Shown piece after piece: positions 1 to 64,000 of a DNA stretch of 64,000 bases. This DNA is from Exiguobacterium sp. s122. Its GTDB lineage: Bacteria > Bacillota > Bacilli > Exiguobacteriales > Exiguobacteriaceae. Under the pieces are notes generated by a model that was not told the origin of the DNA, ran no database searches, and was given only the letters and a program-made list of their open reading frames with translations. Position numbers and translations under genes: made by a program. Where the stretch lies: positions 1,860,001-1,924,000 of the forward strand of contig NZ_JACSMD010000001.1 of NCBI RefSeq assembly GCF_018618475.1, read 5' to 3'. The stretch's first letter is position 1. Every line of letters starts with the position of its first letter.

Positions 1-1395
1 GTTCGCCGTTGCAATGAACAGCACGTTCGATAAGTCGAACGGCTCTTCAATGTAATGGTCAGAGAACGAGACGTTCTGTTCCGGGTCGAGCACTTCAAGC
101 ATCGCTGACGCCGGATCGCCCCGGAAGTCAGACGCCATCTTGTCGATCTCGTCGAGCAAGAATACCGGGTTTTTACTCTCGGCTTGCTTCAGACCACGGA
201 TGATTCGGCCCGGCATCGCTCCGATATACGTCCGGCGGTGACCACGAATCTCGGCCTCATCCCGGACGCCCCCGAGCGAGACGCGAACAAAATGCCGTTC
301 GAGCGCCGAAGCGATCGAGCGGGCGAGCGACGTCTTCCCGACCCCAGGAGGTCCAGACAGACAGAGAATCGGTCCGCGGAGCGAGTTCGTCAATTGACGG
401 ACGGCCAAATACTCAAGGATACGGTCTTTCACCGACTCGAGCCCGTAATGGTCGTCATCAAGGACGTCGGCCGCATGTTTGACGTCGAGCTTATCTTCCG
501 TCTCGATGCCCCACGGAAGCGAAGCGACCCAGTCGAGATAGTTACGGATGACGGCATATTCTGGCGACGTCGCCGGTACGACGTTTAATCGCTCGGCTTC
601 CCGCATGACGTTCTTCCGCGTCGTCTCAGGCAAATCGAGTGCCTCGAGCTTCTCACGGAGACGGTTCGGCTCCGAGTCTTGTGACTGATCGCCGAGCTCT
701 TGTTGAATCGTCTTCATCTGTTCGCGCAAATAGTACTCTTTTTGTGCCTGTTCAATCGTCTTCTTCGTCCGTTCGCGCAGCTGTTGCTCGAGCTCGATAA
801 TCTCGACTTCGTGCGTCATGATCTCAAGTAGCTCAAGCCCACGTTTCACGGCATCCGGTTCTTCAAGCATCGCTTGACGGAGGTCGACGTCGATGTCGAG
901 TTTCGAGGCGATATAATCGGTGAGCGACTCGAGCCGTTCATACATCTCATAACGACGTCGCTCGTCCGGCGACAACCCTTTGATTGATCCGACGAGTTTG
1001 CCGAACTGTTCTTTTAACAAGCGGACAAGGGCCGTTCGTTCGACTTCTTCCCCTTCGACGAGTTCGAGCGGCTCGACGTCAGCGAACCAGCCTTCCTTCG
1101 TCTCGTCAATAGCATTGATTTTGACACGCTCTTTCCCGACAAGACGGACCCGTACCGTCTCGTTCGACAGCTCGCTCATCTTGGCGATATGGACGCGCGT
1201 CCCAATCGCATATAAATCTTCTTGCTCAGGTGATTCTTTGCCTGTCTCTTTTTGAGTCACGACAATCAAATCTGTCTCGTGTTCCTTTGCGGCAAGGAGT
1301 GCCCGTAAGGAGAGCGGACGACCGACATCGATCGTCACTCCGATCAGCGGATAGACCACGACTCCACGCAAAGGAAGGATTGGTAATTGTTCCAT
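1..1395 (-). CDS. lon: ATP-dependent protease Lon (LonA), 5'-terminal part
   Basis: Partial gene: 465 codons are present and the C-terminal part lies beyond base 1. Reading the minus strand from ATG at 1395 gives the Lon N-terminal substrate-binding domain (starting [16 protein letters not shown]), a helical region, then the AAA+ module with Walker A GPPGVGKT at residues 348-355 and Walker B around LLDEIDKM near residue 413. The Ser-Lys proteolytic domain is off the window. An AGGAGGCG ribosome site lies at 1401-1408. It follows clpX on the same strand with a hairpin terminator between, so it probably needs read-through or its own weak promoter. In B. subtilis lonB sits between clpX and lonA; here it is missing. 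Cytoplasmic, degrades damaged and regulatory proteins. Confidence 0.97.
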
Positions 1396-1412
1396 TACAA
1401 CGCCTCCTGTGC

Positions 1413-1455
1413 AAAAAGGCCCAAAACTCGGATGTGCCGAGTGTTTGAGCCTTTT
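1413..1455 (-). terminator. Intrinsic terminator after clpX
   Basis: On the minus strand AAAAGGCTCAAACACTCGG pairs with a near-perfect complement around a 5-nt loop and runs into CCTTTTT. It lies between the clpX stop and the lon ribosome site, so it should cut clpX transcripts before lon. Confidence 0.8.
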
Positions 1456-1465
1456 ACGTTAAAAG

Positions 1466-2734
1466 TTATGCTGTCTCTTTGTTGTCGCCTGTCTGTTCGA
1501 CAGTGCCATCACGAAGGACGTATTTCGGACCGGCAAGACCCGTAATCGTTTCATCCGTGATGATGACTTTCTCGATATCGTCGCGCGATGGGACAGTGAA
1601 CATCACATCGAGCATCATTTCTTCGATAATCGAGCGGAGACCGCGTGCGCCAGTCTTACGTTTGATGGCAAGTTTGGCAATTTCAATCAACGCCTCATCC
1701 GTGAACGAGAGTTCTACGTCGTCAAGTTCGAGCATTTTCTCGTACTGACGAACGAGGGCGTTTTTCGGCTTCGTTAAAATCTCGACGAGCGCTTCTTCGT
1801 CAAGCGTCGTGAGTGTCGCCATGACCGGGAGACGACCAATGAATTCAGGAATCAACCCGAACTTCTGAAGATCTTCCGGAAGTGCCCGAGCGAGCAAGTC
1901 TTCTTGCGTCAACTCGCGGTTCTCTTGGTCGTTTCCGAAACCGATGACTTTTTTCCCGATGCGGCGTTTAACGACCGCTTCGATGCCGGCGAACGCGCCG
2001 CCGACGATGAACAAGATGTTCGTCGTATCGATTTGGATGAACTCTTGATGCGGATGCTTACGACCACCTTGCGGCGGGACGCTTGCGACCGTACCTTCCA
2101 AGATTTTAAGAAGTGCCTGCTGAACGCCTTCACCCGATACGTCACGTGTGATCGATGGGTTTTCCGACTTACGGGCGATCTTATCGATTTCATCGATGTA
2201 GATAATCCCTTTTTCAGCTTTCTCGACATCGTAGTCAGCCGATTGAATCAGCTTGAGCAAGATGTTCTCGACGTCTTCTCCGACGTAACCCGCTTCCGTC
2301 AAGCTCGTCGCGTCTGCGATTGCAAACGGGACGTTCAGGACACGTGCCATCGTCTGAGCGAGAAGCGTTTTCCCGCTACCCGTTGGTCCAATCATGACGA
2401 TGTTCGACTTCGAGAGTTCGACATCATCTGAACGACCGCCGGCGTTGATGCGTTTATAGTGGTTATAGACAGCTACCGAAAGTGCACGTTTGGCACGGTC
2501 TTGTCCAATGACGTAATCGTCTAGGATGTTACGAATCTCTTGTGGTTTTGGAATGTCTTTGAATTCGACTTCTTCCTCCACACCGAGCTCTTCCTCAACG
2601 ATTTCGTTGCAAAGTTCGATACATTCGTCACAAATGTATACGCCAGGACCGGCGACTAATTTACGGACTTGTTCTTGCGATTTTCCGCAAAACGAGCACT
2701 TGAGTTGCCCCTTTTCCTCGTTAAATTTGAACAT
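1466..2734 (-). CDS. clpX: ATP-dependent Clp protease ATP-binding subunit ClpX
   Basis: 422 aa, the usual ClpX length. The hexameric AAA+ unfoldase feeds substrates into ClpP. Seen: an N-terminal C4 zinc finger (Cys 13, 16, 35, 38), Walker A GPTGSGKT, Walker B IYIDEIDK, an IGF loop (KVIGFG) for ClpP docking, and a sensor-2 GARGLR motif. An in-frame GTG nine bases upstream gives a longer reading, but ATG at 2734 is preferred: AAGGGG at 2746-2751 is properly spaced and [10 protein letters not shown] is the family N-terminus. It is transcribed apart from tig, with its own promoter at 2845-2873 and a terminator on each side. No CtsR or CIRCE operator was recognised upstream. Confidence 0.98.
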
Positions 2735-2791
2735 TCGGTACACCCCTTCTGAGTGGAAATGGATGTAAGTGCGATAAATCGCCTATTTGTA

Positions 2792-2818
2792 TTTCCAGGT
2801 GCAGTTGCACCGTGAAAA
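2792..2818. repeat. Palindrome in the clpX 5' leader
   Basis: An interrupted palindrome with core GGTGCA-GT-TGCACC, whose dyad extends imperfectly (TTT.CA / TG.AAA) to 27 bp. It lies downstream of the predicted clpX -10 box and about 60 bp before the start codon. It could be an operator or an RNA hairpin. It matches neither the CtsR heptad repeat nor CIRCE. Confidence 0.6.
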
Positions 2819-2844
2819 GACATTTACATCTCTGCGTTGCAATA

Positions 2845-2873
2845 ATTGTAGCATGAACAAATCACTTCATCAA
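2845..2873 (-). promoter_or_regulatory. clpX promoter (sigma-A type)
   Basis: -35 TTGATG (2868-2873), a 17-bp spacer and -10 TACAAT (2845-2850) on the minus strand. Transcription would start near 2838, leaving a leader of about 100 nt that holds the palindrome at 2792-2818. Confidence 0.75.
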
Positions 2874-2901
2874 AGATTAACACATGCAAAGTGTCGTGAC
2901 G

Positions 2902-2931
2902 AAAAAAAGGACGACTGCGCGGCAGCCGTCC
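2902..2931 (-). terminator. Intrinsic terminator after tig
   Basis: GGACGGCTGC / GCAGTCGTCC stem on the minus strand followed by seven T residues, 12 nt past the tig stop codon. Confidence 0.9.
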
Positions 2932-2942
2932 TGTCAAACCGA

Positions 2943-4235
2943 TTACTTCGCTTTCCCGTTTTCAACGAGGATGTCGATCGCTTTACGGAACTTGAGGTCA
3001 CCTTTAAGTGTCTCGATTCCGCCTTGTGGCGCGAGCATCGTGCGGAGTTGGTCTGGTGCGATGTTGTAGAGTTTCGACATTTCTTCGAGCTCTTTTTCAG
3101 CATCTTCGTCAGACACTTCGATTGCTTCTTTTTCAGCGATGGCTTTCAAGACGAGACGAGCTTTGACGCGCTCTTCTGCTTGCTCTTTCATCTCTTCGCG
3201 CATTGCGTCTTCAGAAGTTCCTGTGAGTTCGAAGTACATGTTGAGGTCGATTCCTTGTGAAGATACACGTGTACCGAACTCTTGAACCATGCGGTCAACT
3301 TCTTGCTCAACGAGAACTGCAGGGACGTCGATTGTCGCGTTAGCTGTCGCTTGTTCAACGAGCTGGTCGCGCATCGTGCCGTCTGCTTCTTGCTTCTTGC
3401 CTGCTTCTAAACGCTCACGGATTTTCGCTTTGAGCTCGTCGAGTGAAGAAACTGACTCGTCGATGTCTTTTGCGAACTCGTCGTCGAGCTCAGGTACTTG
3501 TTTCGCTTTTACTTCGTGAAGCTTGACTTTGAATGTCGCTGGTTTACCCGCCAAGTTTTCAGCGTGGTACTCTTCAGGGAATGTTACTTCAACGTCTTTT
3601 TCTTCACCAGCAGTCAAGCCGACCATTTGCTCTTCGAATCCAGGGATGAATTGACCTGATCCGATTTCAAGCGTGTAGTTCTCAGCTGTGCCGCCTTCGA
3701 ACTGCTCGCCGTCAGCGAAACCTGCGAAATCAAAGACAGCTGTATCGCCGTTTTCGATTGCGCCTTCTTTAACAGCAAGCTCAGCGCCTTGCTGTTGAAG
3801 CGCGTCAAGTTCTGCTGCAACTTCTTCGTCAGTGACTGTTGTTTCAACAGCTTCGTACTCGAGACCTTTGTACTCGCCAAGCTCAGCTTCAGGCTCAACA
3901 ACGAACGTTACTTTGAACGTTACAGGCTTGCCTTTTTCGAGCGTACCGTCTACATCGATGTTTTCGAGTGCGATTGGTTCGAAACCAGCTTCTTCGACTG
4001 CAGATTGAACCGTGTCACGGTAGAGGATGTCGAGTGCGTCTTGGTAGAGCGCCTCTTCCCCATACATTTTGTTGAACATTGGGCGTGGCAATTTCCCTTT
4101 ACGGAAGCCAGGCACGTTCAATGATTTGACGACGTCTTTGAATGCTGCGTCGACTGCTTTATCAAAAGCTTCTGCAGGTGCTTCGTACGTGAGTACGCCT
4201 TGGCTACCTGATGTTTTTTCCCATTTTGCTGTCAT
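2943..4235 (-). CDS. tig: Trigger factor, ribosome-associated peptidyl-prolyl isomerase
   Basis: 430 aa, typical for trigger factor. It docks at the ribosome exit tunnel and chaperones nascent chains. Seen: the N-terminal ribosome-binding domain including the signature GFRKGKLPRPMFNKMYGEE, a central FKBP-type PPIase domain (around residues 160-245, starting near ENGDTAVFDFAGFADGE), and the helical C-terminal domain. The reading frame is open further upstream to 4283, but ATG at 4235 follows GGAGGG (4243-4248) and gives the family N-terminus MTAKWEK. It is monocistronic by its own promoter and terminator. The order tig-clpX-lon is conserved in Bacillales. Confidence 0.98.
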   Translation of the reverse strand: MTAKWEKTSGSQGVLTYEAPAEAFDKAVDAAFKDVVKSLNVPGFRKGKLPRPMFNKMYGEEALYQDALDILYRDTVQSAVEEAGFEPIALENIDVDGTLEKGKPVTFKVTFVVEPEAELGEYKGLEYEAVETTVTDEEVAAELDALQQQGAELAVKEGAIENGDTAVFDFAGFADGEQFEGGTAENYTLEIGSGQFIPGFEEQMVGLTAGEEKDVEVTFPEEYHAENLAGKPATFKVKLHEVKAKQVPELDDEFAKDIDESVSSLDELKAKIRERLEAGKKQEADGTMRDQLVEQATANATIDVPAVLVEQEVDRMVQEFGTRVSSQGIDLNMYFELTGTSEDAMREEMKEQAEERVKARLVLKAIAEKEAIEVSDEDAEKELEEMSKLYNIAPDQLRTMLAPQGGIETLKGDLKFRKAIDILVENGKAK

Positions 4236-4288
4236 GCTAAGTCCCTCCAACAATTCGTTTATACGTACAAGAATGTACAACAATCCGT

Positions 4289-4319
4289 ATTATAGCATAA
4301 ATCCGACACGTGCACACAA
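4289..4319 (-). promoter_or_regulatory. tig promoter with extended -10
   Basis: Consensus -10 TATAAT (4289-4294) preceded by TGC, an extended -10 element, with TTGTGT (4314-4319) as a loose -35 at 19 bp. It begins just after the stop codon of the TPR gene at 4324. Confidence 0.7.
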
Positions 4320-4323
4320 CGAT

Positions 4324-5226
4324 TTAGTCGAGTAACGACCGTGTGAACGAGGCGTCCGCCTCAAGTATTTCCCCGGCAAGACCGTTCACATCACTCGCGT
4401 TCAACATCGCTCGTTTCGCTTCAAGGATGGCCGGTTCTAGCTCATCGGCAAGATGGGGCACGAACGGATAGTGGACGTAACAATAGTTCGTCGACAGTTG
4501 CGTCGCAATCTCGTCCCCATAAAACCGTTTTTGCAAATCGCTATACGTAAAGCCCCACTCGCGGGCGAACGTGCTCGCCTCGGTGCGGTCATACACGTAC
4601 CGTTCCCCAAGGTCGGTCCATTCAATCGTCTCAAGTTCTGCAATCGCTTTCTCAAGCACCATCACTTTGATCACCTTCGGCCGGTCTTCAAGGAGATACG
4701 CCTTCAGCACATTATCGAGCACGTCATCGATATTGAAATGAACGTGTGCGAGCATCTCGATTTGTTCGGCCGTACTCCCTTGATGAAGTGTTCGCTTCAA
4801 CTTCGCGATTGCCGCCGGGAACTCTGTCAGCTTCAACACTTGAAGCACTTGATACGCCTGTGTGTTCACGTGGTCCCCGTCTTGGACGCTCAAATACTTT
4901 TCAATCCAATGGGCCGCCTCGAACGGTTGGTCACGCATGATGTAGTATTGGGCGATTTGAAGCCCGCACGTCTCGGGTCGGTCCGACGCCTCCATCTGCG
5001 TCGCAACGAGTTCCTCGAGTCGCTCGAGCGTCTCCGGCTCATCCGGACGTTCCATTAGACATTGAAAGATTTCCATGAACAAGTAGACGTCACCGCTTAA
5101 CTGTTCATACCATTCCCATAGAATCGGTTCGATGCGTTGCCGCTCCCCGGCCATGTCGGCTTCTTTCACCATCTTTTGCAGTCGTGTCCAGTTCCCCGGA
5201 AACGGATACTGCTGGTTTTGATCCAT
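4324..5226 (-). CDS. YsoA-like TPR-repeat protein
   Basis: 300 aa, mostly alpha-helical with degenerate helix-turn-helix pairs of the tetratricopeptide type (for example around residues 80-160), and no signal peptide or membrane segment. The position next to tig-clpX-lon is that of B. subtilis ysoA, a TPR protein of unknown role. Identification rests on this synteny plus the helical character, not on a catalytic motif. ATG at 5226 follows a G-rich GGGTGTGGGGAG stretch. A TTGACA at 5280-5285 is a possible -35, with only a weak -10 (GAAGAT). The gene ends only about 30 bp from the tig -10 box. Confidence 0.7.
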   Translation of the reverse strand: MDQNQQYPFPGNWTRLQKMVKEADMAGERQRIEPILWEWYEQLSGDVYLFMEIFQCLMERPDEPETLERLEELVATQMEASDRPETCGLQIAQYYIMRDQPFEAAHWIEKYLSVQDGDHVNTQAYQVLQVLKLTEFPAAIAKLKRTLHQGSTAEQIEMLAHVHFNIDDVLDNVLKAYLLEDRPKVIKVMVLEKAIAELETIEWTDLGERYVYDRTEASTFAREWGFTYSDLQKRFYGDEIATQLSTNYCYVHYPFVPHLADELEPAILEAKRAMLNASDVNGLAGEILEADASFTRSLLD

Positions 5227-5304
5227 CTCCCCACACCCTTTCTTCCACTCTTCTCCATCTTCCTTAGGATCGAGTGGAATGTCAAATCATTCCCATGAAA
5301 AACG

Positions 5305-5336
5305 AAAAAAGAGACAGCCCCCGTGGAGGCTATCTC
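5305..5336 (-). terminator. Intrinsic terminator of the tRNA-Arg unit
   Basis: GAGATAGCC / GGCTGTCTC stem (one non-Watson-Crick pair) followed by six T residues on the minus strand, just downstream of the tRNA. Confidence 0.85.
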
Positions 5337-5351
5337 TATTTTAAATGGAAG

Positions 5352-5425
<74 letters not shown>

Positions 5426-5437
5426 ATTGACAAGAAA

Positions 5438-5466
5438 ACTATAATAGAAAAATGGTTTGCTGTCAA
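5438..5466 (-). promoter_or_regulatory. tRNA-Arg promoter
   Basis: Perfect -35 TTGACA (5461-5466), a 17-bp spacer and -10 TATAGT (5438-5443), 12 bp upstream of the mature tRNA 5' end. Confidence 0.9.
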
Positions 5467-5484
5467 TTCCTTCTTTTCATTCCG

Positions 5485-5997
5485 TTAGAGCTTTCCGCTC
5501 ACGTCAAGGTCGGATACAGCCGAGCCGTCCTCAGACCGATAGAACCGGACCGCGGCCTCTCCGTTCTCAAGGTCAAGGAGCGCATACGTCTTATCACTGC
5601 GACCACGCGGCATCCGAATGGAACCCGGGTTGATGTACAACACCCCGTCTTGAATCAACGCACCGGCGACATGAGAGTGACCGAACAAGACGACGTTCGC
5701 CCCGACCTCTTCGGCCCGGTAACGCAACCGGTTCAAGTCATACTTCACATCGTGATGATGACCATGTACGATGAGAATCGTCCCAGCCGGCGTCGTCTCG
5801 ACGCGTTCGAGTGGGAGGTCACCACCGAAATCACAATTCCCACGCACGGTCCGATACGGGAGCAGATGCTCGTCAACAAGTGCGAGCTGCGAGTCTCCGC
5901 AATGAAACGCATCGTCAATCTCTTCTTCGTGCCGGTGGAAGATGTTCAATAGTTCTTCTGTCAATCCGTGGCTGTCACTGACTATGAGAAAACGCAT
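5485..5997 (-). CDS. YsnB/YfcE-type metallophosphoesterase
   Basis: 170 aa, a small cytoplasmic calcineurin-like phosphodiesterase. The metal-binding motifs are in order: SDSHG (residues 7-11), HCGDSQ, GNCDFG, HGHHHD and GHSHVAG. An in-frame GTG at 6006 exists, but ATG at 5997 is chosen because GAAGGG sits 8 nt before it. It starts 5 nt after the rdgB stop and closes the murI-rph-rdgB operon, the same neighbour as B. subtilis ysnB. Family members cleave small phosphodiesters in vitro; the physiological substrate is not established. Confidence 0.9.
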   Translation of the reverse strand: MRFLIVSDSHGLTEELLNIFHRHEEEIDDAFHCGDSQLALVDEHLLPYRTVRGNCDFGGDLPLERVETTPAGTILIVHGHHHDVKYDLNRLRYRAEEVGANVVLFGHSHVAGALIQDGVLYINPGSIRMPRGRSDKTYALLDLENGEAAVRFYRSEDGSAVSDLDVSGKL

Positions 5998-6002
5998 ACG
6001 GC

Positions 6003-6593
6003 TCACCCTTCCATGAATGAAATGATTTCTGCCTCCAACTTTCGTAACGCTTGACCGCGGTGACTAACCGCCGCTTTTTCGTCCCGCTCGAGTTCTGCCG
6101 CCGTCTTATGGAGCGACGGGACGATGAAGAGCGGATCGTAACCGAAACCGTTCTCGCCGTGTGGCGCATACCCAATCGTTCCTTCGAGCGTCCCACGTAC
6201 CGTCAACGTCTCCCCAGACGGTTTTGCAAGACAGAGCGCACAGACGAATCGGGCTGAGCGATCGGTCGCCCCGTTCAACTTCTCCAACAACAAGGCGTTG
6301 TTCGCCTCGTCTGATTTTTCTGGCCCAGCGAAACGGGCCGAGTAAATGCCTGGCGCCCCGTCGAGCGCATCGACTTCAAGTCCTGAATCGTCCGCGAGGA
6401 CCGCGTGTCCGAAGTAGTGGGCCGCTTCCGTCGCCTTCAGCTCGGCGTTCGCCTCAAACGTCGTGCCGGTCTCGTCCGTCTCTGGTGCGTCCGGATAGTC
6501 CAAAAGTGACTCGACTTCAAAACCGAGCGGCGTCAACATCGCCTCCAACTCTTTTACTTTTCCTGCGTTATGTGTCGCAATAATCAACTTCAT
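6003..6593 (-). CDS. rdgB: XTP/dITP diphosphatase (HAM1/RdgB family)
   Basis: 196 aa. Hydrolyses non-canonical purine nucleoside triphosphates (dITP, XTP) to monophosphates, keeping them out of DNA and RNA. Seen: the N-terminal nucleotide-binding motif [10 protein letters not shown], the central [11 protein letters not shown] metal site and GYDPLF near residue 150, all diagnostic. ATG at 6593 overlaps the rph stop by four bases (ATGA), with GGAGG upstream inside rph, so translation is probably coupled. A longer frame to 6629 has no ribosome site. In B. subtilis the homologue ysnA also follows rph. Confidence 0.97.
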
Positions 6594-7339
6594 GTCGTTT
6601 CCTCCATCTGTTCGCCGACGTACCACCATGAGGCGCCGAGGGCAGCTTCTGCCGTTTTAAACAGTTGCGCAATCCCGCCTTGGGCGAGAAGAAGCAACTC
6701 ATTCATCTCTTGTAGCGTGAACGTCGCCTCTTCCCCGGTACCTTGCACTTCGACGAAACGGCCGCTCGCCGTCATGACGACGTTCATATCGACCTCAGCC
6801 GCCGCATCCTCTTCATAGTCCAAGTCGAGGACGAGCGAATCGGTCCGACCAACCGAGATGGCGGCGACGCCTTCTTTGATCGGCGTGTCTGTCAATTTGC
6901 CTTGGCGGATGAGCGCATCGACTGCGAGGACGAGCGCACAAAATCCGCCCGTGATCGACGCGGTCCGCGTCCCGCCATCCGCCTGAATGACGTCACAGTC
7001 AATCCAAATCGTCCGTTCTCCAAGCCGTTCCAAGTCGACGACAGAACGGAGGCTGCGGCCGATGAGTCGCTGAATTTCCATCGTCCGGCCAGACTGTTTG
7101 CCGCGCACGACTTCGCGGACGGTCCGGTCGCCGGTCGCCCGTGGAAGCATCGAGTACTCCGCATTGATCCAGCCCTGCTTCTTACCGCGTAAGAAGTTCG
7201 GGACCCGTTCCTCGACCGTCGCCGTACAGATGACTTTCGTATCCCCGATTGAAATGAGAACCGAGCCTTCAGCGTGTTTATTCACGTGCGGGACGATTTC
7301 CACGTCACGCAGTTCGTCATATTTACGTTCGTTACGCAT
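6590..7339 (-). CDS. rph: Ribonuclease PH
   Basis: 249 aa. Phosphorolytic 3'-5' exoribonuclease that trims tRNA 3' ends and helps degrade structured RNA. The whole chain aligns by eye with the RNase PH core: [34 protein letters not shown] (phosphate-binding region), [19 protein letters not shown], and an acidic [17 protein letters not shown] segment. The first 8 bases overlap the end of murI, with GAGGTG as ribosome site. Second gene of murI-rph-rdgB-ysnB. gerM, which lies next to rph in B. subtilis, is absent. Confidence 0.97.
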
Positions 7340-8135
7340 TGAGGGACACCTCTACTTTCTCCGCCGTGACGGATAGACCGAGCCACTCGGTCGCGAGCCG
7401 ATTGAACATGTCGACGTCCCCCGTCGCATAGAACTGATGCGTCGGGACCGTATCGAGGTCGTTCTCGAGTTCTTGGAAATCGAGGATGGCCGCCACTTCA
7501 AGCGCGGTCTCATCACCGGACGAGATGAGGTGTACGTCCGGTCCGACGACGTCCTGGATGACGGGTGCGAGGAGCGGATAGTGCGTGCAACCGAGAATGA
7601 GTGTGTCCATCTCCGACGGCTGGAGCGGGCGAAGCGTCTCTTCAACGATTGTCCGGACGCGTTCCCCATCAAGTTCGCCCGCTTCAACGAGCGGGACAAA
7701 CGGCGGACAGGCGAGTGAATAGACGTCAACCTCGCCTGCCACGTGACGGAGGGCCGTCTCGTACGAGTTGCTTTCAATCGTCATCTTCGTGCCGATCACA
7801 CCGATATGTTTATTTCGTGTGCCTTTGACGGCAGCCCGGGCTCCCGGATCGATGACCCCGATGACCGGGATATGGAGTCGTTTGCGCGCCTCCTTCAAGA
7901 CGACAGCCGTCGCCGTGTTGCAGGCGATGACGATCATTTTCACATTCTTACTGAGTAAGAACTCAATCAGTTCCCATGTATAGGCTTCAATCTCGTCGTG
8001 CGGACGCGGGCCGTATGGGCACCGTTCCGTATCGCCGATGTAGATGATTTCTTCTTTCGGTAGTTGGCGCATCAATTCTTTGACTACGGTCAAGCCGCCA
8101 ACACCTGAATCGAGTACTCCAATCGCTCGTTTCAT
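7332..8135 (-). CDS. murI: Glutamate racemase
   Basis: 267 aa. Interconverts L- and D-glutamate to supply the peptidoglycan stem peptide. Seen: N-terminal [13 protein letters not shown], the first catalytic cysteine in VIACNTATA, and the second in LGCTHYPLL, with the adjacent acid/base residues of the family. The frame is open to 8204, but ATG at 8135 ([11 protein letters not shown]) has the family N-terminus and GGAAGTG upstream. First gene of a four-gene operon. It follows the ptsH terminator, so the promoter should lie in 8136-8206, where only a weak TAAGAT -10 is visible. Confidence 0.97.
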
Positions 8136-8206
8136 ATGATCACTTCCATTCCCATCTATCTTACCAAAAAAGCCGATTCTGAAAAAGAAACGGTCTCGTG
8201 ACAAAC

Positions 8207-8240
8207 AAAAAAGACGAGGTAGCCGATTGGCCGCCTCGTC
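8207..8240 (-). terminator. Intrinsic terminator after ptsH
   Basis: GACGAGG / CCTCGTC stem followed by six T residues on the minus strand, 11 nt after the ptsH stop. Confidence 0.9.
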
Positions 8241-8251
8241 CGTCGCTCAAA

Positions 8252-8515
8252 TTACTGAGCAAGACCTTCGCTTGTGAGCATGTCAGAAAGCGTGTTAACC
8301 GCTTCTTCTGCATCGTCACCAGCTGCAGTGATTTTGATTGTCGAATCTTTCGCGATTCCGAGTGAAAGTACACCCATGATTGACTTGAGGTTTACCGTTT
8401 TACCGTTGTACTCAAGGTTGATATCTGATTGGAACTTAGAAGCTGTGTTAACCAACTGTGTAGCTGGACGAGCGTGAATTCCTGAATCTGCAACGACTGT
8501 GAACGTTTTTTCCAT
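8252..8515 (-). CDS. ptsH: Phosphocarrier protein HPr
   Basis: 87 aa. Carries phosphate from enzyme I to the EIIA domains of the sugar phosphotransferase system; as Ser-phosphorylated HPr it is the co-repressor of CcpA. The active histidine is His14 (GIHARPAT; His15 in standard numbering) and the regulatory serine is Ser45 ([11 protein letters not shown]; Ser46). The histidine rules out the Crh paralogue. ATG at 8515 matches the family start; the longer frame adds seven residues. It is monocistronic, ended by the hairpin at 8207-8240, and unlike most Firmicutes has no ptsI behind it. Confidence 0.96.
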
Positions 8516-8586
8516 GACGTGATAGTCTCCCTTCAAATTTCAATTCTACAGGCGGACCTGCAAAATAATTGTTTGTGAACTCATTA

Positions 8587-9027
8587 TCAAATGATAGCGG
8601 ATTCGCAAAAATTCTGCAAGCGGTTTTTATATTCTGGAGTCCATTCGGTCGGACGACCGGATTTCGACAAGTGCACAAGGCTCGTACGCCCTGCGAACAT
8701 GAGCTGCTCTCCATCATATGCCCCGTAATGAATATCACATGAAGTGTTTCCGACCGTCAAGACATTGGCATATACCTTGATTGATTGGCGCGGCATCACT
8801 TGGCGGACGTAGTCGCACTGGGCGTCCGCGACGACGACGAACCCATCTTTCAAAGAAAATTCAGTCGCTTCAAGTAGCTCAATGCGCGCATCTTCAAAAT
8901 AGATGAACGGAATCGTGTTGTTCATGTGACCGTACGGGTCGCACTCCGAGAATCGGACTTTGACGTCTAGCGCGACCCCTGCTCTGACACGTGTTTCCCA
9001 ATCGGCTTCGCGGAAGTATTTCGTCAT
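8587..9027 (-). CDS. YsmA-like hotdog-fold acyl-CoA thioesterase
   Basis: 146 aa. A single hotdog domain of the 4HBT type: VRFSECDPYGHMNNTIPFIYFEDAR carries the usual Asp (DPYGHMNN) at the catalytic site. Predicted to hydrolyse acyl-CoA esters in the cytoplasm; the substrate is unknown. It begins 6 nt after the sdhB stop and is the last gene of the sdhCAB transcript, as ysmA is in B. subtilis. gerE, which follows ysmA there, is missing. No terminator was recognised between its stop and ptsH. Confidence 0.87.
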   Translation of the reverse strand: MTKYFREADWETRVRAGVALDVKVRFSECDPYGHMNNTIPFIYFEDARIELLEATEFSLKDGFVVVADAQCDYVRQVMPRQSIKVYANVLTVGNTSCDIHYGAYDGEQLMFAGRTSLVHLSKSGRPTEWTPEYKNRLQNFCESAII

Positions 9028-9033
9028 CCGCTC

Positions 9034-9834
9034 TTACGCCTCGACTGCAGAGCCAGTACGGCCTTTGTCGCTACCGAAGAACGACTTGAACGAATGAAGC
9101 GTCGTTTGCCGGTTCATTGCGGCGATTGACGTCGTGAGCGGGATGCCTTTCGGACAAACCTCGACACAGTTTTGTGCGTTTCCGCACTGCATGATCCCGC
9201 CATCTTCCATGAGCGCCTCGAGACGTTCTTCCGCGTGGAAGGCGCCTGTCGGATGCGAGTTGAAGAGACGGACTTGTGAAATTGCAGCCGGGCCGATGAA
9301 GTTCGTCTTATCGTTGACGTTCGGACAAGCCTCGAGGCAGACACCGCACGTCATACATTTTGACAACTCATACGCCCATTGACGTTTGTTCTCCGGCATA
9401 CGCGGTCCTGGACCGAGGTCGTACGTACCATCGATCGGGACCCACGCCTTCACTTTTTTCAACGCGTCAAACATGCGCTGACGGTCGACTTGAAGGTCAC
9501 GGACGACCGGGAACGTCTTCATCGGTGACAAGCGGATCGGTTGCTCGAGCTTATCGACGAGTGCCGTACACGACTGGCGTGGCTTCCCGTTGATAATCAT
9601 CGAACAAGCGCCACATACTTCCTCGAGACAGTTCATATCCCAGTTGATTGGCGTCGTCTTTTGGCCTTCCGCGTTCACCGGGTTTCGGCGAATCTCCATG
9701 AGCGCCGAGATAACGTTCATGTTCGGACGGTAAGGTACTGTGAATTCTTCCGTATATGTCGGTTGATCCGGTCCATCTTGGCGTTCGATGATGAAGCGGA
9801 TGTCTTTTTGATCTGATTGCATTGGCGTCGTCAT
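9034..9834 (-). CDS. sdhB: Succinate dehydrogenase iron-sulfur subunit
   Basis: 266 aa. Relays electrons from the flavoprotein to the cytochrome b anchor of complex II. The [2Fe-2S] ligands are Cys69, 74, 77 and 89 (CLEEVCGACSM). The C-terminal ferredoxin half has CMTCGVCLEACP and CGNAQNCVEVCPKG for the [4Fe-4S] and [3Fe-4S] clusters. ATG at 9834 overlaps the sdhA stop by four bases, so translation is probably coupled. The inner side of the membrane is expected. Confidence 0.97.
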   Translation of the reverse strand: MTTPMQSDQKDIRFIIERQDGPDQPTYTEEFTVPYRPNMNVISALMEIRRNPVNAEGQKTTPINWDMNCLEEVCGACSMIINGKPRQSCTALVDKLEQPIRLSPMKTFPVVRDLQVDRQRMFDALKKVKAWVPIDGTYDLGPGPRMPENKRQWAYELSKCMTCGVCLEACPNVNDKTNFIGPAAISQVRLFNSHPTGAFHAEERLEALMEDGGIMQCGNAQNCVEVCPKGIPLTTSIAAMNRQTTLHSFKSFFGSDKGRTGSAVEA

Positions 9835-11588
9835 TTTGTCTTCGCCCCTTTCTTCGAGTAATCCCGTTTACGTGGCGGGATTAACGAAACGTCGATTTCT
9901 TCATACGAGATATCGACTTCCCCATTGTCGTAGCGTGCCATCGTCGTCTTCATGAACTGCTCGTCATTACGTTCCGGGAAGTCCGGTTTGTAATGGGCTC
10001 CACGGCTCTCGTCCCGCTTCAATGCGCCGAGCGTGATGACGCGCGCGAGGTCGAGCATGTGGTCGAGCTGTCGGATGAACGAGGCCCCTTGGTTACTCCA
10101 GCGTGCCGTATCGGTCGCAGAGATGTTATTGAAACGCGCGCGCAGTTCTTGAATCTTTTGATCCGTCGCAATCAGCTTGTCGTTATAACGAACGACCGTG
10201 ACGTTGTCTGTCATAAGCTCACCGAGTTCACGGTGAATCTGATACGCGTTCTCCGTACCGTCCATCGCGAGGATGTTGTTGAAGCGTTCAATCTCTTCAC
10301 GCTCGTTAAAGTTGAAGAGGGCTTCCGGTACGCTTTCAGTCGCTTGATCGAGACCGCGCATGTAATTAACTGCAGCCGGTCCGGCTTCCATCCCACCGTA
10401 TACAGCCGAGAGCAGTGAGTTCGCGCCGAGGCGGTTCGCCCCGTGCATCGAGTAATCGCACTCACCCGCAGCAAACAGCCCAGGGATGTTCGTCATCTGA
10501 TCGTAGTCGACCCATAGTCCGCCCATCGAATAGTGGACAGCCGGGAAAATCTTCATCGGCACTTTTCGTGGGTCGTCCCCGACGAACTTCTCATAAATCT
10601 CAAGGATTCCGCCGAGTTTAATATCAAGCTCTTTTGAGTCTTTGTGCGATAAGTCGAGATACACCATGTTCTCGCCGTTGACGCCGAGCTTTTGGTTGAC
10701 ACAGACGTCGAAGATTTCACGCGTCGCGATGTCACGCGGCACAAGGTTTCCGTAAGCCGGATATTTCTCTTCGAGGAAGTACCAAGGCTTCCCGTCTTTG
10801 TATGTCCAGACGCGTCCGCCTTCCCCGCGCGCCGACTCACTCATGAGACGAAGCTTATCGTCCCCCGGAATCGCCGTCGGGTGGATCTGAATGAACTCCC
10901 CGTTCGCGTAGACGGCACCTTGCCGATAGACCGCCCCAGCCGCTTGACCGGTGTTGATGACCGAGTTCGTCGATTTTCCGAAGATGACCCCTGGGCCACC
11001 AGTCGCAAGGATGACCGCGTCCGATGGGAACGCTTTAATCTCCATCGAACGAAGGTCCTGACAGACCGCTCCGCGACAGACACCTGCCTCATCGATGATG
11101 GCACGGAGAAACTCCCAGCCTTCATACTTCTCGACGAGTCCTTGCGCCTCGTAACGACGAACCTGCTCGTCGAGTGCATAGAGGAGCTGTTGGCCTGTCG
11201 TTGCGCCGGCATACGCCGTACGGTGGTGGAGCGTGCCGCCGAAGCGACGGAAGTCGAGAAGCCCTTCCGGCGTTCGGTTGAACATAACGCCCATCCGGTC
11301 GAACATGTGGATGATTTTCGGTGCCGCCTCTGCCATTTTTTGGACAGGCGGTTGGTTGGCGAGGAAGTCACCTCCGTAAACCGTATCATCAAAGTGTTGC
11401 CAAGGAGAATCCCCTTCCCCTTTCGTGTTGACGGCTCCGTTGATCCCGCCTTGTGCACAAACTGAATGTGAACGCTTGACCGGTACAAGCGAGAATAGTT
11501 TAACCGGAACACCCATCTCAGCCGACTTGATTGTCGCCATGAGTCCAGCTAGACCGCCACCGATGACGATCAAACTTTGATTTGCCAT
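9831..11588 (-). CDS. sdhA: Succinate dehydrogenase flavoprotein subunit
   Basis: 585 aa. Oxidises succinate to fumarate in the citric acid cycle. Seen: N-terminal dinucleotide fold VIGGGLAGLMA, covalent FAD attachment at His41 (KRSHSVCAQGGING), active-site region HPTAIPG, and C-terminal substrate residues around RLGANSLL. The length matches the Bacillus enzyme. AGGGGGAA precedes ATG at 11588, 15 nt downstream of the sdhC stop. The middle gene of sdhCAB. Confidence 0.98.
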   Translation of the reverse strand: MANQSLIVIGGGLAGLMATIKSAEMGVPVKLFSLVPVKRSHSVCAQGGINGAVNTKGEGDSPWQHFDDTVYGGDFLANQPPVQKMAEAAPKIIHMFDRMGVMFNRTPEGLLDFRRFGGTLHHRTAYAGATTGQQLLYALDEQVRRYEAQGLVEKYEGWEFLRAIIDEAGVCRGAVCQDLRSMEIKAFPSDAVILATGGPGVIFGKSTNSVINTGQAAGAVYRQGAVYANGEFIQIHPTAIPGDDKLRLMSESARGEGGRVWTYKDGKPWYFLEEKYPAYGNLVPRDIATREIFDVCVNQKLGVNGENMVYLDLSHKDSKELDIKLGGILEIYEKFVGDDPRKVPMKIFPAVHYSMGGLWVDYDQMTNIPGLFAAGECDYSMHGANRLGANSLLSAVYGGMEAGPAAVNYMRGLDQATESVPEALFNFNEREEIERFNNILAMDGTENAYQIHRELGELMTDNVTVVRYNDKLIATDQKIQELRARFNNISATDTARWSNQGASFIRQLDHMLDLARVITLGALKRDESRGAHYKPDFPERNDEQFMKTTMARYDNGEVDISYEEIDVSLIPPRKRDYSKKGAKTK

Positions 11589-11603
11589 GTAAAATTCCCC
11601 CTA

Positions 11604-12221
11604 TTACAAGATGCCGGCGAACGTCAAGATTGAGCGAAGACCGACAAAAGATAGTGCCACGAACACGGCACCTGACACGTAGCTCATGAAACGCTGTGAG
11701 CGTGGTGACTGTGTGATTCCCCACGTGATCGCAAACGACCAGAGTCCGTTCGCGAAGTGGAACGTAGCCGAGAGAATCCCGACTATGTAGAAAATGAGCA
11801 TGAGCGGGTTGTCGACGATCCCTTGCATCATCTCCGCGTTGACCTCGACGCCGCGCATCTTCGCCAAGCGCGTTTCCCAAACGTGCCACGCGATGAAGAT
11901 GACAAGGAAGACGCCTGTGAAGCGTTGCAAAATATACATCCAGTTGCGAGCGTATGAGTATCGGTTCGAGTTAATCGATCCAAGAAACGCGTAATAAACC
12001 CCGTACACGCCGTGGAAAATCATCGGTAAGGCGATGATCATCACTTCAAGGAAGTACAAGTACGGAAGCCCCTCCATGAATTCTGCAGCTCTGTTGTAAG
12101 ACTCCTCCCCACCGACGATATAGTAGTTGACCGATAAGTGGACGATCAAAAACAAGCCGATTGGAATGACCCCAAGTAGCGAATGGACTTTACGATTAAA
12201 ATAGTCACGATTCGAAGCCAT
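11604..12221 (-). CDS. sdhC: Succinate dehydrogenase cytochrome b558 subunit
   Basis: 205 aa, five membrane helices. The single-subunit di-heme anchor of the Bacillus-type enzyme, passing electrons to menaquinone. Histidines 13, 28, 70, 113 and 155 fall at the numbers known for heme ligands and conserved histidines in B. subtilis SdhC. The longer open frame to 12332 crosses the promoter; ATG at 12221 has GGGGGAA at a good distance. First gene of the sdhCAB-thioesterase operon. The promoter at 12304-12332 and cre at 12264-12277 suggest glucose repression. Confidence 0.97.
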   Translation of the reverse strand: MASNRDYFNRKVHSLLGVIPIGLFLIVHLSVNYYIVGGEESYNRAAEFMEGLPYLYFLEVMIIALPMIFHGVYGVYYAFLGSINSNRYSYARNWMYILQRFTGVFLVIFIAWHVWETRLAKMRGVEVNAEMMQGIVDNPLMLIFYIVGILSATFHFANGLWSFAITWGITQSPRSQRFMSYVSGAVFVALSFVGLRSILTFAGIL

Positions 12222-12263
12222 TCTAGTTCCCCCTTTGTCCGAGCGCTTGGCTCGTTTTGTAAA

Positions 12264-12277
12264 TAAAAGCGTTTTCA
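12264..12277 (-). promoter_or_regulatory. Candidate cre (CcpA) site for sdhCAB
   Basis: TGAAAACGCTTTTA on the minus strand fits the cre consensus TGWAANCGNTNWCA with one mismatch (T for C at position 13). It lies 27 bp downstream of the -10 box, a road-block position. Catabolite repression of sdh is known in Bacillus. Confidence 0.65.
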
Positions 12278-12303
12278 AATCTAAATATAGCTTTCTGACT
12301 CCT

Positions 12304-12332
12304 ATTCTACTCTTGTGAAAATTGTATGACAA
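12304..12332 (-). promoter_or_regulatory. sdhCAB promoter
   Basis: -35 TTGTCA (12327-12332), a 17-bp spacer and -10 TAGAAT (12304-12309). The leader is about 75 nt and contains the cre site. Confidence 0.8.
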
Positions 12333-12376
12333 GACAACGGGACCGATTTATGGCACATTCTTTTCGAAAAATCTCG

Positions 12377-12405
12377 GTGACCAAATCCCAATTCGTCGTT
12401 ATAAT
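12377..12405 (+). promoter_or_regulatory. yslB promoter
   Basis: -35 GTGACC (12377-12382), a 17-bp spacer and consensus -10 TATAAT (12400-12405). It is divergent from the sdh promoter 45 bp away. Confidence 0.75.
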
Positions 12406-12435
12406 GGTATAGAGAGATTGGAGTGATGGAATAAG

Positions 12436-12837
12436 ATGGAAACTATGAGCCAACCCACTTTCGCGATTGAATTGTTACGCGATTATGTGTTGACAGACTT
12501 GCTTGGCGAAGACTATGGCCAAGTCATCTATTGGGCAGGTAAACGAGTCGCCCGCAAGTTCCCGGCCATGCCGGATGAAGAGCTCGCCGCATTTTTCGAG
12601 GAAGCCGGATGGGGACAATTGACGCTTGTGAAAGAAAAAGGAAGTAAGTTCTCGTTCGAACTCGTCCCACCTCCTTCGACCCAGCAAAAAGCGTCCGGTT
12701 ACTATCAGCTCGAAGCGGGCTTTTTAGCCGAACAAATCGCCGGGCGTCTCCAATGTGTCGCGGAAGGATTCGCCGAGCCGGCACGCCAAACTGTCCACAT
12801 CACCGTCCAATTAGACCGAAAAGATTCGTACGAATGA
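12436..12837 (+). CDS. YslB family protein (DUF2507)
   Basis: 133 aa, soluble, single domain. The segment DYGQVIYWAGKRVARKFP followed by FFEEAGWGQLTLVKE is the DUF2507 signature. The protein is related to the YslB/V4R-like fold; its function is unknown. In B. subtilis yslB lies between sdhC and uvrC, as here, although lysC, which separates them there, is missing. ATG at 12436 is used; a second ATG three codons in is possible. It is the only plus-strand gene between lon and uvrC and forms a single-gene unit with its own promoter and terminator. Confidence 0.85.
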   Translation: METMSQPTFAIELLRDYVLTDLLGEDYGQVIYWAGKRVARKFPAMPDEELAAFFEEAGWGQLTLVKEKGSKFSFELVPPPSTQQKASGYYQLEAGFLAEQIAGRLQCVAEGFAEPARQTVHITVQLDRKDSYE

Positions 12838-12840
12838 CGA

Positions 12841-12874
12841 AGAGCCGATGCGATTTTGCCGCATCGGCTCTTTC
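12841..12874 (+). terminator. Terminator after yslB
   Basis: A 12-bp perfect stem AGAGCCGATGCG / CGCATCGGCTCT with a 7-nt loop and a short TTT tail. It stands between convergent genes and could also act on the minus-strand unit. Confidence 0.8.
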
Positions 12875-12879
12875 ATTGG

Positions 12880-13662
12880 TTAATATGGGAAGAGACGCTG
12901 ATGAACGTAAATATTGAACTCGATGAGTTCGGACCTTGAGAACACCATATCTTCACCTTCGTATGCTGCTGCCGCTTTTTGAACGACGTGTAAGAGGTCG
13001 GACCGAATCGATTGTCGCCTCGCCCAATCAAACGCGTCTCGCTTCGCAAGCAGACAACCATCTTTCCTGTATGCCATTACCCGCACGAGATTCAACACGC
13101 TGTAGACTGGTTGGTTCTCAAGCGAGCCTAGGCAACCCAACGCATCTTGTTCAATCGCGTCAAGGTAGTTCGCCTCTTCAAACCCGACCAACAACTCACG
13201 CATCGGATTCCCGAACAAGACGCATCCACGCTCCATGATGACTTTGAGGTGGGCGGCCACATCTGGATCCGTCATGTCTCTTTGCTCCTCAAGCAATTCT
13301 TCGATTGTTTCTTCCTCCAATCGAGTGCGCCACTGCTCACTATAATGAACCTCAAACGGACTCGGATGGACCCATTCTCGTAACGCGCGTTCCGTCAGGA
13401 CGGTCAACTCGAGCGGATATGGTTGCGTCGATTTAGTCAGACACAGTCGCATCAAATCGAGCCGCTCCGCACCCGTTAAGTCTCGATTGCATACAAACAA
13501 TAAATCGACGTCACTATGTCTCGGATGAAAGCCCCCCATCGTCACGGACCCGTGCACATACCCATGTTGTATCGCGTCGGTCACGTCCGCAAGCTCACAC
13601 ACGAATTGTTCGATAAACGACGATGTCTCTTCCGGAAAATCTGCGAACGCATCTCGGTTCAT
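12880..13662 (-). CDS. AadA-like aminoglycoside nucleotidyltransferase family protein
   Basis: 260 aa. N-terminal nucleotidyltransferase fold with the metal-binding pattern GSVTMGGF....SDVDLLFV (residues 39-57: Gly-Ser then Asp-x-Asp), followed by an alpha-helical C-terminal domain with the [16 protein letters not shown] motif seen in AadA/ANT(9) and DUF4111 proteins. These adenylyltransferases modify streptomycin or spectinomycin; whether this one confers resistance cannot be told from sequence. ATG overlaps the uvrC stop by four bases (ATGA), so it is probably translated from the uvrC transcript. The gene is absent from this position in B. subtilis. Cytoplasmic. Confidence 0.82.
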
Positions 13663-15443
13663 TCGTCGGTCTCCTCATGTACGTATTGAATCACGGTTTC
13701 CGCCAACTTCTCCGGCAAGCCTGCCTCTTTCAACTGTTCGAGTGACGCCAGACGAATCTGTTTCATCGACCCGAAATGCCGAATCAGTTGTTGGCGCCGT
13801 TTCGGCCCAACGCCTGGGATATCGTCGAGAATCGATTTCGTCATCTTCTTCGTCCGCAGACTGCGGTGGAACGTGATGGCGAAGCGGTGGACCTCGTCTT
13901 GCATCCGTTGCAACAGATAGAACGCGCTCGATCGCGAGTTCAGCTCGACGATGCCACCGCCTTCACCGAACAATAGCTGGCTCGTCCGGTGCCGATCATC
14001 CTTTTTGAGCGACCCGACCGGTAAATCGAGCCCGAACTCGTTTTGGAGCACATCCAAAGCGGCGTTCAATTGCCCGATGCCCCCGTCAATCAAGAGCAAG
14101 TCCGGCAAACGTTTCTCCTCAGTCAACAACCGGCGGAACCGACGACGCACGACTTCGCGCATCGTCTCGTAGTCATCTGGCCCTTGCACGGTACGAATCT
14201 TGTACTTCCGGTACTCTTTCTTAAGCGGTTTCCCGTCCTCGAAGACGACGAGCGCCGAGACGGCGTCGCTTCCTTGGATGTTGGCGTTGTCGATGATGTC
14301 GACGCGCGATAGGTGCGGGATGCCGATCGCCTCCCCGAGCTCGCGCATCGCGAGGAGTGTGCGTTCCTCGTCACGCGCGAGCAGTTCAAACTTCTCGTTC
14401 AAGGCGATTTCCGCGTTTTTCGTTGCCAAGGCGAGCAGTTGTCGTTTTGCCCCTCGTTTCGGTTGCATCACTTTCGTTCCAATCGCCTCGTTTAATAAAT
14501 CGATGCGAACGATCTCCGGGACGAGCACTTCTTTTGGCACGACGTTCTGTTCGTAGAATTGAACGATGAAACTTTCAAGTTCCTCGGACGGTTCCCCGTG
14601 AAGTGGGAAGAGCGAGACGTCGCGCTCAATCATCTTACCGCCTCGCATATAGAACACTTGGACACACATCCAGCCACGGTCGAGCGTGTAACCGAACACG
14701 TCGCGTGCGGTCGGGTCGGCCGTGATCATGTTTTGTTTGTTCATAATCGATTCGACGGCCCGGATTTGGTCCCGGAGCTCGGCGGCCCGTTCGAACTGCA
14801 TCTCTTCGGCCGCCTTACCCATATCGACCTCGAGCTTGGCGAGCGTCTCGGCCGTCTCCCCGTTCAAGAACCGACGGATCTCTTGGACGATCGCTTTTTG
14901 GTCGTCCGTATCAACGGCGAGCTCACACGGTCCGAGGCATTGCCCGATATGGTAATACAGGCAGAGCTTGCGTGGCATCGGCTGACACTTCCGTAACGGA
15001 TACAGCTTGTCGAGGAGCCGCTTCGTCTCGTTCGCGGCGTAGGCGTTCGGATACGGTCCGAAGTAATACCCACCGTCCTTCTTCAGCTTCCGTGTCGTCA
15101 ACAGACGCGGATACGGCTCGTTCGTGATTTTGATGTACGGATACGTCTTGTCGTCTTTCAACCGGATGTTGTATTTCGGGTCGTGCTTTTTGATAAGTGT
15201 CATCTCGAGGAGGAGCGCTTCGAGCTCGCTCGCCGTGACGATGTATTCAAAGTCACGAATCTCAGCCACGAGACGCATCGTCTTGATGTCGTGCGCCCCC
15301 GTGAAGTAAGAACGGACCCGGTTCTTCAAGTTCTTCGCTTTCCCGACATAGATGACCTCGCCGTACTCGTTCTTATGCAAGTAACAGCCAGGCTCGTCTG
15401 GGAGGAGCGCCAATTTATGTTTAATGTGGTCAGATTGACTCAA
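13659..15443 (-). CDS. uvrC: UvrABC excinuclease subunit C
   Basis: 594 aa. Makes the dual incisions in nucleotide excision repair. Domains in order: GIY-YIG nuclease (residues 10-95: [16 protein letters not shown]), a cysteine cluster near 155-175, the UvrB-binding UVR motif (around 195-230), the RNase H-like endonuclease (around 380-540, DIIDNAN, LLIDGG) and C-terminal helix-hairpin-helix pair ([12 protein letters not shown]). The start is TTG at 15443, with GAGGTG seven bases before; no ATG fits. Its stop codon is shared with the start of the nucleotidyltransferase gene. In B. subtilis trxA is next to uvrC; here an oxidoreductase and the mrp operon lie between. Confidence 0.97.
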
Positions 15444-15514
15444 GTTCGGTCACCTCAGTTTAGCTTCCTCGAGGACGGGAAAAATATGGTGAAGTCTTCG
15501 AGGGAGGGAATATT

Positions 15515-16828
15515 ATGAAACGTTATGACGTCATCATTCTTGGTAGCGGCTCGGCCGCGAGCCAAGCGGCAAACCTATTACGTGACGCCGGTAAACAGAT
15601 TGCCATCGTCGAGAATTGGACGTTTGGCGGGACGTGCCCGCAACGTGGCTGTGACCCAAAAAAGATGCTCGCGGAAGGTTCAGAGCTCATGGCACGGGTC
15701 GACCAGATGAAAGCGCTCGGCGTCAACGGCGACATCACGCTCGATTGGGTGACGTTCAAGCGTCGCGTCGATGAATATCGTTTCGCGGTTCCGACGACGA
15801 AGACGCACAACTGGAAAGAGCATGGCATCGATTTGTTCGAAGGCGAGCCGCATTTCATCGACGAAGATTCGATCGTCATCGACGGACATGAAATCTCGGC
15901 CCATCACTTCATTATCGCAACCGGCCTCATCCCTCGCCCACTCGAAATTCCAGGTGGAGAACTAGCCCTGACGAGCAACGACATCTTCGACCTCGAAACG
16001 TTGCCACCACACCTCAGTATCGTCGGGGCTGGCTATATCGCCTTCGAGTTCGCCCATATCCTTCGCCGGTTCGGCTGTGAGGTCACGCTTCTCATCCGGT
16101 CGCAAGCCTTAAAAGCGTTCGACCGGAACGTCGTCAAGCGGCTCGTCGAGGAGACCGAGCGTATCGGGATTGATGTCCGAACCGGGGTCGAACCGGTCGA
16201 ACTTAATGGAGACGTGTTGACGTTATCTGATGACTCTACCCTTCACGGACTCGTCCTTAACGCCTCGGGCCGCATCCCGAGCATCGAGCGGCTCAACCTC
16301 GAGGCGGCCGGCGTCAAAGCCGACCAATCCGGGATTTGGGTCAACGCATATTTACAGACGTCGAACCCGAACATCTATGCCGCAGGGGATGTCAGTGCGA
16401 GCGATAACCCGGCACTCACCCCGTTCGCCGGACAAGAAGGACGGATTGCCGCCCTCAACCTGATTCGTGGCAACACCCGCCCATTACCGGAGCGGCCGGC
16501 ACCGACGGTCGTCTTCACGTCCCCACCGATCGCAAAAGTCGGCTTGACGATTGAAGAGGCGGAGGCGAATGGCATCGCCTTTGAATATAAGGACAATGAC
16601 TTGTCTCACTTTTTGACGTATGAACGGATTCATGACGAGACCGCGTTCTCACGCGTGCTTCTCAGTCATGACGGTCACGTGCTTGGTGCCCACTTGATTG
16701 GGCAACATGCACCGGAACTGATCAACTTGTTCTCTCTCATTATACAGAACAACATCAGCCATCAACACGTGAAACACTTACAGTTCGCCTATCCGACATC
16801 GGCCTCCGATTTGAGTTACTTGATTTGA
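15515..16828 (+). CDS. FAD-dependent pyridine nucleotide-disulfide oxidoreductase
   Basis: 437 aa, of the glutathione reductase / lipoamide dehydrogenase class. Seen: N-terminal FAD fold VIILGSGSAASQA, redox-active CX4C pair Cys41-Cys46 (GGTCPQRGCDPKK), NAD(P) fold SIVGAGYIAFEFA, GD motif YAAGDVSAS, and a dimerisation domain. The C-terminal catalytic His-x-x-x-x-Glu of true lipoamide or glutathione reductases (HPTxxE) is replaced by YPTSASDL, so the electron acceptor may differ. The substrate is unknown. GGGAGGG precedes ATG at 15515. Transcribed divergently from uvrC and ended by the hairpin at 16843-16866. Confidence 0.88.
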   Translation: MKRYDVIILGSGSAASQAANLLRDAGKQIAIVENWTFGGTCPQRGCDPKKMLAEGSELMARVDQMKALGVNGDITLDWVTFKRRVDEYRFAVPTTKTHNWKEHGIDLFEGEPHFIDEDSIVIDGHEISAHHFIIATGLIPRPLEIPGGELALTSNDIFDLETLPPHLSIVGAGYIAFEFAHILRRFGCEVTLLIRSQALKAFDRNVVKRLVEETERIGIDVRTGVEPVELNGDVLTLSDDSTLHGLVLNASGRIPSIERLNLEAAGVKADQSGIWVNAYLQTSNPNIYAAGDVSASDNPALTPFAGQEGRIAALNLIRGNTRPLPERPAPTVVFTSPPIAKVGLTIEEAEANGIAFEYKDNDLSHFLTYERIHDETAFSRVLLSHDGHVLGAHLIGQHAPELINLFSLIIQNNISHQHVKHLQFAYPTSASDLSYLI

Positions 16829-16837
16829 GACCATATA

Positions 16838-16866
16838 AAAAAGACTCGCCGCAGCGAGTCTTTTTG
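16838..16866. terminator. Bidirectional terminator between the oxidoreductase and mrpG
   Basis: GACTCGC / GCGAGTC stem with a CGCA loop, five A before and five T after, so it works on both strands for the convergent units. Confidence 0.9.
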
Positions 16867-17226
16867 TTATTCCAATCCTTTGTCTTTGTCTTCTTTCAAG
16901 GCGTCTTGAAGCGAATCCTTCCAGAGCGGCACGCCTTTCGTGTGCGCCGCGCGAGCGATCAAATGACCACCAACTGGAGCCGTCAACAGGACGAAGAACA
17001 AGCCGAGCAAGAGACGCGCATCGAACACGCGCTCATCGACCCAGACGTGGAGCACGGCCGCGAAGAGGACGAACATGACCCCGAGCGTCGCCGACTTCGA
17101 CGCCGCGTGTGTACGCGAGTAGATGTCAGGCAGACGGAGAAGGCCGATCGCCGCGACGACCGTGAAGAACACCCCGATGACCGTGAAGACGCCGGTCAAA
17201 ATATCAAAGATCATTGTCGCGGTCAT
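16867..17226 (-). CDS. mrpG: Mrp cation/proton antiporter subunit G
   Basis: 119 aa with three membrane helices, followed by a charged tail. The motif GLLRLPDIYSRTHAASKSATLG is the PhaG/MnhG signature. Last gene of the seven-gene Mrp operon; its start at 17226 overlaps the end of mrpF by 23 bases (an internal ATG at 17214 is the alternative). The seven subunits form one membrane complex that exchanges Na+ or K+ for protons and supports alkaline pH and salt tolerance. Confidence 0.95.
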   Translation of the reverse strand: MTATMIFDILTGVFTVIGVFFTVVAAIGLLRLPDIYSRTHAASKSATLGVMFVLFAAVLHVWVDERVFDARLLLGLFFVLLTAPVGGHLIARAAHTKGVPLWKDSLQDALKEDKDKGLE

Positions 17227-17503
17227 GATGGATGATTGCTCCTCTCTCTAGGTATTTCGAGAACGCCACCGTCCCGATGAAAGCGAGGATACTCAGCAAG
17301 AGGATAACCTCGAAGAACATCGTCGTGTCGAGCAGAATCGACAATAACGCGACGACCGAGATGAGCGCGATCCCAATCGAGTCGAGGGCAATGACGCGAT
17401 CCGGCGTCGTCGGCCCTTTCACGACCCGATACAGCATGAACAACATCGCGATGACAAGGATAGCGAGTGAGATGTAGATTAAAATGTCTAACCAGTGCAT
17501 CAT
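17204..17503 (-). CDS. mrpF: Mrp cation/proton antiporter subunit F
   Basis: 99 aa, three membrane helices. The segment VKGPTTPDRVIALDSIGI (Arg-Val-x-Ala-Asp core) identifies MrpF/PhaF. It starts inside the mrpE stop region (ATGA overlap; a second Met follows immediately). Small subunit of the Mrp complex, required for antiport in characterised species. Confidence 0.95.
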   Translation of the reverse strand: MMHWLDILIYISLAILVIAMLFMLYRVVKGPTTPDRVIALDSIGIALISVVALLSILLDTTMFFEVILLLSILAFIGTVAFSKYLERGAIIHHDRDNDL

Positions 17504-17985
17504 TCCGTCGCCTCCTTAATGCTAGATTCAAAGTTTTCATAGATATCTCGTTTGAGCGCCTCTTTATCCGGCATGTGGAGCGCATGGATATAGAGAATCT
17601 TATTGTCTTGCGACACTTGGACGACGAGCGTCCCTGGCGTCAAGGAGATGAGCATCGACAACAGGCTGATTTTCCAGCCTGATTTGAGCGACGTTTCGTA
17701 TCGGAAAATCCCCGGTTGAATCGCGAGCTTCGGACTGAGGACGAGACGTAATACTTCGAAGTTCGCCATGACGAGCTCCCGCGAAAAGATGAGGAGCAGC
17801 TTGAACAGCTTGATCACGCGTGTAAAGTAAAAGTTCGTACCCGACTCGCGGAAAAAGCGGCGCATCATGAAGATGACGAGTAACCCGATAATATATCCAA
17901 TCAGGAACCCATACGTCGTGAACGATCCCGTGAGGAACATCCAGATGAACGCCAAGAAAAAGTTAATCAATATTTGATAGGCCAT
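17500..17985 (-). CDS. mrpE: Mrp cation/proton antiporter subunit E
   Basis: 161 aa, two N-terminal membrane helices followed by a cytoplasmic domain. SLISLTPGTLVVQVSQDNKILYIHALH is the MnhE family pattern (read here as LTPGTLVV then IHALHMPD). AAAGGAG precedes ATG at 17985, 7 nt past the mrpD stop. MrpE homologues aid assembly or level of the complex rather than forming the channel. Confidence 0.95.
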   Translation of the reverse strand: MAYQILINFFLAFIWMFLTGSFTTYGFLIGYIIGLLVIFMMRRFFRESGTNFYFTRVIKLFKLLLIFSRELVMANFEVLRLVLSPKLAIQPGIFRYETSLKSGWKISLLSMLISLTPGTLVVQVSQDNKILYIHALHMPDKEALKRDIYENFESSIKEATE

Positions 17986-17992
17986 CTTGTAG

Positions 17993-19477
17993 TCACTCCT
18001 TTAACACGGCATCGATGTAGAGTTCTGGTTGGGTGAGCGGTTCGATTGCCTGGGTAATATACGGGTGCATCAACTCGGCACCGAATCCGTAAGCGACCGC
18101 CACGGCGAGCAACAAGCATACCGGGACGAGCAAGCGACCCGCATAAGGAACGAGCGGTCCGTCATACGTACCGCGCTCTTCTCCCCAAAATCCATTCAAG
18201 AAAATCTTGATGACCGAGAAGAGGACGAATAGGCTCGACACGAGTACGAGAATTGGTCCAAATAAGTCGCCTTCCCCGGCCCCACCTTGAATGATCAACA
18301 GCTTTCCAAAGAAGCCGCTGAGCGGTGGAATCCCGGCGAGTGAAAGCGCCGCGATAAAGAACGTCCAACCAAACAACGGGAAGCGGGTAATGAGTCCGCC
18401 CATCCCCCGGAGCTGTCCGGACCTCGTGATGCCAATCATCATTCCGACGAGCATGAACAAGACGGCTTTAATCATCATGTCGTGAATCAAATAGTAGAGC
18501 GCCCCTTCAAGCGACGTCTGCGTGTTGATAGCGATTCCGTACAAAATGACGCCGACGGCGATCATGATGTTATAGATAATGATGAGTTTAACATCGTTAT
18601 AGGCAATTGCCCCAACCATCCCGGTCACGATCGTGAGCACAGCAAGGACGATGAGGAACGTCTGCAAGAACGTGCCGTTCACATCAAACAAAAGCGTATA
18701 CGTCCGAAGAATCGAGTAGACCCCGACTTTTGTTAAAAGGGCCCCGAACAACGCGAGAATCGGTGTCGGTGCGACAACGTACGACCCCGGCAACCAATAA
18801 TGGAGCGGGACGAGCGCGCCTTTCAAACCGAAGACGATGATAAACAGCACCCCGATGACCGAGATGACGTTCGGGTTGTCGACGAGCGGAATCTTTTGCG
18901 CGAGGTCGGCCAAACTGAGCGTGCCGACCGCGCCATATAGATAAGCGACCGCCATGACGAACAGCGCTGAAGCGATGACGTTAACGAGCAAGTATTTAAT
19001 CGACTCGCGCAACTGGACGCCTCTCCCACCGAGCACGATTAAGACGTACGACGAAATCAAGAACACTTCAAAGAAGACGAACAAGTTGAATATATCGCCT
19101 GTCGTGAAAGCGCCGTTGACCCCGACGAGTAAAAATAGCATCGCCACGTATAAGTAGTTCTCCTCATACGCCGCCGAAAAGTAATGGACGGCGAACCAGA
19201 CGATGAAGAACGTAAGGAGCGTCGACGTCGTGACGAGCAGCGCAGACAACATGTCCGAGACGAGCGTGATCGAGAATGGCGCCGGCCAGTTCCCGAGGTT
19301 AAGAGTCAAGATACCCTCATTCGAGACAGTATGCACCAAAAACAAAGACACGAGCAACGTGATAAAAATCGATCCAAGAGCCAGTCCGCGCTGCAGACGC
19401 ACGTTCTTTGGCAGGAACATCATGATGATCGCCGCGAGCGCCGGGATGACAATCGGAAACACAGGTAAGTTAATCAT
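17993..19477 (-). CDS. mrpD: Mrp cation/proton antiporter subunit D
   Basis: 494 aa, about 14 membrane helices. Belongs to the NuoL/M/N proton-translocating family: core GDIFNLFVFFEVF, GLKGALVPLHYWLPGSY and HDMMIKAVLFMLVG are the conserved channel helices with Glu, Lys and His residues. Overlaps the mrpC end by 8 bases. Together with MrpA it is thought to form the ion and proton pathways. Confidence 0.96.
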   Translation of the reverse strand: MINLPVFPIVIPALAAIIMMFLPKNVRLQRGLALGSIFITLLVSLFLVHTVSNEGILTLNLGNWPAPFSITLVSDMLSALLVTTSTLLTFFIVWFAVHYFSAAYEENYLYVAMLFLLVGVNGAFTTGDIFNLFVFFEVFLISSYVLIVLGGRGVQLRESIKYLLVNVIASALFVMAVAYLYGAVGTLSLADLAQKIPLVDNPNVISVIGVLFIIVFGLKGALVPLHYWLPGSYVVAPTPILALFGALLTKVGVYSILRTYTLLFDVNGTFLQTFLIVLAVLTIVTGMVGAIAYNDVKLIIIYNIMIAVGVILYGIAINTQTSLEGALYYLIHDMMIKAVLFMLVGMMIGITRSGQLRGMGGLITRFPLFGWTFFIAALSLAGIPPLSGFFGKLLIIQGGAGEGDLFGPILVLVSSLFVLFSVIKIFLNGFWGEERGTYDGPLVPYAGRLLVPVCLLLAVAVAYGFGAELMHPYITQAIEPLTQPELYIDAVLKE

Positions 19478-19811
19478 TCGATTCCGTTCCTTTCATTTCC
19501 TCCATATTATCCGTGTTCAGCTCTTGATAAGCGCGGTACGCGAGCACCAAGAAGAACGCGGTCACCCCGAAACTGATGACGATCGCTGTCAAGACGAGCG
19601 CCTGTGGTAACGGGTCGGTATAGTCGGTCACACCGTCGACAAGGACAGGTGCGGCACCTGTTTTCAATCCTGACATCGTCAAGACGAGCAAGTGGGCGGC
19701 GTGACTGAACAGTGCCGTGCCGATGATGATGCGTAACAAACTCTTTGAGAGAATCATATAGACTGCACACATCGTCAAGGCACCGATGATGATGCTAATG
19801 AAGATTTCCAT
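19470..19811 (-). CDS. mrpC: Mrp cation/proton antiporter subunit C
   Basis: 113 aa, three membrane helices, related to NuoK of complex I. Typical segment GTALFSHAAHLLVLTMSG and the family DPLPQALVLTAIVISFG region. ATG at 19811 shares one base with the mrpB stop (TAATG). Confidence 0.96.
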   Translation of the reverse strand: MEIFISIIIGALTMCAVYMILSKSLLRIIIGTALFSHAAHLLVLTMSGLKTGAAPVLVDGVTDYTDPLPQALVLTAIVISFGVTAFFLVLAYRAYQELNTDNMEEMKGTESND

Positions 19812-20257
19812 TATTCACTCTCTCCAATCGTTTGAATGATCGTCATCGTCACACCGATGACGACGAAGTAGACACCGAGGTCAAACGCAATCGCCGTATG
19901 AAGCGTCTCTTCGCCAAGGAGCGGCAAATAGAATTTGTCATAGGCGTGCGTAAAGAACGGCAAGTCGAAGAAGACAGAATGCATCGCCGTCAATACGGCG
20001 ATGAGCGCCCCGAGCGCCGTCAACCGGCGATAGTCGAACGGGAGCACCGTCGCGAGCGTCTTCGAATCGAAGGCGAGTAACAACAGCACGAGTGCCGCTG
20101 CCGTCATCAATCCCCCGATGAATCCACCGCCTGGCGAGTAGTGACCCGAGAAGAACAAGTGAATCGAAAAGACGATGATGATGAAGAAGATGATCACCGC
20201 GGCCGTCTGTAAAATGACGTCATTGACGCGCTTATCACTTTTTGGCTTCATGTCCAT
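19811..20257 (-). CDS. mrpB: Mrp cation/proton antiporter subunit B
   Basis: 148 aa, four membrane helices. The HYSPGGGFIGGL motif is diagnostic of MnhB/MrpB. Three ATG codons lie close together; the one at 20257 is chosen because AAGGAG is 9 nt before it, whereas the first (20263) is only 3 nt away. The start lies within the 3' end of mrpA. Confidence 0.95.
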   Translation of the reverse strand: MDMKPKSDKRVNDVILQTAAVIIFFIIIVFSIHLFFSGHYSPGGGFIGGLMTAAALVLLLLAFDSKTLATVLPFDYRRLTALGALIAVLTAMHSVFFDLPFFTHAYDKFYLPLLGEETLHTAIAFDLGVYFVVIGVTMTIIQTIGESE

Positions 20258-22673
20258 GTTCATCTTCTCCTTTCGTACGTTGTGCTGTCGTTCTGAACTT
20301 GATCATCGTGTAAATTCCGAGACCAGCGACCGCAAGGACGATAATCTCGAACAAGGTATCGAAACCACGGAAGTCGACGAGGACGACGTTGACCATGTTC
20401 TTCCCGGCAGCCAATTCATAGACGTTTTCTTTATAGTATTCCGAGATTGAGCTGATCGATTTGTTCGACAACGTCATGAAGCTGAGCAACATGACCGTGA
20501 CGCCGACCAGGACCGACACAATCGCATTTCCGACTTTGAAGCGCATGCGCACTTCTTTCTTGCTAATATCCGGCATGTGATAGAACACGAGCAGGAAGAG
20601 TGCGACCGACACCGTCTCGATGACGAGTTGTGTGAGCGCGAGGTCTGGTGCTTCGAAGAAGACGAAGAATAGTGCGACGCCATATCCGACGACACCGAGC
20701 AAAATGATGGCCGGTAGACGTGAACGCATGAATAGAATCGCGAACGCGCTCAAGATGACGACCGCACCGAGGACGTATTCGTACGGTGCGATTTCTGCCA
20801 TCTCGCCGAACGAGAAGTTGAACAAATCGAACCACCACATCGAAATCAGGAGCATGCCTGACATGAAGACGAAGATGTAAATCAAATACGAGCGGATGAA
20901 GCCCGTCATGTAGTTGTCTTTAAAGCGATACGCCGCCTTGTTCGACCAGACGAGCGTGCCGTCATACATCCCATTCAGCGTTAAGCGATACGGGATACGG
21001 TTATAAATCCCCATCCATTTGTTGATCGTGAAGAACAAGAGCGTCCCGACTGCGACAATCCCAATCGTCATGAGCAACTCAGGCGTAATCCCATGCCAGA
21101 AGTACAGATCGACTTCGACCGCTTGGCCACCTTCGACGAGCGACGGGTAAATCGCCTCGACGGCAGGACGGATGAGCGTGTTCGATAACACGTTTGGGAT
21201 GAAGCCGAGCACGACGACAAGCACAGCGAGAATCGCTGGTGGGATGAGCATCCCGATCGGCGCCTCGTGCGGTTGCTTCGGTAACTTCTCAAAATGTGGT
21301 TTCCCCATGAACGTCCGTGTAAAGATGAGTAAACTGTAGACGAACGTAAATACGCTCGCAATGAACGCGACGACCGGAATGACCAACCCGATCGTATCGA
21401 GCGCGAAGAAGTCGGCGGAGAACACTTTCGTCGTCGCTTTCAAGAACATCTCTTTACTAAGGAAGCCATTGAACGGCGGAAGTCCAGCCATCGACAAAGA
21501 ACCGATGACAGCGATCGTAAACGTAATCGGCATGACGGTCATTAACCCACCGAGCTTTCGAATGTCACGCGTCCCCGTCTCATGGTCGACGATGCCGACC
21601 ATCATGAAGAGCGACCCTTTGAACGTCGCGTGGTTAATCAAGTGGAAGATCGCGGCAATCGTTGCGACCATAAAAATATTGTCATCAACGCCGTCATAAT
21701 GTAACGCCGAAGCGCCGAGGCCGAGGAGCGACATGATGAGGCCGAGCTGACTGACCGTCGAATAGGCGAGAATCCCTTTCAAATCGGTCTGTTTGACCGC
21801 ATTGAAAGACCCCCAGAAGAGTGTGAACGTTCCGAACGAAACAATAATCCAAAGCCAAAGCGAAGACTCCTGGAACACCGGGCTCATCCGGGCGACCAAG
21901 TAAAGTCCCGCCTTTACCATCGTCGCCGAGTGGAGATACGCACTGACTGGAGTCGGTGCCTCCATCGCATCTGGTAACCAAATGTGGAACGGGAACTGCG
22001 CCGACTTCGTGAACGCCCCGAGTAAGATGAGAATCATCGCCGGGATGAAGAACGGACTATCGACAATGACCGCTTGGTTCGCGACCATCTCCCGAATGCT
22101 GAACGAGCCGACCATCGACTCAAGAAGGACGATTCCCCCAAGCATCGACAGACCCCCGAACACGGTGATGAGCATCGATTTTTGTGCGCCGTAGCGTGAA
22201 CGCTCTTTCTCGTACCAATACCCGATCAAGAGGAACGACGAAATCGACGTCAACTCCCAGAACATGTACATGACGATCATGTTATCGGATAAGACGACCC
22301 CGAGCATCGCGCCCATGAAGAGGAGCAAGTACACATAAAAGTGACCGAGTGATTCTTTGTCTTTATTCAAGTAATAAATCGAATACAAGACAACGAGCGC
22401 ACCAATCCCCGTGATGAGGAGCGCGAACAAGAGACCGAGGCCATCGACGTACGCCGTGAAGTTGATGCCGAGCGACGGCATCCAGCGCACTGTCTCCGTC
22501 ACGACACCCCCGTCACTCGTGATGCCGATGTATCGGAAGAAGTACACAAAAAGAAGCGTAGGGACGATTAAAACGAACCAACCCGTATGTATGCGCTTCA
22601 GTGCCCGAAACAGAAACGGGACAAACGGTGCCGCAAGGAGCGGCAATAGAATAGCGAGATGTAACACCGACAA
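20235..22673 (-). CDS. mrpA: Mrp cation/proton antiporter subunit A
   Basis: 812 aa, the largest Mrp subunit. The N-terminal two thirds are a NuoL-like channel (LSDNMIVMYMFWELTSISSFLLIG, HIWLPDAMEAPTPVSAYLHSATMVKAG, HATFKGSLFMMVG). The C-terminal part, with NuoJ-like APDLALTQLVIETVSVALFLL (shortened here), completes it. The frame runs open to 22739, but the family start (SVLHLAILLPLL) and AGGAGG seven bases upstream point to TTG at 22673. First gene of the operon. A lone TATACT (22764-22769) upstream is a weak -10 candidate without a good -35. Confidence 0.96.
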   Translation of the reverse strand: MSVLHLAILLPLLAAPFVPFLFRALKRIHTGWFVLIVPTLLFVYFFRYIGITSDGGVVTETVRWMPSLGINFTAYVDGLGLLFALLITGIGALVVLYSIYYLNKDKESLGHFYVYLLLFMGAMLGVVLSDNMIVMYMFWELTSISSFLLIGYWYEKERSRYGAQKSMLITVFGGLSMLGGIVLLESMVGSFSIREMVANQAVIVDSPFFIPAMILILLGAFTKSAQFPFHIWLPDAMEAPTPVSAYLHSATMVKAGLYLVARMSPVFQESSLWLWIIVSFGTFTLFWGSFNAVKQTDLKGILAYSTVSQLGLIMSLLGLGASALHYDGVDDNIFMVATIAAIFHLINHATFKGSLFMMVGIVDHETGTRDIRKLGGLMTVMPITFTIAVIGSLSMAGLPPFNGFLSKEMFLKATTKVFSADFFALDTIGLVIPVVAFIASVFTFVYSLLIFTRTFMGKPHFEKLPKQPHEAPIGMLIPPAILAVLVVVLGFIPNVLSNTLIRPAVEAIYPSLVEGGQAVEVDLYFWHGITPELLMTIGIVAVGTLLFFTINKWMGIYNRIPYRLTLNGMYDGTLVWSNKAAYRFKDNYMTGFIRSYLIYIFVFMSGMLLISMWWFDLFNFSFGEMAEIAPYEYVLGAVVILSAFAILFMRSRLPAIILLGVVGYGVALFFVFFEAPDLALTQLVIETVSVALFLLVFYHMPDISKKEVRMRFKVGNAIVSVLVGVTVMLLSFMTLSNKSISSISEYYKENVYELAAGKNMVNVVLVDFRGFDTLFEIIVLAVAGLGIYTMIKFRTTAQRTKGEDEHGHEAKK

Positions 22674-22910
22674 GAAAATTCCTCCTTCGAACAGAGTCGT
22701 ACAAGTGATGGAGCGTGCCCATTTTAAAAGTAGGGTCATCTGACTACATCACGTCTCTACATGAGTATAGCGCAAATTTTCCGTTCTTAGCCATGATTAA
22801 AACTTCCCTGTTTCTTCACAAATTCAAACTATTCTCAAACTTTTAAATATGAAGGAACACGTCGGAAAATGTAAAAAAAATCTCATAGTTTCTTGCTCGG
22901 GCGACATATA
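22674..22910. other. Intergenic region upstream of mrpA
   Basis: No gene is seen. It is A+T-rich towards the trxA side. It holds the mrpA ribosome site, a possible -10 TATACT at 22764-22769 (minus strand), and nothing else recognised. Confidence 0.5.
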
Positions 22911-22945
22911 AAAACAACCGACCGGAGACCCGATCGGCTGTTTTG
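22911..22945 (-). terminator. Intrinsic terminator after trxA
   Basis: AACAGCCGATCGG pairs with CCGGTCGGTTGTT (two G-T type pairs) followed by TTT on the minus strand, adjacent to the trxA stop. Confidence 0.85.
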
Positions 22946-22949
22946 GACA

Positions 22950-23264
22950 TTATTGTGCTGTCGCGATAAACTCTTTTAATGCTTCTTTTGGTTGGAAGCC
23001 CATTGTTTTCGAAACTGGCTCGCCATCTTTGAACATCATGAGCGTCGGGATACTTTGGATTTGGAAAGCGCCCGCGACTTCTGGGTTCTCATCAACGTCG
23101 AGTTTGACGATTTGGACTTGGTCGCCCATCTCTTGATCAAGCTCCTCAAGAACCGGTGCGATCATGCGACACGGTCCACACCATGCTGCCCAAAAATCGA
23201 CGAGGACGACGCCCTCTTTCACTTCTTGTTCAAATGTTTGAGTCGTTGCGTGTTTAATAGCCAT
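22950..23264 (-). CDS. trxA: Thioredoxin
   Basis: 104 aa. General dithiol reductant of the cytoplasm. Active site WCGPC with Cys29 and Cys32, plus the cis-proline loop [14 protein letters not shown] at 23264 has GGGGAGG upstream; the longer frame lacks one. It has its own promoter (23330-23358) and terminator. It follows etfA, as in B. subtilis where trxA separates etfA from uvrC. Confidence 0.98.
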
Positions 23265-23329
23265 TTGGTAATACCTCCCCAGTAAGATGTGAGAATCCAC
23301 TTAGGAACTCTCATGCATTTCATGTTCAG

Positions 23330-23358
23330 AGTATACCACGCAGGGTAAGTTTCCCCAA
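23330..23358 (-). promoter_or_regulatory. trxA promoter
   Basis: -35 TTGGGG (23353-23358), a 17-bp spacer and -10 TATACT (23330-23335). It lies between the etfA stop and trxA. Confidence 0.65.
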
Positions 23359-23370
23359 ACGTTCTGCATT

Positions 23371-24336
23371 TTAGCTACTGACGAGGTGTTTGCGGAACTC
23401 TTCTGTCAAGAGCGGGACCACATCGAACAAGTCACCGACGATGCCGTAGTCGGCAACGGTGAAGATGTTCGCTTCGGGGTCTTTATTGATGGCAACGATG
23501 ACCTTGGCGTTACTCATGCCGGCCAAGTGCTGGATTGCCCCGGAAATACCGCACGCGATATACAAGTCCGGTGTGACGACCTTCCCGGTCTGGCCAATTT
23601 GAAGGGCGTAATCGCAATAGTCGGCGTCACATGCTCCACGTGAAGCACCGACTGCGCCACCGAGGAGTTCTGCAAGCTCTTCGAGCGGCTTGAAGCCGTC
23701 TTCGCTCTTCACGCCACGACCGCCTGCGACGATGACTTTCGCCTCGGCGAGATCGACTTTTCCGGTCGCTTTGCGGACGACTTCTTTGACGATCATCGAG
23801 AGGTCCTTCAGTTCAACGCTTGGCGTCTCGATTGAGGCGCTCGCCCCATTCGTGCGTGGTAAGGCGTTGATGTTATTTGGACGAATCGTGAAAAACATGA
23901 CCGAGTCTTTGAACTTCACTTTTTCGAACGCTTTCCCCGAATAAATCGGACGGACGAACTCGGCGTCTTTTTCTGACCCTTCGATCGAGACGACGTCGCT
24001 GATGAGACCAGCATCTAAACGAGCCGCGAGTTTTGGTGCGATGTCTTTCCCGAGCGCCGTATGACCGAGAACGATGAGGTCTGGTGACTCTTGGTCGATG
24101 AGCTGACGGAGCACTTGCCCATAACCGTCCGGCGTGTAATGCTTGAGGCGTGCGTCTTCGACGACAAGGACACGCCCCGCTCCGTGTTCTGCAAGTTCGT
24201 TCGCGAGCGCTTTGACGTCTTCCCCGATGACGACAGCCGTCACATCATCCGTCAATTGTTTCGCCGCGGCGATTGCTTCAAATGATACGTTCCGTAACAC
24301 GCCTTCACGTGCCTCTGCGAGTACTAAAGCTTTCAT
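23371..24336 (-). CDS. etfA: Electron transfer flavoprotein alpha subunit
   Basis: 321 aa. With EtfB it accepts electrons from acyl-CoA dehydrogenases in fatty-acid oxidation and passes them to the quinone pool. The C-terminal FAD-binding domain is clear: VAGGRGVKSEDGF, GASRGACDADYC, QIGQTGKVVTPDLYIACGISGA and INKDPEANIF. AAGGGGGA precedes ATG at 24336, 13 nt after the etfB stop. In B. subtilis the pair lies in the lcfA-fadR-fadB-etfB-etfA operon; fadB is missing here. Confidence 0.97.
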   Translation of the reverse strand: MKALVLAEAREGVLRNVSFEAIAAAKQLTDDVTAVVIGEDVKALANELAEHGAGRVLVVEDARLKHYTPDGYGQVLRQLIDQESPDLIVLGHTALGKDIAPKLAARLDAGLISDVVSIEGSEKDAEFVRPIYSGKAFEKVKFKDSVMFFTIRPNNINALPRTNGASASIETPSVELKDLSMIVKEVVRKATGKVDLAEAKVIVAGGRGVKSEDGFKPLEELAELLGGAVGASRGACDADYCDYALQIGQTGKVVTPDLYIACGISGAIQHLAGMSNAKVIVAINKDPEANIFTVADYGIVGDLFDVVPLLTEEFRKHLVSS

Positions 24337-24349
24337 AGATGTGTCCCCC

Positions 24350-25123
24350 TTAAATGACTTTTGCTTCCGTACGAAGTAATTGGACGAGCTCGCTCACTTG
24401 TGACGCCGTATCCCCTTCAAGGATGCGCCCCGCTTTTTTCTCTTCCGGCAAGAACCGTTCGATTGTTTCAATTTTCGCTTCAATCTCATCTTCATCGAGG
24501 TCGATGTCGGAGAGGTCAAGTTCTTCGAGCGGTTTCTTCTTCGCCTTCATAATCCCAGGAAGGCTCGGATAGCGAGGTTCATTCAACCCCTGTTGCGCCG
24601 TCACGAGGAGCGGGAGTGACACTTCGATGACTTCCGTGTCTCCCTCGACGTCACGTGTGACCGTCGCCGTCGTACCCTCAATTTGAAGATCCGTAATCGT
24701 CGTCACATAGTTGATGTCGAGAAGTTCAGCGACACGTGGAGCGACTTGCCCACTTCCACCATCGATGGCGACGTTCCCGGCAAAGATGAGGTCCGGCGCT
24801 TGTTCTTTCAAATACGTCGCGAGCACTTTTGAAATCGTGACGTGGTCAATCTCCTCGACGTCGTCCTCGATCGAGATGCGGACCGCCTTGTCGGCGCCCA
24901 TCGCGAGTGCCGTTCGAAGCTCTTTATCCGCGTCGTCCGGCCCGACCGTCACGACTGTGATTTCTCCCCCGAGATCGTCGCGCTTGCGAATTGCTTCTTC
25001 GACCGCATATTCGTCATATGGGTTAATAATGAACTCAGCACCATCTTCTTGAATTTCCCCGTTTTCAAGCTGAATCGCTTCCTCCGTATCGAATGTCCGT
25101 TTCAGCAATACAAAAATATTCAT
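24350..25123 (-). CDS. etfB: Electron transfer flavoprotein beta subunit
   Basis: 257 aa. The AMP-binding partner of EtfA. Seen: N-terminal MNIFVLLKRTFDTEE, nucleotide-fold region ITVVTVGPDDADKELRTALAMGADKA, and the family stretch LPLLVTAQQGLNEPRYPSLPGIMKAKKKP. Start ATG at 25123 with AAAGGGGGA. The leader of about 80 nt after fadR carries a FadR-like box but no convincing promoter, so co-transcription from fadR is likely. Confidence 0.97.
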   Translation of the reverse strand: MNIFVLLKRTFDTEEAIQLENGEIQEDGAEFIINPYDEYAVEEAIRKRDDLGGEITVVTVGPDDADKELRTALAMGADKAVRISIEDDVEEIDHVTISKVLATYLKEQAPDLIFAGNVAIDGGSGQVAPRVAELLDINYVTTITDLQIEGTTATVTRDVEGDTEVIEVSLPLLVTAQQGLNEPRYPSLPGIMKAKKKPLEELDLSDIDLDEDEIEAKIETIERFLPEEKKAGRILEGDTASQVSELVQLLRTEAKVI

Positions 25124-25156
25124 CGTAGTTCCCCCTTTAAGTTGTTCGCACCATCA

Positions 25157-25174
25157 TTCATGAATCAGCATTCA
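25157..25174 (-). promoter_or_regulatory. Candidate FadR box upstream of etfB
   Basis: TGAATGCTGATTCATGAA on the minus strand keeps both halves of the Bacillus FadR consensus TGAATGAMTANTCATTCA but has several mismatches. It is the weakest of three such sites in this locus. Confidence 0.55.
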
Positions 25175-25202
25175 TTTTTTGGGCCAATGAGAGGGCTTAC
25201 GG

Positions 25203-25781
25203 TTAAGCAAGCCCTTTTTTCAACATATGGTGTACTTTCGGAAGCGTCGACATCAAGTCGTACTTGAAGCCGCTCGCCATCCAACTCGTGACCACTTCAT
25301 CGATCGTGCCAAAGATCATCTGGCGAGCAAGACGATAGTCAAGCTGTGGGTCGAACTCACCCGTCTCGATTCCGTGTGCAACGACCGCATCGATCAAGTT
25401 CAAATACGGTTTCAATACTTCACTAATCTTTTGGCGGAGTGCCAAATTTGACTGACGGAGCTCGATTTGCGTGACGACGGCGAGGTCGTAATCGGCCGAC
25501 AGTTGCTTCAGATGTGACTCAATCAAGCGGTAAAGCTTGTCAGCGGCTGTCGCTTCCTGTTCGATTTGTTGCTTCGAATAGTCGATGAACAGCCCCATCT
25601 TCGTCTCGAACAACTCGATTAAAAGATGTTCTTTGTTTTTGAAGTACAAATAAATCGTCCCATCGGCGACACCGGCTTCTTTGGCGATGGCCGTCACTTT
25701 TGCACCGTGATACCCGTGATCCGCAATCACTTTCACAGCTGCATCGATAATGCGGTCACTCTTTGATCCATTCTTTGTCAT
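25203..25781 (-). CDS. fadR: FadR-type TetR family repressor of fatty-acid degradation
   Basis: 192 aa. Residues 10-56 are a TetR helix-turn-helix (IIDAAVKVIADHGYHGAKVTAIAKEAGVADGTIYLYFKNKEHL, cited in part); the rest is the ligand-binding helical domain. In Bacillus FadR releases DNA on binding long-chain acyl-CoA. The neighbours lcfA and etfBA and the palindromes in front of all three units support this identity. ATG at 25781 has AAGGAG upstream; a TTG nine bases earlier is too close to it. Own promoter at 25837-25864 overlapping the end of lcfA, with a FadR box at the transcription start: autoregulation is likely. Confidence 0.92.
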   Translation of the reverse strand: MTKNGSKSDRIIDAAVKVIADHGYHGAKVTAIAKEAGVADGTIYLYFKNKEHLLIELFETKMGLFIDYSKQQIEQEATAADKLYRLIESHLKQLSADYDLAVVTQIELRQSNLALRQKISEVLKPYLNLIDAVVAHGIETGEFDPQLDYRLARQMIFGTIDEVVTSWMASGFKYDLMSTLPKVHHMLKKGLA

Positions 25782-25812
25782 AAACCCCAAGCTCCTTACC
25801 GCTACTGAAAAA

Positions 25813-25830
25813 TGAATGATGGTTCATTCA
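25813..25830 (-). promoter_or_regulatory. FadR operator at the fadR promoter
   Basis: TGAATGATGGTTCATTCA matches both 7-base halves of the FadR consensus perfectly. It starts 6 bp downstream of the -10 box, covering the expected transcription start. Confidence 0.85.
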
Positions 25831-25836
25831 TTTATT

Positions 25837-25864
25837 ATTCTATCATGTGTGAAGGCGGTGTCAA
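25837..25864 (-). promoter_or_regulatory. fadR promoter
   Basis: Perfect -35 TTGACA (25859-25864), which overlaps the lcfA stop codon, a 16-bp spacer and -10 TAGAAT (25837-25842). Confidence 0.85.
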
Positions 25865-27534
25865 CTGCTTTGTTTCACTTGTTTCGCCTTCTCTTCGTCG
25901 ACGAGGACGCGTCGCAAAATCTTCCCGACGAACGTCTTCGGCAACTCTTCCCGGAACTCGTACAGTTTCGGGACTTTATACGCGGCGAGCTTCTCGCGGC
26001 AATGTTTGTCGAGCTCCTCTTCCGTCACATCGACGCCATCGCGCTTGACGATGAACGCCTTCACCGTTTCCCCGCGATACGGGTCCGGTACGCCGATACA
26101 GACCGCTTCTTTCACGGCCGGATGTTCATAGAGCACTTCTTCGATTTCACGCGGATAGACGTTAAAGCCACCGGCGATAATCATATCCTTCTTCCGGTCG
26201 ACGATATAGAAGAATCCGTCCTCGCCCATGTAGCCGAGGTCCCCCGTCGCGAGCCATCCGTCTTTTAAGACGGCCGCCGTCTCTTCGGGCTTCTGCCAGT
26301 ATCCTTTCATCACTTGCGGACCGTGCAGGAGCACTTCCCCGATTTCTCCGACGTCTGCCGGCGTCTCTCCGTCTGCCTTTACAATTTTAGCAGAAGTATC
26401 CGACAGCGGCACGCCAATCGAGCCGACAATCCGTTTATCCCATAAGAAGTTCGCATGCGTCACCGGTGACGTCTCGGAAAGGCCATACCCTTCGACAATC
26501 CGTCCGCCCGTGATCTGTTCGAACTGTTCTTGTACTTCGATCGGAAGCGGGGCCGACCCTGAGATACATGCCTCGATGGAAGACAAGTCGTACTTCGACA
26601 GTTTCGGGTCGTTCAGGATCCCGACATACATCGTCGGCGCGCCCGGGAAGAAATGCGGCTTTTTCTTGTTGATCGTCTTCAAGACGTCGGTCACGTCGAA
26701 ACGCGGCACGAGGACGAGTTCATAGCCGTTCGCTACACCGAAGTTCAGACAGCACGTCATGCCATACACGTGGAAGAACGGGACGACGCTCAGGACACGC
26801 TTCTCATCGCCACGGTTATATTTATAGAAAAAGTTCGAGATTTGATCGACGTTCGCCGTCAAGTTGAAGTGGGTCAGCATGACGCCTTTTGGTAGCCCGG
26901 TCGTGCCGCCTGTGTATTGGAGGACAGCGACGTCTTCTTTCGGGTCGACCTCGATCGGTTTTACCGGACCGAAATTTTTAAAATCTTTGAATGCGACCGA
27001 CCCCGTCGTGTCGATGACGATGTTGTTTTCACGTTTTACTTTAATCGGATAGAGCTTGTTTTTTGGGAAAGGGAGGTAATCGGCGATGCTCGTTGTAATA
27101 ATCGTTTGGATATCCGTCTTCTCTTTGACACGAAGTGATTTCGGATAGAGGAGGTCAAGCGTAATGACAATCTTTGCACCCGAGTCGGTAATCAAGTTCT
27201 CGAGCTCATGCTCGGTGTAGAGCGGGTTCGTCTGGACGACCGTGCCTCCGGCGTACAAGACGGCGTAAAACGAGATCACGTATTGCGAACAGTTCGGAAG
27301 CATCAAGCTGACGCGGTCCCCTTTTTGTAACCCCTTTGATTGCAACATCGTGGCCAGGCGGTGGGCTGCGTCATCGATTTGGGCGTAGGTCAACTCTTTT
27401 CCAATGAACGAGACGGCCTTTCGATCCGGGAAATCTTTCGCAGCTCGGCTGAGCGCTTCATAGAGCGGCTTCACCTCATAGTCAATCATCTCGGGCATGT
27501 CGGCTGGGTAATCTTGTAACCAAGGTTTGTTCAT
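25861..27534 (-). CDS. lcfA: Long-chain fatty acid-CoA ligase
   Basis: 557 aa. Activates fatty acids to acyl-CoA with ATP, at or near the membrane. An ANL-superfamily adenylating enzyme: P-loop YTGGTTGLPKGVMLTH (residues about 208-223), YGLSETSPV, TGDLGYMGEDGFFYIVDRKKDMI and the C-terminal catalytic Lys in PKTFVGKILRR. AAGGAGG precedes ATG at 27534. Adjacent to fadR, as in B. subtilis. The promoter region carries both a cre and a FadR box. Confidence 0.96.
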   Translation of the reverse strand: MNKPWLQDYPADMPEMIDYEVKPLYEALSRAAKDFPDRKAVSFIGKELTYAQIDDAAHRLATMLQSKGLQKGDRVSLMLPNCSQYVISFYAVLYAGGTVVQTNPLYTEHELENLITDSGAKIVITLDLLYPKSLRVKEKTDIQTIITTSIADYLPFPKNKLYPIKVKRENNIVIDTTGSVAFKDFKNFGPVKPIEVDPKEDVAVLQYTGGTTGLPKGVMLTHFNLTANVDQISNFFYKYNRGDEKRVLSVVPFFHVYGMTCCLNFGVANGYELVLVPRFDVTDVLKTINKKKPHFFPGAPTMYVGILNDPKLSKYDLSSIEACISGSAPLPIEVQEQFEQITGGRIVEGYGLSETSPVTHANFLWDKRIVGSIGVPLSDTSAKIVKADGETPADVGEIGEVLLHGPQVMKGYWQKPEETAAVLKDGWLATGDLGYMGEDGFFYIVDRKKDMIIAGGFNVYPREIEEVLYEHPAVKEAVCIGVPDPYRGETVKAFIVKRDGVDVTEEELDKHCREKLAAYKVPKLYEFREELPKTFVGKILRRVLVDEEKAKQVKQSS

Positions 27535-27548
27535 CGCTTTTCCTCCTT

Positions 27549-27566
27549 AGAATGAATAGTGATTCA
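27549..27566 (-). promoter_or_regulatory. FadR box upstream of lcfA
   Basis: TGAATCACTATTCATTCT on the minus strand, two mismatches from TGAATGAMTANTCATTCA. It lies between the -10 box and the ribosome site, where bound repressor would block early transcription. Confidence 0.8.
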
Positions 27567-27575
27567 GTTACCTCC

Positions 27576-27605
27576 ATTATAAGACTAAGAAAACGCTTTC
27601 ATCTA
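27576..27605 (-). promoter_or_regulatory. lcfA promoter
   Basis: Consensus -10 TATAAT (27576-27581) with TAGATG (27600-27605) as a weak -35 at 18 bp. The spacer is occupied by the cre site. Confidence 0.65.
27588..27601 (-). promoter_or_regulatory. Candidate cre (CcpA) site in the lcfA promoter
   Basis: TGAAAGCGTTTTCT fits TGWAANCGNTNWCA except for the last base. It sits between -35 and -10, so binding would exclude RNA polymerase. Confidence 0.7.
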
Positions 27606-27635
27606 CCCTTTACCCGATAATTTTCAGAAAATATC

Positions 27636-27672
27636 GAAAAAACGTGATTGGATGATGAAATCCAATCACGTT
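27636..27672 (-). terminator. Terminator after the DUF4825 lipoprotein operon
   Basis: A perfect 13-bp stem AACGTGATTGGAT / ATCCAATCACGTT with a GATGAA loop, overlapping the stop codon and followed by a T tract on the minus strand. Confidence 0.9.
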
Positions 27673-28144
27673 AAATGCGTTTAAAATAATCTTCTGTCTG
27701 CGTTTCATTGCCAATCTTTTCATCGAGTCGATGCACCAAGTCTTTCTCCCATTTGATCGTTGAAAAGTCGATGTCGAGCCATGCTTCCATCTCTGGTCGT
27801 GAGAACGCGTACGTCCGATTTGGGAAGGCGAAGCGGACAATTTCGGCGTTTTTAACGAGCGTAAAGTACGTCGCGGCGTTCCGGATGGCGAGCCGCTCTT
27901 GCTCGAGACGTTCGAGCTCTGGATCGTCATAGCGCACCGTCAGACCGTATGGACGTTTCTTCGTCTGCAGTTCAATCGACTTGTAACAATCATGCATCGG
28001 CAAGTTTTGAGCAATCCCCACAACGGCGCTATTGTCGCCGACTTTGGCGCCTTTATACTGGAACGGATTCGTGCGATTTGTTGACGAATCCGCACAACCC
28101 GTCAAGACGAGTAGCAGGGCGAGCAATAGACTGAACCGTTTCAT
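27671..28144 (-). CDS. DUF4825-type lipoprotein
   Basis: 157 aa. A lipoprotein signal peptide with lipobox LTGC, cleavage before Cys17. The mature part begins with FQYKGAKVGDNSAVVGIAQNLP, the pattern of DUF4825 domains; these also occur in anti-sigma and membrane regulator proteins of Firmicutes. Function unknown. AAGGAGG precedes the ATG, 12 nt after the ABC permease stop, so it is the fourth gene of the ytrA-like operon and may be a surface accessory of that transporter. Confidence 0.78.
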   Translation of the reverse strand: MKRFSLLLALLLVLTGCADSSTNRTNPFQYKGAKVGDNSAVVGIAQNLPMHDCYKSIELQTKKRPYGLTVRYDDPELERLEQERLAIRNAATYFTLVKNAEIVRFAFPNRTYAFSRPEMEAWLDIDFSTIKWEKDLVHRLDEKIGNETQTEDYFKRI

Positions 28145-28156
28145 GGGAATGCCTCC

Positions 28157-29287
28157 TTAGGATTTGAGTTGCAAGTTGAAGCGATAAAGCAGGCGTCTCG
28201 CGAGTAAGTGTGCGAGGAAACCGCCAATGATGAAGCCGATCACGTAAAGTATGACACTACTTGGGTATGAGAAGGCCGAGAAAATGATCCCTCCAAGCAT
28301 AGCGAAGCAAATGATCATCACGACATGGACAAGCCAGAGCCAGCCCGTAAACATGAAGAAACGGCCGTTGTTCTCTTGCGGGGCCCGGTTGAACATGAGA
28401 AGACCGAGCGCAAACGTCAACCCGATGAAAAGGAGCGAACTGAGTGGAGCGATTGTCGTGAAGTCACGCCACACAGAATTGTCGGTAAATAAGTTGTATG
28501 TGTCGACGTTCGCGATGTTCACAAGCGGTGACAAAATTCGCATCGGAAGGCTTTCCATTGCGGCCGAGTACCATTCGTACGAGACATATCCTGTAATCAC
28601 TTGAATTGACCCGTTTACTAAAGTCAAAATTCCAATCGGGAACAAAAAGGCAACGATTGACCAGACAACTTGGGAGATCGCCTCGCCTCCGAACGAGCCC
28701 ATCCAAAGTGACAATGTAAACACAGAGATGCCAATTAAGATGACTAAACCAATGACCGCAATCACTTTCAACGTCTCTCCCTCAATCAGGAACGCGTAGC
28801 GTGACAAATGAATCATGATGAGCATAGCTGCCCCACCGATGAGAGAAGAAAGGATGATGCCACTGACGCCGATCAACCATTTAGATATGTACAGCTGGTT
28901 GCGGCTGAATGGGAGCGACATCGAAAAATCGGACATTTGGCTGTTGCGCTCACTGCCAATCAAGACAGAGGCCATCAAGAATCCGAACACAACGTAGAGA
29001 AAGACGACCGTCTCAATCGGTAAGAGTGTTCCTAACTCCCCGATCGCATAACCGACGCCTGGAATTGTCGTGAAGAAATCTTCCGTCTCGAGTGAAGCGA
29101 CGTCACGAGGAATCACCCCGTCATCATACTGGGAAGGATTCTGTTGAATATTTCGAATCTGTTCATCATAAAACTGCATCTCATTGAACACTGGAATCGT
29201 ATAGGCGAGAATCCCGAGCCCGATGAGTAAGATCCATAAGAGCGATACTTGTTTCCAATCTTTCTTTAATAAAACTTTAGACAACAT
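28157..29287 (-). CDS. ABC transporter permease (YtrC/D-like)
   Basis: 376 aa. Topology: one N-terminal membrane helix (residues 17-35), an extracytoplasmic stretch of about 60 residues, then five or six helices, of the ABC-2 type seen in YtrCD and bacitracin-export permeases. An in-frame GTG at 29296 exists, but ATG at 29287 follows AGGAGG by 8 nt. It overlaps the ATPase gene by 11 bases. With that ATPase it should form a membrane exporter or envelope-stress transporter; the substrate is not readable. Confidence 0.82.
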   Translation of the reverse strand: MLSKVLLKKDWKQVSLLWILLIGLGILAYTIPVFNEMQFYDEQIRNIQQNPSQYDDGVIPRDVASLETEDFFTTIPGVGYAIGELGTLLPIETVVFLYVVFGFLMASVLIGSERNSQMSDFSMSLPFSRNQLYISKWLIGVSGIILSSLIGGAAMLIMIHLSRYAFLIEGETLKVIAVIGLVILIGISVFTLSLWMGSFGGEAISQVVWSIVAFLFPIGILTLVNGSIQVITGYVSYEWYSAAMESLPMRILSPLVNIANVDTYNLFTDNSVWRDFTTIAPLSSLLFIGLTFALGLLMFNRAPQENNGRFFMFTGWLWLVHVVMIICFAMLGGIIFSAFSYPSSVILYVIGFIIGGFLAHLLARRLLYRFNLQLKS

Positions 29288-30158
29288 TCGCCTCACCTCC
29301 TAATTGGACACGGAACACGTCTTCTAGCGACATCGGAATCTCTTCGACGAGCATCGGCTTGTAGCTGTCGACAAACGCCTCAAGTTCATCCGAGCGCTCA
29401 CGTGCCATGAATAGAACGACGCGGCCGGTCACGCTCAAAATTTCGATATCTTTTCGTTCAAGCAGTTCGACCGGCACCTCGTCTTGGAAAACGACTTGCC
29501 ACTTCACGCTCAAGGCACGTGCCTCTTCAAGCGTCATGACGGCCTTGACTCGACCCTTCTCAATCATGACGACCCGGTCCGCGATTCGCTCGAGCTCGTG
29601 CAACTGATGGCTTGAGACGATGATTGAACAATCACGCTGCTCGATTTGCGTGATCATGAGCTTCAACACGTCACTTTTCGCGACGACGTCGAGTCCGTCT
29701 GTCGGCTCATCGAGTAAATAGTATTTTGCCTGTACGGCGAACGCGAGCGACAGTGTCACCATCGCCTTCTGACCTTTTGAGAGCTGACGAATTTTCTTAT
29801 TTTCAATGTTGTAACGCGTGAGCGTTTCTCTAAACGTCGAGCGGTTGAACGACGGATAAATCGATTCGTATAAAGCTGCCGCTTCATTCACCGTATAGTG
29901 CTTCAGTGCATCGGCCGAGTCGGGCACGAAGATGACGTCCCGCTTCAATTCAGGTGCATGGAAAATACTCGATTTTCCATATAAGACGTCTCCAGTGTCC
30001 GGTCGGATAATCCCGACCATCGTCCGGAGGAGTGTCGTTTTGCCGGCCCCGTTCCGTCCGACGAGCGCGACAATTTCACCACGATGGACCGTAAAGTCGA
30101 CCCCGTCGAGCACAGTCTGTCGATCAATTTTCTTCGTTAGTTGCTGGACTGTCAGCAT
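29277..30158 (-). CDS. ABC transporter ATP-binding protein (YtrB-like)
   Basis: 293 aa. Walker A GRNGAGKT (residues 34-41), Q-loop region, a degenerate signature QLSKGQKAM in place of LSGGQ, Walker B YYLLDEPTDGLD and switch His in SSHQLHELE. The C-terminal 80 residues are a small accessory domain. LSKGQ is the usual signature variant of the YtrB/BcrA-type ATPases. It starts within the last 35 bases of the GntR gene, so regulator and transporter are one transcript. Confidence 0.88.
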   Translation of the reverse strand: MLTVQQLTKKIDRQTVLDGVDFTVHRGEIVALVGRNGAGKTTLLRTMVGIIRPDTGDVLYGKSSIFHAPELKRDVIFVPDSADALKHYTVNEAAALYESIYPSFNRSTFRETLTRYNIENKKIRQLSKGQKAMVTLSLAFAVQAKYYLLDEPTDGLDVVAKSDVLKLMITQIEQRDCSIIVSSHQLHELERIADRVVMIEKGRVKAVMTLEEARALSVKWQVVFQDEVPVELLERKDIEILSVTGRVVLFMARERSDELEAFVDSYKPMLVEEIPMSLEDVFRVQLGGEANVV

Positions 30159-30534
30159 GGCTCTCCCCTACTTTCTTATATTCCGTCTCGAACAACGTGA
30201 CCGCCTCGTCAAACGAGACGTTCGCGTAGTGGCAATCGATGGCGAGTTTTTGAATGGCTACAACGACCGGTCCGCGCGAAGCGTCTTGATCGACCCAATC
30301 TTTTGACACGAACGTGCCACGACCGCGATGCATCTCGAGCAACCCGAGACGCTCGAGCTCCTGATACGCCTTACTGACTGTATTCGGATTGATGACGAGA
30401 TCGGTCGCAAGTTCGCGTACCGACATGACCTTGTCCCCGGGCCGTAAAATACCCCGAATGACGAGCGCTTTCGTCTGATTTACGATTTGTTCATATAAAG
30501 GTTCCGAACTTTTCATATCCATATTGTAAAGCAA
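30124..30534 (-). CDS. GntR family regulator (YtrA subfamily)
   Basis: 136 aa. Winged helix at residues 12-75 (PLYEQIVNQTKALVIRG, LRPGDKVMSVRELATDLVINPNTVSKAYQELERLGL, cited in part) and the short YtrA-type effector tail. YtrA proteins repress their own ABC transporter operon and respond to cell-wall antibiotics. The start is taken as TTG at 30534 because GAGGGTG lies seven bases before; ATG codons at 30522 and 30516 are the alternatives. Heads a four-gene operon with its own promoter and palindrome. Confidence 0.88.
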   Translation of the reverse strand: MLYNMDMKSSEPLYEQIVNQTKALVIRGILRPGDKVMSVRELATDLVINPNTVSKAYQELERLGLLEMHRGRGTFVSKDWVDQDASRGPVVVAIQKLAIDCHYANVSFDEAVTLFETEYKKVGESHADSPATNEEN

Positions 30535-30570
30535 TGGCTCACACCCTCTCCTTTTATCCTTTATAAGTGT

Positions 30571-30599
30571 ATTATACGTACTAGTACACGTAAGTGCAA
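30571..30599 (-). promoter_or_regulatory. ytrA-like promoter with palindromic operator
   Basis: -35 TTGCAC (30594-30599), a 17-bp spacer and consensus -10 TATAAT (30571-30576). The spacer contains the perfect palindrome GTACTAGTAC (30578-30587), and GTGTA / TACAC arms flank it, as expected of an autoregulated GntR promoter. Confidence 0.78.
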
Positions 30600-30713
30600 T
30601 AGTTATTTGAGGGCATCTTTAGTTTACAGTGAATTGGAAATAATTTGTATACGCCTTTAGACCGAGACGCAGTCGGACTTTTCGGGTACATTGAAGGAGA
30701 GGTGAACGTAGAT

Positions 30714-31460
30714 ATGAAAAAAAGATTGTTAATTGGTGCAGCTGGCCTTGTTTTAGTCGGTTCGATGTATGGACGTGGTGAAGCGACGGAACGGTATGAG
30801 ACGTATGTTTACGACACGTATGGAGAGAACGTCGAGGTGGACGTGTCACGTGATTGGAAGATGGCGAACTTTAAAGCGACGTTCGAACTCAAACGCCCTC
30901 CGCTCCAAGGCACGTATCACGCCCGGACGTACGGTGACGGGACAATCCATGACGACGTGATGTCGACCTACTGGGTACAAGAAGCAGAGTCGACGGTGCA
31001 TGCCCGACTCGTCGACGCAAATGCCTTGACGGAAGCGGAGACAGTGCGCGCGACCGTGTTCGATGGTGCCGGACGTGGACAAATGATTGAAACGATGCCG
31101 GCGACATCGATTTTCGAACTGAATCCCGAGCGATATTTAGGTGTCGCGATCATGTTGTACGAGGCGTGGGACAATACGGACGAGCAAAAGCGACGCGTCC
31201 TCGATATCATCCGTCTGCTCGAGGACGATGTGAGGTCGATCCACTTTTCGTTCGACGCGACGCCGGATGAAGATGATGACTTCACGGAGCGCTATTTGAA
31301 CGTGACGCAAAACGGACGCGATGGGGAGCCTTCGTTTGCCTCGCTTCAAACGATTGACGACTTGAATGATTACGACCGGCTATATGGATTCGACGAGGCA
31401 ACGTTCATCACGGAATATCGGTTCGACGGAACAACGATTGATCGGGAAACGGCCGACTGA
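30714..31460 (+). CDS. Secreted protein of unknown function
   Basis: 248 aa. A Lys-rich start and hydrophobic segment (MKKRLLIGAAGLVLVGSMYG) form a signal peptide or anchor; no lipobox. The mature part is acidic, mixed alpha/beta, without a motif I recognise. The open frame begins at 30645, but ATG at 30714 has GAGGTG nine bases upstream and the signal peptide. TTTACA and TGTATA about 70-100 bp before are a possible promoter. Isolated, between the divergent ytrA-like operon and the marR unit. Probably envelope-associated. Confidence 0.7.
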   Translation: MKKRLLIGAAGLVLVGSMYGRGEATERYETYVYDTYGENVEVDVSRDWKMANFKATFELKRPPLQGTYHARTYGDGTIHDDVMSTYWVQEAESTVHARLVDANALTEAETVRATVFDGAGRGQMIETMPATSIFELNPERYLGVAIMLYEAWDNTDEQKRRVLDIIRLLEDDVRSIHFSFDATPDEDDDFTERYLNVTQNGRDGEPSFASLQTIDDLNDYDRLYGFDEATFITEYRFDGTTIDRETAD

Positions 31461-31478
31461 GCCGATTATATCGGGTCA

Positions 31479-31507
31479 GAGTCGCCTCACTTTACAAGGG
31501 GCGACTC
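31479..31507. repeat. Inverted repeat enclosing the marR -35 box
   Basis: GAGTCGCC (31479-31486) and GGCGACTC (31500-31507), a perfect 8-bp dyad. The marR -35 box TTTACA lies in its 13-base loop. No T tract follows, so it does not look like a terminator. Confidence 0.7.
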
Positions 31508-31519
31508 GCCTGCTATCAT
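31491..31519 (+). promoter_or_regulatory. marR-nitroreductase operon promoter
   Basis: -35 TTTACA (31491-31496), a 17-bp spacer and -10 TATCAT (31514-31519). Confidence 0.75.
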
Positions 31520-31546
31520 TTGACAAGTCAACGATTGATTCGTCAA
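31520..31546 (+). promoter_or_regulatory. Tandem MarR operators
   Basis: Two 12-bp dyads, TTGACAAGTCAA (31520-31531) and TTGATTCGTCAA (31535-31546), separated by three bases, directly after the -10 box. The arms TTGA / TCAA are shared. This layout suits autoregulation by the MarR protein encoded next. Confidence 0.75.
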
Positions 31547-31565
31547 ATGAGAAAGGTGGGACGCC

Positions 31566-31973
31566 ATGGAATTACGTGATGTGAGCCGATTGCTCTATCA
31601 AATCAAACTCGCCGATCAGCGTGTCGCGACTGCATTCGAGACAGAGACGGGCTTTAGCCTGACCCGTTACGAGATGCTTATGGTCGTCGGCGAGAAAGGC
31701 GTCTGCTCACAAAGTGAGATTAAAGACGCAATGAAGATCGACAACGCCGCCGTGACGCGGCACCTGAAAATCCTTGAAGACAAAGGCTACGTCTTGCGGG
31801 AACGCAATACTGCGAACCATCGTGAAGTATTCGTTCGCTTGACCGATGACGCGGCGCACGCCTTACAGACGTGTGAGCGAAATCATGACACTTCAAGTCA
31901 CGTGATGAGCGTGTTGTCGGATGACGAGATGGCACAGCTGTCCGTATTATTAAAAAAATTAAACCAAGTCTAA
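31566..31973 (+). CDS. MarR family transcriptional regulator (MhqR-like)
   Basis: 135 aa. Winged helix-turn-helix at residues 30-95 (CSQSEIKDAMKIDNAAVTRHLKILEDKGYV, cited in part; wing RERNTANHREVFVRLT). Cys47 and a second cysteine near residue 100 could sense electrophiles, but that is inference. AAAGGTGGG precedes ATG at 31566. First gene of an operon with a nitroreductase, an ABM monooxygenase and a DUF1304 protein. B. subtilis MhqR similarly controls an azoreductase, a nitroreductase and dioxygenases against quinones. Confidence 0.88.
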   Translation: MELRDVSRLLYQIKLADQRVATAFETETGFSLTRYEMLMVVGEKGVCSQSEIKDAMKIDNAAVTRHLKILEDKGYVLRERNTANHREVFVRLTDDAAHALQTCERNHDTSSHVMSVLSDDEMAQLSVLLKKLNQV

Positions 31974-31996
31974 TAGAGAGAAAGAGGAGATTCCCA

Positions 31997-32635
31997 ATGG
32001 CAACTACATTCCAAAACGATACATTTGAAGACGTCGTACTCGGTCGTAAATCGATTCGTGTGTACGATGAGAACGTTAAAATCTCACAATTAGAAATGCT
32101 CGAGATGATTCAAGAAGCGACGACCGCCCCATCTTCGGTCAACATGCAACCATGGCGCTTCGTCGTCGTCGAAAGCCCAGAAGCAAAAGAGACGCTCAAA
32201 CCGCTCATCCGCTTCAACGTCCGCCAAAACGATACGTCGGCTGCGATGGTGCTTATCTTCGGTGACATGGAATGTTACGAATATGGTGAACAGATTTACG
32301 ACCAAGCCGTCGCAGAAGGAAAAATGCCACAAGACGTGCGCGACCAACAACTCGCCGCGATTCTTCCGTACTACAAAAACTTATCGAAACAAGAGATGAA
32401 CGATATCGTCAAAATCGACTCGAGCCTTGCTGCGATGCAGTTCATGCTTGTCGCTCGTGCCCACGGTTACGATACGAACCCAATCGGCGGTTTTGAAAAA
32501 GACAAGCTCGCAGAAGCGTTCGGTTTAGACAAAGACCGTTACGTACCCGTCATGATTCTCTCGGTCGGTAAAGCTGCAGAAGAAGGCTACCAATCAGTCC
32601 GCCTTGACGCGGAGACAATCACAAACTTCAAATAA
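31997..32635 (+). CDS. Nitroreductase family protein (MhqN/YodC-like)
   Basis: 212 aa. FMN-dependent NAD(P)H oxidoreductase of the nitroreductase fold. Seen: GRKSIRVYDENVKI (FMN phosphate-binding RxS), PSSVNMQPWRFVVV, and the C-terminal SLAAMQFMLVARAHGYDTNPIGGF segment. Expected to reduce quinones or nitro compounds by two electrons in the cytoplasm. AGAGGAG precedes ATG at 31997, 23 nt after the marR stop. Its control by the MarR gene at the head of the operon suggests induction by an electrophile. Confidence 0.9.
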   Translation: MATTFQNDTFEDVVLGRKSIRVYDENVKISQLEMLEMIQEATTAPSSVNMQPWRFVVVESPEAKETLKPLIRFNVRQNDTSAAMVLIFGDMECYEYGEQIYDQAVAEGKMPQDVRDQQLAAILPYYKNLSKQEMNDIVKIDSSLAAMQFMLVARAHGYDTNPIGGFEKDKLAEAFGLDKDRYVPVMILSVGKAAEEGYQSVRLDAETITNFK

Positions 32636-32649
32636 TCGGAGGGTTTACG

Positions 32650-32943
32650 ATGATTTTAGTCAATGCCATCTTTGACGTAAAAGAAATGGAGTTCGACAAC
32701 TTCTTAACGGATATTAACAAATTAATCGACTCGTCAAAACAAGAAGCCGGTTGCTTAAGCTATGAGCTTTTCCAATCGACGACGTCCGAGAATCGGTTCG
32801 TCATGATTGAAAATTGGGCCGATCAAGCAGCGATCGAGCAACACAACCAGAACCCGGACCTCATCGCCTTTGCCCAAAACGTCGGTAACTACGTGACGGC
32901 GAAACCGGTGCTCCATGTGACGGAAGTCGCGACAGGAAACTGA
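32650..32943 (+). CDS. Antibiotic biosynthesis monooxygenase (ABM) domain protein
   Basis: 97 aa. A single ferredoxin-like ABM domain: SSKQEAGCLSYELFQS, then RFVMIENWADQAAIEQHNQ and the C-terminal KPVLHVTEVA strand are the YgiN-type quinol monooxygenase pattern. Likely dimeric and cofactorless; it oxidises quinols or detoxifies aromatic products. CGGAGGG precedes ATG at 32650, 14 nt after the nitroreductase stop. Pairing with a nitroreductase points to quinone handling. Confidence 0.88.
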   Translation: MILVNAIFDVKEMEFDNFLTDINKLIDSSKQEAGCLSYELFQSTTSENRFVMIENWADQAAIEQHNQNPDLIAFAQNVGNYVTAKPVLHVTEVATGN

Positions 32944-32944
32944 C

Positions 32945-33301
32945 ATGTCTTGGCTCACGTTAAGTCTCGGTACACTCGTCGCGCTCGAATTCTTCTACAT
33001 CCTCTATTTAGAGACGTTCGCCACCCGTTCCAAAACGACGGCACGCGTCTTTAACATGACGGAACAAGAGCTCGCGCGTGACTCGGTGACGGTACTGTTC
33101 AAAAACCAAGGCGTCTATAATGGCTTGATCGGTGTCGGCTTGTTGTACGGATTGTTCGTGAGCCAGTCGGTCGAAATCGTCACGATGATTCTCCTTTATA
33201 TCGTGCTCGTCGCTTTGTACGGGAGTGTAACAAGCAACAAAAAAATCATTCTCACCCAAGGCGGATTGGCAATTTTGACGCTGTTGTCGATGTTGTGGTG
33301 A
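32945..33301 (+). CDS. DUF1304 integral membrane protein
   Basis: 118 aa with four membrane helices: residues 3-23, 50-70, 74-94 and 98-117. The segment FYILYLETFATRSKTTARVFNM followed by NQGVYNGLIGVGLLYG is the DUF1304 signature (quoted in part). Function unknown; members often sit beside nitroreductases and MarR regulators. It starts one base after the ABM stop, so translation is tightly linked. Last gene of the operon before a strong bidirectional terminator. Confidence 0.85.
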   Translation: MSWLTLSLGTLVALEFFYILYLETFATRSKTTARVFNMTEQELARDSVTVLFKNQGVYNGLIGVGLLYGLFVSQSVEIVTMILLYIVLVALYGSVTSNKKIILTQGGLAILTLLSMLW

Positions 33302-33305
33302 AATC

Positions 33306-33346
33306 AAAAAGTTCTCCCTCCAAGGAATTGGAAGGAGAACTTTTTT
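33306..33346. terminator. Bidirectional terminator between DUF1304 and the YtkA-like gene
   Basis: AAAAAGTTCTCC / GGAGAACTTTTTT stem with a 16-base loop and A/T tracts on both sides, between convergent units. Confidence 0.9.
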
Positions 33347-33803
33347 AATGGTGCGGTTCCGTTACGGCTTCAACCGGTGCAGCCCCTTCATACAAGGCCG
33401 CCCATTCGACTTCCGTCAATTCACCGACGATAAACTGCTTCGCCGGAAAAATCGTCGACCCGTCCGCCTGTGCGTGAACACGGGCGAGATACAGTCCGTC
33501 TTCTTTAAGCGACGTCGTCAATTCGTACGTCCGTTCCCCGACTTGAATCGCTTCTTGCATTCCATACGACAACGTCCCGTCCTTCTTTTGCAGTTCGAGA
33601 TGGACGAAGTCCGGTGCGTCTTCATTGAGCGTAATCTCGAACGTGACCGGTTCCCCGGGCGTGATGTCGTCCGGAACCGTCACGGTTGCCTCGAGCGGGG
33701 TTTCTTGTTTATAGCGTGCAGTCGCTTCCGGATCGACCGAGCAACCTGCCAACGCTATCGTTACGATGAGACTTGTGAGGATTCTAGCCGTTTTCCATTT
33801 CAT
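33345..33803 (-). CDS. YtkA-like domain lipoprotein
   Basis: 152 aa. Signal peptide with lipobox LAGC (Cys about residue 22), then an immunoglobulin-like beta domain of the YtkA/FixH type (TVPDDITPGEPVTFEITL, GLYLARVHAQ). Predicted to be anchored on the outer face of the membrane. The open frame extends to 34010 through the neighbour; ATG at 33803 has GGGGTGATACGA upstream and begins the signal peptide. Five nt after the PepSY gene stop. Such pairs accompany metal or heme transport; no direct evidence of the metal here. Confidence 0.82.
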   Translation of the reverse strand: MKWKTARILTSLIVTIALAGCSVDPEATARYKQETPLEATVTVPDDITPGEPVTFEITLNEDAPDFVHLELQKKDGTLSYGMQEAIQVGERTYELTTSLKEDGLYLARVHAQADGSTIFPAKQFIVGELTEVEWAALYEGAAPVEAVTEPHH

Positions 33804-33808
33804 TCGTA

Positions 33809-35155
33809 TCACCCCGCATTCAAATAGCGCTGTAATCTCGACGAGCGTCGGACGACGAGCCAATCGAGTAATGCGACGAAGAGAAGAGATAACCCGACAA
33901 GAGGGAAGACGATCCCGAAGCCGACAAGCAAGACGAGAAAGACGTTCCGCCGTGCGTTCGATGGCGCGGACGGTGCCCCGCTCTTCGCGTTCGGTTTCCG
34001 TGAATACCATAAGTACGCCCCGCTCACGACGACAAGCACGACACCGAGGCAGATTATCAAGCTCATCACCTGATTGAAGAGGCCGAACTGCGTCCCTTTA
34101 TGAAGCGTGATCCCGAGCGCGACGGCCTTCCCGACGATGCCGTAATGGTCGTAGCGATAATCGGCGAGCACCGCGCCAGAATATTGGTCGAGGTGAATCG
34201 TCGCTTCGTCTTGAGCCCTGTCCGGATAAGCCGACAACGTGTAGACGCCGTCTGCCATGCTCGGAATGCTAATCGTGTAGCTCGGGTCCATCCCGACCGT
34301 GTCCGCGATGTGCTCGACTTGGTCGAGCGAAAGCGGAACGTAACCGGCGACGACGGAGTTCGGGACCGGGAGCGTCTCCGCTGCCCATGGGACGTCGGCG
34401 ACATCCTCGGACTTCACGTTTGAAGTCGGTGCCTCCCCACCCCAAATCGACGGTGGATACCCGACACCAGCGTTCGTCGCGATGGATTGGAAGTTCGCGC
34501 CCCAAAAGCCGGACCAAGGGAGACCCGTTAAGACGAGGAACAAGAGGCCCGCCGTCACCCAAAATCCTGGGACGACATGCAGGTCACGCCGCAACATCCG
34601 TTTCCCTTTTCGGAGACGTGGATAAATCGTCCCCGATGCCTGTAAACCGTTACGTGGCCAAAATAGATAGAGTCCCGTCGCCATCAAGACGATCGTCCAA
34701 CAGGCGACGAGCTCGACGATGCGGTCACCGAGCGTCCCCATCATTAGTTCGCCGTGGATGACCTCGACTTGGCTCATGAACCGGTCCGCGTTCAGTTGCG
34801 ACCCGATCACTTCCCCGCTATACGGGTCGACAAATACTGTCGTCGCCCCTTCTTCCGTCATCACACGGAATTCGCTTGAACGGTCCGCCGTCTCACCCGG
34901 TCGATACCGTGTGATTGGAGTATCCGGATATTCGGCTTGGACCCGATTCAGTAGCTCCGTCGCGCTTAACCGTTCCCCGCTCGGCTCGACTTGATAGTAG
35001 TCGGCGTAGAGAATTTGCTCGATTTGTGGTTTGAATAAATAAACGGCTCCCGTTACTGCAAGCACCAATAAGAACGGTGCGATGATGAGTCCAGCGTACA
35101 GGTGCCAGCGCCAAACGGCACGGTACCAGTCACGCCCTGATGAAGATGATTTCAC
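33809..35155 (-). CDS. PepSY-associated TM (PiuB-like) membrane protein
   Basis: 448 aa. Membrane helices near residues 20-40, 145-165, 190-215, 350-370 and 405-430, with PepSY domains in the outer loops (AEYPDTPITRYRPG, VFVDPYSGEVIGSQ). The N-terminal motif WYRAVWRWHLYAGLIIAPFLLVLAVTGAVYLF is typical of PepSY_TM / PiuB iron-regulated membrane proteins (quoted in part). Start is GTG at 35155 with GGGGGAA before it. Operon with the YtkA-like lipoprotein. A role in iron or copper reduction or uptake is inferred from the family. No Fur box was seen. Confidence 0.85.
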   Translation of the reverse strand: MKSSSSGRDWYRAVWRWHLYAGLIIAPFLLVLAVTGAVYLFKPQIEQILYADYYQVEPSGERLSATELLNRVQAEYPDTPITRYRPGETADRSSEFRVMTEEGATTVFVDPYSGEVIGSQLNADRFMSQVEVIHGELMMGTLGDRIVELVACWTIVLMATGLYLFWPRNGLQASGTIYPRLRKGKRMLRRDLHVVPGFWVTAGLLFLVLTGLPWSGFWGANFQSIATNAGVGYPPSIWGGEAPTSNVKSEDVADVPWAAETLPVPNSVVAGYVPLSLDQVEHIADTVGMDPSYTISIPSMADGVYTLSAYPDRAQDEATIHLDQYSGAVLADYRYDHYGIVGKAVALGITLHKGTQFGLFNQVMSLIICLGVVLVVVSGAYLWYSRKPNAKSGAPSAPSNARRNVFLVLLVGFGIVFPLVGLSLLFVALLDWLVVRRSSRLQRYLNAG

Positions 35156-35359
35156 GAATGATTCCCCCGGTTATGTAATGTGTCCAATATGTGAACAACA
35201 TAATTGTACGCACTCACACTTTTTGTGACCGCTTACTTTGTGGCTGTTATTTGTCAATATGAAGAAATAAATATGAAATTCGATTCATCAGAATCACACA
35301 ACTGTATGTAAAAGGGTATATGAGGGGGGTTGTAAAATAGCGAAAGCGAGGTGATGTAC

Positions 35360-35632
35360 ATGAACTATACATGTCCATGGGGCGGCTACCAGACAATAAC
35401 CGAAGAACCCCCTGGTACGTACGACATTTGTCGCATCTGCTATTGGGAAGACGACGGGGGCCAGTTTAGAGACCCGGACTACGAAGGCGGCGCCAACCGA
35501 GTGTAACTCCGACAAGCACAACAGAACTATATCCGTTACGGTGTCAGCGAACTTCTGTTTGCAGATTGCGTCCGGACTCCGAACGAGTTCGACGTCAAAG
35601 ACCCAAAGTGGCAACGACTTCCTGAATCATAA
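35360..35632 (+). pseudogene. Decayed CPCC-type cysteine-rich small protein gene
   Basis: A 90-codon frame starts at ATG 35360 with GAGGTG six bases before and reads as a full-length CPCC family protein (EEPPGTYDICRICYWEDD, DPDYEGGANRV, LRQAQQNYIRYG). It is cut by TAA at 35504-35506 (codon 49), where relatives have a serine, so one base change (TCA to TAA) explains it. The first zinc knuckle CPCCG is also altered to CPWGG. The frame stays open to TAA at 35630. Interpreted as a pseudogene; a sequencing error at the stop is the alternative, but the lost cysteine argues for decay. Confidence 0.85.
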
Positions 35633-35640
35633 GCATATAG

Positions 35641-35672
35641 AAACCGCCTCTTCACAGAGATAGAGGCGGTTT
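35641..35672. terminator. Bidirectional terminator after the CPCC pseudogene
   Basis: A perfect 11-bp stem AAACCGCCTCT / AGAGGCGGTTT with a 10-base loop, between convergent genes. Confidence 0.85.
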
Positions 35673-35676
35673 AAAG

Positions 35677-36057
35677 TCATTTTATAAAATAGGCGAGAAT
35701 GAGATACGCGGCCATAGCCCAAACGAGAAGAATGAATACCCCAGCGAACCAGTTCGGACGTTTCACTTTCTGTTGCGTCGCTACACGCATGCGGCATTCT
35801 TCTAAAATGTCTGACGGGACGAGTCTCATGATGAACAAGATGCCGAGCGGAAGTAGAATCAAATCGTCCAAATAGCCGAGTACTGGAATGAAATCTGGAA
35901 TAAGATCAATCGGACTGAATGCGTAGGCGACGAGTAGCATCGACAACAACGTGACGAGCGCCGGTGTCCGTGGATGTTTGTACACCTCAACTAACACAAA
36001 TACATCTTCTTTTATCTTATAGGCCTTCGTCTTCACTGTCTGTATGAACCCGTGCAC
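35677..36057 (-). CDS. YkvA family (DUF1232) membrane protein
   Basis: 126 aa. The DUF1232 core is YAFSPIDLIPDFIPVLGYLDDLILLP (quoted in part), followed by a positively charged patch and a C-terminal membrane helix. An upstream ATG at 36072 has no ribosome site; instead GGAGGAG overlaps it and stands 6-7 nt before GTG at 36057, which is therefore taken as the start. Function unknown; members are linked to envelope stress. Single-gene unit. Confidence 0.85.
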   Translation of the reverse strand: MHGFIQTVKTKAYKIKEDVFVLVEVYKHPRTPALVTLLSMLLVAYAFSPIDLIPDFIPVLGYLDDLILLPLGILFIMRLVPSDILEECRMRVATQQKVKRPNWFAGVFILLVWAMAAYLILAYFIK

Positions 36058-36113
36058 GGTCTTCTCCTCCATTCAGCCATATCGTATCACGTACAGTGCG
36101 TAATCGGTCATAA

Positions 36114-36145
36114 CAAAAACCCTCTCGTCCAAACGGACAAGAGGG
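36114..36145 (-). terminator. Intrinsic terminator after the polytopic membrane protein
   Basis: CCCTCTTGTCC / GGACGAGAGGG stem with a 4-base loop and five T residues on the minus strand. Confidence 0.88.
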
Positions 36146-36152
36146 AGACAAG

Positions 36153-37688
36153 TTACCCGAGAATCGCGAACGATACACCGAGTACACCGATGAGTGCCAT
36201 CGCGTAAACCGGTACGCGCGGCATCTCGCCGTTATTGTCGAGCGCCTTCCCAAACATGAAGAACACGAGCGGGTGGACGAGGAACGGCATCGAGAAGATG
36301 AGCGGGATGAGAAGCGAGGCTTCCGTCCCGAACATGCCGCCTTGAATCGCTGCGAAGAGACCGAAGTGCGAGATCGCAGACGACTGGGCCATCGCCGAGT
36401 AATCGAATGCGATCGTGCTGAAGCTGAGGAGCACGAGTCCACCGAAAACGGCCATAATCTGCCAGCCGAACGAGAACTGCATGAGCGCCTTCACTTCTTT
36501 CAAGTCTTCACCGTTCGCACCGCGCAAGTTTTTGAGCGCGAGGAACGTGAGCGTGAGACCGACCAAGACGATGATTACTGTCGGCCAAATCCAGAGCGCT
36601 CCGTTGTCGGCACTGATCGCCAAAATCGAGAAGACGAAGATGTGACCGAAAAACGGGATGTTGATCATGATTGGGGCACGTTTTGCTGCGACTTTCCCGA
36701 AGTCACCAGCTGTACATGCGCCTGTGAGACCACTGTGCGACAGCGATCCCGCCATACCTGGTGCGAGGTTACGGATGTGTCCGGTGCGGGCGAACCACAT
36801 GAGGAGCGCAATCCCACCGAACATCCAGAACAACTGGCCGAAGAATCCATAGAAGAGGACCGAGTTCATGCCTTCGATGGCGAACGCGTCACTGATGCGT
36901 GACCCCCCGACCATGAAGTTTGCTGCCAAGACGACCGGAATCCCGGCGAAAAGGAGCGCGCGTACGGTCGGACCATACGTCCAGTTTTGGAAGATGGCAC
37001 CGAGTGCTGACGAGACGATCATCGCGAAGAAGATCTGCGGGAGCGCGATGACAGGTTGGACGAGCATGGCAATCGCGTACGAGATGAACAAGATGGCGAG
37101 AAGAATCACCGTCTCGATCAACCCTTTACGCATGTACACTTGCTTGTCGTCGATTTGCGCCTTGTGATCGATTAAGAGGAACGACGCCGCTAGACCGATC
37201 AACGCGAGGATTGGGTAGTAGAGCATGATGCCTTCTGCCGTACCCGGTTGAATCATCATGCGGAAGAACCCTTCTAATCCGACGAGCAAGAAGAACGAAC
37301 GGAGGATGAAGATGAACTGCGTCCGACCCGTTCCGAGGAACATTTCTTCTTTTGACGGCACGACGATGTCTTTCACGTCGAGCGCTTGCTTGCTTAAGAT
37401 TTTACGAAGTTCTTGCCCACCGACGAAGAACGAGACGACGAGCGCGATGATCGTCGTACGTGACATAAAGTCGACGAGCGGGAACTCCGGAAGACCCGGT
37501 GTCGCGATGCCCATCTCGACCATGACGAAGCCGAGACCGAGACCGAAGATGACGATGACGAGGATTGGCGAGAACCGTGAGCCGGCTACGACCATCCGTG
37601 ATAAAATGACCATTGGGATGACGAAGGCCATTAACAACCAAAACTGGTTGAGTAATTGAACTTGAGATAACTGCTGTACAATTTCCAT
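36153..37688 (-). CDS. Polytopic membrane protein of unknown function (probable transporter)
   Basis: 511 aa with about 12 to 13 predicted membrane helices and short loops, the size of a secondary transporter or channel. I cannot assign a family. A glycine- and serine-rich segment near residue 320 (APGMAGSLSHSGLTGACTAGDFGK) between helices looks like a substrate or ion site (quoted for location only). AAGGGG precedes ATG at 37688. It has a consensus promoter (37727-37755) and its own terminator, so it is a single-gene unit. Relation to sodium/solute symporters such as GltS is possible by overall shape, but no diagnostic motif was found. Confidence 0.6.
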   Translation of the reverse strand: MEIVQQLSQVQLLNQFWLLMAFVIPMVILSRMVVAGSRFSPILVIVIFGLGLGFVMVEMGIATPGLPEFPLVDFMSRTTIIALVVSFFVGGQELRKILSKQALDVKDIVVPSKEEMFLGTGRTQFIFILRSFFLLVGLEGFFRMMIQPGTAEGIMLYYPILALIGLAASFLLIDHKAQIDDKQVYMRKGLIETVILLAILFISYAIAMLVQPVIALPQIFFAMIVSSALGAIFQNWTYGPTVRALLFAGIPVVLAANFMVGGSRISDAFAIEGMNSVLFYGFFGQLFWMFGGIALLMWFARTGHIRNLAPGMAGSLSHSGLTGACTAGDFGKVAAKRAPIMINIPFFGHIFVFSILAISADNGALWIWPTVIIVLVGLTLTFLALKNLRGANGEDLKEVKALMQFSFGWQIMAVFGGLVLLSFSTIAFDYSAMAQSSAISHFGLFAAIQGGMFGTEASLLIPLIFSMPFLVHPLVFFMFGKALDNNGEMPRVPVYAMALIGVLGVSFAILG

Positions 37689-37726
37689 GGATAAACCCCT
37701 TATACATTTTTTTCACACTGTCTCGA

Positions 37727-37755
37727 AGTGTAACGCATTGTCGATTTTGTGACAA
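37727..37755 (-). promoter_or_regulatory. Promoter of the polytopic membrane protein gene
   Basis: -35 TTGTCA (37750-37755), a 17-bp spacer and -10 TACACT (37727-37732). Confidence 0.8.
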
Positions 37756-37780
37756 GGGGGTGTGACGTATTGTAAATATT

Positions 37781-37813
37781 GAAAGCGGAACCAACTGAAA
37801 TGGTCCCGCTTTC
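37781..37813 (-). terminator. Hairpin after the three-gene helicase module
   Basis: GAAAGCGG-ACCA / TGGT-CCGCTTTC stem (one mismatch) directly after the last gene. The T tract is poor, so it is a weak terminator or an RNA end-protecting stem. Confidence 0.6.
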
Positions 37814-37815
37814 GG

Positions 37816-38097
37816 TTACTTTTTCAGTTGGCGCAGGCCCCAAATGCCCTTATTTCCTGTGGAATAAAACAAGTCTTCGTTGCCGCCGAAACTCGCGGAA
37901 TCGCTCGAGTGGGCACGAATCTGTTTATTGACGTGCGCTTTCCAATCTTTATACCGATCGAGTTCGAGTTGATAGTATGACTTCTCGATGTAGTCATAGA
38001 TTTCTTTCAATGATGCCTTCCCGCCGTGATGCTGGAGGGCGAATTGGATTTTGCGAAGTAGTGCGTGTTTCAAGTTAAAGACCCCTTTCCCAATCAT
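37816..38097 (-). CDS. Small basic DNA-binding-like protein of the helicase module
   Basis: 93 aa, basic. The N-terminal half looks like a winged helix (LLRKIQFALQHHGGKASLKEIYDYIEK, in part), and the C-terminal half has SSDSASFGGNEDLFYSTGNKGIWGLR, a pattern that follows wHTH domains in restriction and defence-associated proteins. No nuclease motif is visible. ATG at 38097 overlaps the helicase stop (ATGA). TTG at 38073, with AAAGGGG eight bases before, is an equally good start. Function unknown; probably a DNA-recognition or regulatory subunit of the preceding helicase. Confidence 0.68.
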   Translation of the reverse strand: MIGKGVFNLKHALLRKIQFALQHHGGKASLKEIYDYIEKSYYQLELDRYKDWKAHVNKQIRAHSSDSASFGGNEDLFYSTGNKGIWGLRQLKK

Positions 38098-40451
38098 TCT
38101 GAAGCTTTCCGACTAAAGTAATGATGCAGTCGCACTTCAACGATTTGACTGACCCATTCGTAAATCAAAGGATGAGCATATGCTTCAATAGGCTCGATAT
38201 GTAACGACTCCTCTGACACGAAGAACGGTCCTTTCGCTATCTTATCAAATGGCATCCGTAACAGTAACTTTTCAATCCGTTTCTGCTCGAACGGGGATTG
38301 TAAGTCTTTCGTCTGTCCGTCAATCTGCTGCCGATACGGGAAGGCATTGATAAACTCATAGAATGGTCGAGCCGCCTCGCTCGCGGAAAGTGGTTGAAGC
38401 CATCTATCGACTCCACGACTTAAGATGATTGATAACACAATCATCTTATAGCTTTTCGTCATGTCGGTGTATTCAACTTCGAGCAACAACGATTTCGACT
38501 CTTCAAACAGATGACTCTCTTCATCATCTAGCTCACCCATCCGGTCGAGAAACCCGTAAAAGCCACCATCTTTCTTCCATTCAGAACGATAGGCATCGAT
38601 TGAGTATTCGCCTCGTTGAATCAACTCTAGGTAACTTGGGCGTCTTCCGAGTTCTTCTTTTACCGTGTAGTAGTTCCGCTCCAACTGCTGCCGACGCGTC
38701 GAAGAACGGGTCACCATTCGCTTCAACAAATCGATGGCGTGCAAATCGAATTCAATAGTGCATCTACTTGGTAAATCTATTTTTGTAGGAAGAGCTTTTA
38801 CAATCGGTTGTCGTTTTGTCGTCAGGAGTGCCAACTTCTTGTCGATATTCTTGTAGTTTCCAATCAAATCAATAATGGTGCAATGCGTCTTCCCGCTCAG
38901 TAAGCGGAGTCCACGACCGATCTGTTGCGTGAAGACCGTCAACGATTCGGTCGGACGACAGAATAGGAGTGTATCGATTTCCGGAATATCGACACCTTCG
39001 TTGAACAAGTTCACCGCGAAGATAATATCGAGGTGTCCTTGCTTCAATTGATGCATTACATCGGCACGATCATATTCGGTCTGGCTATGTAACGCGAGAG
39101 CCTGTACACCTTGCATCCGAAAATAGTCGGCCAAGTATTCAGCTTGTGTGACCGACGAACAGAAACCGAGCGCTCGTGTCTGGTGATGTATCTTCCACGC
39201 CTCATAGATTTTTTGAGCGACACTCTCTTTCAATTGCTCCGCCAACAGTTCGTCCTGATCATAGCGACGACCGTTAATCAATCGAATCTGCGAATAGTCG
39301 ATCTCATCATAAATTCCAACGTAATGGAATGGCGTCAAATACGACTCTTCAATTGCTTCAGTAAAGTGCATCTGATATGCGACATTGTCGTCGCATAAAG
39401 CATAGACGTCTCCCCCATCCAACCGGTCCGGCGTCGCCGTCAATCCGAGCAAGAATTTTGGCTCAAAGTAGTCGAGGACACGTCGATAGGACGGTGCCGC
39501 CGAGTGATGGAATTCGTCGACAACAATCAAATCGAACTGACCTGATTCGAACTGTTCCATTCGGTGTTTCGAGGCCAACGTTTGAATCGATGCGAACAAG
39601 ACGTCTGCCGATTCCTCGTTTCTCGAGTCACCACCAAGGAGTAGCCCTGTCTTCCATTCATTCGAGACCCTTTTGAAAGAGTTCTCTGCTTGAAGCAAAA
39701 TCTCTTTTTGATGGGCGATGAAGAGTACTCGTTTGAACTGGCGGGCGAAGAAGGCGCTCAAGTACGTCTTCCCGAGTCCGGTAGCGAGCACGAGCATTGC
39801 CTTACGTCTACCTTCTTCCATCGTCTCCCGTAACGCCGTCAACGCAGCATCTTGCACGGTGTTCGGCGTGATTGTGTCGTCCTCGATATAAACAGGTGGC
39901 GCTTCTGCAATCAGCTCAGCTTCCTTCATCCGGTCTTGACGGGCATTGTACTCTTCACGATAAGGCTGTAACGAAACGGCATTCATGATTTGGGAATAAT
40001 CACTGTAAAACAAATCATGAAACGCATCGACCGATTGCTCGAACACGTTCTCCGAGATACTTGCTGGAATCTCGACGTTCCATTCGACGCCTCGATTTAG
40101 TGCACTGCGCGACAAATTAGACGAGCCGACAAAGAATGTACCCCCATCTTCTGTGCGGAACAAGTAGGCTTTCGGATGGAATGACTGACCTTTTGAACGA
40201 TAGAGTCGTAGCTCTACGCCTTGAATGTTCATTAACATTTCCAGCGCATCCGGGTTCGTCAAATAGAGATAATCTCCAATCAGAATCCGTACCTGGGCAC
40301 CGCGTTTAACTGCGTCCTCAAGAGAAACGGCAATTTCTTGCACGCCCGATACTTGCGCAAACGCGACGACCATATAAATTTCAGTCGCCGCGTCAATTTG
40401 ACGTTGTAATGGAACTCGTAAATGACTGGTGTGCAGACGTAACTCACTCAT
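38094..40451 (-). CDS. PLD-like nuclease / SF2 DEAD-box helicase fusion protein
   Basis: 785 aa. Residues 1-170: a phospholipase D-like domain with one HxK half-site (SFHPKAYLF) and GSSNLSRSAL, as in nucleases that act as dimers. Residues 200-560: superfamily 2 helicase with motif I LATGLGKT, motif II VVDEFHH, motif III GLTATPDR and motif VI QQIGRGLR. A 220-residue C-terminal region follows, including LGRRPSYLELIQRG, of unknown role. ATG at 40451 overlaps the MazG-like gene by 8 bases and has GAGG upstream; the frame is open further. G+C is visibly lower than in the backbone (two 60-base lines counted by hand give 45% and 40%, versus 62% in one uvrC line). Likely DNA defence or repair. Confidence 0.85.
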   Translation of the reverse strand: MSELRLHTSHLRVPLQRQIDAATEIYMVVAFAQVSGVQEIAVSLEDAVKRGAQVRILIGDYLYLTNPDALEMLMNIQGVELRLYRSKGQSFHPKAYLFRTEDGGTFFVGSSNLSRSALNRGVEWNVEIPASISENVFEQSVDAFHDLFYSDYSQIMNAVSLQPYREEYNARQDRMKEAELIAEAPPVYIEDDTITPNTVQDAALTALRETMEEGRRKAMLVLATGLGKTYLSAFFARQFKRVLFIAHQKEILLQAENSFKRVSNEWKTGLLLGGDSRNEESADVLFASIQTLASKHRMEQFESGQFDLIVVDEFHHSAAPSYRRVLDYFEPKFLLGLTATPDRLDGGDVYALCDDNVAYQMHFTEAIEESYLTPFHYVGIYDEIDYSQIRLINGRRYDQDELLAEQLKESVAQKIYEAWKIHHQTRALGFCSSVTQAEYLADYFRMQGVQALALHSQTEYDRADVMHQLKQGHLDIIFAVNLFNEGVDIPEIDTLLFCRPTESLTVFTQQIGRGLRLLSGKTHCTIIDLIGNYKNIDKKLALLTTKRQPIVKALPTKIDLPSRCTIEFDLHAIDLLKRMVTRSSTRRQQLERNYYTVKEELGRRPSYLELIQRGEYSIDAYRSEWKKDGGFYGFLDRMGELDDEESHLFEESKSLLLEVEYTDMTKSYKMIVLSIILSRGVDRWLQPLSASEAARPFYEFINAFPYRQQIDGQTKDLQSPFEQKRIEKLLLRMPFDKIAKGPFFVSEESLHIEPIEAYAHPLIYEWVSQIVEVRLHHYFSRKASE

Positions 40452-40773
40452 GATCAAGGACCTCTTCCAAGAAGAGACCTTTTTCAAAACCGCCCCGCTT
40501 CTCACGCTTCTCCTCACGGATACGATTTAATTCTTCAAAGCTTGCACCATGCATTTTCGCGAGCGTATAGACGAGTTCCAAAATGTCAGCAAGTTCTTCG
40601 AGCGATTCTTCATAGATGTTCGTCTCTTCGTACTCTTTGATTTCTTCATAGAGTTTCAAGCGGGCCTGTTCGAAATGCTCGGCTTGGTTAAGATGTTTGA
40701 CGACAGGGATTTGCCCTGTTTCGTGAATGATTTCAGGAATACGGTCGCGGATTAATTTATTATACTTAGCCAT
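40444..40773 (-). CDS. MazG-like nucleotide pyrophosphohydrolase
   Basis: 109 aa. The all-alpha NTP pyrophosphohydrolase fold: MAKYNKLIRDRIPEII at the N-terminus and the metal-binding ExxE...ExxD pattern in YEEIKEYEE and ESLEELADILELV. Predicted to hydrolyse (d)NTPs to monophosphates. AAGGAGG gives a strong ribosome site for ATG at 40773. Its end overlaps the start of the PLD-helicase gene by 8 bases, so the two are translationally coupled. In a defence setting it could alter nucleotide pools; alone it would be a housecleaning enzyme. Confidence 0.85.
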   Translation of the reverse strand: MAKYNKLIRDRIPEIIHETGQIPVVKHLNQAEHFEQARLKLYEEIKEYEETNIYEESLEELADILELVYTLAKMHGASFEELNRIREEKREKRGGFEKGLFLEEVLDHE

Positions 40774-40807
40774 TGAGTTTCCTCCTTGTATACTGTGATT
40801 TCAGATT

Positions 40808-40819
40808 TAATAATTATTA
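40808..40819. repeat. A+T palindrome upstream of the helicase module
   Basis: Perfect 12-bp palindrome TAATAATTATTA in an A+T-rich 70-base gap before the MazG-like gene. It could be an operator or simply low-complexity DNA. Confidence 0.45.
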
Positions 40820-40845
40820 GAATGTTAAATTTAAACTTTCTTTTC

Positions 40846-41049
40846 TCATTCCACAATCTCAAACGCCTTCACATATGCCACATAATCGAGGAACAAAATT
40901 AGCTCCTCATCAAATTGCACAAATCCGTCCGACGCGTGTCGGAATGCTTGATAAATCCCTTCGAGCGCCGCATAGCGGCTCTCCGACTCGACCGTATACG
41001 TCAAAATCTCTTCATTGATCAAATGAAACTCAATCTCGTATGATTTCAT
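40846..41049 (-). CDS. Small acidic protein of unknown function
   Basis: 67 aa, acidic, alpha/beta, no membrane segment. No family recognised. GAAGGAGG is well placed before ATG at 41049; the frame open to 41079 adds residues that include this site and is not used. It is on the same strand as, and 72 bases ahead of, the MazG/helicase module, so it may be its first gene, although a promoter in the gap would separate them. Confidence 0.65.
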   Translation of the reverse strand: MKSYEIEFHLINEEILTYTVESESRYAALEGIYQAFRHASDGFVQFDEELILFLDYVAYVKAFEIVE

Positions 41050-41168
41050 CGGCTTTCCTCCTTCTACACCACTATTCAAGTCCCTCTAACAACCTTTTCC
41101 CTACTCTGCTCGATTATCCTTCACCCCAACAAATAATCCTCTAGCTTTCCCAAGGAAAACTTTTCCTT

Positions 41169-41192
41169 TATTCTGAATAAACAGTCAGAATA
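41169..41192 (+). promoter_or_regulatory. Inverted repeat upstream of the MacB-type ABC operon
   Basis: TATTCTGA (41169-41176) and TCAGAATA (41185-41192), a perfect 8-bp dyad with an 8-base spacer, typical of a TetR- or response-regulator-type operator. A loose TTGTGT / TACTTA promoter follows it. No regulator gene is adjacent. Confidence 0.6.
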
Positions 41193-41249
41193 TTTTGTGT
41201 TCTTACATATTTAATACTACTTATCACAACTACAGAAAGGATGATTTTT

Positions 41250-41942
41250 ATGGCCTATGACTTTGAATGCAAACATCTGACGAAACGCTTTGATAACGGT
41301 GATATCGCGACGCTCGCGCTCGACGATGTGAACCTCCACTTCGCCCACGGCGACTTCATCTCGATTATCGGTCCATCCGGTTCAGGGAAATCGACCTTAC
41401 TCAGTTTAATCGGCACACTCGATCGTCCGACCGATGGCACACTCTTATTTAACGGCGAACCGATCTCGACCTTGTCCGCAAAACAGCTCGCCGACTTCCG
41501 CTTCGACAACATCGGTTTCATCTTCCAACAGTTCCACTTGATTCCGACGTTGACGGCACTCGAGAACGTCATGGCACCGCTGTTCGGACGCAAAGTCGAT
41601 TATGACGGAGAAGAACGGGCACTCGAACTGTTGAAAGAAGTCGGCTTGAGCGACAAGGCGAACTCACTGCCGTCGCAACTGTCCGGCGGTCAGCAACAAC
41701 GGGTCGCCGTCGCCCGCGCCCTCATCCACCGTCCGAAGTGGCTACTCGCGGATGAGCCGACCGGGAACCTCGACACCCATACGGGTGATATCATCTTCGA
41801 CTTGTTGACGCGTCTGAACCGGGACAACGGCTGCGGCGTCTTGTTCGTCACGCACGACCCGGAGCTCGCCGACCGGGCGAACCGAAAAATCGAGATGCGC
41901 GACGGGCAGGTCGTCGCCATGAGCGACGTCCATCATGCTTAA
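41250..41942 (+). CDS. ABC transporter ATP-binding protein (MacB/LolD type)
   Basis: 230 aa. Walker A GPSGSGKST, Q-loop FIFQQFHL, signature LSGGQQQR, Walker B WLLADEPTGNLD, switch His in FVTHDPELA. The close match to the MacB/LolD group implies an FtsX-type permease partner, which follows with an 8-base overlap. ATG at 41250 is preferred: AAAGG is too close to the ATG at 41241. Substrate unknown: lipoprotein, peptide or mechanotransmission functions are possible. Confidence 0.92.
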   Translation: MAYDFECKHLTKRFDNGDIATLALDDVNLHFAHGDFISIIGPSGSGKSTLLSLIGTLDRPTDGTLLFNGEPISTLSAKQLADFRFDNIGFIFQQFHLIPTLTALENVMAPLFGRKVDYDGEERALELLKEVGLSDKANSLPSQLSGGQQQRVAVARALIHRPKWLLADEPTGNLDTHTGDIIFDLLTRLNRDNGCGVLFVTHDPELADRANRKIEMRDGQVVAMSDVHHA

Positions 41943-44900
41943 GTTCATCTGGAACTCATGGTGGCGGAATAAGGAACGGTTCATCCTGCTCATGGTCGGG
42001 ATGCTCATCGTCAGTACCGGGCTCAGTTATCTTCTCGGCGTGACGCAGGCGAACAACGGGACGGTCGTCAACGAGCTCCAAAAACGTTGGGACTCGTCGT
42101 ATCACATCGTCGTCCGGCCGGAAGGCAGCCGCAGCGTGACCGAGGATTTGAACCTGCTCGAACCGAACTATATGAGCGGGCTCGAAGGCGGGATCACGCG
42201 CGAACAATACGAGACGATTCAACAGATTGCCGACGTCGATGTCGCCGCACCGATCGCGATGATTGGGTCGACATATTCGAGCTCGTTCACGCAAACGCAT
42301 ACGTTTGATAAAGCTGGTCTTTATCGCCTCAAGATGAACACACTGATCGATACGGGCATTGAAAAAATCAATGATTTTCAAGATTTGAAAGCCTACTTCT
42401 GGGTCGGCTGGATGCCGAACGGTAATTCGACCCACATCGGAATCGGTCCGACCGCCCTGTATGAAGAGTTTCCCCTCTCTTACGGGAGCGATGTCATGTT
42501 GGCTGGAATTGACCCGGTCGCCGAAGCGAAACTCGTCGGGTTAGACGATGCCGTCCAAGCGACAGCATTCAGTCGTTACTTCAACGAAGAGGATGTCCCA
42601 GAGCCTTACGATGAAGACATCACGACCATTCCGATTTTGATGAGTTCAAAAGACTACGTCGACGCCTCGATCAACTACACCATCGAAGAAGTCGATGTCG
42701 ATACGAGCGATCAAGAGGCGTTTATCAAAACGTATCTCAATCAAGGAAAAGATGAATACCTCGATAGCTTGAAAGGGACGGAAGTCGCCTCATACGACTT
42801 TACAGCGCAACAAATGCACGACAATATCACGAAACACATTTTAGAAGGGACACCACAGCCGCAAGACCCTCGTCTCACCGTGGAATATACGTGGATCGCT
42901 GAGAAGGCGTCACCGCTCGTCTATGAAGGCGTGACGAGCCCGTTCCCGAAACGGTGGCCGTACTCGTATCAAATCAAACCGTTCGTCGCTGAAGGCCAAG
43001 TAAGTTATGGCCAAGAAAGCATGTATCGCAAGTCAAATAAATACGCGGAAGACCTCAACGATGTGCCGAAAGTGAAATATGACTATATTGGCTTGTTCGA
43101 TCCATCGAAACTGAAGCTCTCGAAAGATCCGTTGACGGAACTGCCGATGGAGACGTATTTCCCGGCCAGTGCCGAATGGGTCATGAACTCGAAAGACGAA
43201 CCGGTCAACCCACCGACGACCGTCAAGCCAACGAACAACCCGTACAGCTTCTTGACGAAACCACCGTCGATGTTGACGACACTCGACGCAGCGTTCGCCA
43301 TCGCCGGTGACAAAGCCATCTCGGCGATTCGCGTCAACGTGAAAGGCGTCGACGTCTTAAACGAAGAAAGTGAAGCGAAGCTCCAAGCGGTCGCTAAAGA
43401 GATTGAAGACAAGACCGGTCTCATCACGGACGTCACACTCGGCTCGTCTCCACAATATGCCGTCACCTATTTGCCAGGACTCAAAGGCGAGAGCGCCCTC
43501 GGATGGATTCAACAACCGTGGATTAAACTTGGATCGTCAATCACGATTTTCCAAGAAGCAAAACTCGGCTTCTCCGGCGTCGTCGCGAGCGTCATCCTCG
43601 TCGCGATGCTGTATGTGTTCAGCTCGAATATCATCATGCTGTACGCGCGAAAGAAAGAGTTTGCCATTCTGTTATCGCTCGGTTGGCGGCCGAACCAACT
43701 GTCGAAGCTCTTGTTCCTAGAGGCGACGATTCTCGGTTCGATGGTCGCACTCATCTCATGGATGATTCTTGGGACGTTCCTATGGACGGCAGCCGGCTCG
43801 ACGTCGATTGCCCGCATCCTATTAATCGGTTTGGCCGGTCTGTTGATTTATTGGCTCGGGACACTCATCCCGATTCGACTCGTCCGACGCATCAAACCGT
43901 ATGAGACGATGCAATCAGGGGAAGTGTCGAAAGGACGTCGCCTGCTCCGTTCCCGCTCGAGCGTCGGCATGAGCTTGAACCAGCTCGTGACGTATTGGCC
44001 GCGGACGACGTTATCCATTCTCGCCATCGCCTTACCGACGAGTCTGTTCGGTTTCTTCCTATTCGTCACATTCCGCCTCCAAGGGGTCTTGTATACGACA
44101 TGGATTGGCGAGTTCGTCGCCCTTGAAGTCGGGACGATGCATTACGTCGCCATGGGGGTCGCCTTGCTTATCGCCATGCTGACGACGACCGAGATCATGT
44201 GGCAAAACGTCTCCGAACGAAAACCACAACTCGCCGTCTTAAAAGCGCTCGGTTGGCAGAACACGTCCATCCGTCGTCTCGTTTTGACGGAAGGTGCGTT
44301 GACTGGATTCTTCGCCGGACTACTCGGTGTCACAGTGACCATCATCATCGTCACCGTCATGTATCAACAGTTCCCGACGTCCGAATTGCCGTTTCTGTTC
44401 GCGACCCTCCTCATCCCAGTCGTGACCGGTGTCCTCGGGGCACTCCTCCCGGCGGAACGGGCCGTCCGCATCACACCGGCCGAAGCCATCGGCGGACACG
44501 TCGTCAACCAGAAGAAAGTCGAGAAACGGTTCCGTCTCGTCCTCGGGACGACCGCGACCGCGCTCGTCGTCGGGATCATCAGTTTGTTCGTCTTCACGTC
44601 ACCTGAAGTGAGACCGGTGACGGAGGAAGCGACGACGACACCAGCTCCGACCGCACAGACGACCGGTGCGAAACAGGCCGATCTAAAAGAGGATAAACCG
44701 AAAGAAGCCAAAGCCACCACACCACAACAAGATGACCTTCAAAAAATCATGAACCTCGGTACGTTCCAAACGTATATCGGGGACCCGAACATGAAGAAAC
44801 GTGAATTCCAAGTCGGCGAACCAACCTTCACCTCACCAGATGGGACCGAACCGGAAGATGGAAAACGATTTGTCAGCCTACCCATCTCTCTTTTTAATGA

Positions 44901-45159
44901 GGATGATCAATATGGTGGCACGATGGACTATCGACCGAACGGTTTCCGCATGTACACGCCAGACGGCACAGAGTACAGTCCGGTCGACATGGTCAACCAT
45001 AACAAGAAAGCATTTCGCGGTGGATTCATTTACACACCAGGCGAGAAATCTGAAATCGATTTAGTCTTCCTCGTTCCAGAGAAAGAGAAAACGCTCGTTT
45101 TGTATGCTTCAAGCGGCGCCATGCCGAAAGTGTATACCGTTAAAATTGATGTGCCGTAA
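41935..45159 (+). CDS. FtsX-like ABC permease with extra C-terminal extracytoplasmic domain
   Basis: 1074 aa, very large for this family. N-terminal membrane helix (residues 15-35), an extracytoplasmic region of about 500 residues, then two FtsX blocks (helices near 545-670 and 715-865). The motif ERKPQLAVLKALGW lies between them. Beyond the normal end there is one more helix (about 875-893), a Thr/Pro/Lys-rich linker, and a 110-residue beta-rich domain resembling DUF4352 (VGEPTFTSPDGTEPEDGKRF, GFIYTPGEKSEIDLVFLVP). That domain should face outside. The start overlaps the ATPase gene. The pair forms a complete MacB-type transporter unit. Confidence 0.88.
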   Translation: MLKFIWNSWWRNKERFILLMVGMLIVSTGLSYLLGVTQANNGTVVNELQKRWDSSYHIVVRPEGSRSVTEDLNLLEPNYMSGLEGGITREQYETIQQIADVDVAAPIAMIGSTYSSSFTQTHTFDKAGLYRLKMNTLIDTGIEKINDFQDLKAYFWVGWMPNGNSTHIGIGPTALYEEFPLSYGSDVMLAGIDPVAEAKLVGLDDAVQATAFSRYFNEEDVPEPYDEDITTIPILMSSKDYVDASINYTIEEVDVDTSDQEAFIKTYLNQGKDEYLDSLKGTEVASYDFTAQQMHDNITKHILEGTPQPQDPRLTVEYTWIAEKASPLVYEGVTSPFPKRWPYSYQIKPFVAEGQVSYGQESMYRKSNKYAEDLNDVPKVKYDYIGLFDPSKLKLSKDPLTELPMETYFPASAEWVMNSKDEPVNPPTTVKPTNNPYSFLTKPPSMLTTLDAAFAIAGDKAISAIRVNVKGVDVLNEESEAKLQAVAKEIEDKTGLITDVTLGSSPQYAVTYLPGLKGESALGWIQQPWIKLGSSITIFQEAKLGFSGVVASVILVAMLYVFSSNIIMLYARKKEFAILLSLGWRPNQLSKLLFLEATILGSMVALISWMILGTFLWTAAGSTSIARILLIGLAGLLIYWLGTLIPIRLVRRIKPYETMQSGEVSKGRRLLRSRSSVGMSLNQLVTYWPRTTLSILAIALPTSLFGFFLFVTFRLQGVLYTTWIGEFVALEVGTMHYVAMGVALLIAMLTTTEIMWQNVSERKPQLAVLKALGWQNTSIRRLVLTEGALTGFFAGLLGVTVTIIIVTVMYQQFPTSELPFLFATLLIPVVTGVLGALLPAERAVRITPAEAIGGHVVNQKKVEKRFRLVLGTTATALVVGIISLFVFTSPEVRPVTEEATTTPAPTAQTTGAKQADLKEDKPKEAKATTPQQDDLQKIMNLGTFQTYIGDPNMKKREFQVGEPTFTSPDGTEPEDGKRFVSLPISLFNEDDQYGGTMDYRPNGFRMYTPDGTEYSPVDMVNHNKKAFRGGFIYTPGEKSEIDLVFLVPEKEKTLVLYASSGAMPKVYTVKIDVP

Positions 45160-45163
45160 ACAG

Positions 45164-45200
45164 AAAGGAGCGCCATCCCAGGCTGGGATGACGCTCCTTT
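45164..45200 (+). terminator. Terminator after the FtsX permease
   Basis: Stem AAAGGAGCGCCATCCCA with its near-complement, a GGC loop and a short TTT tail. It lies between convergent genes. Confidence 0.8.
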
Positions 45201-45221
45201 GTATGCATTCACTTAATTCGG

Positions 45222-45680
45222 CTAATATCGAAACTCTGACACTTTTGCATTTACTCTTGAATAGAGCGACTCCATCGAGAATCGACTTGGACGGCTCGTG
45301 TCTCCACCGTATAAGGCCTCGATGGTTTGATTGATATACGCGTTTTCCGCTTCTAAATATTCGACAACGAGGTCTTTAAACTCATCGGCCGAGGAATTCT
45401 CATGCCGCAAGCCTTCCAGTTCGGCTACATACGTCTCGTTGTCTACTTGCACGCCCTGCAATTCTCTAACCGCTCCAGAAATTGCGACAACATCTGTCGG
45501 GATACTCGATAGCGTGAGCATCTTGATTTGATGATCGCGTGCTGTCGAAATGATTGAAGCGGCATCGAAATGAACGACCGGTCGATTGTCTATCGTTTCG
45601 ACCGTGTCCGTTCCACCGCAAGCGGTCAACGTTAACATAGGTCCAATGAACAGACTAACGAGTAATAGATATTTTGTAAT
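45222..45680 (-). CDS. Lipoprotein of unknown function, probable ATT start
   Basis: 152 aa as read from ATT at 45680. The ATG-started frame begins only at 45638 and leaves MLTLTACGG, too short a signal peptide. Reading from ATT gives MTKYLLLVSLFIGP before MLTLTAC, a complete lipoprotein signal peptide with lipobox LTAC. AAGGAGG (45688-45694) stands seven bases before ATT, and no other initiator fits; TGA is two codons upstream. ATT starts are very rare (infC, pcnB in E. coli). The mature part is a helical, acidic domain of unknown function. Confidence 0.75.
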   Translation of the reverse strand: MTKYLLLVSLFIGPMLTLTACGGTDTVETIDNRPVVHFDAASIISTARDHQIKMLTLSSIPTDVVAISGAVRELQGVQVDNETYVAELEGLRHENSSADEFKDLVVEYLEAENAYINQTIEALYGGDTSRPSRFSMESLYSRVNAKVSEFRY

Positions 45681-45729
45681 GATTCATCCTCCTTACCACT
45701 TTGTTAAATGACTCCCCTATAAAACGGTG

Positions 45730-46674
45730 TCAGTTACCAAATTTATAATTCCGTTTTCCTGAAGATTTCGCTCGGTAAAGAGCGTCGTCTGCTTGTTTCA
45801 AAAGCGTATCGAGTCTCGTCTGTTCGTCTCGCGTATAGGTGACGATGCCGATACTCGTCGAGACGTGATAGACCGTTTCCCATGCGCTCAACTCCTCGAT
45901 GATTTGGTTCGCGAGGTGGCTCCATTCCACTTGCGTTGCGGATTGAGAAAAGTGTAGCACGAACTCATCGCCACCGAGGCGGACAGCAAATGCCTCTTCT
46001 TGTTGATTCACAATCCGTTGCAGTCGCGATGCCACTTCCTTCAAGACGAGGTCTCCCACATCATGACCGTATGTGTCGTTCACCTTTTTGAAGCCATCGA
46101 GGTCGAGGAAAAAGATTGCGCCACTTTGATTACACTGTCCATCGAAGTACTTCGTCAAATAACGTCGATTGTATAGTTCCGTCAACATGTCTCGCCACAC
46201 GTAATGCTCGAGTTCCAAATAATACGAGAACAATTTGACGATCCGCTGGAGTAAGTTGATACTCTTACGGTCTAACAGGCTCGCTTCATCATTGACGGCA
46301 CACAACGTCCCAAACTTTTCACCGTTCGTGAGGGAAATCGGAATCCCTAAATAGGATTGAATATTGACTCCATCGAGGAGCCCTTTCACTTCATCGATCG
46401 GACAATCTTGTTGTACGTCTTCATAAATCAATGGCTGATTCGTTTCAAAATCAATTCGTTTGCAGACCGAATTGTTTAAATCGACAACCATCCCTTCTTT
46501 TATAAGAATGCTGGATTTTTCATTTGAAAGTTTTAAAACGAATTGCTGGGTGTCGCTAAATGCAGACAGATAAAACAATTGTTCAGGTAATATTTCTTTT
46601 GCGAGATCGAGTACATCATTGGCTAACTCGTCAAAGCTTTCATACATCTTTAATTCTTCTACTTGTGTCATCAT
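45730..46674 (-). CDS. GAF-GGDEF diguanylate cyclase
   Basis: 314 aa. An N-terminal GAF domain (about residues 15-150: SYLGIPISLTNGEKFGTLCAVND) joined to a GGDEF domain (160-310) with the intact active-site motif RLGGDEFVLHFS. Predicted to make cyclic di-GMP from two GTP in the cytoplasm, controlled by a small ligand at the GAF domain. The product-inhibition RxxD site normally five residues before GGDEF is not present. GGAGG precedes ATG at 46674. No other c-di-GMP gene lies in the window. Confidence 0.92.
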   Translation of the reverse strand: MMTQVEELKMYESFDELANDVLDLAKEILPEQLFYLSAFSDTQQFVLKLSNEKSSILIKEGMVVDLNNSVCKRIDFETNQPLIYEDVQQDCPIDEVKGLLDGVNIQSYLGIPISLTNGEKFGTLCAVNDEASLLDRKSINLLQRIVKLFSYYLELEHYVWRDMLTELYNRRYLTKYFDGQCNQSGAIFFLDLDGFKKVNDTYGHDVGDLVLKEVASRLQRIVNQQEEAFAVRLGGDEFVLHFSQSATQVEWSHLANQIIEELSAWETVYHVSTSIGIVTYTRDEQTRLDTLLKQADDALYRAKSSGKRNYKFGN

Positions 46675-46815
46675 ACAGCGCCTCCAGACAGTTCCGTTCT
46701 CTTTCTAACCATGTTTTTAATCCATTATCTTTTTTATTCATTTACTAATTTTAACATAGGAAACGATTCATATTCATATAGGAGGCAATATAGGACGTAA
46801 ATCGTTCCCATCTTT

Positions 46816-47283
46816 TTAAATCATGTCGTCGTCCACGACCTCTACAACTACGCCTACATCTCCGACTTTCCCTAAATCTTCTACACTCGGATCTTCATAT
46901 GCTAAAACGTGGAACTCTTGCTCAAATGTGCGGATTACGTAATGCCCTAGCGTCCCTCGCTCCGAGTTGATGCGTTCGGTCGCCATATGTTCTGCTGCGA
47001 ATTGCGTGAAGCGAGAGGAATTCAACTTCACGACCGGATAAGCATTGTGAAGTCCCGCTTCATCTAACCCATGCTCTTCCAATGCCCCGAGAAAAACGGC
47101 GTACTGTTCGAAACGAATGCGAATCCGGTCACGTTCAGCATCCCATGTTAGTAGCCTCGTCGCGTCATCCGCCCCGAAACACGTCCATTCGAGCGGATAG
47201 TACATCTCGTCTTTCATCTGAAACGACTCGACGTCGAGCTGATAACCCTGGGTCGTCATCAAAAAATTCAAATCGATGCCCAA
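46816..47283 (-). CDS. Hypothetical protein
   Basis: 155 aa, no signal peptide or membrane helix. No family recognised. The C-terminus is strongly acidic (DVGVVVEVVDDDM). TTG at 47283 is taken as start because GGGGGAG lies about five bases before it; the longer frame to 47301 would place the ribosome site inside the gene. Downstream of the strong terminator that closes the yshE-like unit. It may be cotranscribed with nothing else. Confidence 0.6.
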   Translation of the reverse strand: MGIDLNFLMTTQGYQLDVESFQMKDEMYYPLEWTCFGADDATRLLTWDAERDRIRIRFEQYAVFLGALEEHGLDEAGLHNAYPVVKLNSSRFTQFAAEHMATERINSERGTLGHYVIRTFEQEFHVLAYEDPSVEDLGKVGDVGVVVEVVDDDMI

Positions 47284-47299
47284 ACTAGCTCCCCCTTTC

Positions 47300-47328
47300 A
47301 AAAAAAGCGACGTCCGCAGACGTCGCTT
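47300..47328 (-). terminator. Intrinsic terminator of the zapA-to-DUF350 transcript
   Basis: A perfect 10-bp stem AAGCGACGTC / GACGTCGCTT with a CGCA-type loop and seven T residues on the minus strand, five bases past the small membrane peptide gene. Confidence 0.9.
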
Positions 47329-47332
47329 TCCC

Positions 47333-47419
47333 TCAATAAAAGATAAACCATAGCGCTGCGGCCACTAAAAACAGACCGGCGCCGATGAAAAGAATCTTCG
47401 CTAATCGTTCATATACCAT
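47333..47419 (-). CDS. Small membrane peptide (28 aa)
   Basis: 28 aa: ATG at 47419 with GAGGTG five bases before. The peptide starts MVYERLAKILFIG and is one membrane helix (residues 9-28: FIGAGLFLVAAALWFIFY). It lies in the gap between the DUF350 stop and the terminator on the same strand, five bases after the DUF350 gene. It is below the usual length cut-off for annotation. Coding is inferred from the ribosome site, the hydrophobic composition and the position. Confidence 0.6.
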   Translation of the reverse strand: MVYERLAKILFIGAGLFLVAAALWFIFY

Positions 47420-47423
47420 GTCT

Positions 47424-47834
47424 TCACCTCACTAATGCCGCACCGACGATGAGCGAGACACCGATTGAGAGGAGGAACGCCAAAAGTCCGACGGCGATAT
47501 TCCCTTTCCCGATCTCCTCGTTCACCTTCAACGACGGCGTCAAAAATTCAAACAACCAATACGTGACGAGGAGCAAAAAGAAGCCAAAGCCCCCGCCGAC
47601 CAAAATGTCGATCAACCGATCATGATGACTCTCGACGACACGGAAGATGTTGGCAAGACCGACGACCTTCCCGCCTGTCGCGAGTGCAACGGCCACGTTC
47701 CCCTTTTGAATCTCGCGCCAATTGCTGTACGGTGTCGTCACTTCAAAAATCGCGAGCCCCACGACAATCATGAGCCCGGCGATTGTATACAGACCGAACG
47801 ACTCGAGCATCACGTTAAACGATACGTTCCCCAT
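47424..47834 (-). CDS. DUF350 membrane protein (YshE-like)
   Basis: 136 aa, four membrane helices in two tandem DUF350 repeats (IQKGNVAVALATGGKVVG and IGKGNIAVGLLAFLLSIGVS). B. subtilis yshE is likewise next to mutS2. An ATG at 47840 is too close to GAGG; ATG at 47834 is 8 nt from it and is used. Ten bases after the mutS2 stop. Function unknown. Confidence 0.85.
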   Translation of the reverse strand: MGNVSFNVMLESFGLYTIAGLMIVVGLAIFEVTTPYSNWREIQKGNVAVALATGGKVVGLANIFRVVESHHDRLIDILVGGGFGFFLLLVTYWLFEFLTPSLKVNEEIGKGNIAVGLLAFLLSIGVSLIVGAALVR

Positions 47835-47844
47835 TACCATACCC

Positions 47845-50199
47845 TCACTTCAACTCGACGACCGTGACCCCGAGTCCACCTTCGCCCATACCGCCCGGGC
47901 GTTGACTCTTCACGTGGCGATGCCCTTTCAAGAACTCTTGCGTCGCTTGTCGCATCGCGCCCGTACCGAGGCCGTGGATGATGCGGACGTTGTCATAGCC
48001 GGACACGAGCGCCTCGTCGATATATTTGTCTAGGCGTGAAAGTCCTTCTTCGACGCGGACCCCACGCAAGTCGAGCTCCGACTTCGTCGTGCTCTGGCGC
48101 TTCAGCGAGCTGCCTTTCGCTTTGAGCGGTTGCTCTTTTGACGGCCCAATTTTCTGAAGGTCGTCCGCTTTGACGTTCACTTTCATGATCCCGACCTGGA
48201 CGTTGTACTCGTTGTCGTTGATCTGGTTCACGATATACCCTTTTTGATTGAACGTCGTCACTTTCACTTCTTCGCCTTTACTGAACGTACGTTTTTGTTG
48301 TGCTTTTTGTTTCACTTTTTGGATCTTTTTATCTTGGAGCGTCGGTTTCGCCGATTCGAGTTCTTTCTTCGCGGCGATAATCTCATGCTCTTTGACGATG
48401 CCTTGCTCACGCAGCTTCTTCAAGCGGTCGATCACTTCGTTCGCTTGACGCTTCGCCTGCTCGACCGCTTTGTCGGCTTTCGCCTCGGCCTCGCTAAACA
48501 TCGTATCGCGTTCTTTCTCGAACTCCTTCATCTTCGCCTCGAACGCCGCCTGCTCTTCTGCAAGGTCGTGGCGCTTGACGAGCAACTCTTGTTCGAGCTG
48601 CTCGGCGCGTTGTTTCGCCGACTCGAGCTCGTTGATCATCGATTCGACTGACTCGGCGTCAGTGCCGACGTGACTCCGTGCCTTGTCGATGACATCCTCT
48701 GACAACCCGAGGCGACGGCTAATCTCGAACGCGTTCGAGCGTCCCGGCACACCGATCAACAGACGGTACGTCGGGCTGAGTGACTCGATATCAAACTCCA
48801 TCGAGGCGTTCATGACGCCCTCCCGGTTATAGGCGTACGCCTTCAGTTCCGAGTAATGTGTCGTCGCAGCTACGCGAGCCCCGCGCCGCTTCACTTCGTC
48901 GAGGATGGCGATGGCGAGTGCGGCCCCTTCTTGTGGGTCGGTCCCGGCACCGAGCTCATCAAACAAGACGAGCGACATGAAGTCGATCTTGTCGAGCATA
49001 CTGACGATATTCGTCATATGCGAGCTGAACGTCGAGAGACTCTGTTCGATTGACTGCTCGTCCCCGATATCGGCATAGATGGCGTCAAAGACAGATAGCT
49101 CCGTCCCGAACTCGGCCGGCACGTAAAGACCGGACTGTACCATGAGCTGAAGCAGACCGATTGTCTTGAGTGTGACCGTCTTCCCGCCGGTGTTTGGACC
49201 GGTGATGACGAGCGAGGTGAACGCTTCGCCGAGTTCGACTGTAATCGGCACGACCTCGTCGCGAGGGATGAACGGATGACGCGCTTGTTTCAGCTTAATT
49301 TCCCGGGCGTCGTTCAACTTCGGCTCGGTCGCCTTCAACTCATGGCCATACGCAACTTTCGCGAACACAAAGTCGAGCGTGGCGAGCACGTCAAGGTTCG
49401 TCACGACCGAATCCGAGACACCCCCGACGAGGTTCGACAGCTCGCTCAAGATACGGTCAATCTCGGCGCGCTCTTTCAAGCGCACTTCCTGAATCTCGTT
49501 GTTGATCGAGACAATCGCCTGCGGCTCAATGAAGAGCGTCTGACCAGAAGCCGATTGGTCGTGGACGATTCCGCCGAACGCTTGGCGGTACTCTTGTTTC
49601 ACCGGGACGACGTAACGGTCGTTCCGAATCGTGACGATGGCGTCCGACAACATCTTGGCGTTATTGCGGAGGATGTTGTCGATGCGGGAACGGACACTAC
49701 CTTCATAGCTACGAAGCTGGGTCCGGAGTCCGCGCAGTTGTGAGCTCGCCGAGTCTTGGACCGTTCCTTGATCATCGATGGCGTGGCGAATCGACTGCTC
49801 GACTTCGATCAGTTTCGTCAAGCGCTCCGCATACTCGTCGAGGCGCGGGATACGGAGGTCCTCATTGTCCTCGTGGAGCTTCTCGAAGAAGTTCTTCACT
49901 TGCCGGCCGCTGTACATGACGGCGGCGACGGCGAGCAGTTCGCTCGTCGAGAGCACCGAGCCGATGGCGGCCCGTTTCACTTCGGCACGGACGTCGGTCA
50001 GGCCACCGAGCGGAAGTCGGTCCCGGAGACGGACGACCTCGGTCGCCTCTTTCGTGACATTCAAATTGGCGAGCACCCGGTCGTAGGAATAATCGGGTTG
50101 CATCGAAAGCGCCCGGTCTTTCCCAAGTGAGCTCGCAGCGTGAGCGGCGAGTTGTTGTCGCAATTTTTCATATTCTAAAACGCGTAACGCGTGATCCAT
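47845..50199 (-). CDS. mutS2: MutS2 endonuclease / recombination inhibitor
   Basis: 784 aa. Domains: coiled-coil core (residues 1-300), ABC ATPase with Walker A GPNTGGKT and Walker B LVLFDELGAGTDPQE (about 325-500), a long Lys/Glu-rich coiled coil (510-620), KOW-like region, and the C-terminal Smr domain (about 705-784, LDLRGVRVEEGL, IIHGLGTGAMR). In Bacillus MutS2 also rescues collided ribosomes. The gene lies next to polX, as in other Bacillales. Confidence 0.97.
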   Translation of the reverse strand: MDHALRVLEYEKLRQQLAAHAASSLGKDRALSMQPDYSYDRVLANLNVTKEATEVVRLRDRLPLGGLTDVRAEVKRAAIGSVLSTSELLAVAAVMYSGRQVKNFFEKLHEDNEDLRIPRLDEYAERLTKLIEVEQSIRHAIDDQGTVQDSASSQLRGLRTQLRSYEGSVRSRIDNILRNNAKMLSDAIVTIRNDRYVVPVKQEYRQAFGGIVHDQSASGQTLFIEPQAIVSINNEIQEVRLKERAEIDRILSELSNLVGGVSDSVVTNLDVLATLDFVFAKVAYGHELKATEPKLNDAREIKLKQARHPFIPRDEVVPITVELGEAFTSLVITGPNTGGKTVTLKTIGLLQLMVQSGLYVPAEFGTELSVFDAIYADIGDEQSIEQSLSTFSSHMTNIVSMLDKIDFMSLVLFDELGAGTDPQEGAALAIAILDEVKRRGARVAATTHYSELKAYAYNREGVMNASMEFDIESLSPTYRLLIGVPGRSNAFEISRRLGLSEDVIDKARSHVGTDAESVESMINELESAKQRAEQLEQELLVKRHDLAEEQAAFEAKMKEFEKERDTMFSEAEAKADKAVEQAKRQANEVIDRLKKLREQGIVKEHEIIAAKKELESAKPTLQDKKIQKVKQKAQQKRTFSKGEEVKVTTFNQKGYIVNQINDNEYNVQVGIMKVNVKADDLQKIGPSKEQPLKAKGSSLKRQSTTKSELDLRGVRVEEGLSRLDKYIDEALVSGYDNVRIIHGLGTGAMRQATQEFLKGHRHVKSQRPGGMGEGGLGVTVVELK

Positions 50200-51909
50200 C
50201 TAGCATGTTCCTTTCTGTCGCTTCGCGTCGAAGAACGCCTTGGCATCCTTAAACGAGAGGCAGTTGATGATGTCGGACGGTTCGAGATAGGCTTTACGTG
50301 CATGTAAGACGCCGAGCGCCATATCTTCCATCATGTCCGGGTGGTGTGTGTCGGTGTTAATCATCAGCTTGACGCCGGCCGCCTTCGCTTTCTTGAGCGT
50401 TGAGGCCGTCAAGTCGAGTCGGTTCGGGTTGGCGTTCAATTCGAGCGCCGTGCCCGTCTCTTTCGCGAGGACGATCAAGCGCTCCTCGTCAATCGGATAC
50501 CCGTCACGACGTCCGATGAGTCGACCCGTCGGATGGGCGATGACGTTGACGTACGGCGAACGACAGGCGTTCTCGAGCCGGGCCATAATCTCGTCGACCG
50601 ATTGGTCCATCTTCGAGTGAATCGAGGCGACGACGTAGTCGAGCGTCGCCAAAAATTCTGGCTCGTAGTCGAGCGTACCGTCAGGACGGATATCCATCTC
50701 GACGCCGCGTAGGACGTACATCTCATGCTTCTTCGCGGCCTCGAGAATCTCTTCCCCTTGCGCCTCGAGCCGTTCCTCGGTCAACCCGTTGACGAACGTC
50801 ATATACTTACCGTGGTCGGTGATGGCGATCCATTCATAGCCGCGGGCCTTCATCGCCGCGACGAGCTCGTCGACCGTGAGCTTCCCGTCCGACCAGACCG
50901 TATGCATGTGGGCGTCGGCTTTGATGTCGTCGAGGGTCACGAGTTTCGAGAGGTCATGCTCAAATTCAGGATGTCCTTCTCGTAACTCAGGCGGGATGAA
51001 CGGCAGACCGTAGCGCTCGAACAGCTCCGCTTCCGTCTCCGGTTGCCAGAGGCCGTCTTTCGTCTCGACACCGTACTCGGAAATCGACTCGCCTTTTGCT
51101 TTGGCGAGCTGGCGCATGCGGACGTTATGGTCTTTTGAGCCGGTGAAGTGATGCAGCGTCGCGGCAAAGGCGCCCGGTTCGACCATGCGGAAGTCGACCG
51201 ACACCATCTCCTCGCGTTCGAGGACGAGCGACACTTTCGTCTCGCCGGCCGCGATCACCTCGTTGATGAACGGGAGGGCGAGCAACTTGTCACGGAGGGC
51301 GACCGGTTCCTCGGTCGCGATGATGAAGTCTAAGTCTTTACACGTCTCTTCTGCCCGGCGGAAGCTGCCGCCGACCGAATGGCGAAGCACAAGTACTTCA
51401 GCTTCAAGCACGGTCTCGATTTCTTCGACGACCGGACGCATCATCGCATATGAAAGGCGCTCCGGGCGCGACTCGAGGTTCTTCGCTGCGGCGAGTAACT
51501 TCTCAACGCTCTTCGCACCGAAGCGCGGGAGCTCGGAAGCCGAACCGTCTTCTAAGACGCGGATGAGCGACTCCAAGTCGACGACCCCAATTTCGCGAAG
51601 TTGTGCGAGCTTCTTGCCCCCGAGCCCTTGAATTTTAAGCAGTTTCATCAGACCGAACGGAATCTCTGCTTGGAGCGACTCGAGCACCTCACTCCGGCCC
51701 GTATCCCGCCATTCTTCGAGGACGGCCGCCGTCCCTTTGCCAATCCCTGAGATCGTCGTCAAATCCTCGATGTCGTCGAGTTCAAGCTCTGAGTTTTCGA
51801 GCGCCGTCGCGGCTTTCCGGAAGGCGTTGATTTTGAACGGGTTCTCCCCCTTGATTTCCATATATTGCGCAATCTTTTCGAGTAGCATCATCGCTTCTAC
51901 TTTATTCAT
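50200..51909 (-). CDS. polX: DNA polymerase X with PHP domain
   Basis: 569 aa. Helix-hairpin-helix repeats (TTISGIGKG, IQGLGGKKLAQL), a pol-beta type nucleotidyltransferase palm (GGSFRRAEETCKDLDFII), and a C-terminal PHP domain (DAHMHTVWSDG, AITDHGKY, IHSK, NTDTHHP) with 3'-5' exonuclease/AP-endonuclease activity in studied homologues. Gap-filling DNA repair polymerase. ATG at 51909 has AAGGGGGA upstream; the frame open to 51954 reads through the leader. A stem-loop between cvpA and polX may reduce read-through. Confidence 0.96.
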   Translation of the reverse strand: MNKVEAMMLLEKIAQYMEIKGENPFKINAFRKAATALENSELELDDIEDLTTISGIGKGTAAVLEEWRDTGRSEVLESLQAEIPFGLMKLLKIQGLGGKKLAQLREIGVVDLESLIRVLEDGSASELPRFGAKSVEKLLAAAKNLESRPERLSYAMMRPVVEEIETVLEAEVLVLRHSVGGSFRRAEETCKDLDFIIATEEPVALRDKLLALPFINEVIAAGETKVSLVLEREEMVSVDFRMVEPGAFAATLHHFTGSKDHNVRMRQLAKAKGESISEYGVETKDGLWQPETEAELFERYGLPFIPPELREGHPEFEHDLSKLVTLDDIKADAHMHTVWSDGKLTVDELVAAMKARGYEWIAITDHGKYMTFVNGLTEERLEAQGEEILEAAKKHEMYVLRGVEMDIRPDGTLDYEPEFLATLDYVVASIHSKMDQSVDEIMARLENACRSPYVNVIAHPTGRLIGRRDGYPIDEERLIVLAKETGTALELNANPNRLDLTASTLKKAKAAGVKLMINTDTHHPDMMEDMALGVLHARKAYLEPSDIINCLSFKDAKAFFDAKRQKGTC

Positions 51910-51933
51910 GACTTTTCCCCCTTCTCTATACAG

Positions 51934-51972
51934 AAAAGGCCGAGACACAAGCACTTGCTTGCATTCCGGCCT
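51934..51972 (-). terminator. Possible attenuator between cvpA and polX
   Basis: AGGCCG / CGGCCT stem with an internal CAAGCA..TGCTTG dyad, followed by TTTTC on the minus strand, before the polX ribosome site. It could act as a partial terminator. Confidence 0.55.
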
Positions 51973-51978
51973 GTCGTG

Positions 51979-52515
51979 TCACAGCATCTTGTTCGAGAAC
52001 CATTCCGAAAGATACGGTGTATCTTGAATGATGAATGTCGCAAGCGACGAATTGTCGACGGCGTTTTGTACACCGGCCATCGGGACGAACGCGATCACCC
52101 AAAGGATGAAGAACGTGATGACGTACGACTCGAGGAATCCGAGTACGGCACCGATGATTCCTTTCAATTGACGTAAAATCGGCAAGTCCGTCAAGAAGTC
52201 GAGCATCGATAAGATGAGATGCAAGACGAGCTTCGTGATGACGAACAAGACGACGAACCAAAAGACGTTATAGAACGTCATCTCAATGCCTGAGAGCGAG
52301 TTCAAGTCGAGCACGCCACCCGGGAGCGTTCCGTCAAGTTGCGACGGATACGGAATCCAGAGCTTGAACGCTTCGGCTAAATCTCGGTAGTAGGCATTGG
52401 CAACAAAGAAACTGATGATGAGCGCGACCCAGTGGCCGAGCTGTAGAATCGCGCCGCGGCGAAAACCGTTGACGATTCCGATAAACAAGAAAAACAGTAT
52501 AAGTAGAGTAACCAT
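51979..52515 (-). CDS. cvpA: CvpA family membrane protein
   Basis: 178 aa with four membrane helices. N-terminal FFLFIGIVNGFRRGAILQLGHW is the CvpA signature (quoted in part). B. subtilis yshB. Name derives from colicin V production in E. coli; function in Firmicutes is unknown. Located between zapA and polX as in Bacillus. The ribosome site for ATG at 52515 is far (GGGAG), so expression may depend on coupling with zapA, 8 nt upstream. Confidence 0.9.
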   Translation of the reverse strand: MVTLLILFFLFIGIVNGFRRGAILQLGHWVALIISFFVANAYYRDLAEAFKLWIPYPSQLDGTLPGGVLDLNSLSGIEMTFYNVFWFVVLFVITKLVLHLILSMLDFLTDLPILRQLKGIIGAVLGFLESYVITFFILWVIAFVPMAGVQNAVDNSSLATFIIQDTPYLSEWFSNKML

Positions 52516-52523
52516 AAAGTGAT

Positions 52524-52745
52524 TTATTCTCCCGTGTTTCGTTTAGATTTGACGTGATCGCTCGCGATTTGGATGGCGGCGAGAACGGCCGCCTGACGAG
52601 CGTCTAAATGAGGGGACTGTTCACGAATCTCACGGATTTTACTATCGACGAGAAAACCGACTTCCCTCACATGATCAGCTGGCTCCTCGCTCACGATCGT
52701 ATAGTCTTGACCCGCGATGTGGATCGTTGTTCGTTGTACCTGCAC
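52524..52745 (-). CDS. zapA: Cell division protein ZapA
   Basis: 73 aa. Small coiled-coil protein that bundles FtsZ filaments at mid-cell. IHIAGQDYTIVSEEPADHVREVGFLVDSKI is the ZapA N-terminal domain (in part), then a helix rich in Arg and Ala. Start is GTG at 52745 with GGAGGGG upstream. First gene of zapA-cvpA-polX-mutS2-yshE. In B. subtilis zapA is also called yshA. Confidence 0.93.
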   Translation of the reverse strand: MQVQRTTIHIAGQDYTIVSEEPADHVREVGFLVDSKIREIREQSPHLDARQAAVLAAIQIASDHVKSKRNTGE

Positions 52746-52845
52746 GCGTCACCCCTCCTTTACGTCTATTCAAAATTAATCATAACATCGATTGTATATT
52801 AGGAAAAGAAGAAGCCTCCCCTTTTGTACGACAACAATTTATGTT

Positions 52846-52946
52846 ACCCTATTCGAAAGTTGTTAAACGTCAATCTTCTCTCATTTATGAAAGATAGGGT
52901 GGCAACCTCACTGGAAATGTGCGAAAATAGCAACAATTCACACATT
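52846..52946 (+). promoter_or_regulatory. Structured leader of the cation symporter gene
   Basis: Two dyads: ACCCTAT (52846-52852) with ATAGGGT (52894-52900), and AATGTG.GAA (52916-52925) with TTC.CACATT (52937-52946) just before the ribosome site. AGGGTGGCAACC at the first stem is reminiscent of the T-box core AGGGTGGNACCGCG, but no specifier stem or terminator was found. Confidence 0.4.
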
Positions 52947-52963
52947 AAGAAAGGATGATTTTT

Positions 52964-54169
52964 TTGAAATTACGCATTGGTCTTCTTGGTCGCATCATCA
53001 TCGCGATCGCATTTGGTATTTTAATCGGGAGCCTCGTGCCAGAAAGTCAGAGCTGGATTGTACGGACATTTGTCACGTTCAACACAATCTTCGGGCAGTT
53101 CTTAGGCTTCGCCATCCCACTCATCATTCTCGCCTTTATCATTCCGGGCATCGGGGAGCTCGGTAAAGGGGCAGGAAAACTCGTCGGCTTGACAGCCGTC
53201 ATCGCGTACTTGTCGACAATCGTCGCCGGTACACTCGCTTACTTCGCGACAAGCAACCTGTTCCCACAGATTTTGTCACGGAACACAGGATCCGCTGAAA
53301 ACCCAGAAGAAGCATTGCTTAGCGGCTTCTTGAACTTCGAGATTCCACCTGTATTTGGCGTCATGACTGCACTCGTTCTCGCTTTCGTCATCGGCATCGG
53401 GATTGCCGCAATCGAAAGCAAGCGCTCGCTCGACCTTGCCATGGATTTCCGCGATATCATTGAGCTCGTCATCAGCAAAGTTATCATTCCACTCTTACCG
53501 TTCCACATCGCCGGAATTTTCATGAACATGACGTATGCCGGACAAGTCGCTGAGATCCTCTCGGTGTTCTCGCTCGTCTTCGTCACAATCATTGTCCTTC
53601 ATTTGACAATGCTTATGATTCAGTACTCGATCGCAGGGGGCCTCAACAAAGAGAACCCGCTCAAGTTGCTTAAGACGATGATGCCGGCTTACTTCACAGC
53701 CATCGGGACGCAATCATCGGCTGCAACGATTCCGGTCACGCTTCGCCAAGCGAAAGCAAACAACGTCGATGAAGGCGTTGCGAACTTCGTCGTTCCACTC
53801 TGTGCAACGATCCACTTGTCAGGGTCGACAATCACGCTCACATCGGTCGGTGTCGCCCTCATGTACTTGAACGGCATGCCAATGTCGTACGCAATCGTGC
53901 TTCCGTTCATCCTCGCCCTCGGCGTGACGATGATCGCAGCACCTGGTGTCCCTGGCGGAGCCGTCATGGCCTCACTCGGACTGTTCGGTTCGATTCTTGG
54001 CTTCGATGCGACGATGCAGAGCTTAGTCATCGCGCTCTACTTGGCGCAAGATAGCTTCGGGACTGCGACGAACGTCACAGGTGACGGTGCCATCGCAAAA
54101 ATCGTCCATTACTTCAAACGTCATACGAAACTTCTTGACGATCCAAAAGCACGCGAAGAAATCGCATAA
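52964..54169 (+). CDS. Dicarboxylate/amino acid:cation symporter (DAACS family)
   Basis: 401 aa, about eight membrane helices with two re-entrant loops. Motifs of the Na+/H+-coupled glutamate/aspartate/serine carriers: TQSSAATIPVTL, NFVVPLCATIHLSGST, GVPGGAVMASLG and DSFGTATNVTGDG. SstT-type (serine/threonine) or GltP/DctA-type cannot be separated by eye. Start is TTG at 52964: AAAGGA is 8 nt before it, while the ATG at 52955 overlaps that site. Divergent from zapA. Ends in a hairpin terminator. Confidence 0.92.
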   Translation: MKLRIGLLGRIIIAIAFGILIGSLVPESQSWIVRTFVTFNTIFGQFLGFAIPLIILAFIIPGIGELGKGAGKLVGLTAVIAYLSTIVAGTLAYFATSNLFPQILSRNTGSAENPEEALLSGFLNFEIPPVFGVMTALVLAFVIGIGIAAIESKRSLDLAMDFRDIIELVISKVIIPLLPFHIAGIFMNMTYAGQVAEILSVFSLVFVTIIVLHLTMLMIQYSIAGGLNKENPLKLLKTMMPAYFTAIGTQSSAATIPVTLRQAKANNVDEGVANFVVPLCATIHLSGSTITLTSVGVALMYLNGMPMSYAIVLPFILALGVTMIAAPGVPGGAVMASLGLFGSILGFDATMQSLVIALYLAQDSFGTATNVTGDGAIAKIVHYFKRHTKLLDDPKAREEIA

Positions 54170-54177
54170 CGTGCTCA

Positions 54178-54208
54178 ACGGGCAAGCCTCACGGTTTGCC
54201 CGTTTTTC
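54178..54208 (+). terminator. Terminator after the symporter
   Basis: ACGGGCAA / TTGCCCGT stem with a loop of about ten bases and TTTTT tail. Confidence 0.88.
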
Positions 54209-54231
54209 TTACATAAAAAGGAGGAAGCTAT

Positions 54232-55077
54232 ATGGAATTTACGATTTGGGACAATCCCGACGCGTTCGCGGAACGCGTCTTGCCGGAGTTGATGAAGCGA
54301 GAAGCCGAACACAGTCTGATGATTGGCATCCTTGAAAATATAAAGCGCGGGGTATACCCTACCTATCATCAAATGACGGTCGAGGACGACGGGCGTCTGC
54401 TCGCCATCATGCAAGTCACGCCGCCACATCCACTCAACTATGTCATCGTGGACACCTCTCGTGCGCAAGACGTCCATACGATCGCGGTTTCAGCATTACT
54501 AGACCGGGACATTCCGTTCACTGAAATCGTGTCGGAACGCGTACACGCCGAGGCGTTCGCTGCTCGTTGGCGTGAACAGACGGGTCAAGACGCCTCGCCT
54601 TTTATGGCACAAGGCCTGTATCGACTCGACCACGTGAACGACATCTTGATTGCAGAAGGCGTGATGCGTTATGCGACGACAGACGATCAAGCACTACTCG
54701 AGGACTGGTATCGGGGCTTCGAACAAGATTCGGGACTCGCCCCTTCTGAGACAGAGAAAGTCATTCGCACCGTCACCATGATGATCGAGAACGATGACGT
54801 CGTCCTCTGGGAAGTCAACAGTACGCCCGTCTCATGCGCCAAACGCTCACGTCCGACGGAGAACGGCATCACCGTCTCGTTCGTCTATACGGTGCCTGAG
54901 AAGCGCGGAAAGGGATATGCCCGTTCACTCGTCGCCGAGCTCAGCCGGGAGCTCTTGAAGACAAAACAGTTCTGTACGCTCTACACCGATTTGACCAATC
55001 CGACGTCGAATAAGATCTACCAAGAGGTCGGCTATGAACCAATCATGGAATCGGCTTGGATCCGGCTCGCTAGATGA
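54232..55077 (+). CDS. GNAT family N-acetyltransferase
   Basis: 281 aa. The C-terminal half is a GNAT acetyl-CoA fold with motif A VSFVYTVPEKRGKGYARSLV (R/QxxGxG/A as RGKGYA) and motif B YTDLTNPTSNKIYQEVGYEPI. The N-terminal half is a degenerate second GNAT-like domain. Cytoplasmic; substrate unknown. AAAGGAGG precedes ATG at 54232. It ends one codon ahead of a hairpin that carries the ribosome site of the next gene. Confidence 0.88.
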   Translation: MEFTIWDNPDAFAERVLPELMKREAEHSLMIGILENIKRGVYPTYHQMTVEDDGRLLAIMQVTPPHPLNYVIVDTSRAQDVHTIAVSALLDRDIPFTEIVSERVHAEAFAARWREQTGQDASPFMAQGLYRLDHVNDILIAEGVMRYATTDDQALLEDWYRGFEQDSGLAPSETEKVIRTVTMMIENDDVVLWEVNSTPVSCAKRSRPTENGITVSFVYTVPEKRGKGYARSLVAELSRELLKTKQFCTLYTDLTNPTSNKIYQEVGYEPIMESAWIRLAR

Positions 55078-55120
55078 ATCGCTCCGCCTCCCCTATACTA
55101 CTAGGTGGAGGCGATTTTTT
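55078..55120 (+). terminator. Terminator-like hairpin masking the next ribosome site
   Basis: CGCCTCC (55086-55092 region) pairs with GGAGGCG (55107-55113), whose 3' arm is the ribosome site of the following ORF, then T6 directly before its ATG. A TATACT lies in the loop. It can act as the GNAT terminator and as a translation switch. Confidence 0.7.
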
Positions 55121-55318
55121 ATGAGTCATTGGTGGCAGCAAATCCCGAAACGGGTACGTCTCATCTTAGTAAGCGTGCTCGTCGGTTCGGTCGTTACGTA
55201 TATGCTCATCGTCGGGGGCAGGAGCGTCCTTGACGACCCGAATTGGGACACACTTTGGCTGAGTGTCATCGGAGCCGCGCTCTTGACGTTCATCAGTTAC
55301 CGGGCAACAAAAAAGTGA
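55121..55318 (+). CDS. Small two-helix membrane protein
   Basis: 65 aa. Two membrane helices (residues about 13-31 and 43-60) with a basic loop start (MSHWWQQIPKRVR). ATG at 55121 has GGAGGCG upstream; the frame open to 55034 lies inside the GNAT gene and lacks a site. No family recognised. The ribosome site is inside a terminator-like stem, so expression may be conditional. Confidence 0.65.
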   Translation: MSHWWQQIPKRVRLILVSVLVGSVVTYMLIVGGRSVLDDPNWDTLWLSVIGAALLTFISYRATKK

Positions 55319-55343
55319 TCGACGCGTTCGTCGATCACTTTTT
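55310..55343. terminator. Bidirectional terminator overlapping the stop codon
   Basis: A perfect 15-bp stem AAAAAGTGATCGACG / CGTCGATCACTTTTT with a CGTT loop, serving the small membrane protein gene and the convergent M23 gene. Confidence 0.92.
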
Positions 55344-55352
55344 GTATAGGAT

Positions 55353-56663
55353 TTAGAAGAATGAGGCTGGGTTGACTGTGTTCCCCGCGCTCGAAGACGA
55401 GTACGAGTAACCGCCACGGTGAATCTCGAAGTGAAGGTGTGACCCTGTCGAGTTCCCTGTGCTGCCCATCGCTCCGATGTTTTGACCTTGTGTAACGCGT
55501 TGTCCGGCCGATACCGATACCGAGCTCAAGTGCGCGTATACTGTCGTCCACACTTGTCCGTTCAAGACGTGCGTGACGATGACGTGGTTTCCGTAAGCGC
55601 CACCCCATCCTGCAGTCGTGACCGTCCCTGTCTGTGCCGCGTGGATTGGCGTACCGACTGGTCCAGCGATATCAATTCCGTTGTGGAACGTATAGCCGTT
55701 CGCACCGCTTGCCGCGCCCCATCCTTGTGAAAGACGGCCGCTTGCAGGGCGTTGGAACATGCCGCCGCTCGCCGGTGCTGATGCTGCCGGTGTCGCTGCC
55801 GCCGCGCTCGATGACGATGACGCGTTTGATGCTTGTTGTTTCTTCGCTGCAGCCGCCGCTGCCGCTTCAGCTTCGGCTTTACGTTTCGCTTCTTCAGCTG
55901 CACGACGTTGTGCTTCGATTTCAGCCTTGATTGACGCTTCTTGTGCTTGGAGCGTTGACTCCATCTCTTTCAAGCTCATCAATTTCGACTCGAATTTGAT
56001 TTTTTCTGCGTTCAACTTCTTGATTTTCGCTGCGCGCTCTTTCATTTTCTTATCGAGTGCCGCTTTGCGCTCTTCAAGTTGTTCTTTTTGTTTCACGAGC
56101 GTATCGCGCTCCGCTTTAAGATCCGCTTGCGCTGCCGCGAGCTTCTCTTTCGTCGCTTGATACTCTTCGAAGATTTGCTTGTCGTTCTCTTGGATCGTGC
56201 CGGCCGTGATCATGCGTGTGATCAAGTCGCCGAAGTCTTTCGAACCGAAGATGAACTCCGCCCAGTTAATCGACGTGCCGCCGTTCTTTTGCATCGTCGC
56301 CATCCGCTCTTTCATGAGCTCTTCTTGGGCTTTCATTTTTGCTTCGTACTTCTTAATTTGTGCTTCAAGCTCTTTAATCTTTTCTTGTGTCGCACGAATC
56401 TCAGCCTTCTTTTGCGCGACGTCGTTGATGACGTCTTGAAGCTCAGCGTCTAACTTGTTGATCTCTTGCTGCTCTTTGCTGATTGCTTGCTCACGCGATT
56501 GAATCGATGCGTTCGCTTTTGACTGTTCAGAACTATTTTGTTGTTGTTGCTGCTGGACTTTCTTTTGCTTGTCTGTGAGTGACGCCGCAAAACCAGGAGT
56601 CGTGCCGCTGATGAGAAGAGTCCCTAGAGTGACGGTTGCCGCAAGTTTCTTCAAGTTAACCAA
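55353..56663 (-). CDS. Secreted M23 peptidoglycan hydrolase with N-terminal coiled coil
   Basis: 436 aa. Signal peptide (residues 1-27, ending GFAA), a long Gln/Lys/Glu-rich coiled coil (30-255) as in PcsB/EnvC-like division hydrolases, an Ala/Ser linker (256-300), and a LytM/M23 endopeptidase domain with zinc motif HNGIDIAG and HLHFEIHRGG. Extracellular, cell-wall remodelling. Start is TTG at 56663 with GGAGGG upstream. Single gene with an extended -10 promoter. In related Firmicutes such proteins work under FtsEX; none is in the window. Confidence 0.92.
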   Translation of the reverse strand: MVNLKKLAATVTLGTLLISGTTPGFAASLTDKQKKVQQQQQQNSSEQSKANASIQSREQAISKEQQEINKLDAELQDVINDVAQKKAEIRATQEKIKELEAQIKKYEAKMKAQEELMKERMATMQKNGGTSINWAEFIFGSKDFGDLITRMITAGTIQENDKQIFEEYQATKEKLAAAQADLKAERDTLVKQKEQLEERKAALDKKMKERAAKIKKLNAEKIKFESKLMSLKEMESTLQAQEASIKAEIEAQRRAAEEAKRKAEAEAAAAAAAKKQQASNASSSSSAAAATPAASAPASGGMFQRPASGRLSQGWGAASGANGYTFHNGIDIAGPVGTPIHAAQTGTVTTAGWGGAYGNHVIVTHVLNGQVWTTVYAHLSSVSVSAGQRVTQGQNIGAMGSTGNSTGSHLHFEIHRGGYSYSSSSAGNTVNPASFF

Positions 56664-56758
56664 TGTGCTTCCCTCCGCTGAGTCGTGTGTATTTCTATCT
56701 ATAATAGATTCGTTATTTTGTCGAATTTTGACGAGATTTCGTTCTCGCTCTGAGACTC

Positions 56759-56764
56759 ATTATA
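56759..56764 (-). promoter_or_regulatory. Promoter (extended -10) of the M23 gene
   Basis: TGC TATAAT on the minus strand, about 95 bp before the start codon; no good -35. The rest of the gap 56664-56955 is A+T-rich and shows no gene. Confidence 0.6.
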
Positions 56765-56894
56765 GCAATCTAAACCTGAAATTATTTTACACTTATATTT
56801 CATTCGCGTTACATTGACCTGATTTAGGTTTTATCGCTTAAAAAACGTGGGTATATAGGCAGATTTGCTCATTTTTCTGTCACAAGTTCTCCGT

Positions 56895-56929
56895 ATAAAA
56901 AAAGAAAAGCGCTTCTAGATGCGCTTTTC
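56895..56929 (-). terminator. Intrinsic terminator after vanZ
   Basis: GAAAAGCGC / GCGCTTTTC perfect stem with an 8-base loop and seven T residues on the minus strand. Confidence 0.9.
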
Positions 56930-56955
56930 ACATAACAACCTTATACATTTTTGTT

Positions 56956-57471
56956 TTACCTTGTCATCATGTAGCCTGATCGCGACTTACGCTTTCGCCG
57001 TTTCACTAAATAGAGGCCACCGAGGAGCACGACCCCACATAGCGCACCGAAGCTGTCTAAGACGACGTCTTGGATGAGCGGCGTCCGCTCCGGCGTCAAG
57101 CTCTGATGGAACTCGTCATATACGCCGACCGTGGTCGCAAGCGCCCAAGCGAACAAGAGCGTAAGCCCAGCATGAATACGAGTACGCGAGACGGCTTTGA
57201 CGAAAAGCGCGCCGAGGACGAAGAAGACCGTGAAGTGCGCGGCTTTTCGAATCAAAAATTCAATCAAGCCGACCGTTCCTTTCGCCTCGAGTGAGACCGG
57301 GTCACCCGCGTAATCGAAATCCACGTTTCCGAGCATCGGCTCGGCCCATCCCCATTCGAACCGTTCGAGCGGTGAAACGATGCTCTGCTCCGAATAAGGT
57401 GTCGCGCTCGAGAAGAATAAGCCGACGAGAATGAGAGTGATCCAAATAAATTCATTTTTCAATATGTACAT
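56956..57471 (-). CDS. VanZ family membrane protein
   Basis: 171 aa, four membrane helices. The conserved VanZ pattern RKAAHFTVFFVLGALF, YDEFHQSLTPERTPLIQDVVLDSFGA is present (quoted in part). VanZ proteins give low-level teicoplanin tolerance in enterococci; elsewhere the role is unknown. A basic C-terminus KRRKRKSR is cytoplasmic. Single-gene unit. Confidence 0.88.
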   Translation of the reverse strand: MYILKNEFIWITLILVGLFFSSATPYSEQSIVSPLERFEWGWAEPMLGNVDFDYAGDPVSLEAKGTVGLIEFLIRKAAHFTVFFVLGALFVKAVSRTRIHAGLTLLFAWALATTVGVYDEFHQSLTPERTPLIQDVVLDSFGALCGVVLLGGLYLVKRRKRKSRSGYMMTR

Positions 57472-57602
57472 AACATCGATCCTTTCTGTCTGCGAGCTTC
57501 ATTATACGAGTTTCCTCCCATTACATTGTAACAAGGGCATCATCGTTTCGTGACAATTTGATTGCGGACAACCGATTTAAAGTCGTACATGGGAAACGCG
57601 CT

Positions 57603-57611
57603 TGCTATACT
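57603..57611 (+). promoter_or_regulatory. Promoter (extended -10) of the peroxidase gene
   Basis: TGC TATACT, 18 bp before the start ATG, with TCGTAC as a weak -35 at 17 bp. No PerR box was recognised. Confidence 0.5.
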
Positions 57612-57629
57612 AGAGGCAAAGGGGGAAAC

Positions 57630-58106
57630 ATGATGATCTATCAATACGAAGCGACAGACATGAGCGGTAAGCTCCAACCATTATCGAAATATGAGGGAGA
57701 CGTACTCTTGATCGTCAACACGGCAAGCAAGTGCGGCTTCACGCCGCAACTCGACGGCCTCGAGACGTTGTACGCGCAATATAAAGACCAAGGACTCCAA
57801 GTGCTCGGTTTCCCGTGCAATCAGTTCGGCCATCAAGACCCAGGGACGAACGAAGAGATTAACGAGTTTTGTCAGTTGAACTATGGTGTGTCGTTCCCGA
57901 TGTTCGCCAAAGTCGACGTCAACGGGAAAGACGCGCATCCACTCTTCCAATACTTAGCGAAGGAAGCACCGGGACTACTCGGCTCGAAGGCGATCAAATG
58001 GAACTTTACGAAGTTCCTCGTCGACCGCCAAGGAAACGTCATCGAACGGTTCTCCCCGCAGACGACGCCGGCCGAAATCGAATCCGCCATTAAAAAGTTA
58101 ATTTAA
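57630..58106 (+). CDS. Glutathione peroxidase family thiol peroxidase (BsaA-like)
   Basis: 158 aa. Peroxidatic Cys35 (NTASKCGFT), with [12 protein letters not shown] and [10 protein letters not shown] carrying the catalytic Gln and Trp. Cys replaces selenocysteine, and such Firmicute enzymes use thioredoxin. Detoxifies hydrogen and organic peroxides. AAAGGGGG precedes ATG at 57630; the frame open to 57558 runs into the promoter. A hairpin follows. Confidence 0.93.
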
Positions 58107-58117
58107 GTGAAACTTGT

Positions 58118-58155
58118 CCCATCCTCCGTTCGTACGATACATAAAGGAGGATGGG
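58118..58155 (+). promoter_or_regulatory. Hairpin sequestering a ribosome site
   Basis: A perfect 10-bp dyad CCCATCCTCC (58118-58127) / GGAGGATGGG (58146-58155) with an 18-base loop. The 3' arm contains the ribosome site AAGGAGG of the next gene. No T tract follows, so it is not a typical terminator. Confidence 0.75.
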
Positions 58156-58159
58156 ATTC

Positions 58160-58612
58160 ATGTTTCATACATATACACGGCAGCGGAACGTCGTGCGCAC
58201 GACTGCGTTTCTTACTGTCTTGTTTCTCGGCCTCGAACTCACCTTTCAAGGGGCGGACCAGACGGTGGGCTATGCCGAGACGAATCCGAGCTGGTTGCCT
58301 GAGGCGTGGACGGCAAACCCGATGCTCACCTTGTATCTCGGTGTGCTATTGATTTTATTCATCGACCTTGTCGTGTCGAGTATCGTTTATCGAAAGCATA
58401 GTTCGCCTACCTACGTCCGTCGTTTCATCGCGTTGCAGTTCTTTGGCGCGCTCGTCGCCACGTCCGCCTACTTGACGGCCGTCTATGTTGAGCCACGTTG
58501 GCCGTTCACGTTTCTCGTCTCATTCGGGATTATGATGTCGTTCGGCTTGACGGACAAGTTTTTAAAACCGCTTCAACCAGAAAAACAGGAAGGTGTGCCG
58601 AATGAACGGTGA
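58160..58612 (+). CDS. Hypothetical four-helix membrane protein
   Basis: 150 aa with four membrane helices (about residues 15-35, 55-77, 88-110 and 115-137). No family recognised. ATG at 58160 is chosen: AAGGAGG (58144-58150) is nine bases before it, while the ATG at 58151 overlaps the site. The site lies in the 3' arm of a perfect 10-bp stem, so translation may be regulated. The 3' end overlaps a bidirectional terminator. Confidence 0.65.
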   Translation: MFHTYTRQRNVVRTTAFLTVLFLGLELTFQGADQTVGYAETNPSWLPEAWTANPMLTLYLGVLLILFIDLVVSSIVYRKHSSPTYVRRFIALQFFGALVATSAYLTAVYVEPRWPFTFLVSFGIMMSFGLTDKFLKPLQPEKQEGVPNER

Positions 58613-58625
58613 CCTTCCTGTTTTT
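58581..58625. terminator. Bidirectional terminator between convergent genes
   Basis: AACAGGAAGGT / ACCTTCCTGTT stem with a 17-base loop, flanked by A5 and T5. It overlaps the ends of both genes. Confidence 0.85.
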
Positions 58626-59565
58626 AGCGTGGCGTGATGAAATTAATTGTATAGAACGGGCTATTGTCGTCGTTATGCACAAGTCCGACCGACGCATGGG
58701 TGAACTCAGGCTTCAAGATATTCTCGCGGTGACCGAGCGAGTTCATGAGCCCCCAGTGGGCGTGAAAGACGCTCATCTGGCCCATCGCCAAGTTCTCTCC
58801 GGCGACCGAATATGTGAGCCCGTACTCGTTCATCCGCTCGAACGGGTCCCGTCCTTCTGGGTCCGTATGGCTGAAGAAATTGTTCTCCGCCATATTCTCG
58901 CTATGTGCCCGAACGACGGGAAGGAGCGGCTCAAAGTCGGCGAGCGCTGACAGGTTAAACTTTTGGCGGTCCCAATTCATGAGCAACCGCATGAGCGTCT
59001 CGTTCCCGACCGTACTTTCGGCTGAGATGTCGCCGTAATACCCGTCACTCGCCTCTTCGACGCGACGGTCGACGGAAAGCACGGCTTTCAGCTTGTCGTC
59101 GTCGTGTTGATCGAAGAAGAACGTGACGTAATTGCCGTTAATCGCATACACCGAAAACGACGGGTCGTCGGGAATCAAATAGCGGCGCATCCCTTTATCG
59201 TACGAACGGACGGCATCGAAACCGATTTGCTCGACGTCTTGCCGCGTCGTCTCATCCACAATCAGACCTTCATACGTGCTCCCCGTCTCGAATTGATAGA
59301 ACCCTTTCTTCGCGCCGTCCGCATCGATCAATTCGAGCGTCCGATCGCCGTTTCGTTCGAGCAAGTACCAATCATTCCCGGCATATTGGCTAGCAAAGCG
59401 CGGGGCATCGGTGACTTCAGTTGTCTCCTCATCGGTCCCTTCCACTTCCTCCGCCACGTCCGATTTTACTTGAACACTCGTCGGCGCCGAAACGTTCGGC
59501 ACTTCATATTTCCAAGCGGCATAGCCACCAATCGCCATCAAAATGATGATTAATTTGCGAATCAT
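58624..59565 (-). CDS. CAP domain (SCP-like) extracellular protein
   Basis: 313 aa. N-terminal membrane anchor (residues 1-20), acidic linker, a CAP-associated N-terminal domain (about 70-180), and a C-terminal CAP/SCP domain with HSENMAENNFFSHTDPEG, AGENLAMG, LMNSLGHRENIL. Bacillus relatives (YlbC/YkwD-like) are secreted; the function is unknown. ATG at 59565 has GGAG five bases before; the longer frame does not. Located 22 nt after ohrR on the same strand, so it may be cotranscribed. Confidence 0.88.
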   Translation of the reverse strand: MIRKLIIILMAIGGYAAWKYEVPNVSAPTSVQVKSDVAEEVEGTDEETTEVTDAPRFASQYAGNDWYLLERNGDRTLELIDADGAKKGFYQFETGSTYEGLIVDETTRQDVEQIGFDAVRSYDKGMRRYLIPDDPSFSVYAINGNYVTFFFDQHDDDKLKAVLSVDRRVEEASDGYYGDISAESTVGNETLMRLLMNWDRQKFNLSALADFEPLLPVVRAHSENMAENNFFSHTDPEGRDPFERMNEYGLTYSVAGENLAMGQMSVFHAHWGLMNSLGHRENILKPEFTHASVGLVHNDDNSPFYTINFITPR

Positions 59566-59587
59566 GTCGACTCCTTTCGCAAAACGC

Positions 59588-60034
59588 TTACCCTTGTTGC
59601 TCACCGAACGCCTTCAAACGCGCTTTGATGTCGATGAGCATCTCCATATAGGCGACATATGTCGCTTCATCTATTTTCAGCATACCACTCACTTGACGCG
59701 GAACGTCCTCCGCCTGCTCACGCAGTGCGCGACCTGAATCGGTGAGCGTCAGTACAATGCGGCGCTCGTCATCTTGTGCCCGTACTTTTTCAACATAGCC
59801 GATTTGCATCAAGCGTTTGACGAGTGGCGACAGCGTACCCGAGTCGAGCGTCAGCCGTTCTCCGACTTGTTTCAAATCGATTCCTTCCTCTTCCCACAAG
59901 ACGAGCATAACCAGGTACTGGCTATAGGTCAGGTTTAACGGAGCCAAAATCGGGCGATATAAACGTGTCAGCTCTTTTGAGGCAGTATAGAGCTGAAAAC
60001 AGATTTGATGTTCTAATGTTAGCGAACTTTTCAT
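59588..60034 (-). CDS. ohrR: Organic hydroperoxide-sensing MarR-type repressor OhrR
   Basis: 148 aa. MarR winged helix with the OhrR hallmarks: redox-sensing Cys12 in LEHQICFQLYTASKELTRLY (in part), YSQYLVMLVLWEEEG, and LDSGTLSPLVKRL in the recognition helix. A single cysteine suggests the one-Cys (Bacillus) type, inactivated by mixed disulfide. GGAGG precedes ATG. Divergent from ohr with a shared palindromic operator at 60100-60123. Confidence 0.93.
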   Translation of the reverse strand: MKSSLTLEHQICFQLYTASKELTRLYRPILAPLNLTYSQYLVMLVLWEEEGIDLKQVGERLTLDSGTLSPLVKRLMQIGYVEKVRAQDDERRIVLTLTDSGRALREQAEDVPRQVSGMLKIDEATYVAYMEMLIDIKARLKAFGEQQG

Positions 60035-60099
60035 GGTTTGTCCTCCGGCTGTAGTCTTAGGACAAGCATATCACTTGCACATTCATTTGACTGCCTTAT

Positions 60100-60123
60100 A
60101 ATTAAGTTGTGCACAATATAATT
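60100..60123. promoter_or_regulatory. OhrR operator between ohrR and ohr
   Basis: Dyad AATTA..TTGTGCACAA..TAATT: a perfect 10-bp core (60107-60116) with AATTA / TAATT-type arms, resembling Bacillus OhrR boxes. It overlaps TATAAT at 60117-60122. Confidence 0.75.
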
Positions 60124-60151
60124 GTTGAAAATGAAACGGAGGAAATGAATC

Positions 60152-60568
60152 ATGAAACCAGTATTCACAGCTTCTGCAACAGCAATCGGTGGCCGCGAAG
60201 GACGCGTCACATCAACGGACGGTATCATCGACTTAAACGTCTCGATGCCTGGCTCAAAACATGCGGACGAAGCGACGAACCCTGAACAGTTGTTCGCAGC
60301 CGGCTATGCGGCTTGCTTCGGTAGCGCATTGAACCTCGTCATCAGTAAAGAGCGCGTCAAGACGGAAGGTTCAAGCGTCACGGGTCACGTCACGCTCAAC
60401 CAGGATGACGAAGGCGGCTTCTTCATTTCCGTTGAACTCGAAGTCGAAATCAAAGGTGTCGACCAAGAGACAGCCGAGCGCCTCGTCGAAGCGGCACACC
60501 AAGTGTGTCCGTATTCGAAAGCGACACGCGGCAACGTCGACGTCAAATTGACAGCAAAAGCAGCATAA
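60152..60568 (+). CDS. ohr: Organic hydroperoxide resistance protein Ohr
   Basis: 138 aa. Thiol peroxidase of the Ohr/OsmC family: catalytic Cys55 in [10 protein letters not shown], resolving Cys119 in [13 protein letters not shown], and the Arg in EGRV. Reduces organic hydroperoxides using lipoylated protein in characterised cases. CGGAGG precedes ATG. Divergent from ohrR. Ended by an intrinsic terminator. Confidence 0.96.
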
Positions 60569-60574
60569 TCACGC

Positions 60575-60603
60575 TCCCGCTCCTCATCGAGCGGGATTTT
60601 TTT
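60575..60603 (+). terminator. Terminator after ohr
   Basis: TCCCGCTC / GAGCGGGA stem followed by seven T residues. Confidence 0.9.
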
Positions 60604-60640
60604 GTAACGAAACGATGATCACTCGTTTTCTCAACATTCT

Positions 60641-60669
60641 TTGCTTCCTTACGACAGTCCGAGTAGAAT
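60641..60669 (+). promoter_or_regulatory. Promoter of the metallophosphoesterase gene
   Basis: -35 TTGCTT (60641-60646), a 17-bp spacer and -10 TAGAAT (60664-60669). Confidence 0.7.
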
Positions 60670-60699
60670 GAAAGAACCGACGACACGAGGAGGGACGAC

Positions 60700-61557
60700 A
60701 TGTTCAAAGGAAGACGTAAATACATCACGTTCGGCGCCATCGTCACATTTTTATTTGTCGCCCTTTATAACGGACTCGTCGTCCGCACGTACAACGTGTC
60801 GACCGATAAACTTGAGGTGGGTCAATCCCTCCGCATCGTCCTTTTGTCCGACTTGCATGGCTACTCGTACGGAGAAAAACAAAGCGTTTTAATTGAGAAA
60901 GTGAAAGCGCAACAACCTGACCTCATCGCCTTGCCAGGTGACATGCTCGACCGGTACCGTTCACCGAACGCCGCCTTCGACTTAATCAAAGGGCTCGAAG
61001 GTGTTGCCCCGATGTACTTTGTGACCGGCAACCACGAGATTGATGACTCAGACGATTATGTCCGGCACGACGTGAAAGACGTGTTCCGCTCGCACGGGGT
61101 AATCGTCCTCGAGAACGAGGCCGAAGCACGGACAATCAACGGAATCGACCTCGTCATCGGCGGACTCGAAGACCCGCTCCGTACATATGCGGAAAACTGG
61201 CACGGGATATGGGAAGAGGACGCCCTCGTTGCGCTCGAGGATACGGAAACGGACGAGGCGTTCAGCATCTTGTTGTCGCACCGGGCCGAGCGGGTCGAGA
61301 CATATGCCGCCCTTCCGTTCGACCTCGTCTTATCGGGTCACGCCCACGGCGGACAAGTGCGGATCCCTTACCTCATGAACGGGCTGTACGCGCCCGACCA
61401 AGGGTTTTTCCCGAAGTATGCCGGTGGGCTATATGAACACGAGACGTTCGATCACGTCATCGGGCGTGGATTCAACTACAGCGTCAGCGTACCGCGCATC
61501 TTCAATCCCCCGGAAATCGTTGTCATCGATGTGACCGGGACAGGGGCTCCACTGTGA
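60700..61557 (+). CDS. Membrane-anchored metallophosphoesterase (YkuE/YaeI-like)
   Basis: 285 aa. An N-terminal membrane helix (residues 9-28) then a calcineurin-like phosphoesterase domain: SDLHGYSYG, LPGDMLDR, TGNHEID, LLSHRAER and SGHAHGGQ. The layout resembles YkuE, a phospholipid-associated esterase on the outer face in Bacillus; the substrate here is unknown. GAGGAGG precedes ATG. Single gene, followed 107 bases later by the alcohol dehydrogenase. Confidence 0.9.
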   Translation: MFKGRRKYITFGAIVTFLFVALYNGLVVRTYNVSTDKLEVGQSLRIVLLSDLHGYSYGEKQSVLIEKVKAQQPDLIALPGDMLDRYRSPNAAFDLIKGLEGVAPMYFVTGNHEIDDSDDYVRHDVKDVFRSHGVIVLENEAEARTINGIDLVIGGLEDPLRTYAENWHGIWEEDALVALEDTETDEAFSILLSHRAERVETYAALPFDLVLSGHAHGGQVRIPYLMNGLYAPDQGFFPKYAGGLYEHETFDHVIGRGFNYSVSVPRIFNPPEIVVIDVTGTGAPL

Positions 61558-61663
61558 GTCCCTTTTCCTATTTCCTCCATATTTCAGGTTCGAACGCGAT
61601 CGAAGCGGGTACAGTACACGTGTTGTGACTTACCTGTTTTCGAAAAAAAGGAGGAATGAACGC

Positions 61664-62803
61664 ATGCGCGCAGTAACGTATCAAGGGGCAAAGAACATCG
61701 AAGTGAAAGACGTGAAGGACCCAGAGATTGAGAGCCGGGAAGAGATTATCGTCAAAATCACCTCGACGGCGATTTGCGGCTCGGACTTGCATATTTACTT
61801 AGGCAACATGCCGACCCGCCACGGCTACGTCATCGGGCACGAACCGATGGGGATTGTCGAAGAAGTCGGACCGGACGTGACGAAAGTGAAAAAAGGCGAC
61901 CGGGTTGTCTTGCCGTTCAACGTCTCGTGCGGCCACTGTTATTATTGTGAGCACGAGATGGAGAGCCAATGCGACAACTCGAACCATGCACCGCATACCG
62001 ATGCGGGCGGTTACTTCGGCTTCACCGAACAGTTCGGGAATCATCCCGGTGGTCAGGCCGAGTATTTGAAAGTGCCGTACGGTAACTTCATGCCGCTCGT
62101 CATTCCAGAATCATGTGAGCTCGAGGATGAGGCGCTCCTCTTCCTATCAGACGTCATCCCGACTGCCTGGTGGAGCCTCGAGAGCGCCGGCATGAAAGCC
62201 GGCGACACCGTCGTCGTCCTCGGTTCCGGACCGGTCGGACTCATGACGCAAAAACTCGCCTGGGTCCGCGGAGCGAAACGCGTCATCGCCGTCGACCCCG
62301 AGCTTTATCGTTTAAACCGGGCGAAATTATCGAACAACGTCGAGACGGTGCTCATGAAAGACCCGATCGATACAGGTAAATACATTTACGAGATCACGAA
62401 CGGCGGCGCCGACGTCGTCATCGACTGCGTCGGCTTCGATGGCAAAATGTCGCCAATCGAGAAAGTCGAACAGAAACTGATGGTCCAGGGCGGGACGCTC
62501 AGCGCCATCAAAGTCGCGAAAGAAGCGGTCCGGAAATTCGGGACAGTCCAACTGACGGGAATTTACGCAATGAACTATAATCAATTCCCGCTCGGCGACT
62601 TTTTCACACGGAACGTCAGCATCAAGACGGGTCAAGCGCCGGTCATCCACTATATGCCGGAGCTGTTCCAGATGATTGTCGACAACAAGTTCGACCCGAC
62701 CGACATCATCACGCACCGGATGCCGCTCGACCAGGCGGCCGATGCGTATAAGATTTTCAACGATCATCTCGACGACTGCGTCAAAGTCGTCTTGAAGCCA
62801 TAA
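61664..62803 (+). CDS. Zinc-dependent alcohol dehydrogenase (formaldehyde dehydrogenase-like)
   Basis: 379 aa, medium-chain dehydrogenase/reductase. Catalytic zinc ligands in TAICGSDLH and GHEPMG; the structural zinc cluster is CGHCYYCEHEMESQC; NAD fold VVLGSGPVGLM. The insertion around HAPHTDAGGYFGF is seen in glutathione-independent formaldehyde dehydrogenases and AdhB/Tdh-like enzymes. The substrate is uncertain. ATG at 61664 has AAGGAGG upstream; the frame open to 61625 lacks it. Ended by a strong hairpin. Confidence 0.9.
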   Translation: MRAVTYQGAKNIEVKDVKDPEIESREEIIVKITSTAICGSDLHIYLGNMPTRHGYVIGHEPMGIVEEVGPDVTKVKKGDRVVLPFNVSCGHCYYCEHEMESQCDNSNHAPHTDAGGYFGFTEQFGNHPGGQAEYLKVPYGNFMPLVIPESCELEDEALLFLSDVIPTAWWSLESAGMKAGDTVVVLGSGPVGLMTQKLAWVRGAKRVIAVDPELYRLNRAKLSNNVETVLMKDPIDTGKYIYEITNGGADVVIDCVGFDGKMSPIEKVEQKLMVQGGTLSAIKVAKEAVRKFGTVQLTGIYAMNYNQFPLGDFFTRNVSIKTGQAPVIHYMPELFQMIVDNKFDPTDIITHRMPLDQAADAYKIFNDHLDDCVKVVLKP

Positions 62804-62805
62804 CG

Positions 62806-62842
62806 AAAGCGGTCCCCAATTTTACTGGGGACCGCTTTTTTT
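62806..62842. terminator. Bidirectional terminator between adh and the CDF gene
   Basis: A perfect 13-bp stem AAAGCGGTCCCCA / TGGGGACCGCTTT with seven T residues after; it also serves the convergent CDF gene. Confidence 0.92.
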
Positions 62843-63749
62843 ACCAGATGGTTCGTTCCTGACAGCAGGCGGGTGCCCGCTCGATTTGTACGGTTGAACG
62901 TTTGAACGTGCCGAATTGTTTTATCCGTTCCGTGACGTCCCGAAGGACCGCTTGATCGTTCGTCGTCTCGCCTATCAAGACGTGGCACGTCACCACGTAT
63001 TCGTTCGATGTGATCGACCAAACATGCAAATCGTGCACTTCGTTTACTCCGGTAACGGCCAACAAATCACGCTGCATTGCCACGACATCGACTTCATGCG
63101 GCGCCCCTTCCATCAAGATGTGGACAGCATCCCGCGTAACCCGATAGCCGCTAATCAAGATGAGCACGGCGACAAACAGGCTCGCGATGGCATCAGCGAG
63201 CGTCCATCCGAACAACAAAATAAGAAGCGCGGCCGTGATGGCCCCGACCGAACCGAGTAAGTCTCCGAATACGTGTAACAGCGCACTCCGTACGTTCAAG
63301 TTGTCCTGCTCCCCGCGCATTAAAATCCATGCCGCGAGTATGTTCACAATCAACCCGACGACCGCAATAATCAGCATGCCCTCACTCATAATCTCCGGTG
63401 GTGCGAAAAGACGTTTATACGCCTCGATGATGATATAAATCGAGATGACGAGTAACGTCAACCCGTTCACGAACGCCGCTAAAATCTCGAAACGCCGATA
63501 GCCGAACGTTCGGTCCGGTGTCGCCTGCCTCGACCCGAAGCGGACAGCGAGAAAACTAAGTCCGAGTGCCGCGGCATCACTAAGCATATGCCCAGCGTCC
63601 GACAGCAAGGCGAGACTATTCGTCCACAGACCGCCGACGACCTCAACGATCATGAACGTCGCAATCAACAGAAACGCCCAAAATAGCGCCCGTTGGTTCG
63701 TCGTATGATGGTGATGATGGTCGTGTCCGTGATGATCATGCCCAGCCAT
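62841..63749 (-). CDS. CDF family divalent-metal exporter (CzcD/ZitB-like)
   Basis: 302 aa. His-rich N-terminus (HDHHGHDHHHHH), six membrane helices, metal-site HMLSDAAAL (H...D) and HVFGDLLGS (H...D), and the cytoplasmic ferredoxin-like C-terminal domain HDLHVWSITSNEYVVTCHV. Exports Zn2+, Co2+ or Cd2+ in exchange for K+ or H+. ATG at 63749 with GGAGGGG. Single gene with a consensus promoter; no metal-sensor gene is adjacent. Confidence 0.93.
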   Translation of the reverse strand: MAGHDHHGHDHHHHHTTNQRALFWAFLLIATFMIVEVVGGLWTNSLALLSDAGHMLSDAAALGLSFLAVRFGSRQATPDRTFGYRRFEILAAFVNGLTLLVISIYIIIEAYKRLFAPPEIMSEGMLIIAVVGLIVNILAAWILMRGEQDNLNVRSALLHVFGDLLGSVGAITAALLILLFGWTLADAIASLFVAVLILISGYRVTRDAVHILMEGAPHEVDVVAMQRDLLAVTGVNEVHDLHVWSITSNEYVVTCHVLIGETTNDQAVLRDVTERIKQFGTFKRSTVQIERAPACCQERTIW

Positions 63750-63769
63750 AATACCCCTCCTCTTCTCTC

Positions 63770-63798
63770 ATTATATTCCACGTCCCTCAAACAATCAA
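63770..63798 (-). promoter_or_regulatory. CDF exporter promoter
   Basis: -35 TTGATT (63793-63798), a 17-bp spacer and consensus -10 TATAAT (63770-63775). Confidence 0.82.
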
Positions 63799-63820
63799 AC
63801 GTTCATTTGAATGTAAAGCG

Positions 63821-63852
63821 AAAAAGAAAGCCGAAAAGTTTCCTTTTCAGCT
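63821..63852 (-). terminator. Terminator of the gene at the right edge
   Basis: AGCTGAAAAG / CTTTTCGGCT stem (one G-T pair) with a GAAA loop and a T-rich tail on the minus strand. Confidence 0.75.
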
Positions 63853-63859
63853 GTCTCGC

Positions 63860-64000
63860 TTATTTCTGTTCAATCCGGACGCGCATGATGCCGCTATACG
63901 GGAACAGTTTCAACTGCATCGTCTCCCCTTCGTACCAACTTCCGGAAGCTTGGTCGCTCGACGCCGTCAACTCGGGCGATGCGACCGGTTGCTTGTCCCA
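63860..64000 (-). CDS. C-terminal end of an unidentified gene
   Basis: Only 46 codons and a TAA stop are inside the window. The tail includes ASGSWYEGETMQLKLFPYSG and ends RVRIEQK, a beta-rich pattern. Too short to assign. Frame support: no stops, ends right before a terminator. Confidence 0.5.
   Translation of the reverse strand, partial: WDKQPVASPELTASSDQASGSWYEGETMQLKLFPYSGIMRVRIEQK

What the first reader, a model, noticed from the sequence alone, without database searches (positions are those of the whole stretch)
37816..41049. Three overlapping genes (MazG-like NTPase, PLD-nuclease/SF2 helicase, small wHTH-like protein): candidate defence module
Seen: the MazG-like gene overlaps the helicase by 8 bases, and the helicase overlaps the small protein by 4, so all three are translated as a unit. 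The helicase carries a nuclease-type PLD half-site and complete SF2 motifs. Known: PLD plus helicase and NTP-pyrophosphohydrolase plus nuclease combinations occur in anti-phage systems. The block has lower G+C (hand counts 45% and 40% in two lines versus 62% in a uvrC line) and lies in the accessory region. Inference: a phage or plasmid defence or DNA-repair island, with the small acidic ORF at 40846 possibly included.
Basis: partly seen in the sequence, partly recalled or inferred. Interest (0 to 1): 0.65.

Follow-up and report, generated by a model that had tools for sequence, protein, structure and literature searches.

The report
MazG-coupled DNA-shredding enzyme, defence hotspot
This Exiguobacterium locus pairs a DNA-cutting motor protein related to a known restriction enzyme with a nucleotide-cleaning enzyme; the pair is conserved across many Gram-positive families, often among anti-phage genes, and suggests that such enzymes travel with a partner that keeps the cell's own DNA building blocks clean.

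Summary
In detail: three genes with 8- and 4-base overlaps, intact SF2 motifs, a PLD H-x-K half-site, and 46.1% G+C against 51.9% for the window. The unit is MazG + PLD/SF2, not all three genes. The pair lies at one site in 16 of 19 genus genomes and recurs, mostly stop/start-overlapping, in 55 of 62 Bacilli loci; in other classes the order is helicase then HIT and/or MazG (10 of 12). The helicase's best solved relative is SauUSI, a modification-dependent (type IV) restriction enzyme, but it lacks the SRA domain and ends in a predicted winged helix. The longer sister families carry a MutT/NudG-type Nudix gene instead (15/16, 16/20). The site is a defence hotspot (Dnd, Ssp, DrmD, type III, GmrSD, AIPR in relatives). 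The small wHTH gene persists without the helicase; the acidic ORF is a border gene. Best reading: a type IV-like DNA shredder whose pyrophosphohydrolase partner keeps restricted modified dNTPs out of host DNA. Defence is well supported by context; the partner's role is inferred; DNA repair is the main rival. No paper found describes the MazG pairing; one figure legend notes MutT beside SauUSI homologs.

The parts
40444..40773 (-). MazG-like all-alpha NTP pyrophosphohydrolase, 109 aa; AAGGAGG about 8 bases upstream; overlaps the helicase by 8 bases
   Evidence: Pfam MazG-like 24.5 bits, just under its 27-bit cut-off; EExxE...EELAD invariant in 24 diverse sequences; adjacent to the helicase in 55 of 62 Bacilli loci
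38094..40451 (-). PLD nuclease + SF2 translocase, 785 aa, SauUSI-like without an SRA domain
   Evidence: phmmer to SauUSI 7clg E 2.7e-89 over residues 22-655; PADLOC mREase_IV E 1.7e-94; motifs
39942..40451 (-). PLD nuclease half-site domain, about residues 1-170 (HPK at 92-94, GSSN downstream)
   Evidence: PLDc_2 47.2 bits; H-x-K and GSSN invariant in 29 sequences, acidic residue of HxKx4E not conserved
38847..39866 (-). SF2 ATPase, about residues 196-535
   Evidence: ResIII 135 bits, Helicase_C 58 bits; motifs I, II, III and VI nearly invariant
38097..38471 (-). C-terminal 'SYKM' domain, about residues 661-785, predicted winged helix, putative target-recognition part
   Evidence: AlphaFold2 model of residues 535-785, mean pLDDT 75.7; VIA-align matches mostly to winged-helix domains at Z 4-6; no Foldseek match at E<=0.001
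37816..38097 (-). Small wHTH-like protein, 93 aa (or 85 aa from TTG 38073); site-associated, not an obligate part of the module
   Evidence: Forkhead 18 bits, under cut-off; present in all 19 genus genomes including three without the helicase; its structure prediction failed (pLDDT 64.6)
37781..37813 (-). Terminator-like hairpin after the last gene
   Evidence: 13-pair stem, -22.5 kcal/mol, z -6.6; not flagged by the consensus scan, no T-run
40846..41049 (-). Small acidic ORF, 67 aa: left border gene of the hotspot, not part of the module
   Evidence: Conserved in relatives near the ABC/FtsX genes, with 2-6 kb of variable cargo between it and mazG

Best explanation
The locus encodes a modification-dependent (type IV-like) restriction module. 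The PLD/SF2 protein dimerises through its PLD half-sites, recognises a non-host DNA feature through its C-terminal winged-helix domain (in place of SauUSI's SRA domain), translocates using ATP and shreds the DNA. The co-translated MazG-like enzyme hydrolyses the matching modified dNTPs, so that the restricted base, released from phage DNA or made by phage enzymes, is not built into the host chromosome, where it would provoke self-cleavage: an immunity partner. HIT (beside or instead of MazG) and Nudix (for the sister families) would play the same part. Shown here: genes, motifs, homology, linkage, hotspot context. Inferred: dimerisation, cleavage, modification dependence, the winged helix as reader of the target, the MazG substrate and the protective role.
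For: SauUSI is the best solved homolog (E 2.7e-89); its mechanism is published (PMC7913695). MazG beside the short family: 55 of 62 Bacilli loci, 26 of 33 outside the window's family. Co-occurrence in 61 genomes: 35/35 with the helicase against 4/26 without (Fisher 7e-13, not corrected for relatedness). Linkage survives rearrangement: outside Bacilli the order is helicase then HIT and/or MazG (10 of 12). Sister families carry MutT/NudG-type Nudix: 15/16 and 16/20. One genome has McrB-McrC-Nudix-SauUSI-like-MazG-PLD/SF2 in a row (L160). MazG relative DCTPP1 hydrolyses 5-methyl- and 5-formyl-dCTP (PMC7162842); NudG hydrolyses 5-methyl-dCTP and MutT does so weakly (PMC3744803); SauUSI cleaves 5mC/5hmC DNA (PMC3874153). 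Hotspot cargo. Purifying selection, helicase dN/dS about 0.06.
Against: No activity is tested, and the MazG and Nudix substrates here are unknown. Seven of 62 Bacilli loci lack an adjacent MazG, so it is not strictly required. A C5-cytosine methylase gene lies close to the helicase in L205, so 5mC may not be the target. The winged-helix assignment is weak (Z under 8). The PLD acidic residue is not conserved. Absence of close copies from plasmids and phages is unusual for a defence system. Homologous MazG genes also occur without this helicase (G039, G009, G017, G018).
Confidence: 0.5

Rival explanations
1. A DNA repair or genome-maintenance module: the translocase-nuclease removes damaged or adducted DNA (PLD as in Tdp1, HIT as in aprataxin) while MazG, HIT or Nudix cleans the oxidised or deaminated nucleotide pool.
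For: RadD is the best NCBIfam match of the SF2 core; the partners are classic house-cleaning enzymes; the PLD acidic residue is not conserved, and Tdp1 also lacks it (own knowledge); the family is chromosomal, with no close copy on plasmids or in phages; conserved in 16 of 19 genus genomes.
Against: Patchy distribution (about 80 of 397 Bacilli genomes); location in a defence hotspot; closest solved relative is a restriction enzyme, far better than RadD (303 against 99 bits).
Confidence: 0.22
2. MazG is an effector: on detection of invading DNA it depletes (d)NTPs to stop phage replication, with the PLD/SF2 protein as sensor or second effector.
For: Tight co-translation; nucleotide depletion is a known defence strategy (own knowledge); a 2026 paper lists a MazG-domain system as predicted, unvalidated defence (PMC13092281).
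Against: Sister enzymes use a Nudix of house-cleaning type; a sensor fused to an intact nuclease does not need a separate effector; MazG is missing at some loci.
Confidence: 0.1
3. A sequence-specific restriction or anti-plasmid nuclease in which MazG is an inherited neighbour without a functional link.
For: Some loci lack MazG; a methylase gene lies nearby in L205.
Against: Linkage persists at low identity and with changed gene order in other classes; no methyltransferase is constantly linked.
Confidence: 0.12

Closest known systems
SauUSI (type IV restriction enzyme, Staphylococcus aureus; PDB 7clg)
   Same: N-terminal PLD with H-x-K, SF2 ATPase, start of the coupler; about 300-bit match over residues 22-655
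   Different: 785 against 953 aa; no SRA domain, a predicted winged helix instead; the acidic residue of HxKx4E is not conserved; linked to MazG/HIT rather than Nudix
DUF3427-length PLD-helicases (about 1050-1085 aa)
   Same: PLD + SF2 core, about 37-43% identity over 520-620 residues
   Different: Longer C-terminus; Nudix gene adjacent in 15 of 16
MazG/DCTPP1 all-alpha NTP pyrophosphohydrolases
   Same: EExxE...ExxD motif; about 110 aa
   Different: Below the Pfam cut-off; only marginal solved relatives, E 0.15 and 0.32; co-translated with a nuclease
MutT-SauUSI neighbourhoods in Streptococcus (PMC7641849, Fig. 9 legend)
   Same: An NTP pyrophosphohydrolase next to a PLD/SF2 enzyme
   Different: Nudix, not MazG; a remark in a figure legend, no function proposed in the passages found

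Membership tests
SauUSI-type type IV restriction enzymes | PLD domain with conserved HxKx4E | tested here: not met
   H, K and GSSN invariant; the E position is R, Q, G, N, H, K, E or D among 29 sequences and R in the window
SauUSI-type type IV restriction enzymes | SF2 helicase-like ATPase | tested here: met
   Motifs nearly invariant; ResIII and Helicase_C; 7clg alignment
SauUSI-type type IV restriction enzymes | Alpha-helical coupler after the ATPase | tested here: inconclusive
   Alignment to 7clg extends to residue 655; residues 535-660 are helical in the model but partly of low confidence
SauUSI-type type IV restriction enzymes | C-terminal SRA or DUF3427 target-recognition domain | tested here: not met
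   No Pfam match after residue 624; no alignment to 7clg past 655; mostly helical model with a hairpin, nearest to winged helices
SauUSI-type type IV restriction enzymes | Cleavage dependent on modified DNA and ATP | not testable with these tools
   Needs biochemistry
MazG-like all-alpha NTP pyrophosphohydrolases | EExxE...ExxD metal-binding motif | tested here: met
   Invariant in 24 sequences
MazG-like all-alpha NTP pyrophosphohydrolases | Score above the Pfam PF12643 gathering cut-off | tested here: not met
   24.5 against 27 bits
RadD DNA repair helicase | NCBIfam equivalog score (720 bits) | tested here: not met
   137 bits, SF2 core only
DISARM DrmC | NCBIfam DrmC equivalog score (133 bits) | tested here: not met
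   25.8 bits, PLD part only
Named multi-gene defence system in PADLOC | MazG and the wHTH protein match system components | tested here: not met
   No PADLOC hit for MazG; only NsnC at E 0.003 for the wHTH protein

The most novel reading that the evidence does not exclude
Three lineages of PLD/SF2 modification-dependent nucleases each carry a dedicated nucleotide-pool cleaner (MazG and/or HIT for the short winged-helix family, Nudix for the DUF3427-length and SauUSI-length families). The cleaner acts as a self-immunity factor by keeping the restricted base out of host DNA: a general answer to how type IV restriction avoids autoimmunity, different from protective methylation.
Probability: 0.35. 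Interest if true: 0.78.

Novelty: new variant of a known kind. Interest (0 to 1): 0.58.

Why it matters
Type IV enzymes attack modified DNA, so a cell carrying one is at risk if modified nucleotides enter its own chromosome. A conserved, co-translated NTP pyrophosphohydrolase offers a simple, testable solution, and its substrate would point directly to the modified base each nuclease targets. The pattern also gives a rule for finding and classifying further members of this enzyme group.

Tried and rejected
Single named defence system: rejected, no PADLOC profile for MazG or wHTH. Three-gene unit: rejected, the wHTH gene persists without the helicase. Acidic ORF as a module part: rejected, border gene. 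Mobile island on phage or plasmid: no close copy in plasmids, phages or viral contigs. Structure of the small wHTH protein: prediction failed. Foldseek for the helicase C-terminus gave no match at E<=0.001; only the VIA-align second look points to winged helices, at Z under 8. Solved-structure search for the small protein: none. Consensus promoters and terminators: no more than in shuffles. Paper searches for MazG with helicase and PLD, or with histidine triad and restriction, found no description of the pairing; only open-licence PMC papers were searched. Helicase and flank divergence compared for allele replacement: helicase dS exceeds the neighbour's (0.85 against 0.34 for G016), suggestive only.

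Full report
Observation. The window lies in an Exiguobacterium genome (G000:C1:1860001-1924000; named close relatives). On the minus strand a MazG-like gene (40444-40773), a PLD/SF2 gene (38094-40451 from its ATG) and a small wHTH-like gene (37816-38097) follow one another with overlaps of 8 and 4 bases. A strong hairpin follows the last stop. G+C is 46.1% against 51.9% for the window, in the lowest 1% of equal stretches. Motifs are intact. The 4-base overlap depends on the start codon chosen: in eight relatives another ORF lies between the two genes, and a TTG at 38073 is an equally good start.

The helicase. Its best solved relative is SauUSI, 7clg (E 2.7e-89 over residues 22-655); PADLOC's best profile is mREase_IV (E 1.7e-94). 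SauUSI is a dimeric ATP-dependent type IV enzyme that translocates and shreds 5mC/5hmC DNA and reads its target with an SRA domain (PMC7913695; PMC3874153). Here the SRA part is absent. Residues 661-785 carry an 'SYKM' domain whose model (mean pLDDT 75.7 for residues 535-785) resembles winged helices at Z 4-6, a weak assignment. H-x-K and GSSN of the PLD site are invariant in 29 sequences, but the acidic residue is not. So the protein works like SauUSI by anatomy but does not meet all of its defining features. In eight genus relatives a stand-alone ORF resembling this C-terminal domain sits between helicase and wHTH.

The MazG link. The short family (about 770-830 aa) is found in roughly 80 of 397 sampled Bacilli genomes. 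Among 62 Bacilli loci examined, 55 have MazG directly beside it and 57 have MazG or HIT; outside the window's own family the figures are 26 and 28 of 33, with MazG in 13 further families. Most MazG stops overlap the helicase start by 1-20 bases. In 61 relatives, all 35 genomes with the helicase have MazG and 4 of 26 without it do (Fisher 7e-13 by genome, 6e-6 by genus, not corrected for ancestry). Outside Bacilli (38-44% identity) the order changes to helicase then HIT and/or MazG, in 10 of 12 loci. Linkage that survives a change of order is good evidence for a functional tie.

The sister families. The DUF3427-length proteins (16 loci) and SauUSI-length proteins (20 loci) instead have a Nudix gene of MutT/NudG type beside them, in 15 and 16 cases. 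In L160 the order is McrB-McrC-Nudix-SauUSI-like-MazG-PLD/SF2-AAA. The only earlier mention found is a figure legend noting MutT homologs next to SauUSI homologs in Streptococcus (PMC7641849).

The hotspot. In 16 of 19 genus genomes the module sits at one site, between the acidic ORF/ABC-FtsX genes and a 511-aa membrane protein gene. Just upstream of mazG, relatives carry DndFG (G001; near-identical starts in G006 and G012), a type III restriction enzyme (G003), DrmD (G004), GmrSD-type proteins (G008, G014, G015; same protein by its start in G010, G016) or AIPR proteins (G007, G013). The three genomes without the helicase carry Dnd-type (G017) or SspB/SspC genes (G009; near-identical in G018) there, keep the wHTH gene, and have a MazG homolog (72-76%) elsewhere in the region, next to the acidic ORF in G017. 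In the sister genus the pair lies beside RidA, with type I restriction-like or DndFG-like genes downstream by their sequence starts. The window genome has no cargo in the slot.

Mechanism. Best reading: a type IV-like DNA shredder with a co-translated pool cleaner that stops the restricted base entering host DNA. The chemistry fits: the MazG relative DCTPP1 hydrolyses 5-methyl- and 5-formyl-dCTP (PMC7162842), and NudG hydrolyses 5-methyl-dCTP, MutT weakly (PMC3744803). The target base of this short family is unknown; a C5-methylase gene near the helicase in L205 warns against assuming 5mC. DNA repair is the strongest rival, since house-cleaning partners, a Tdp1-like PLD site and chromosomal stability would all fit. 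The hotspot context and the SauUSI relationship favour defence.

Limits. No activity was tested. Loci were taken by similarity rank, so related genomes are over-represented. Literature coverage is open-licence PMC only. The alignment behind the structure model was shallow (13 sequences), and the small protein's model failed.

Noticed in passing
L160 (G336) and L165 (G141): Two PLD/SF2 enzymes of different families stand together with their own pyrophosphohydrolases: Nudix with the SauUSI-like gene, then MazG with the short gene; L160 also has McrBC.
   Followed up: partly
L044 10630-11001 in oriented coordinates, and the same place in L045, L046, L047, L050, L051, L053, L056: A stand-alone ORF resembling the helicase's C-terminal domain (about 30% identity) sits between helicase and wHTH; absent in the window. 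Possibly an extra recognition subunit.
   Followed up: partly
L194, L195, L196 (G009, G017, G006): A second MazG lineage (72-76% to the window's) at the far border of the hotspot, near Dnd/Ssp-type cargo.
   Followed up: partly
L073, L074, L075, L077, L104, L107, L110, L199, L203-L206, L208: HIT-family gene adjacent to the short helicase, upstream in Bacilli and downstream in other classes; sometimes without MazG.
   Followed up: partly
window 45222-47301: A second low-G+C stretch (down to 41.5%) with small ORFs and a GAF-GGDEF gene near the same border.
   Followed up: no
L198 (G039) 5342-6119: Nudix and MazG genes adjacent to each other without any PLD/SF2 gene of the short family.
   Followed up: no
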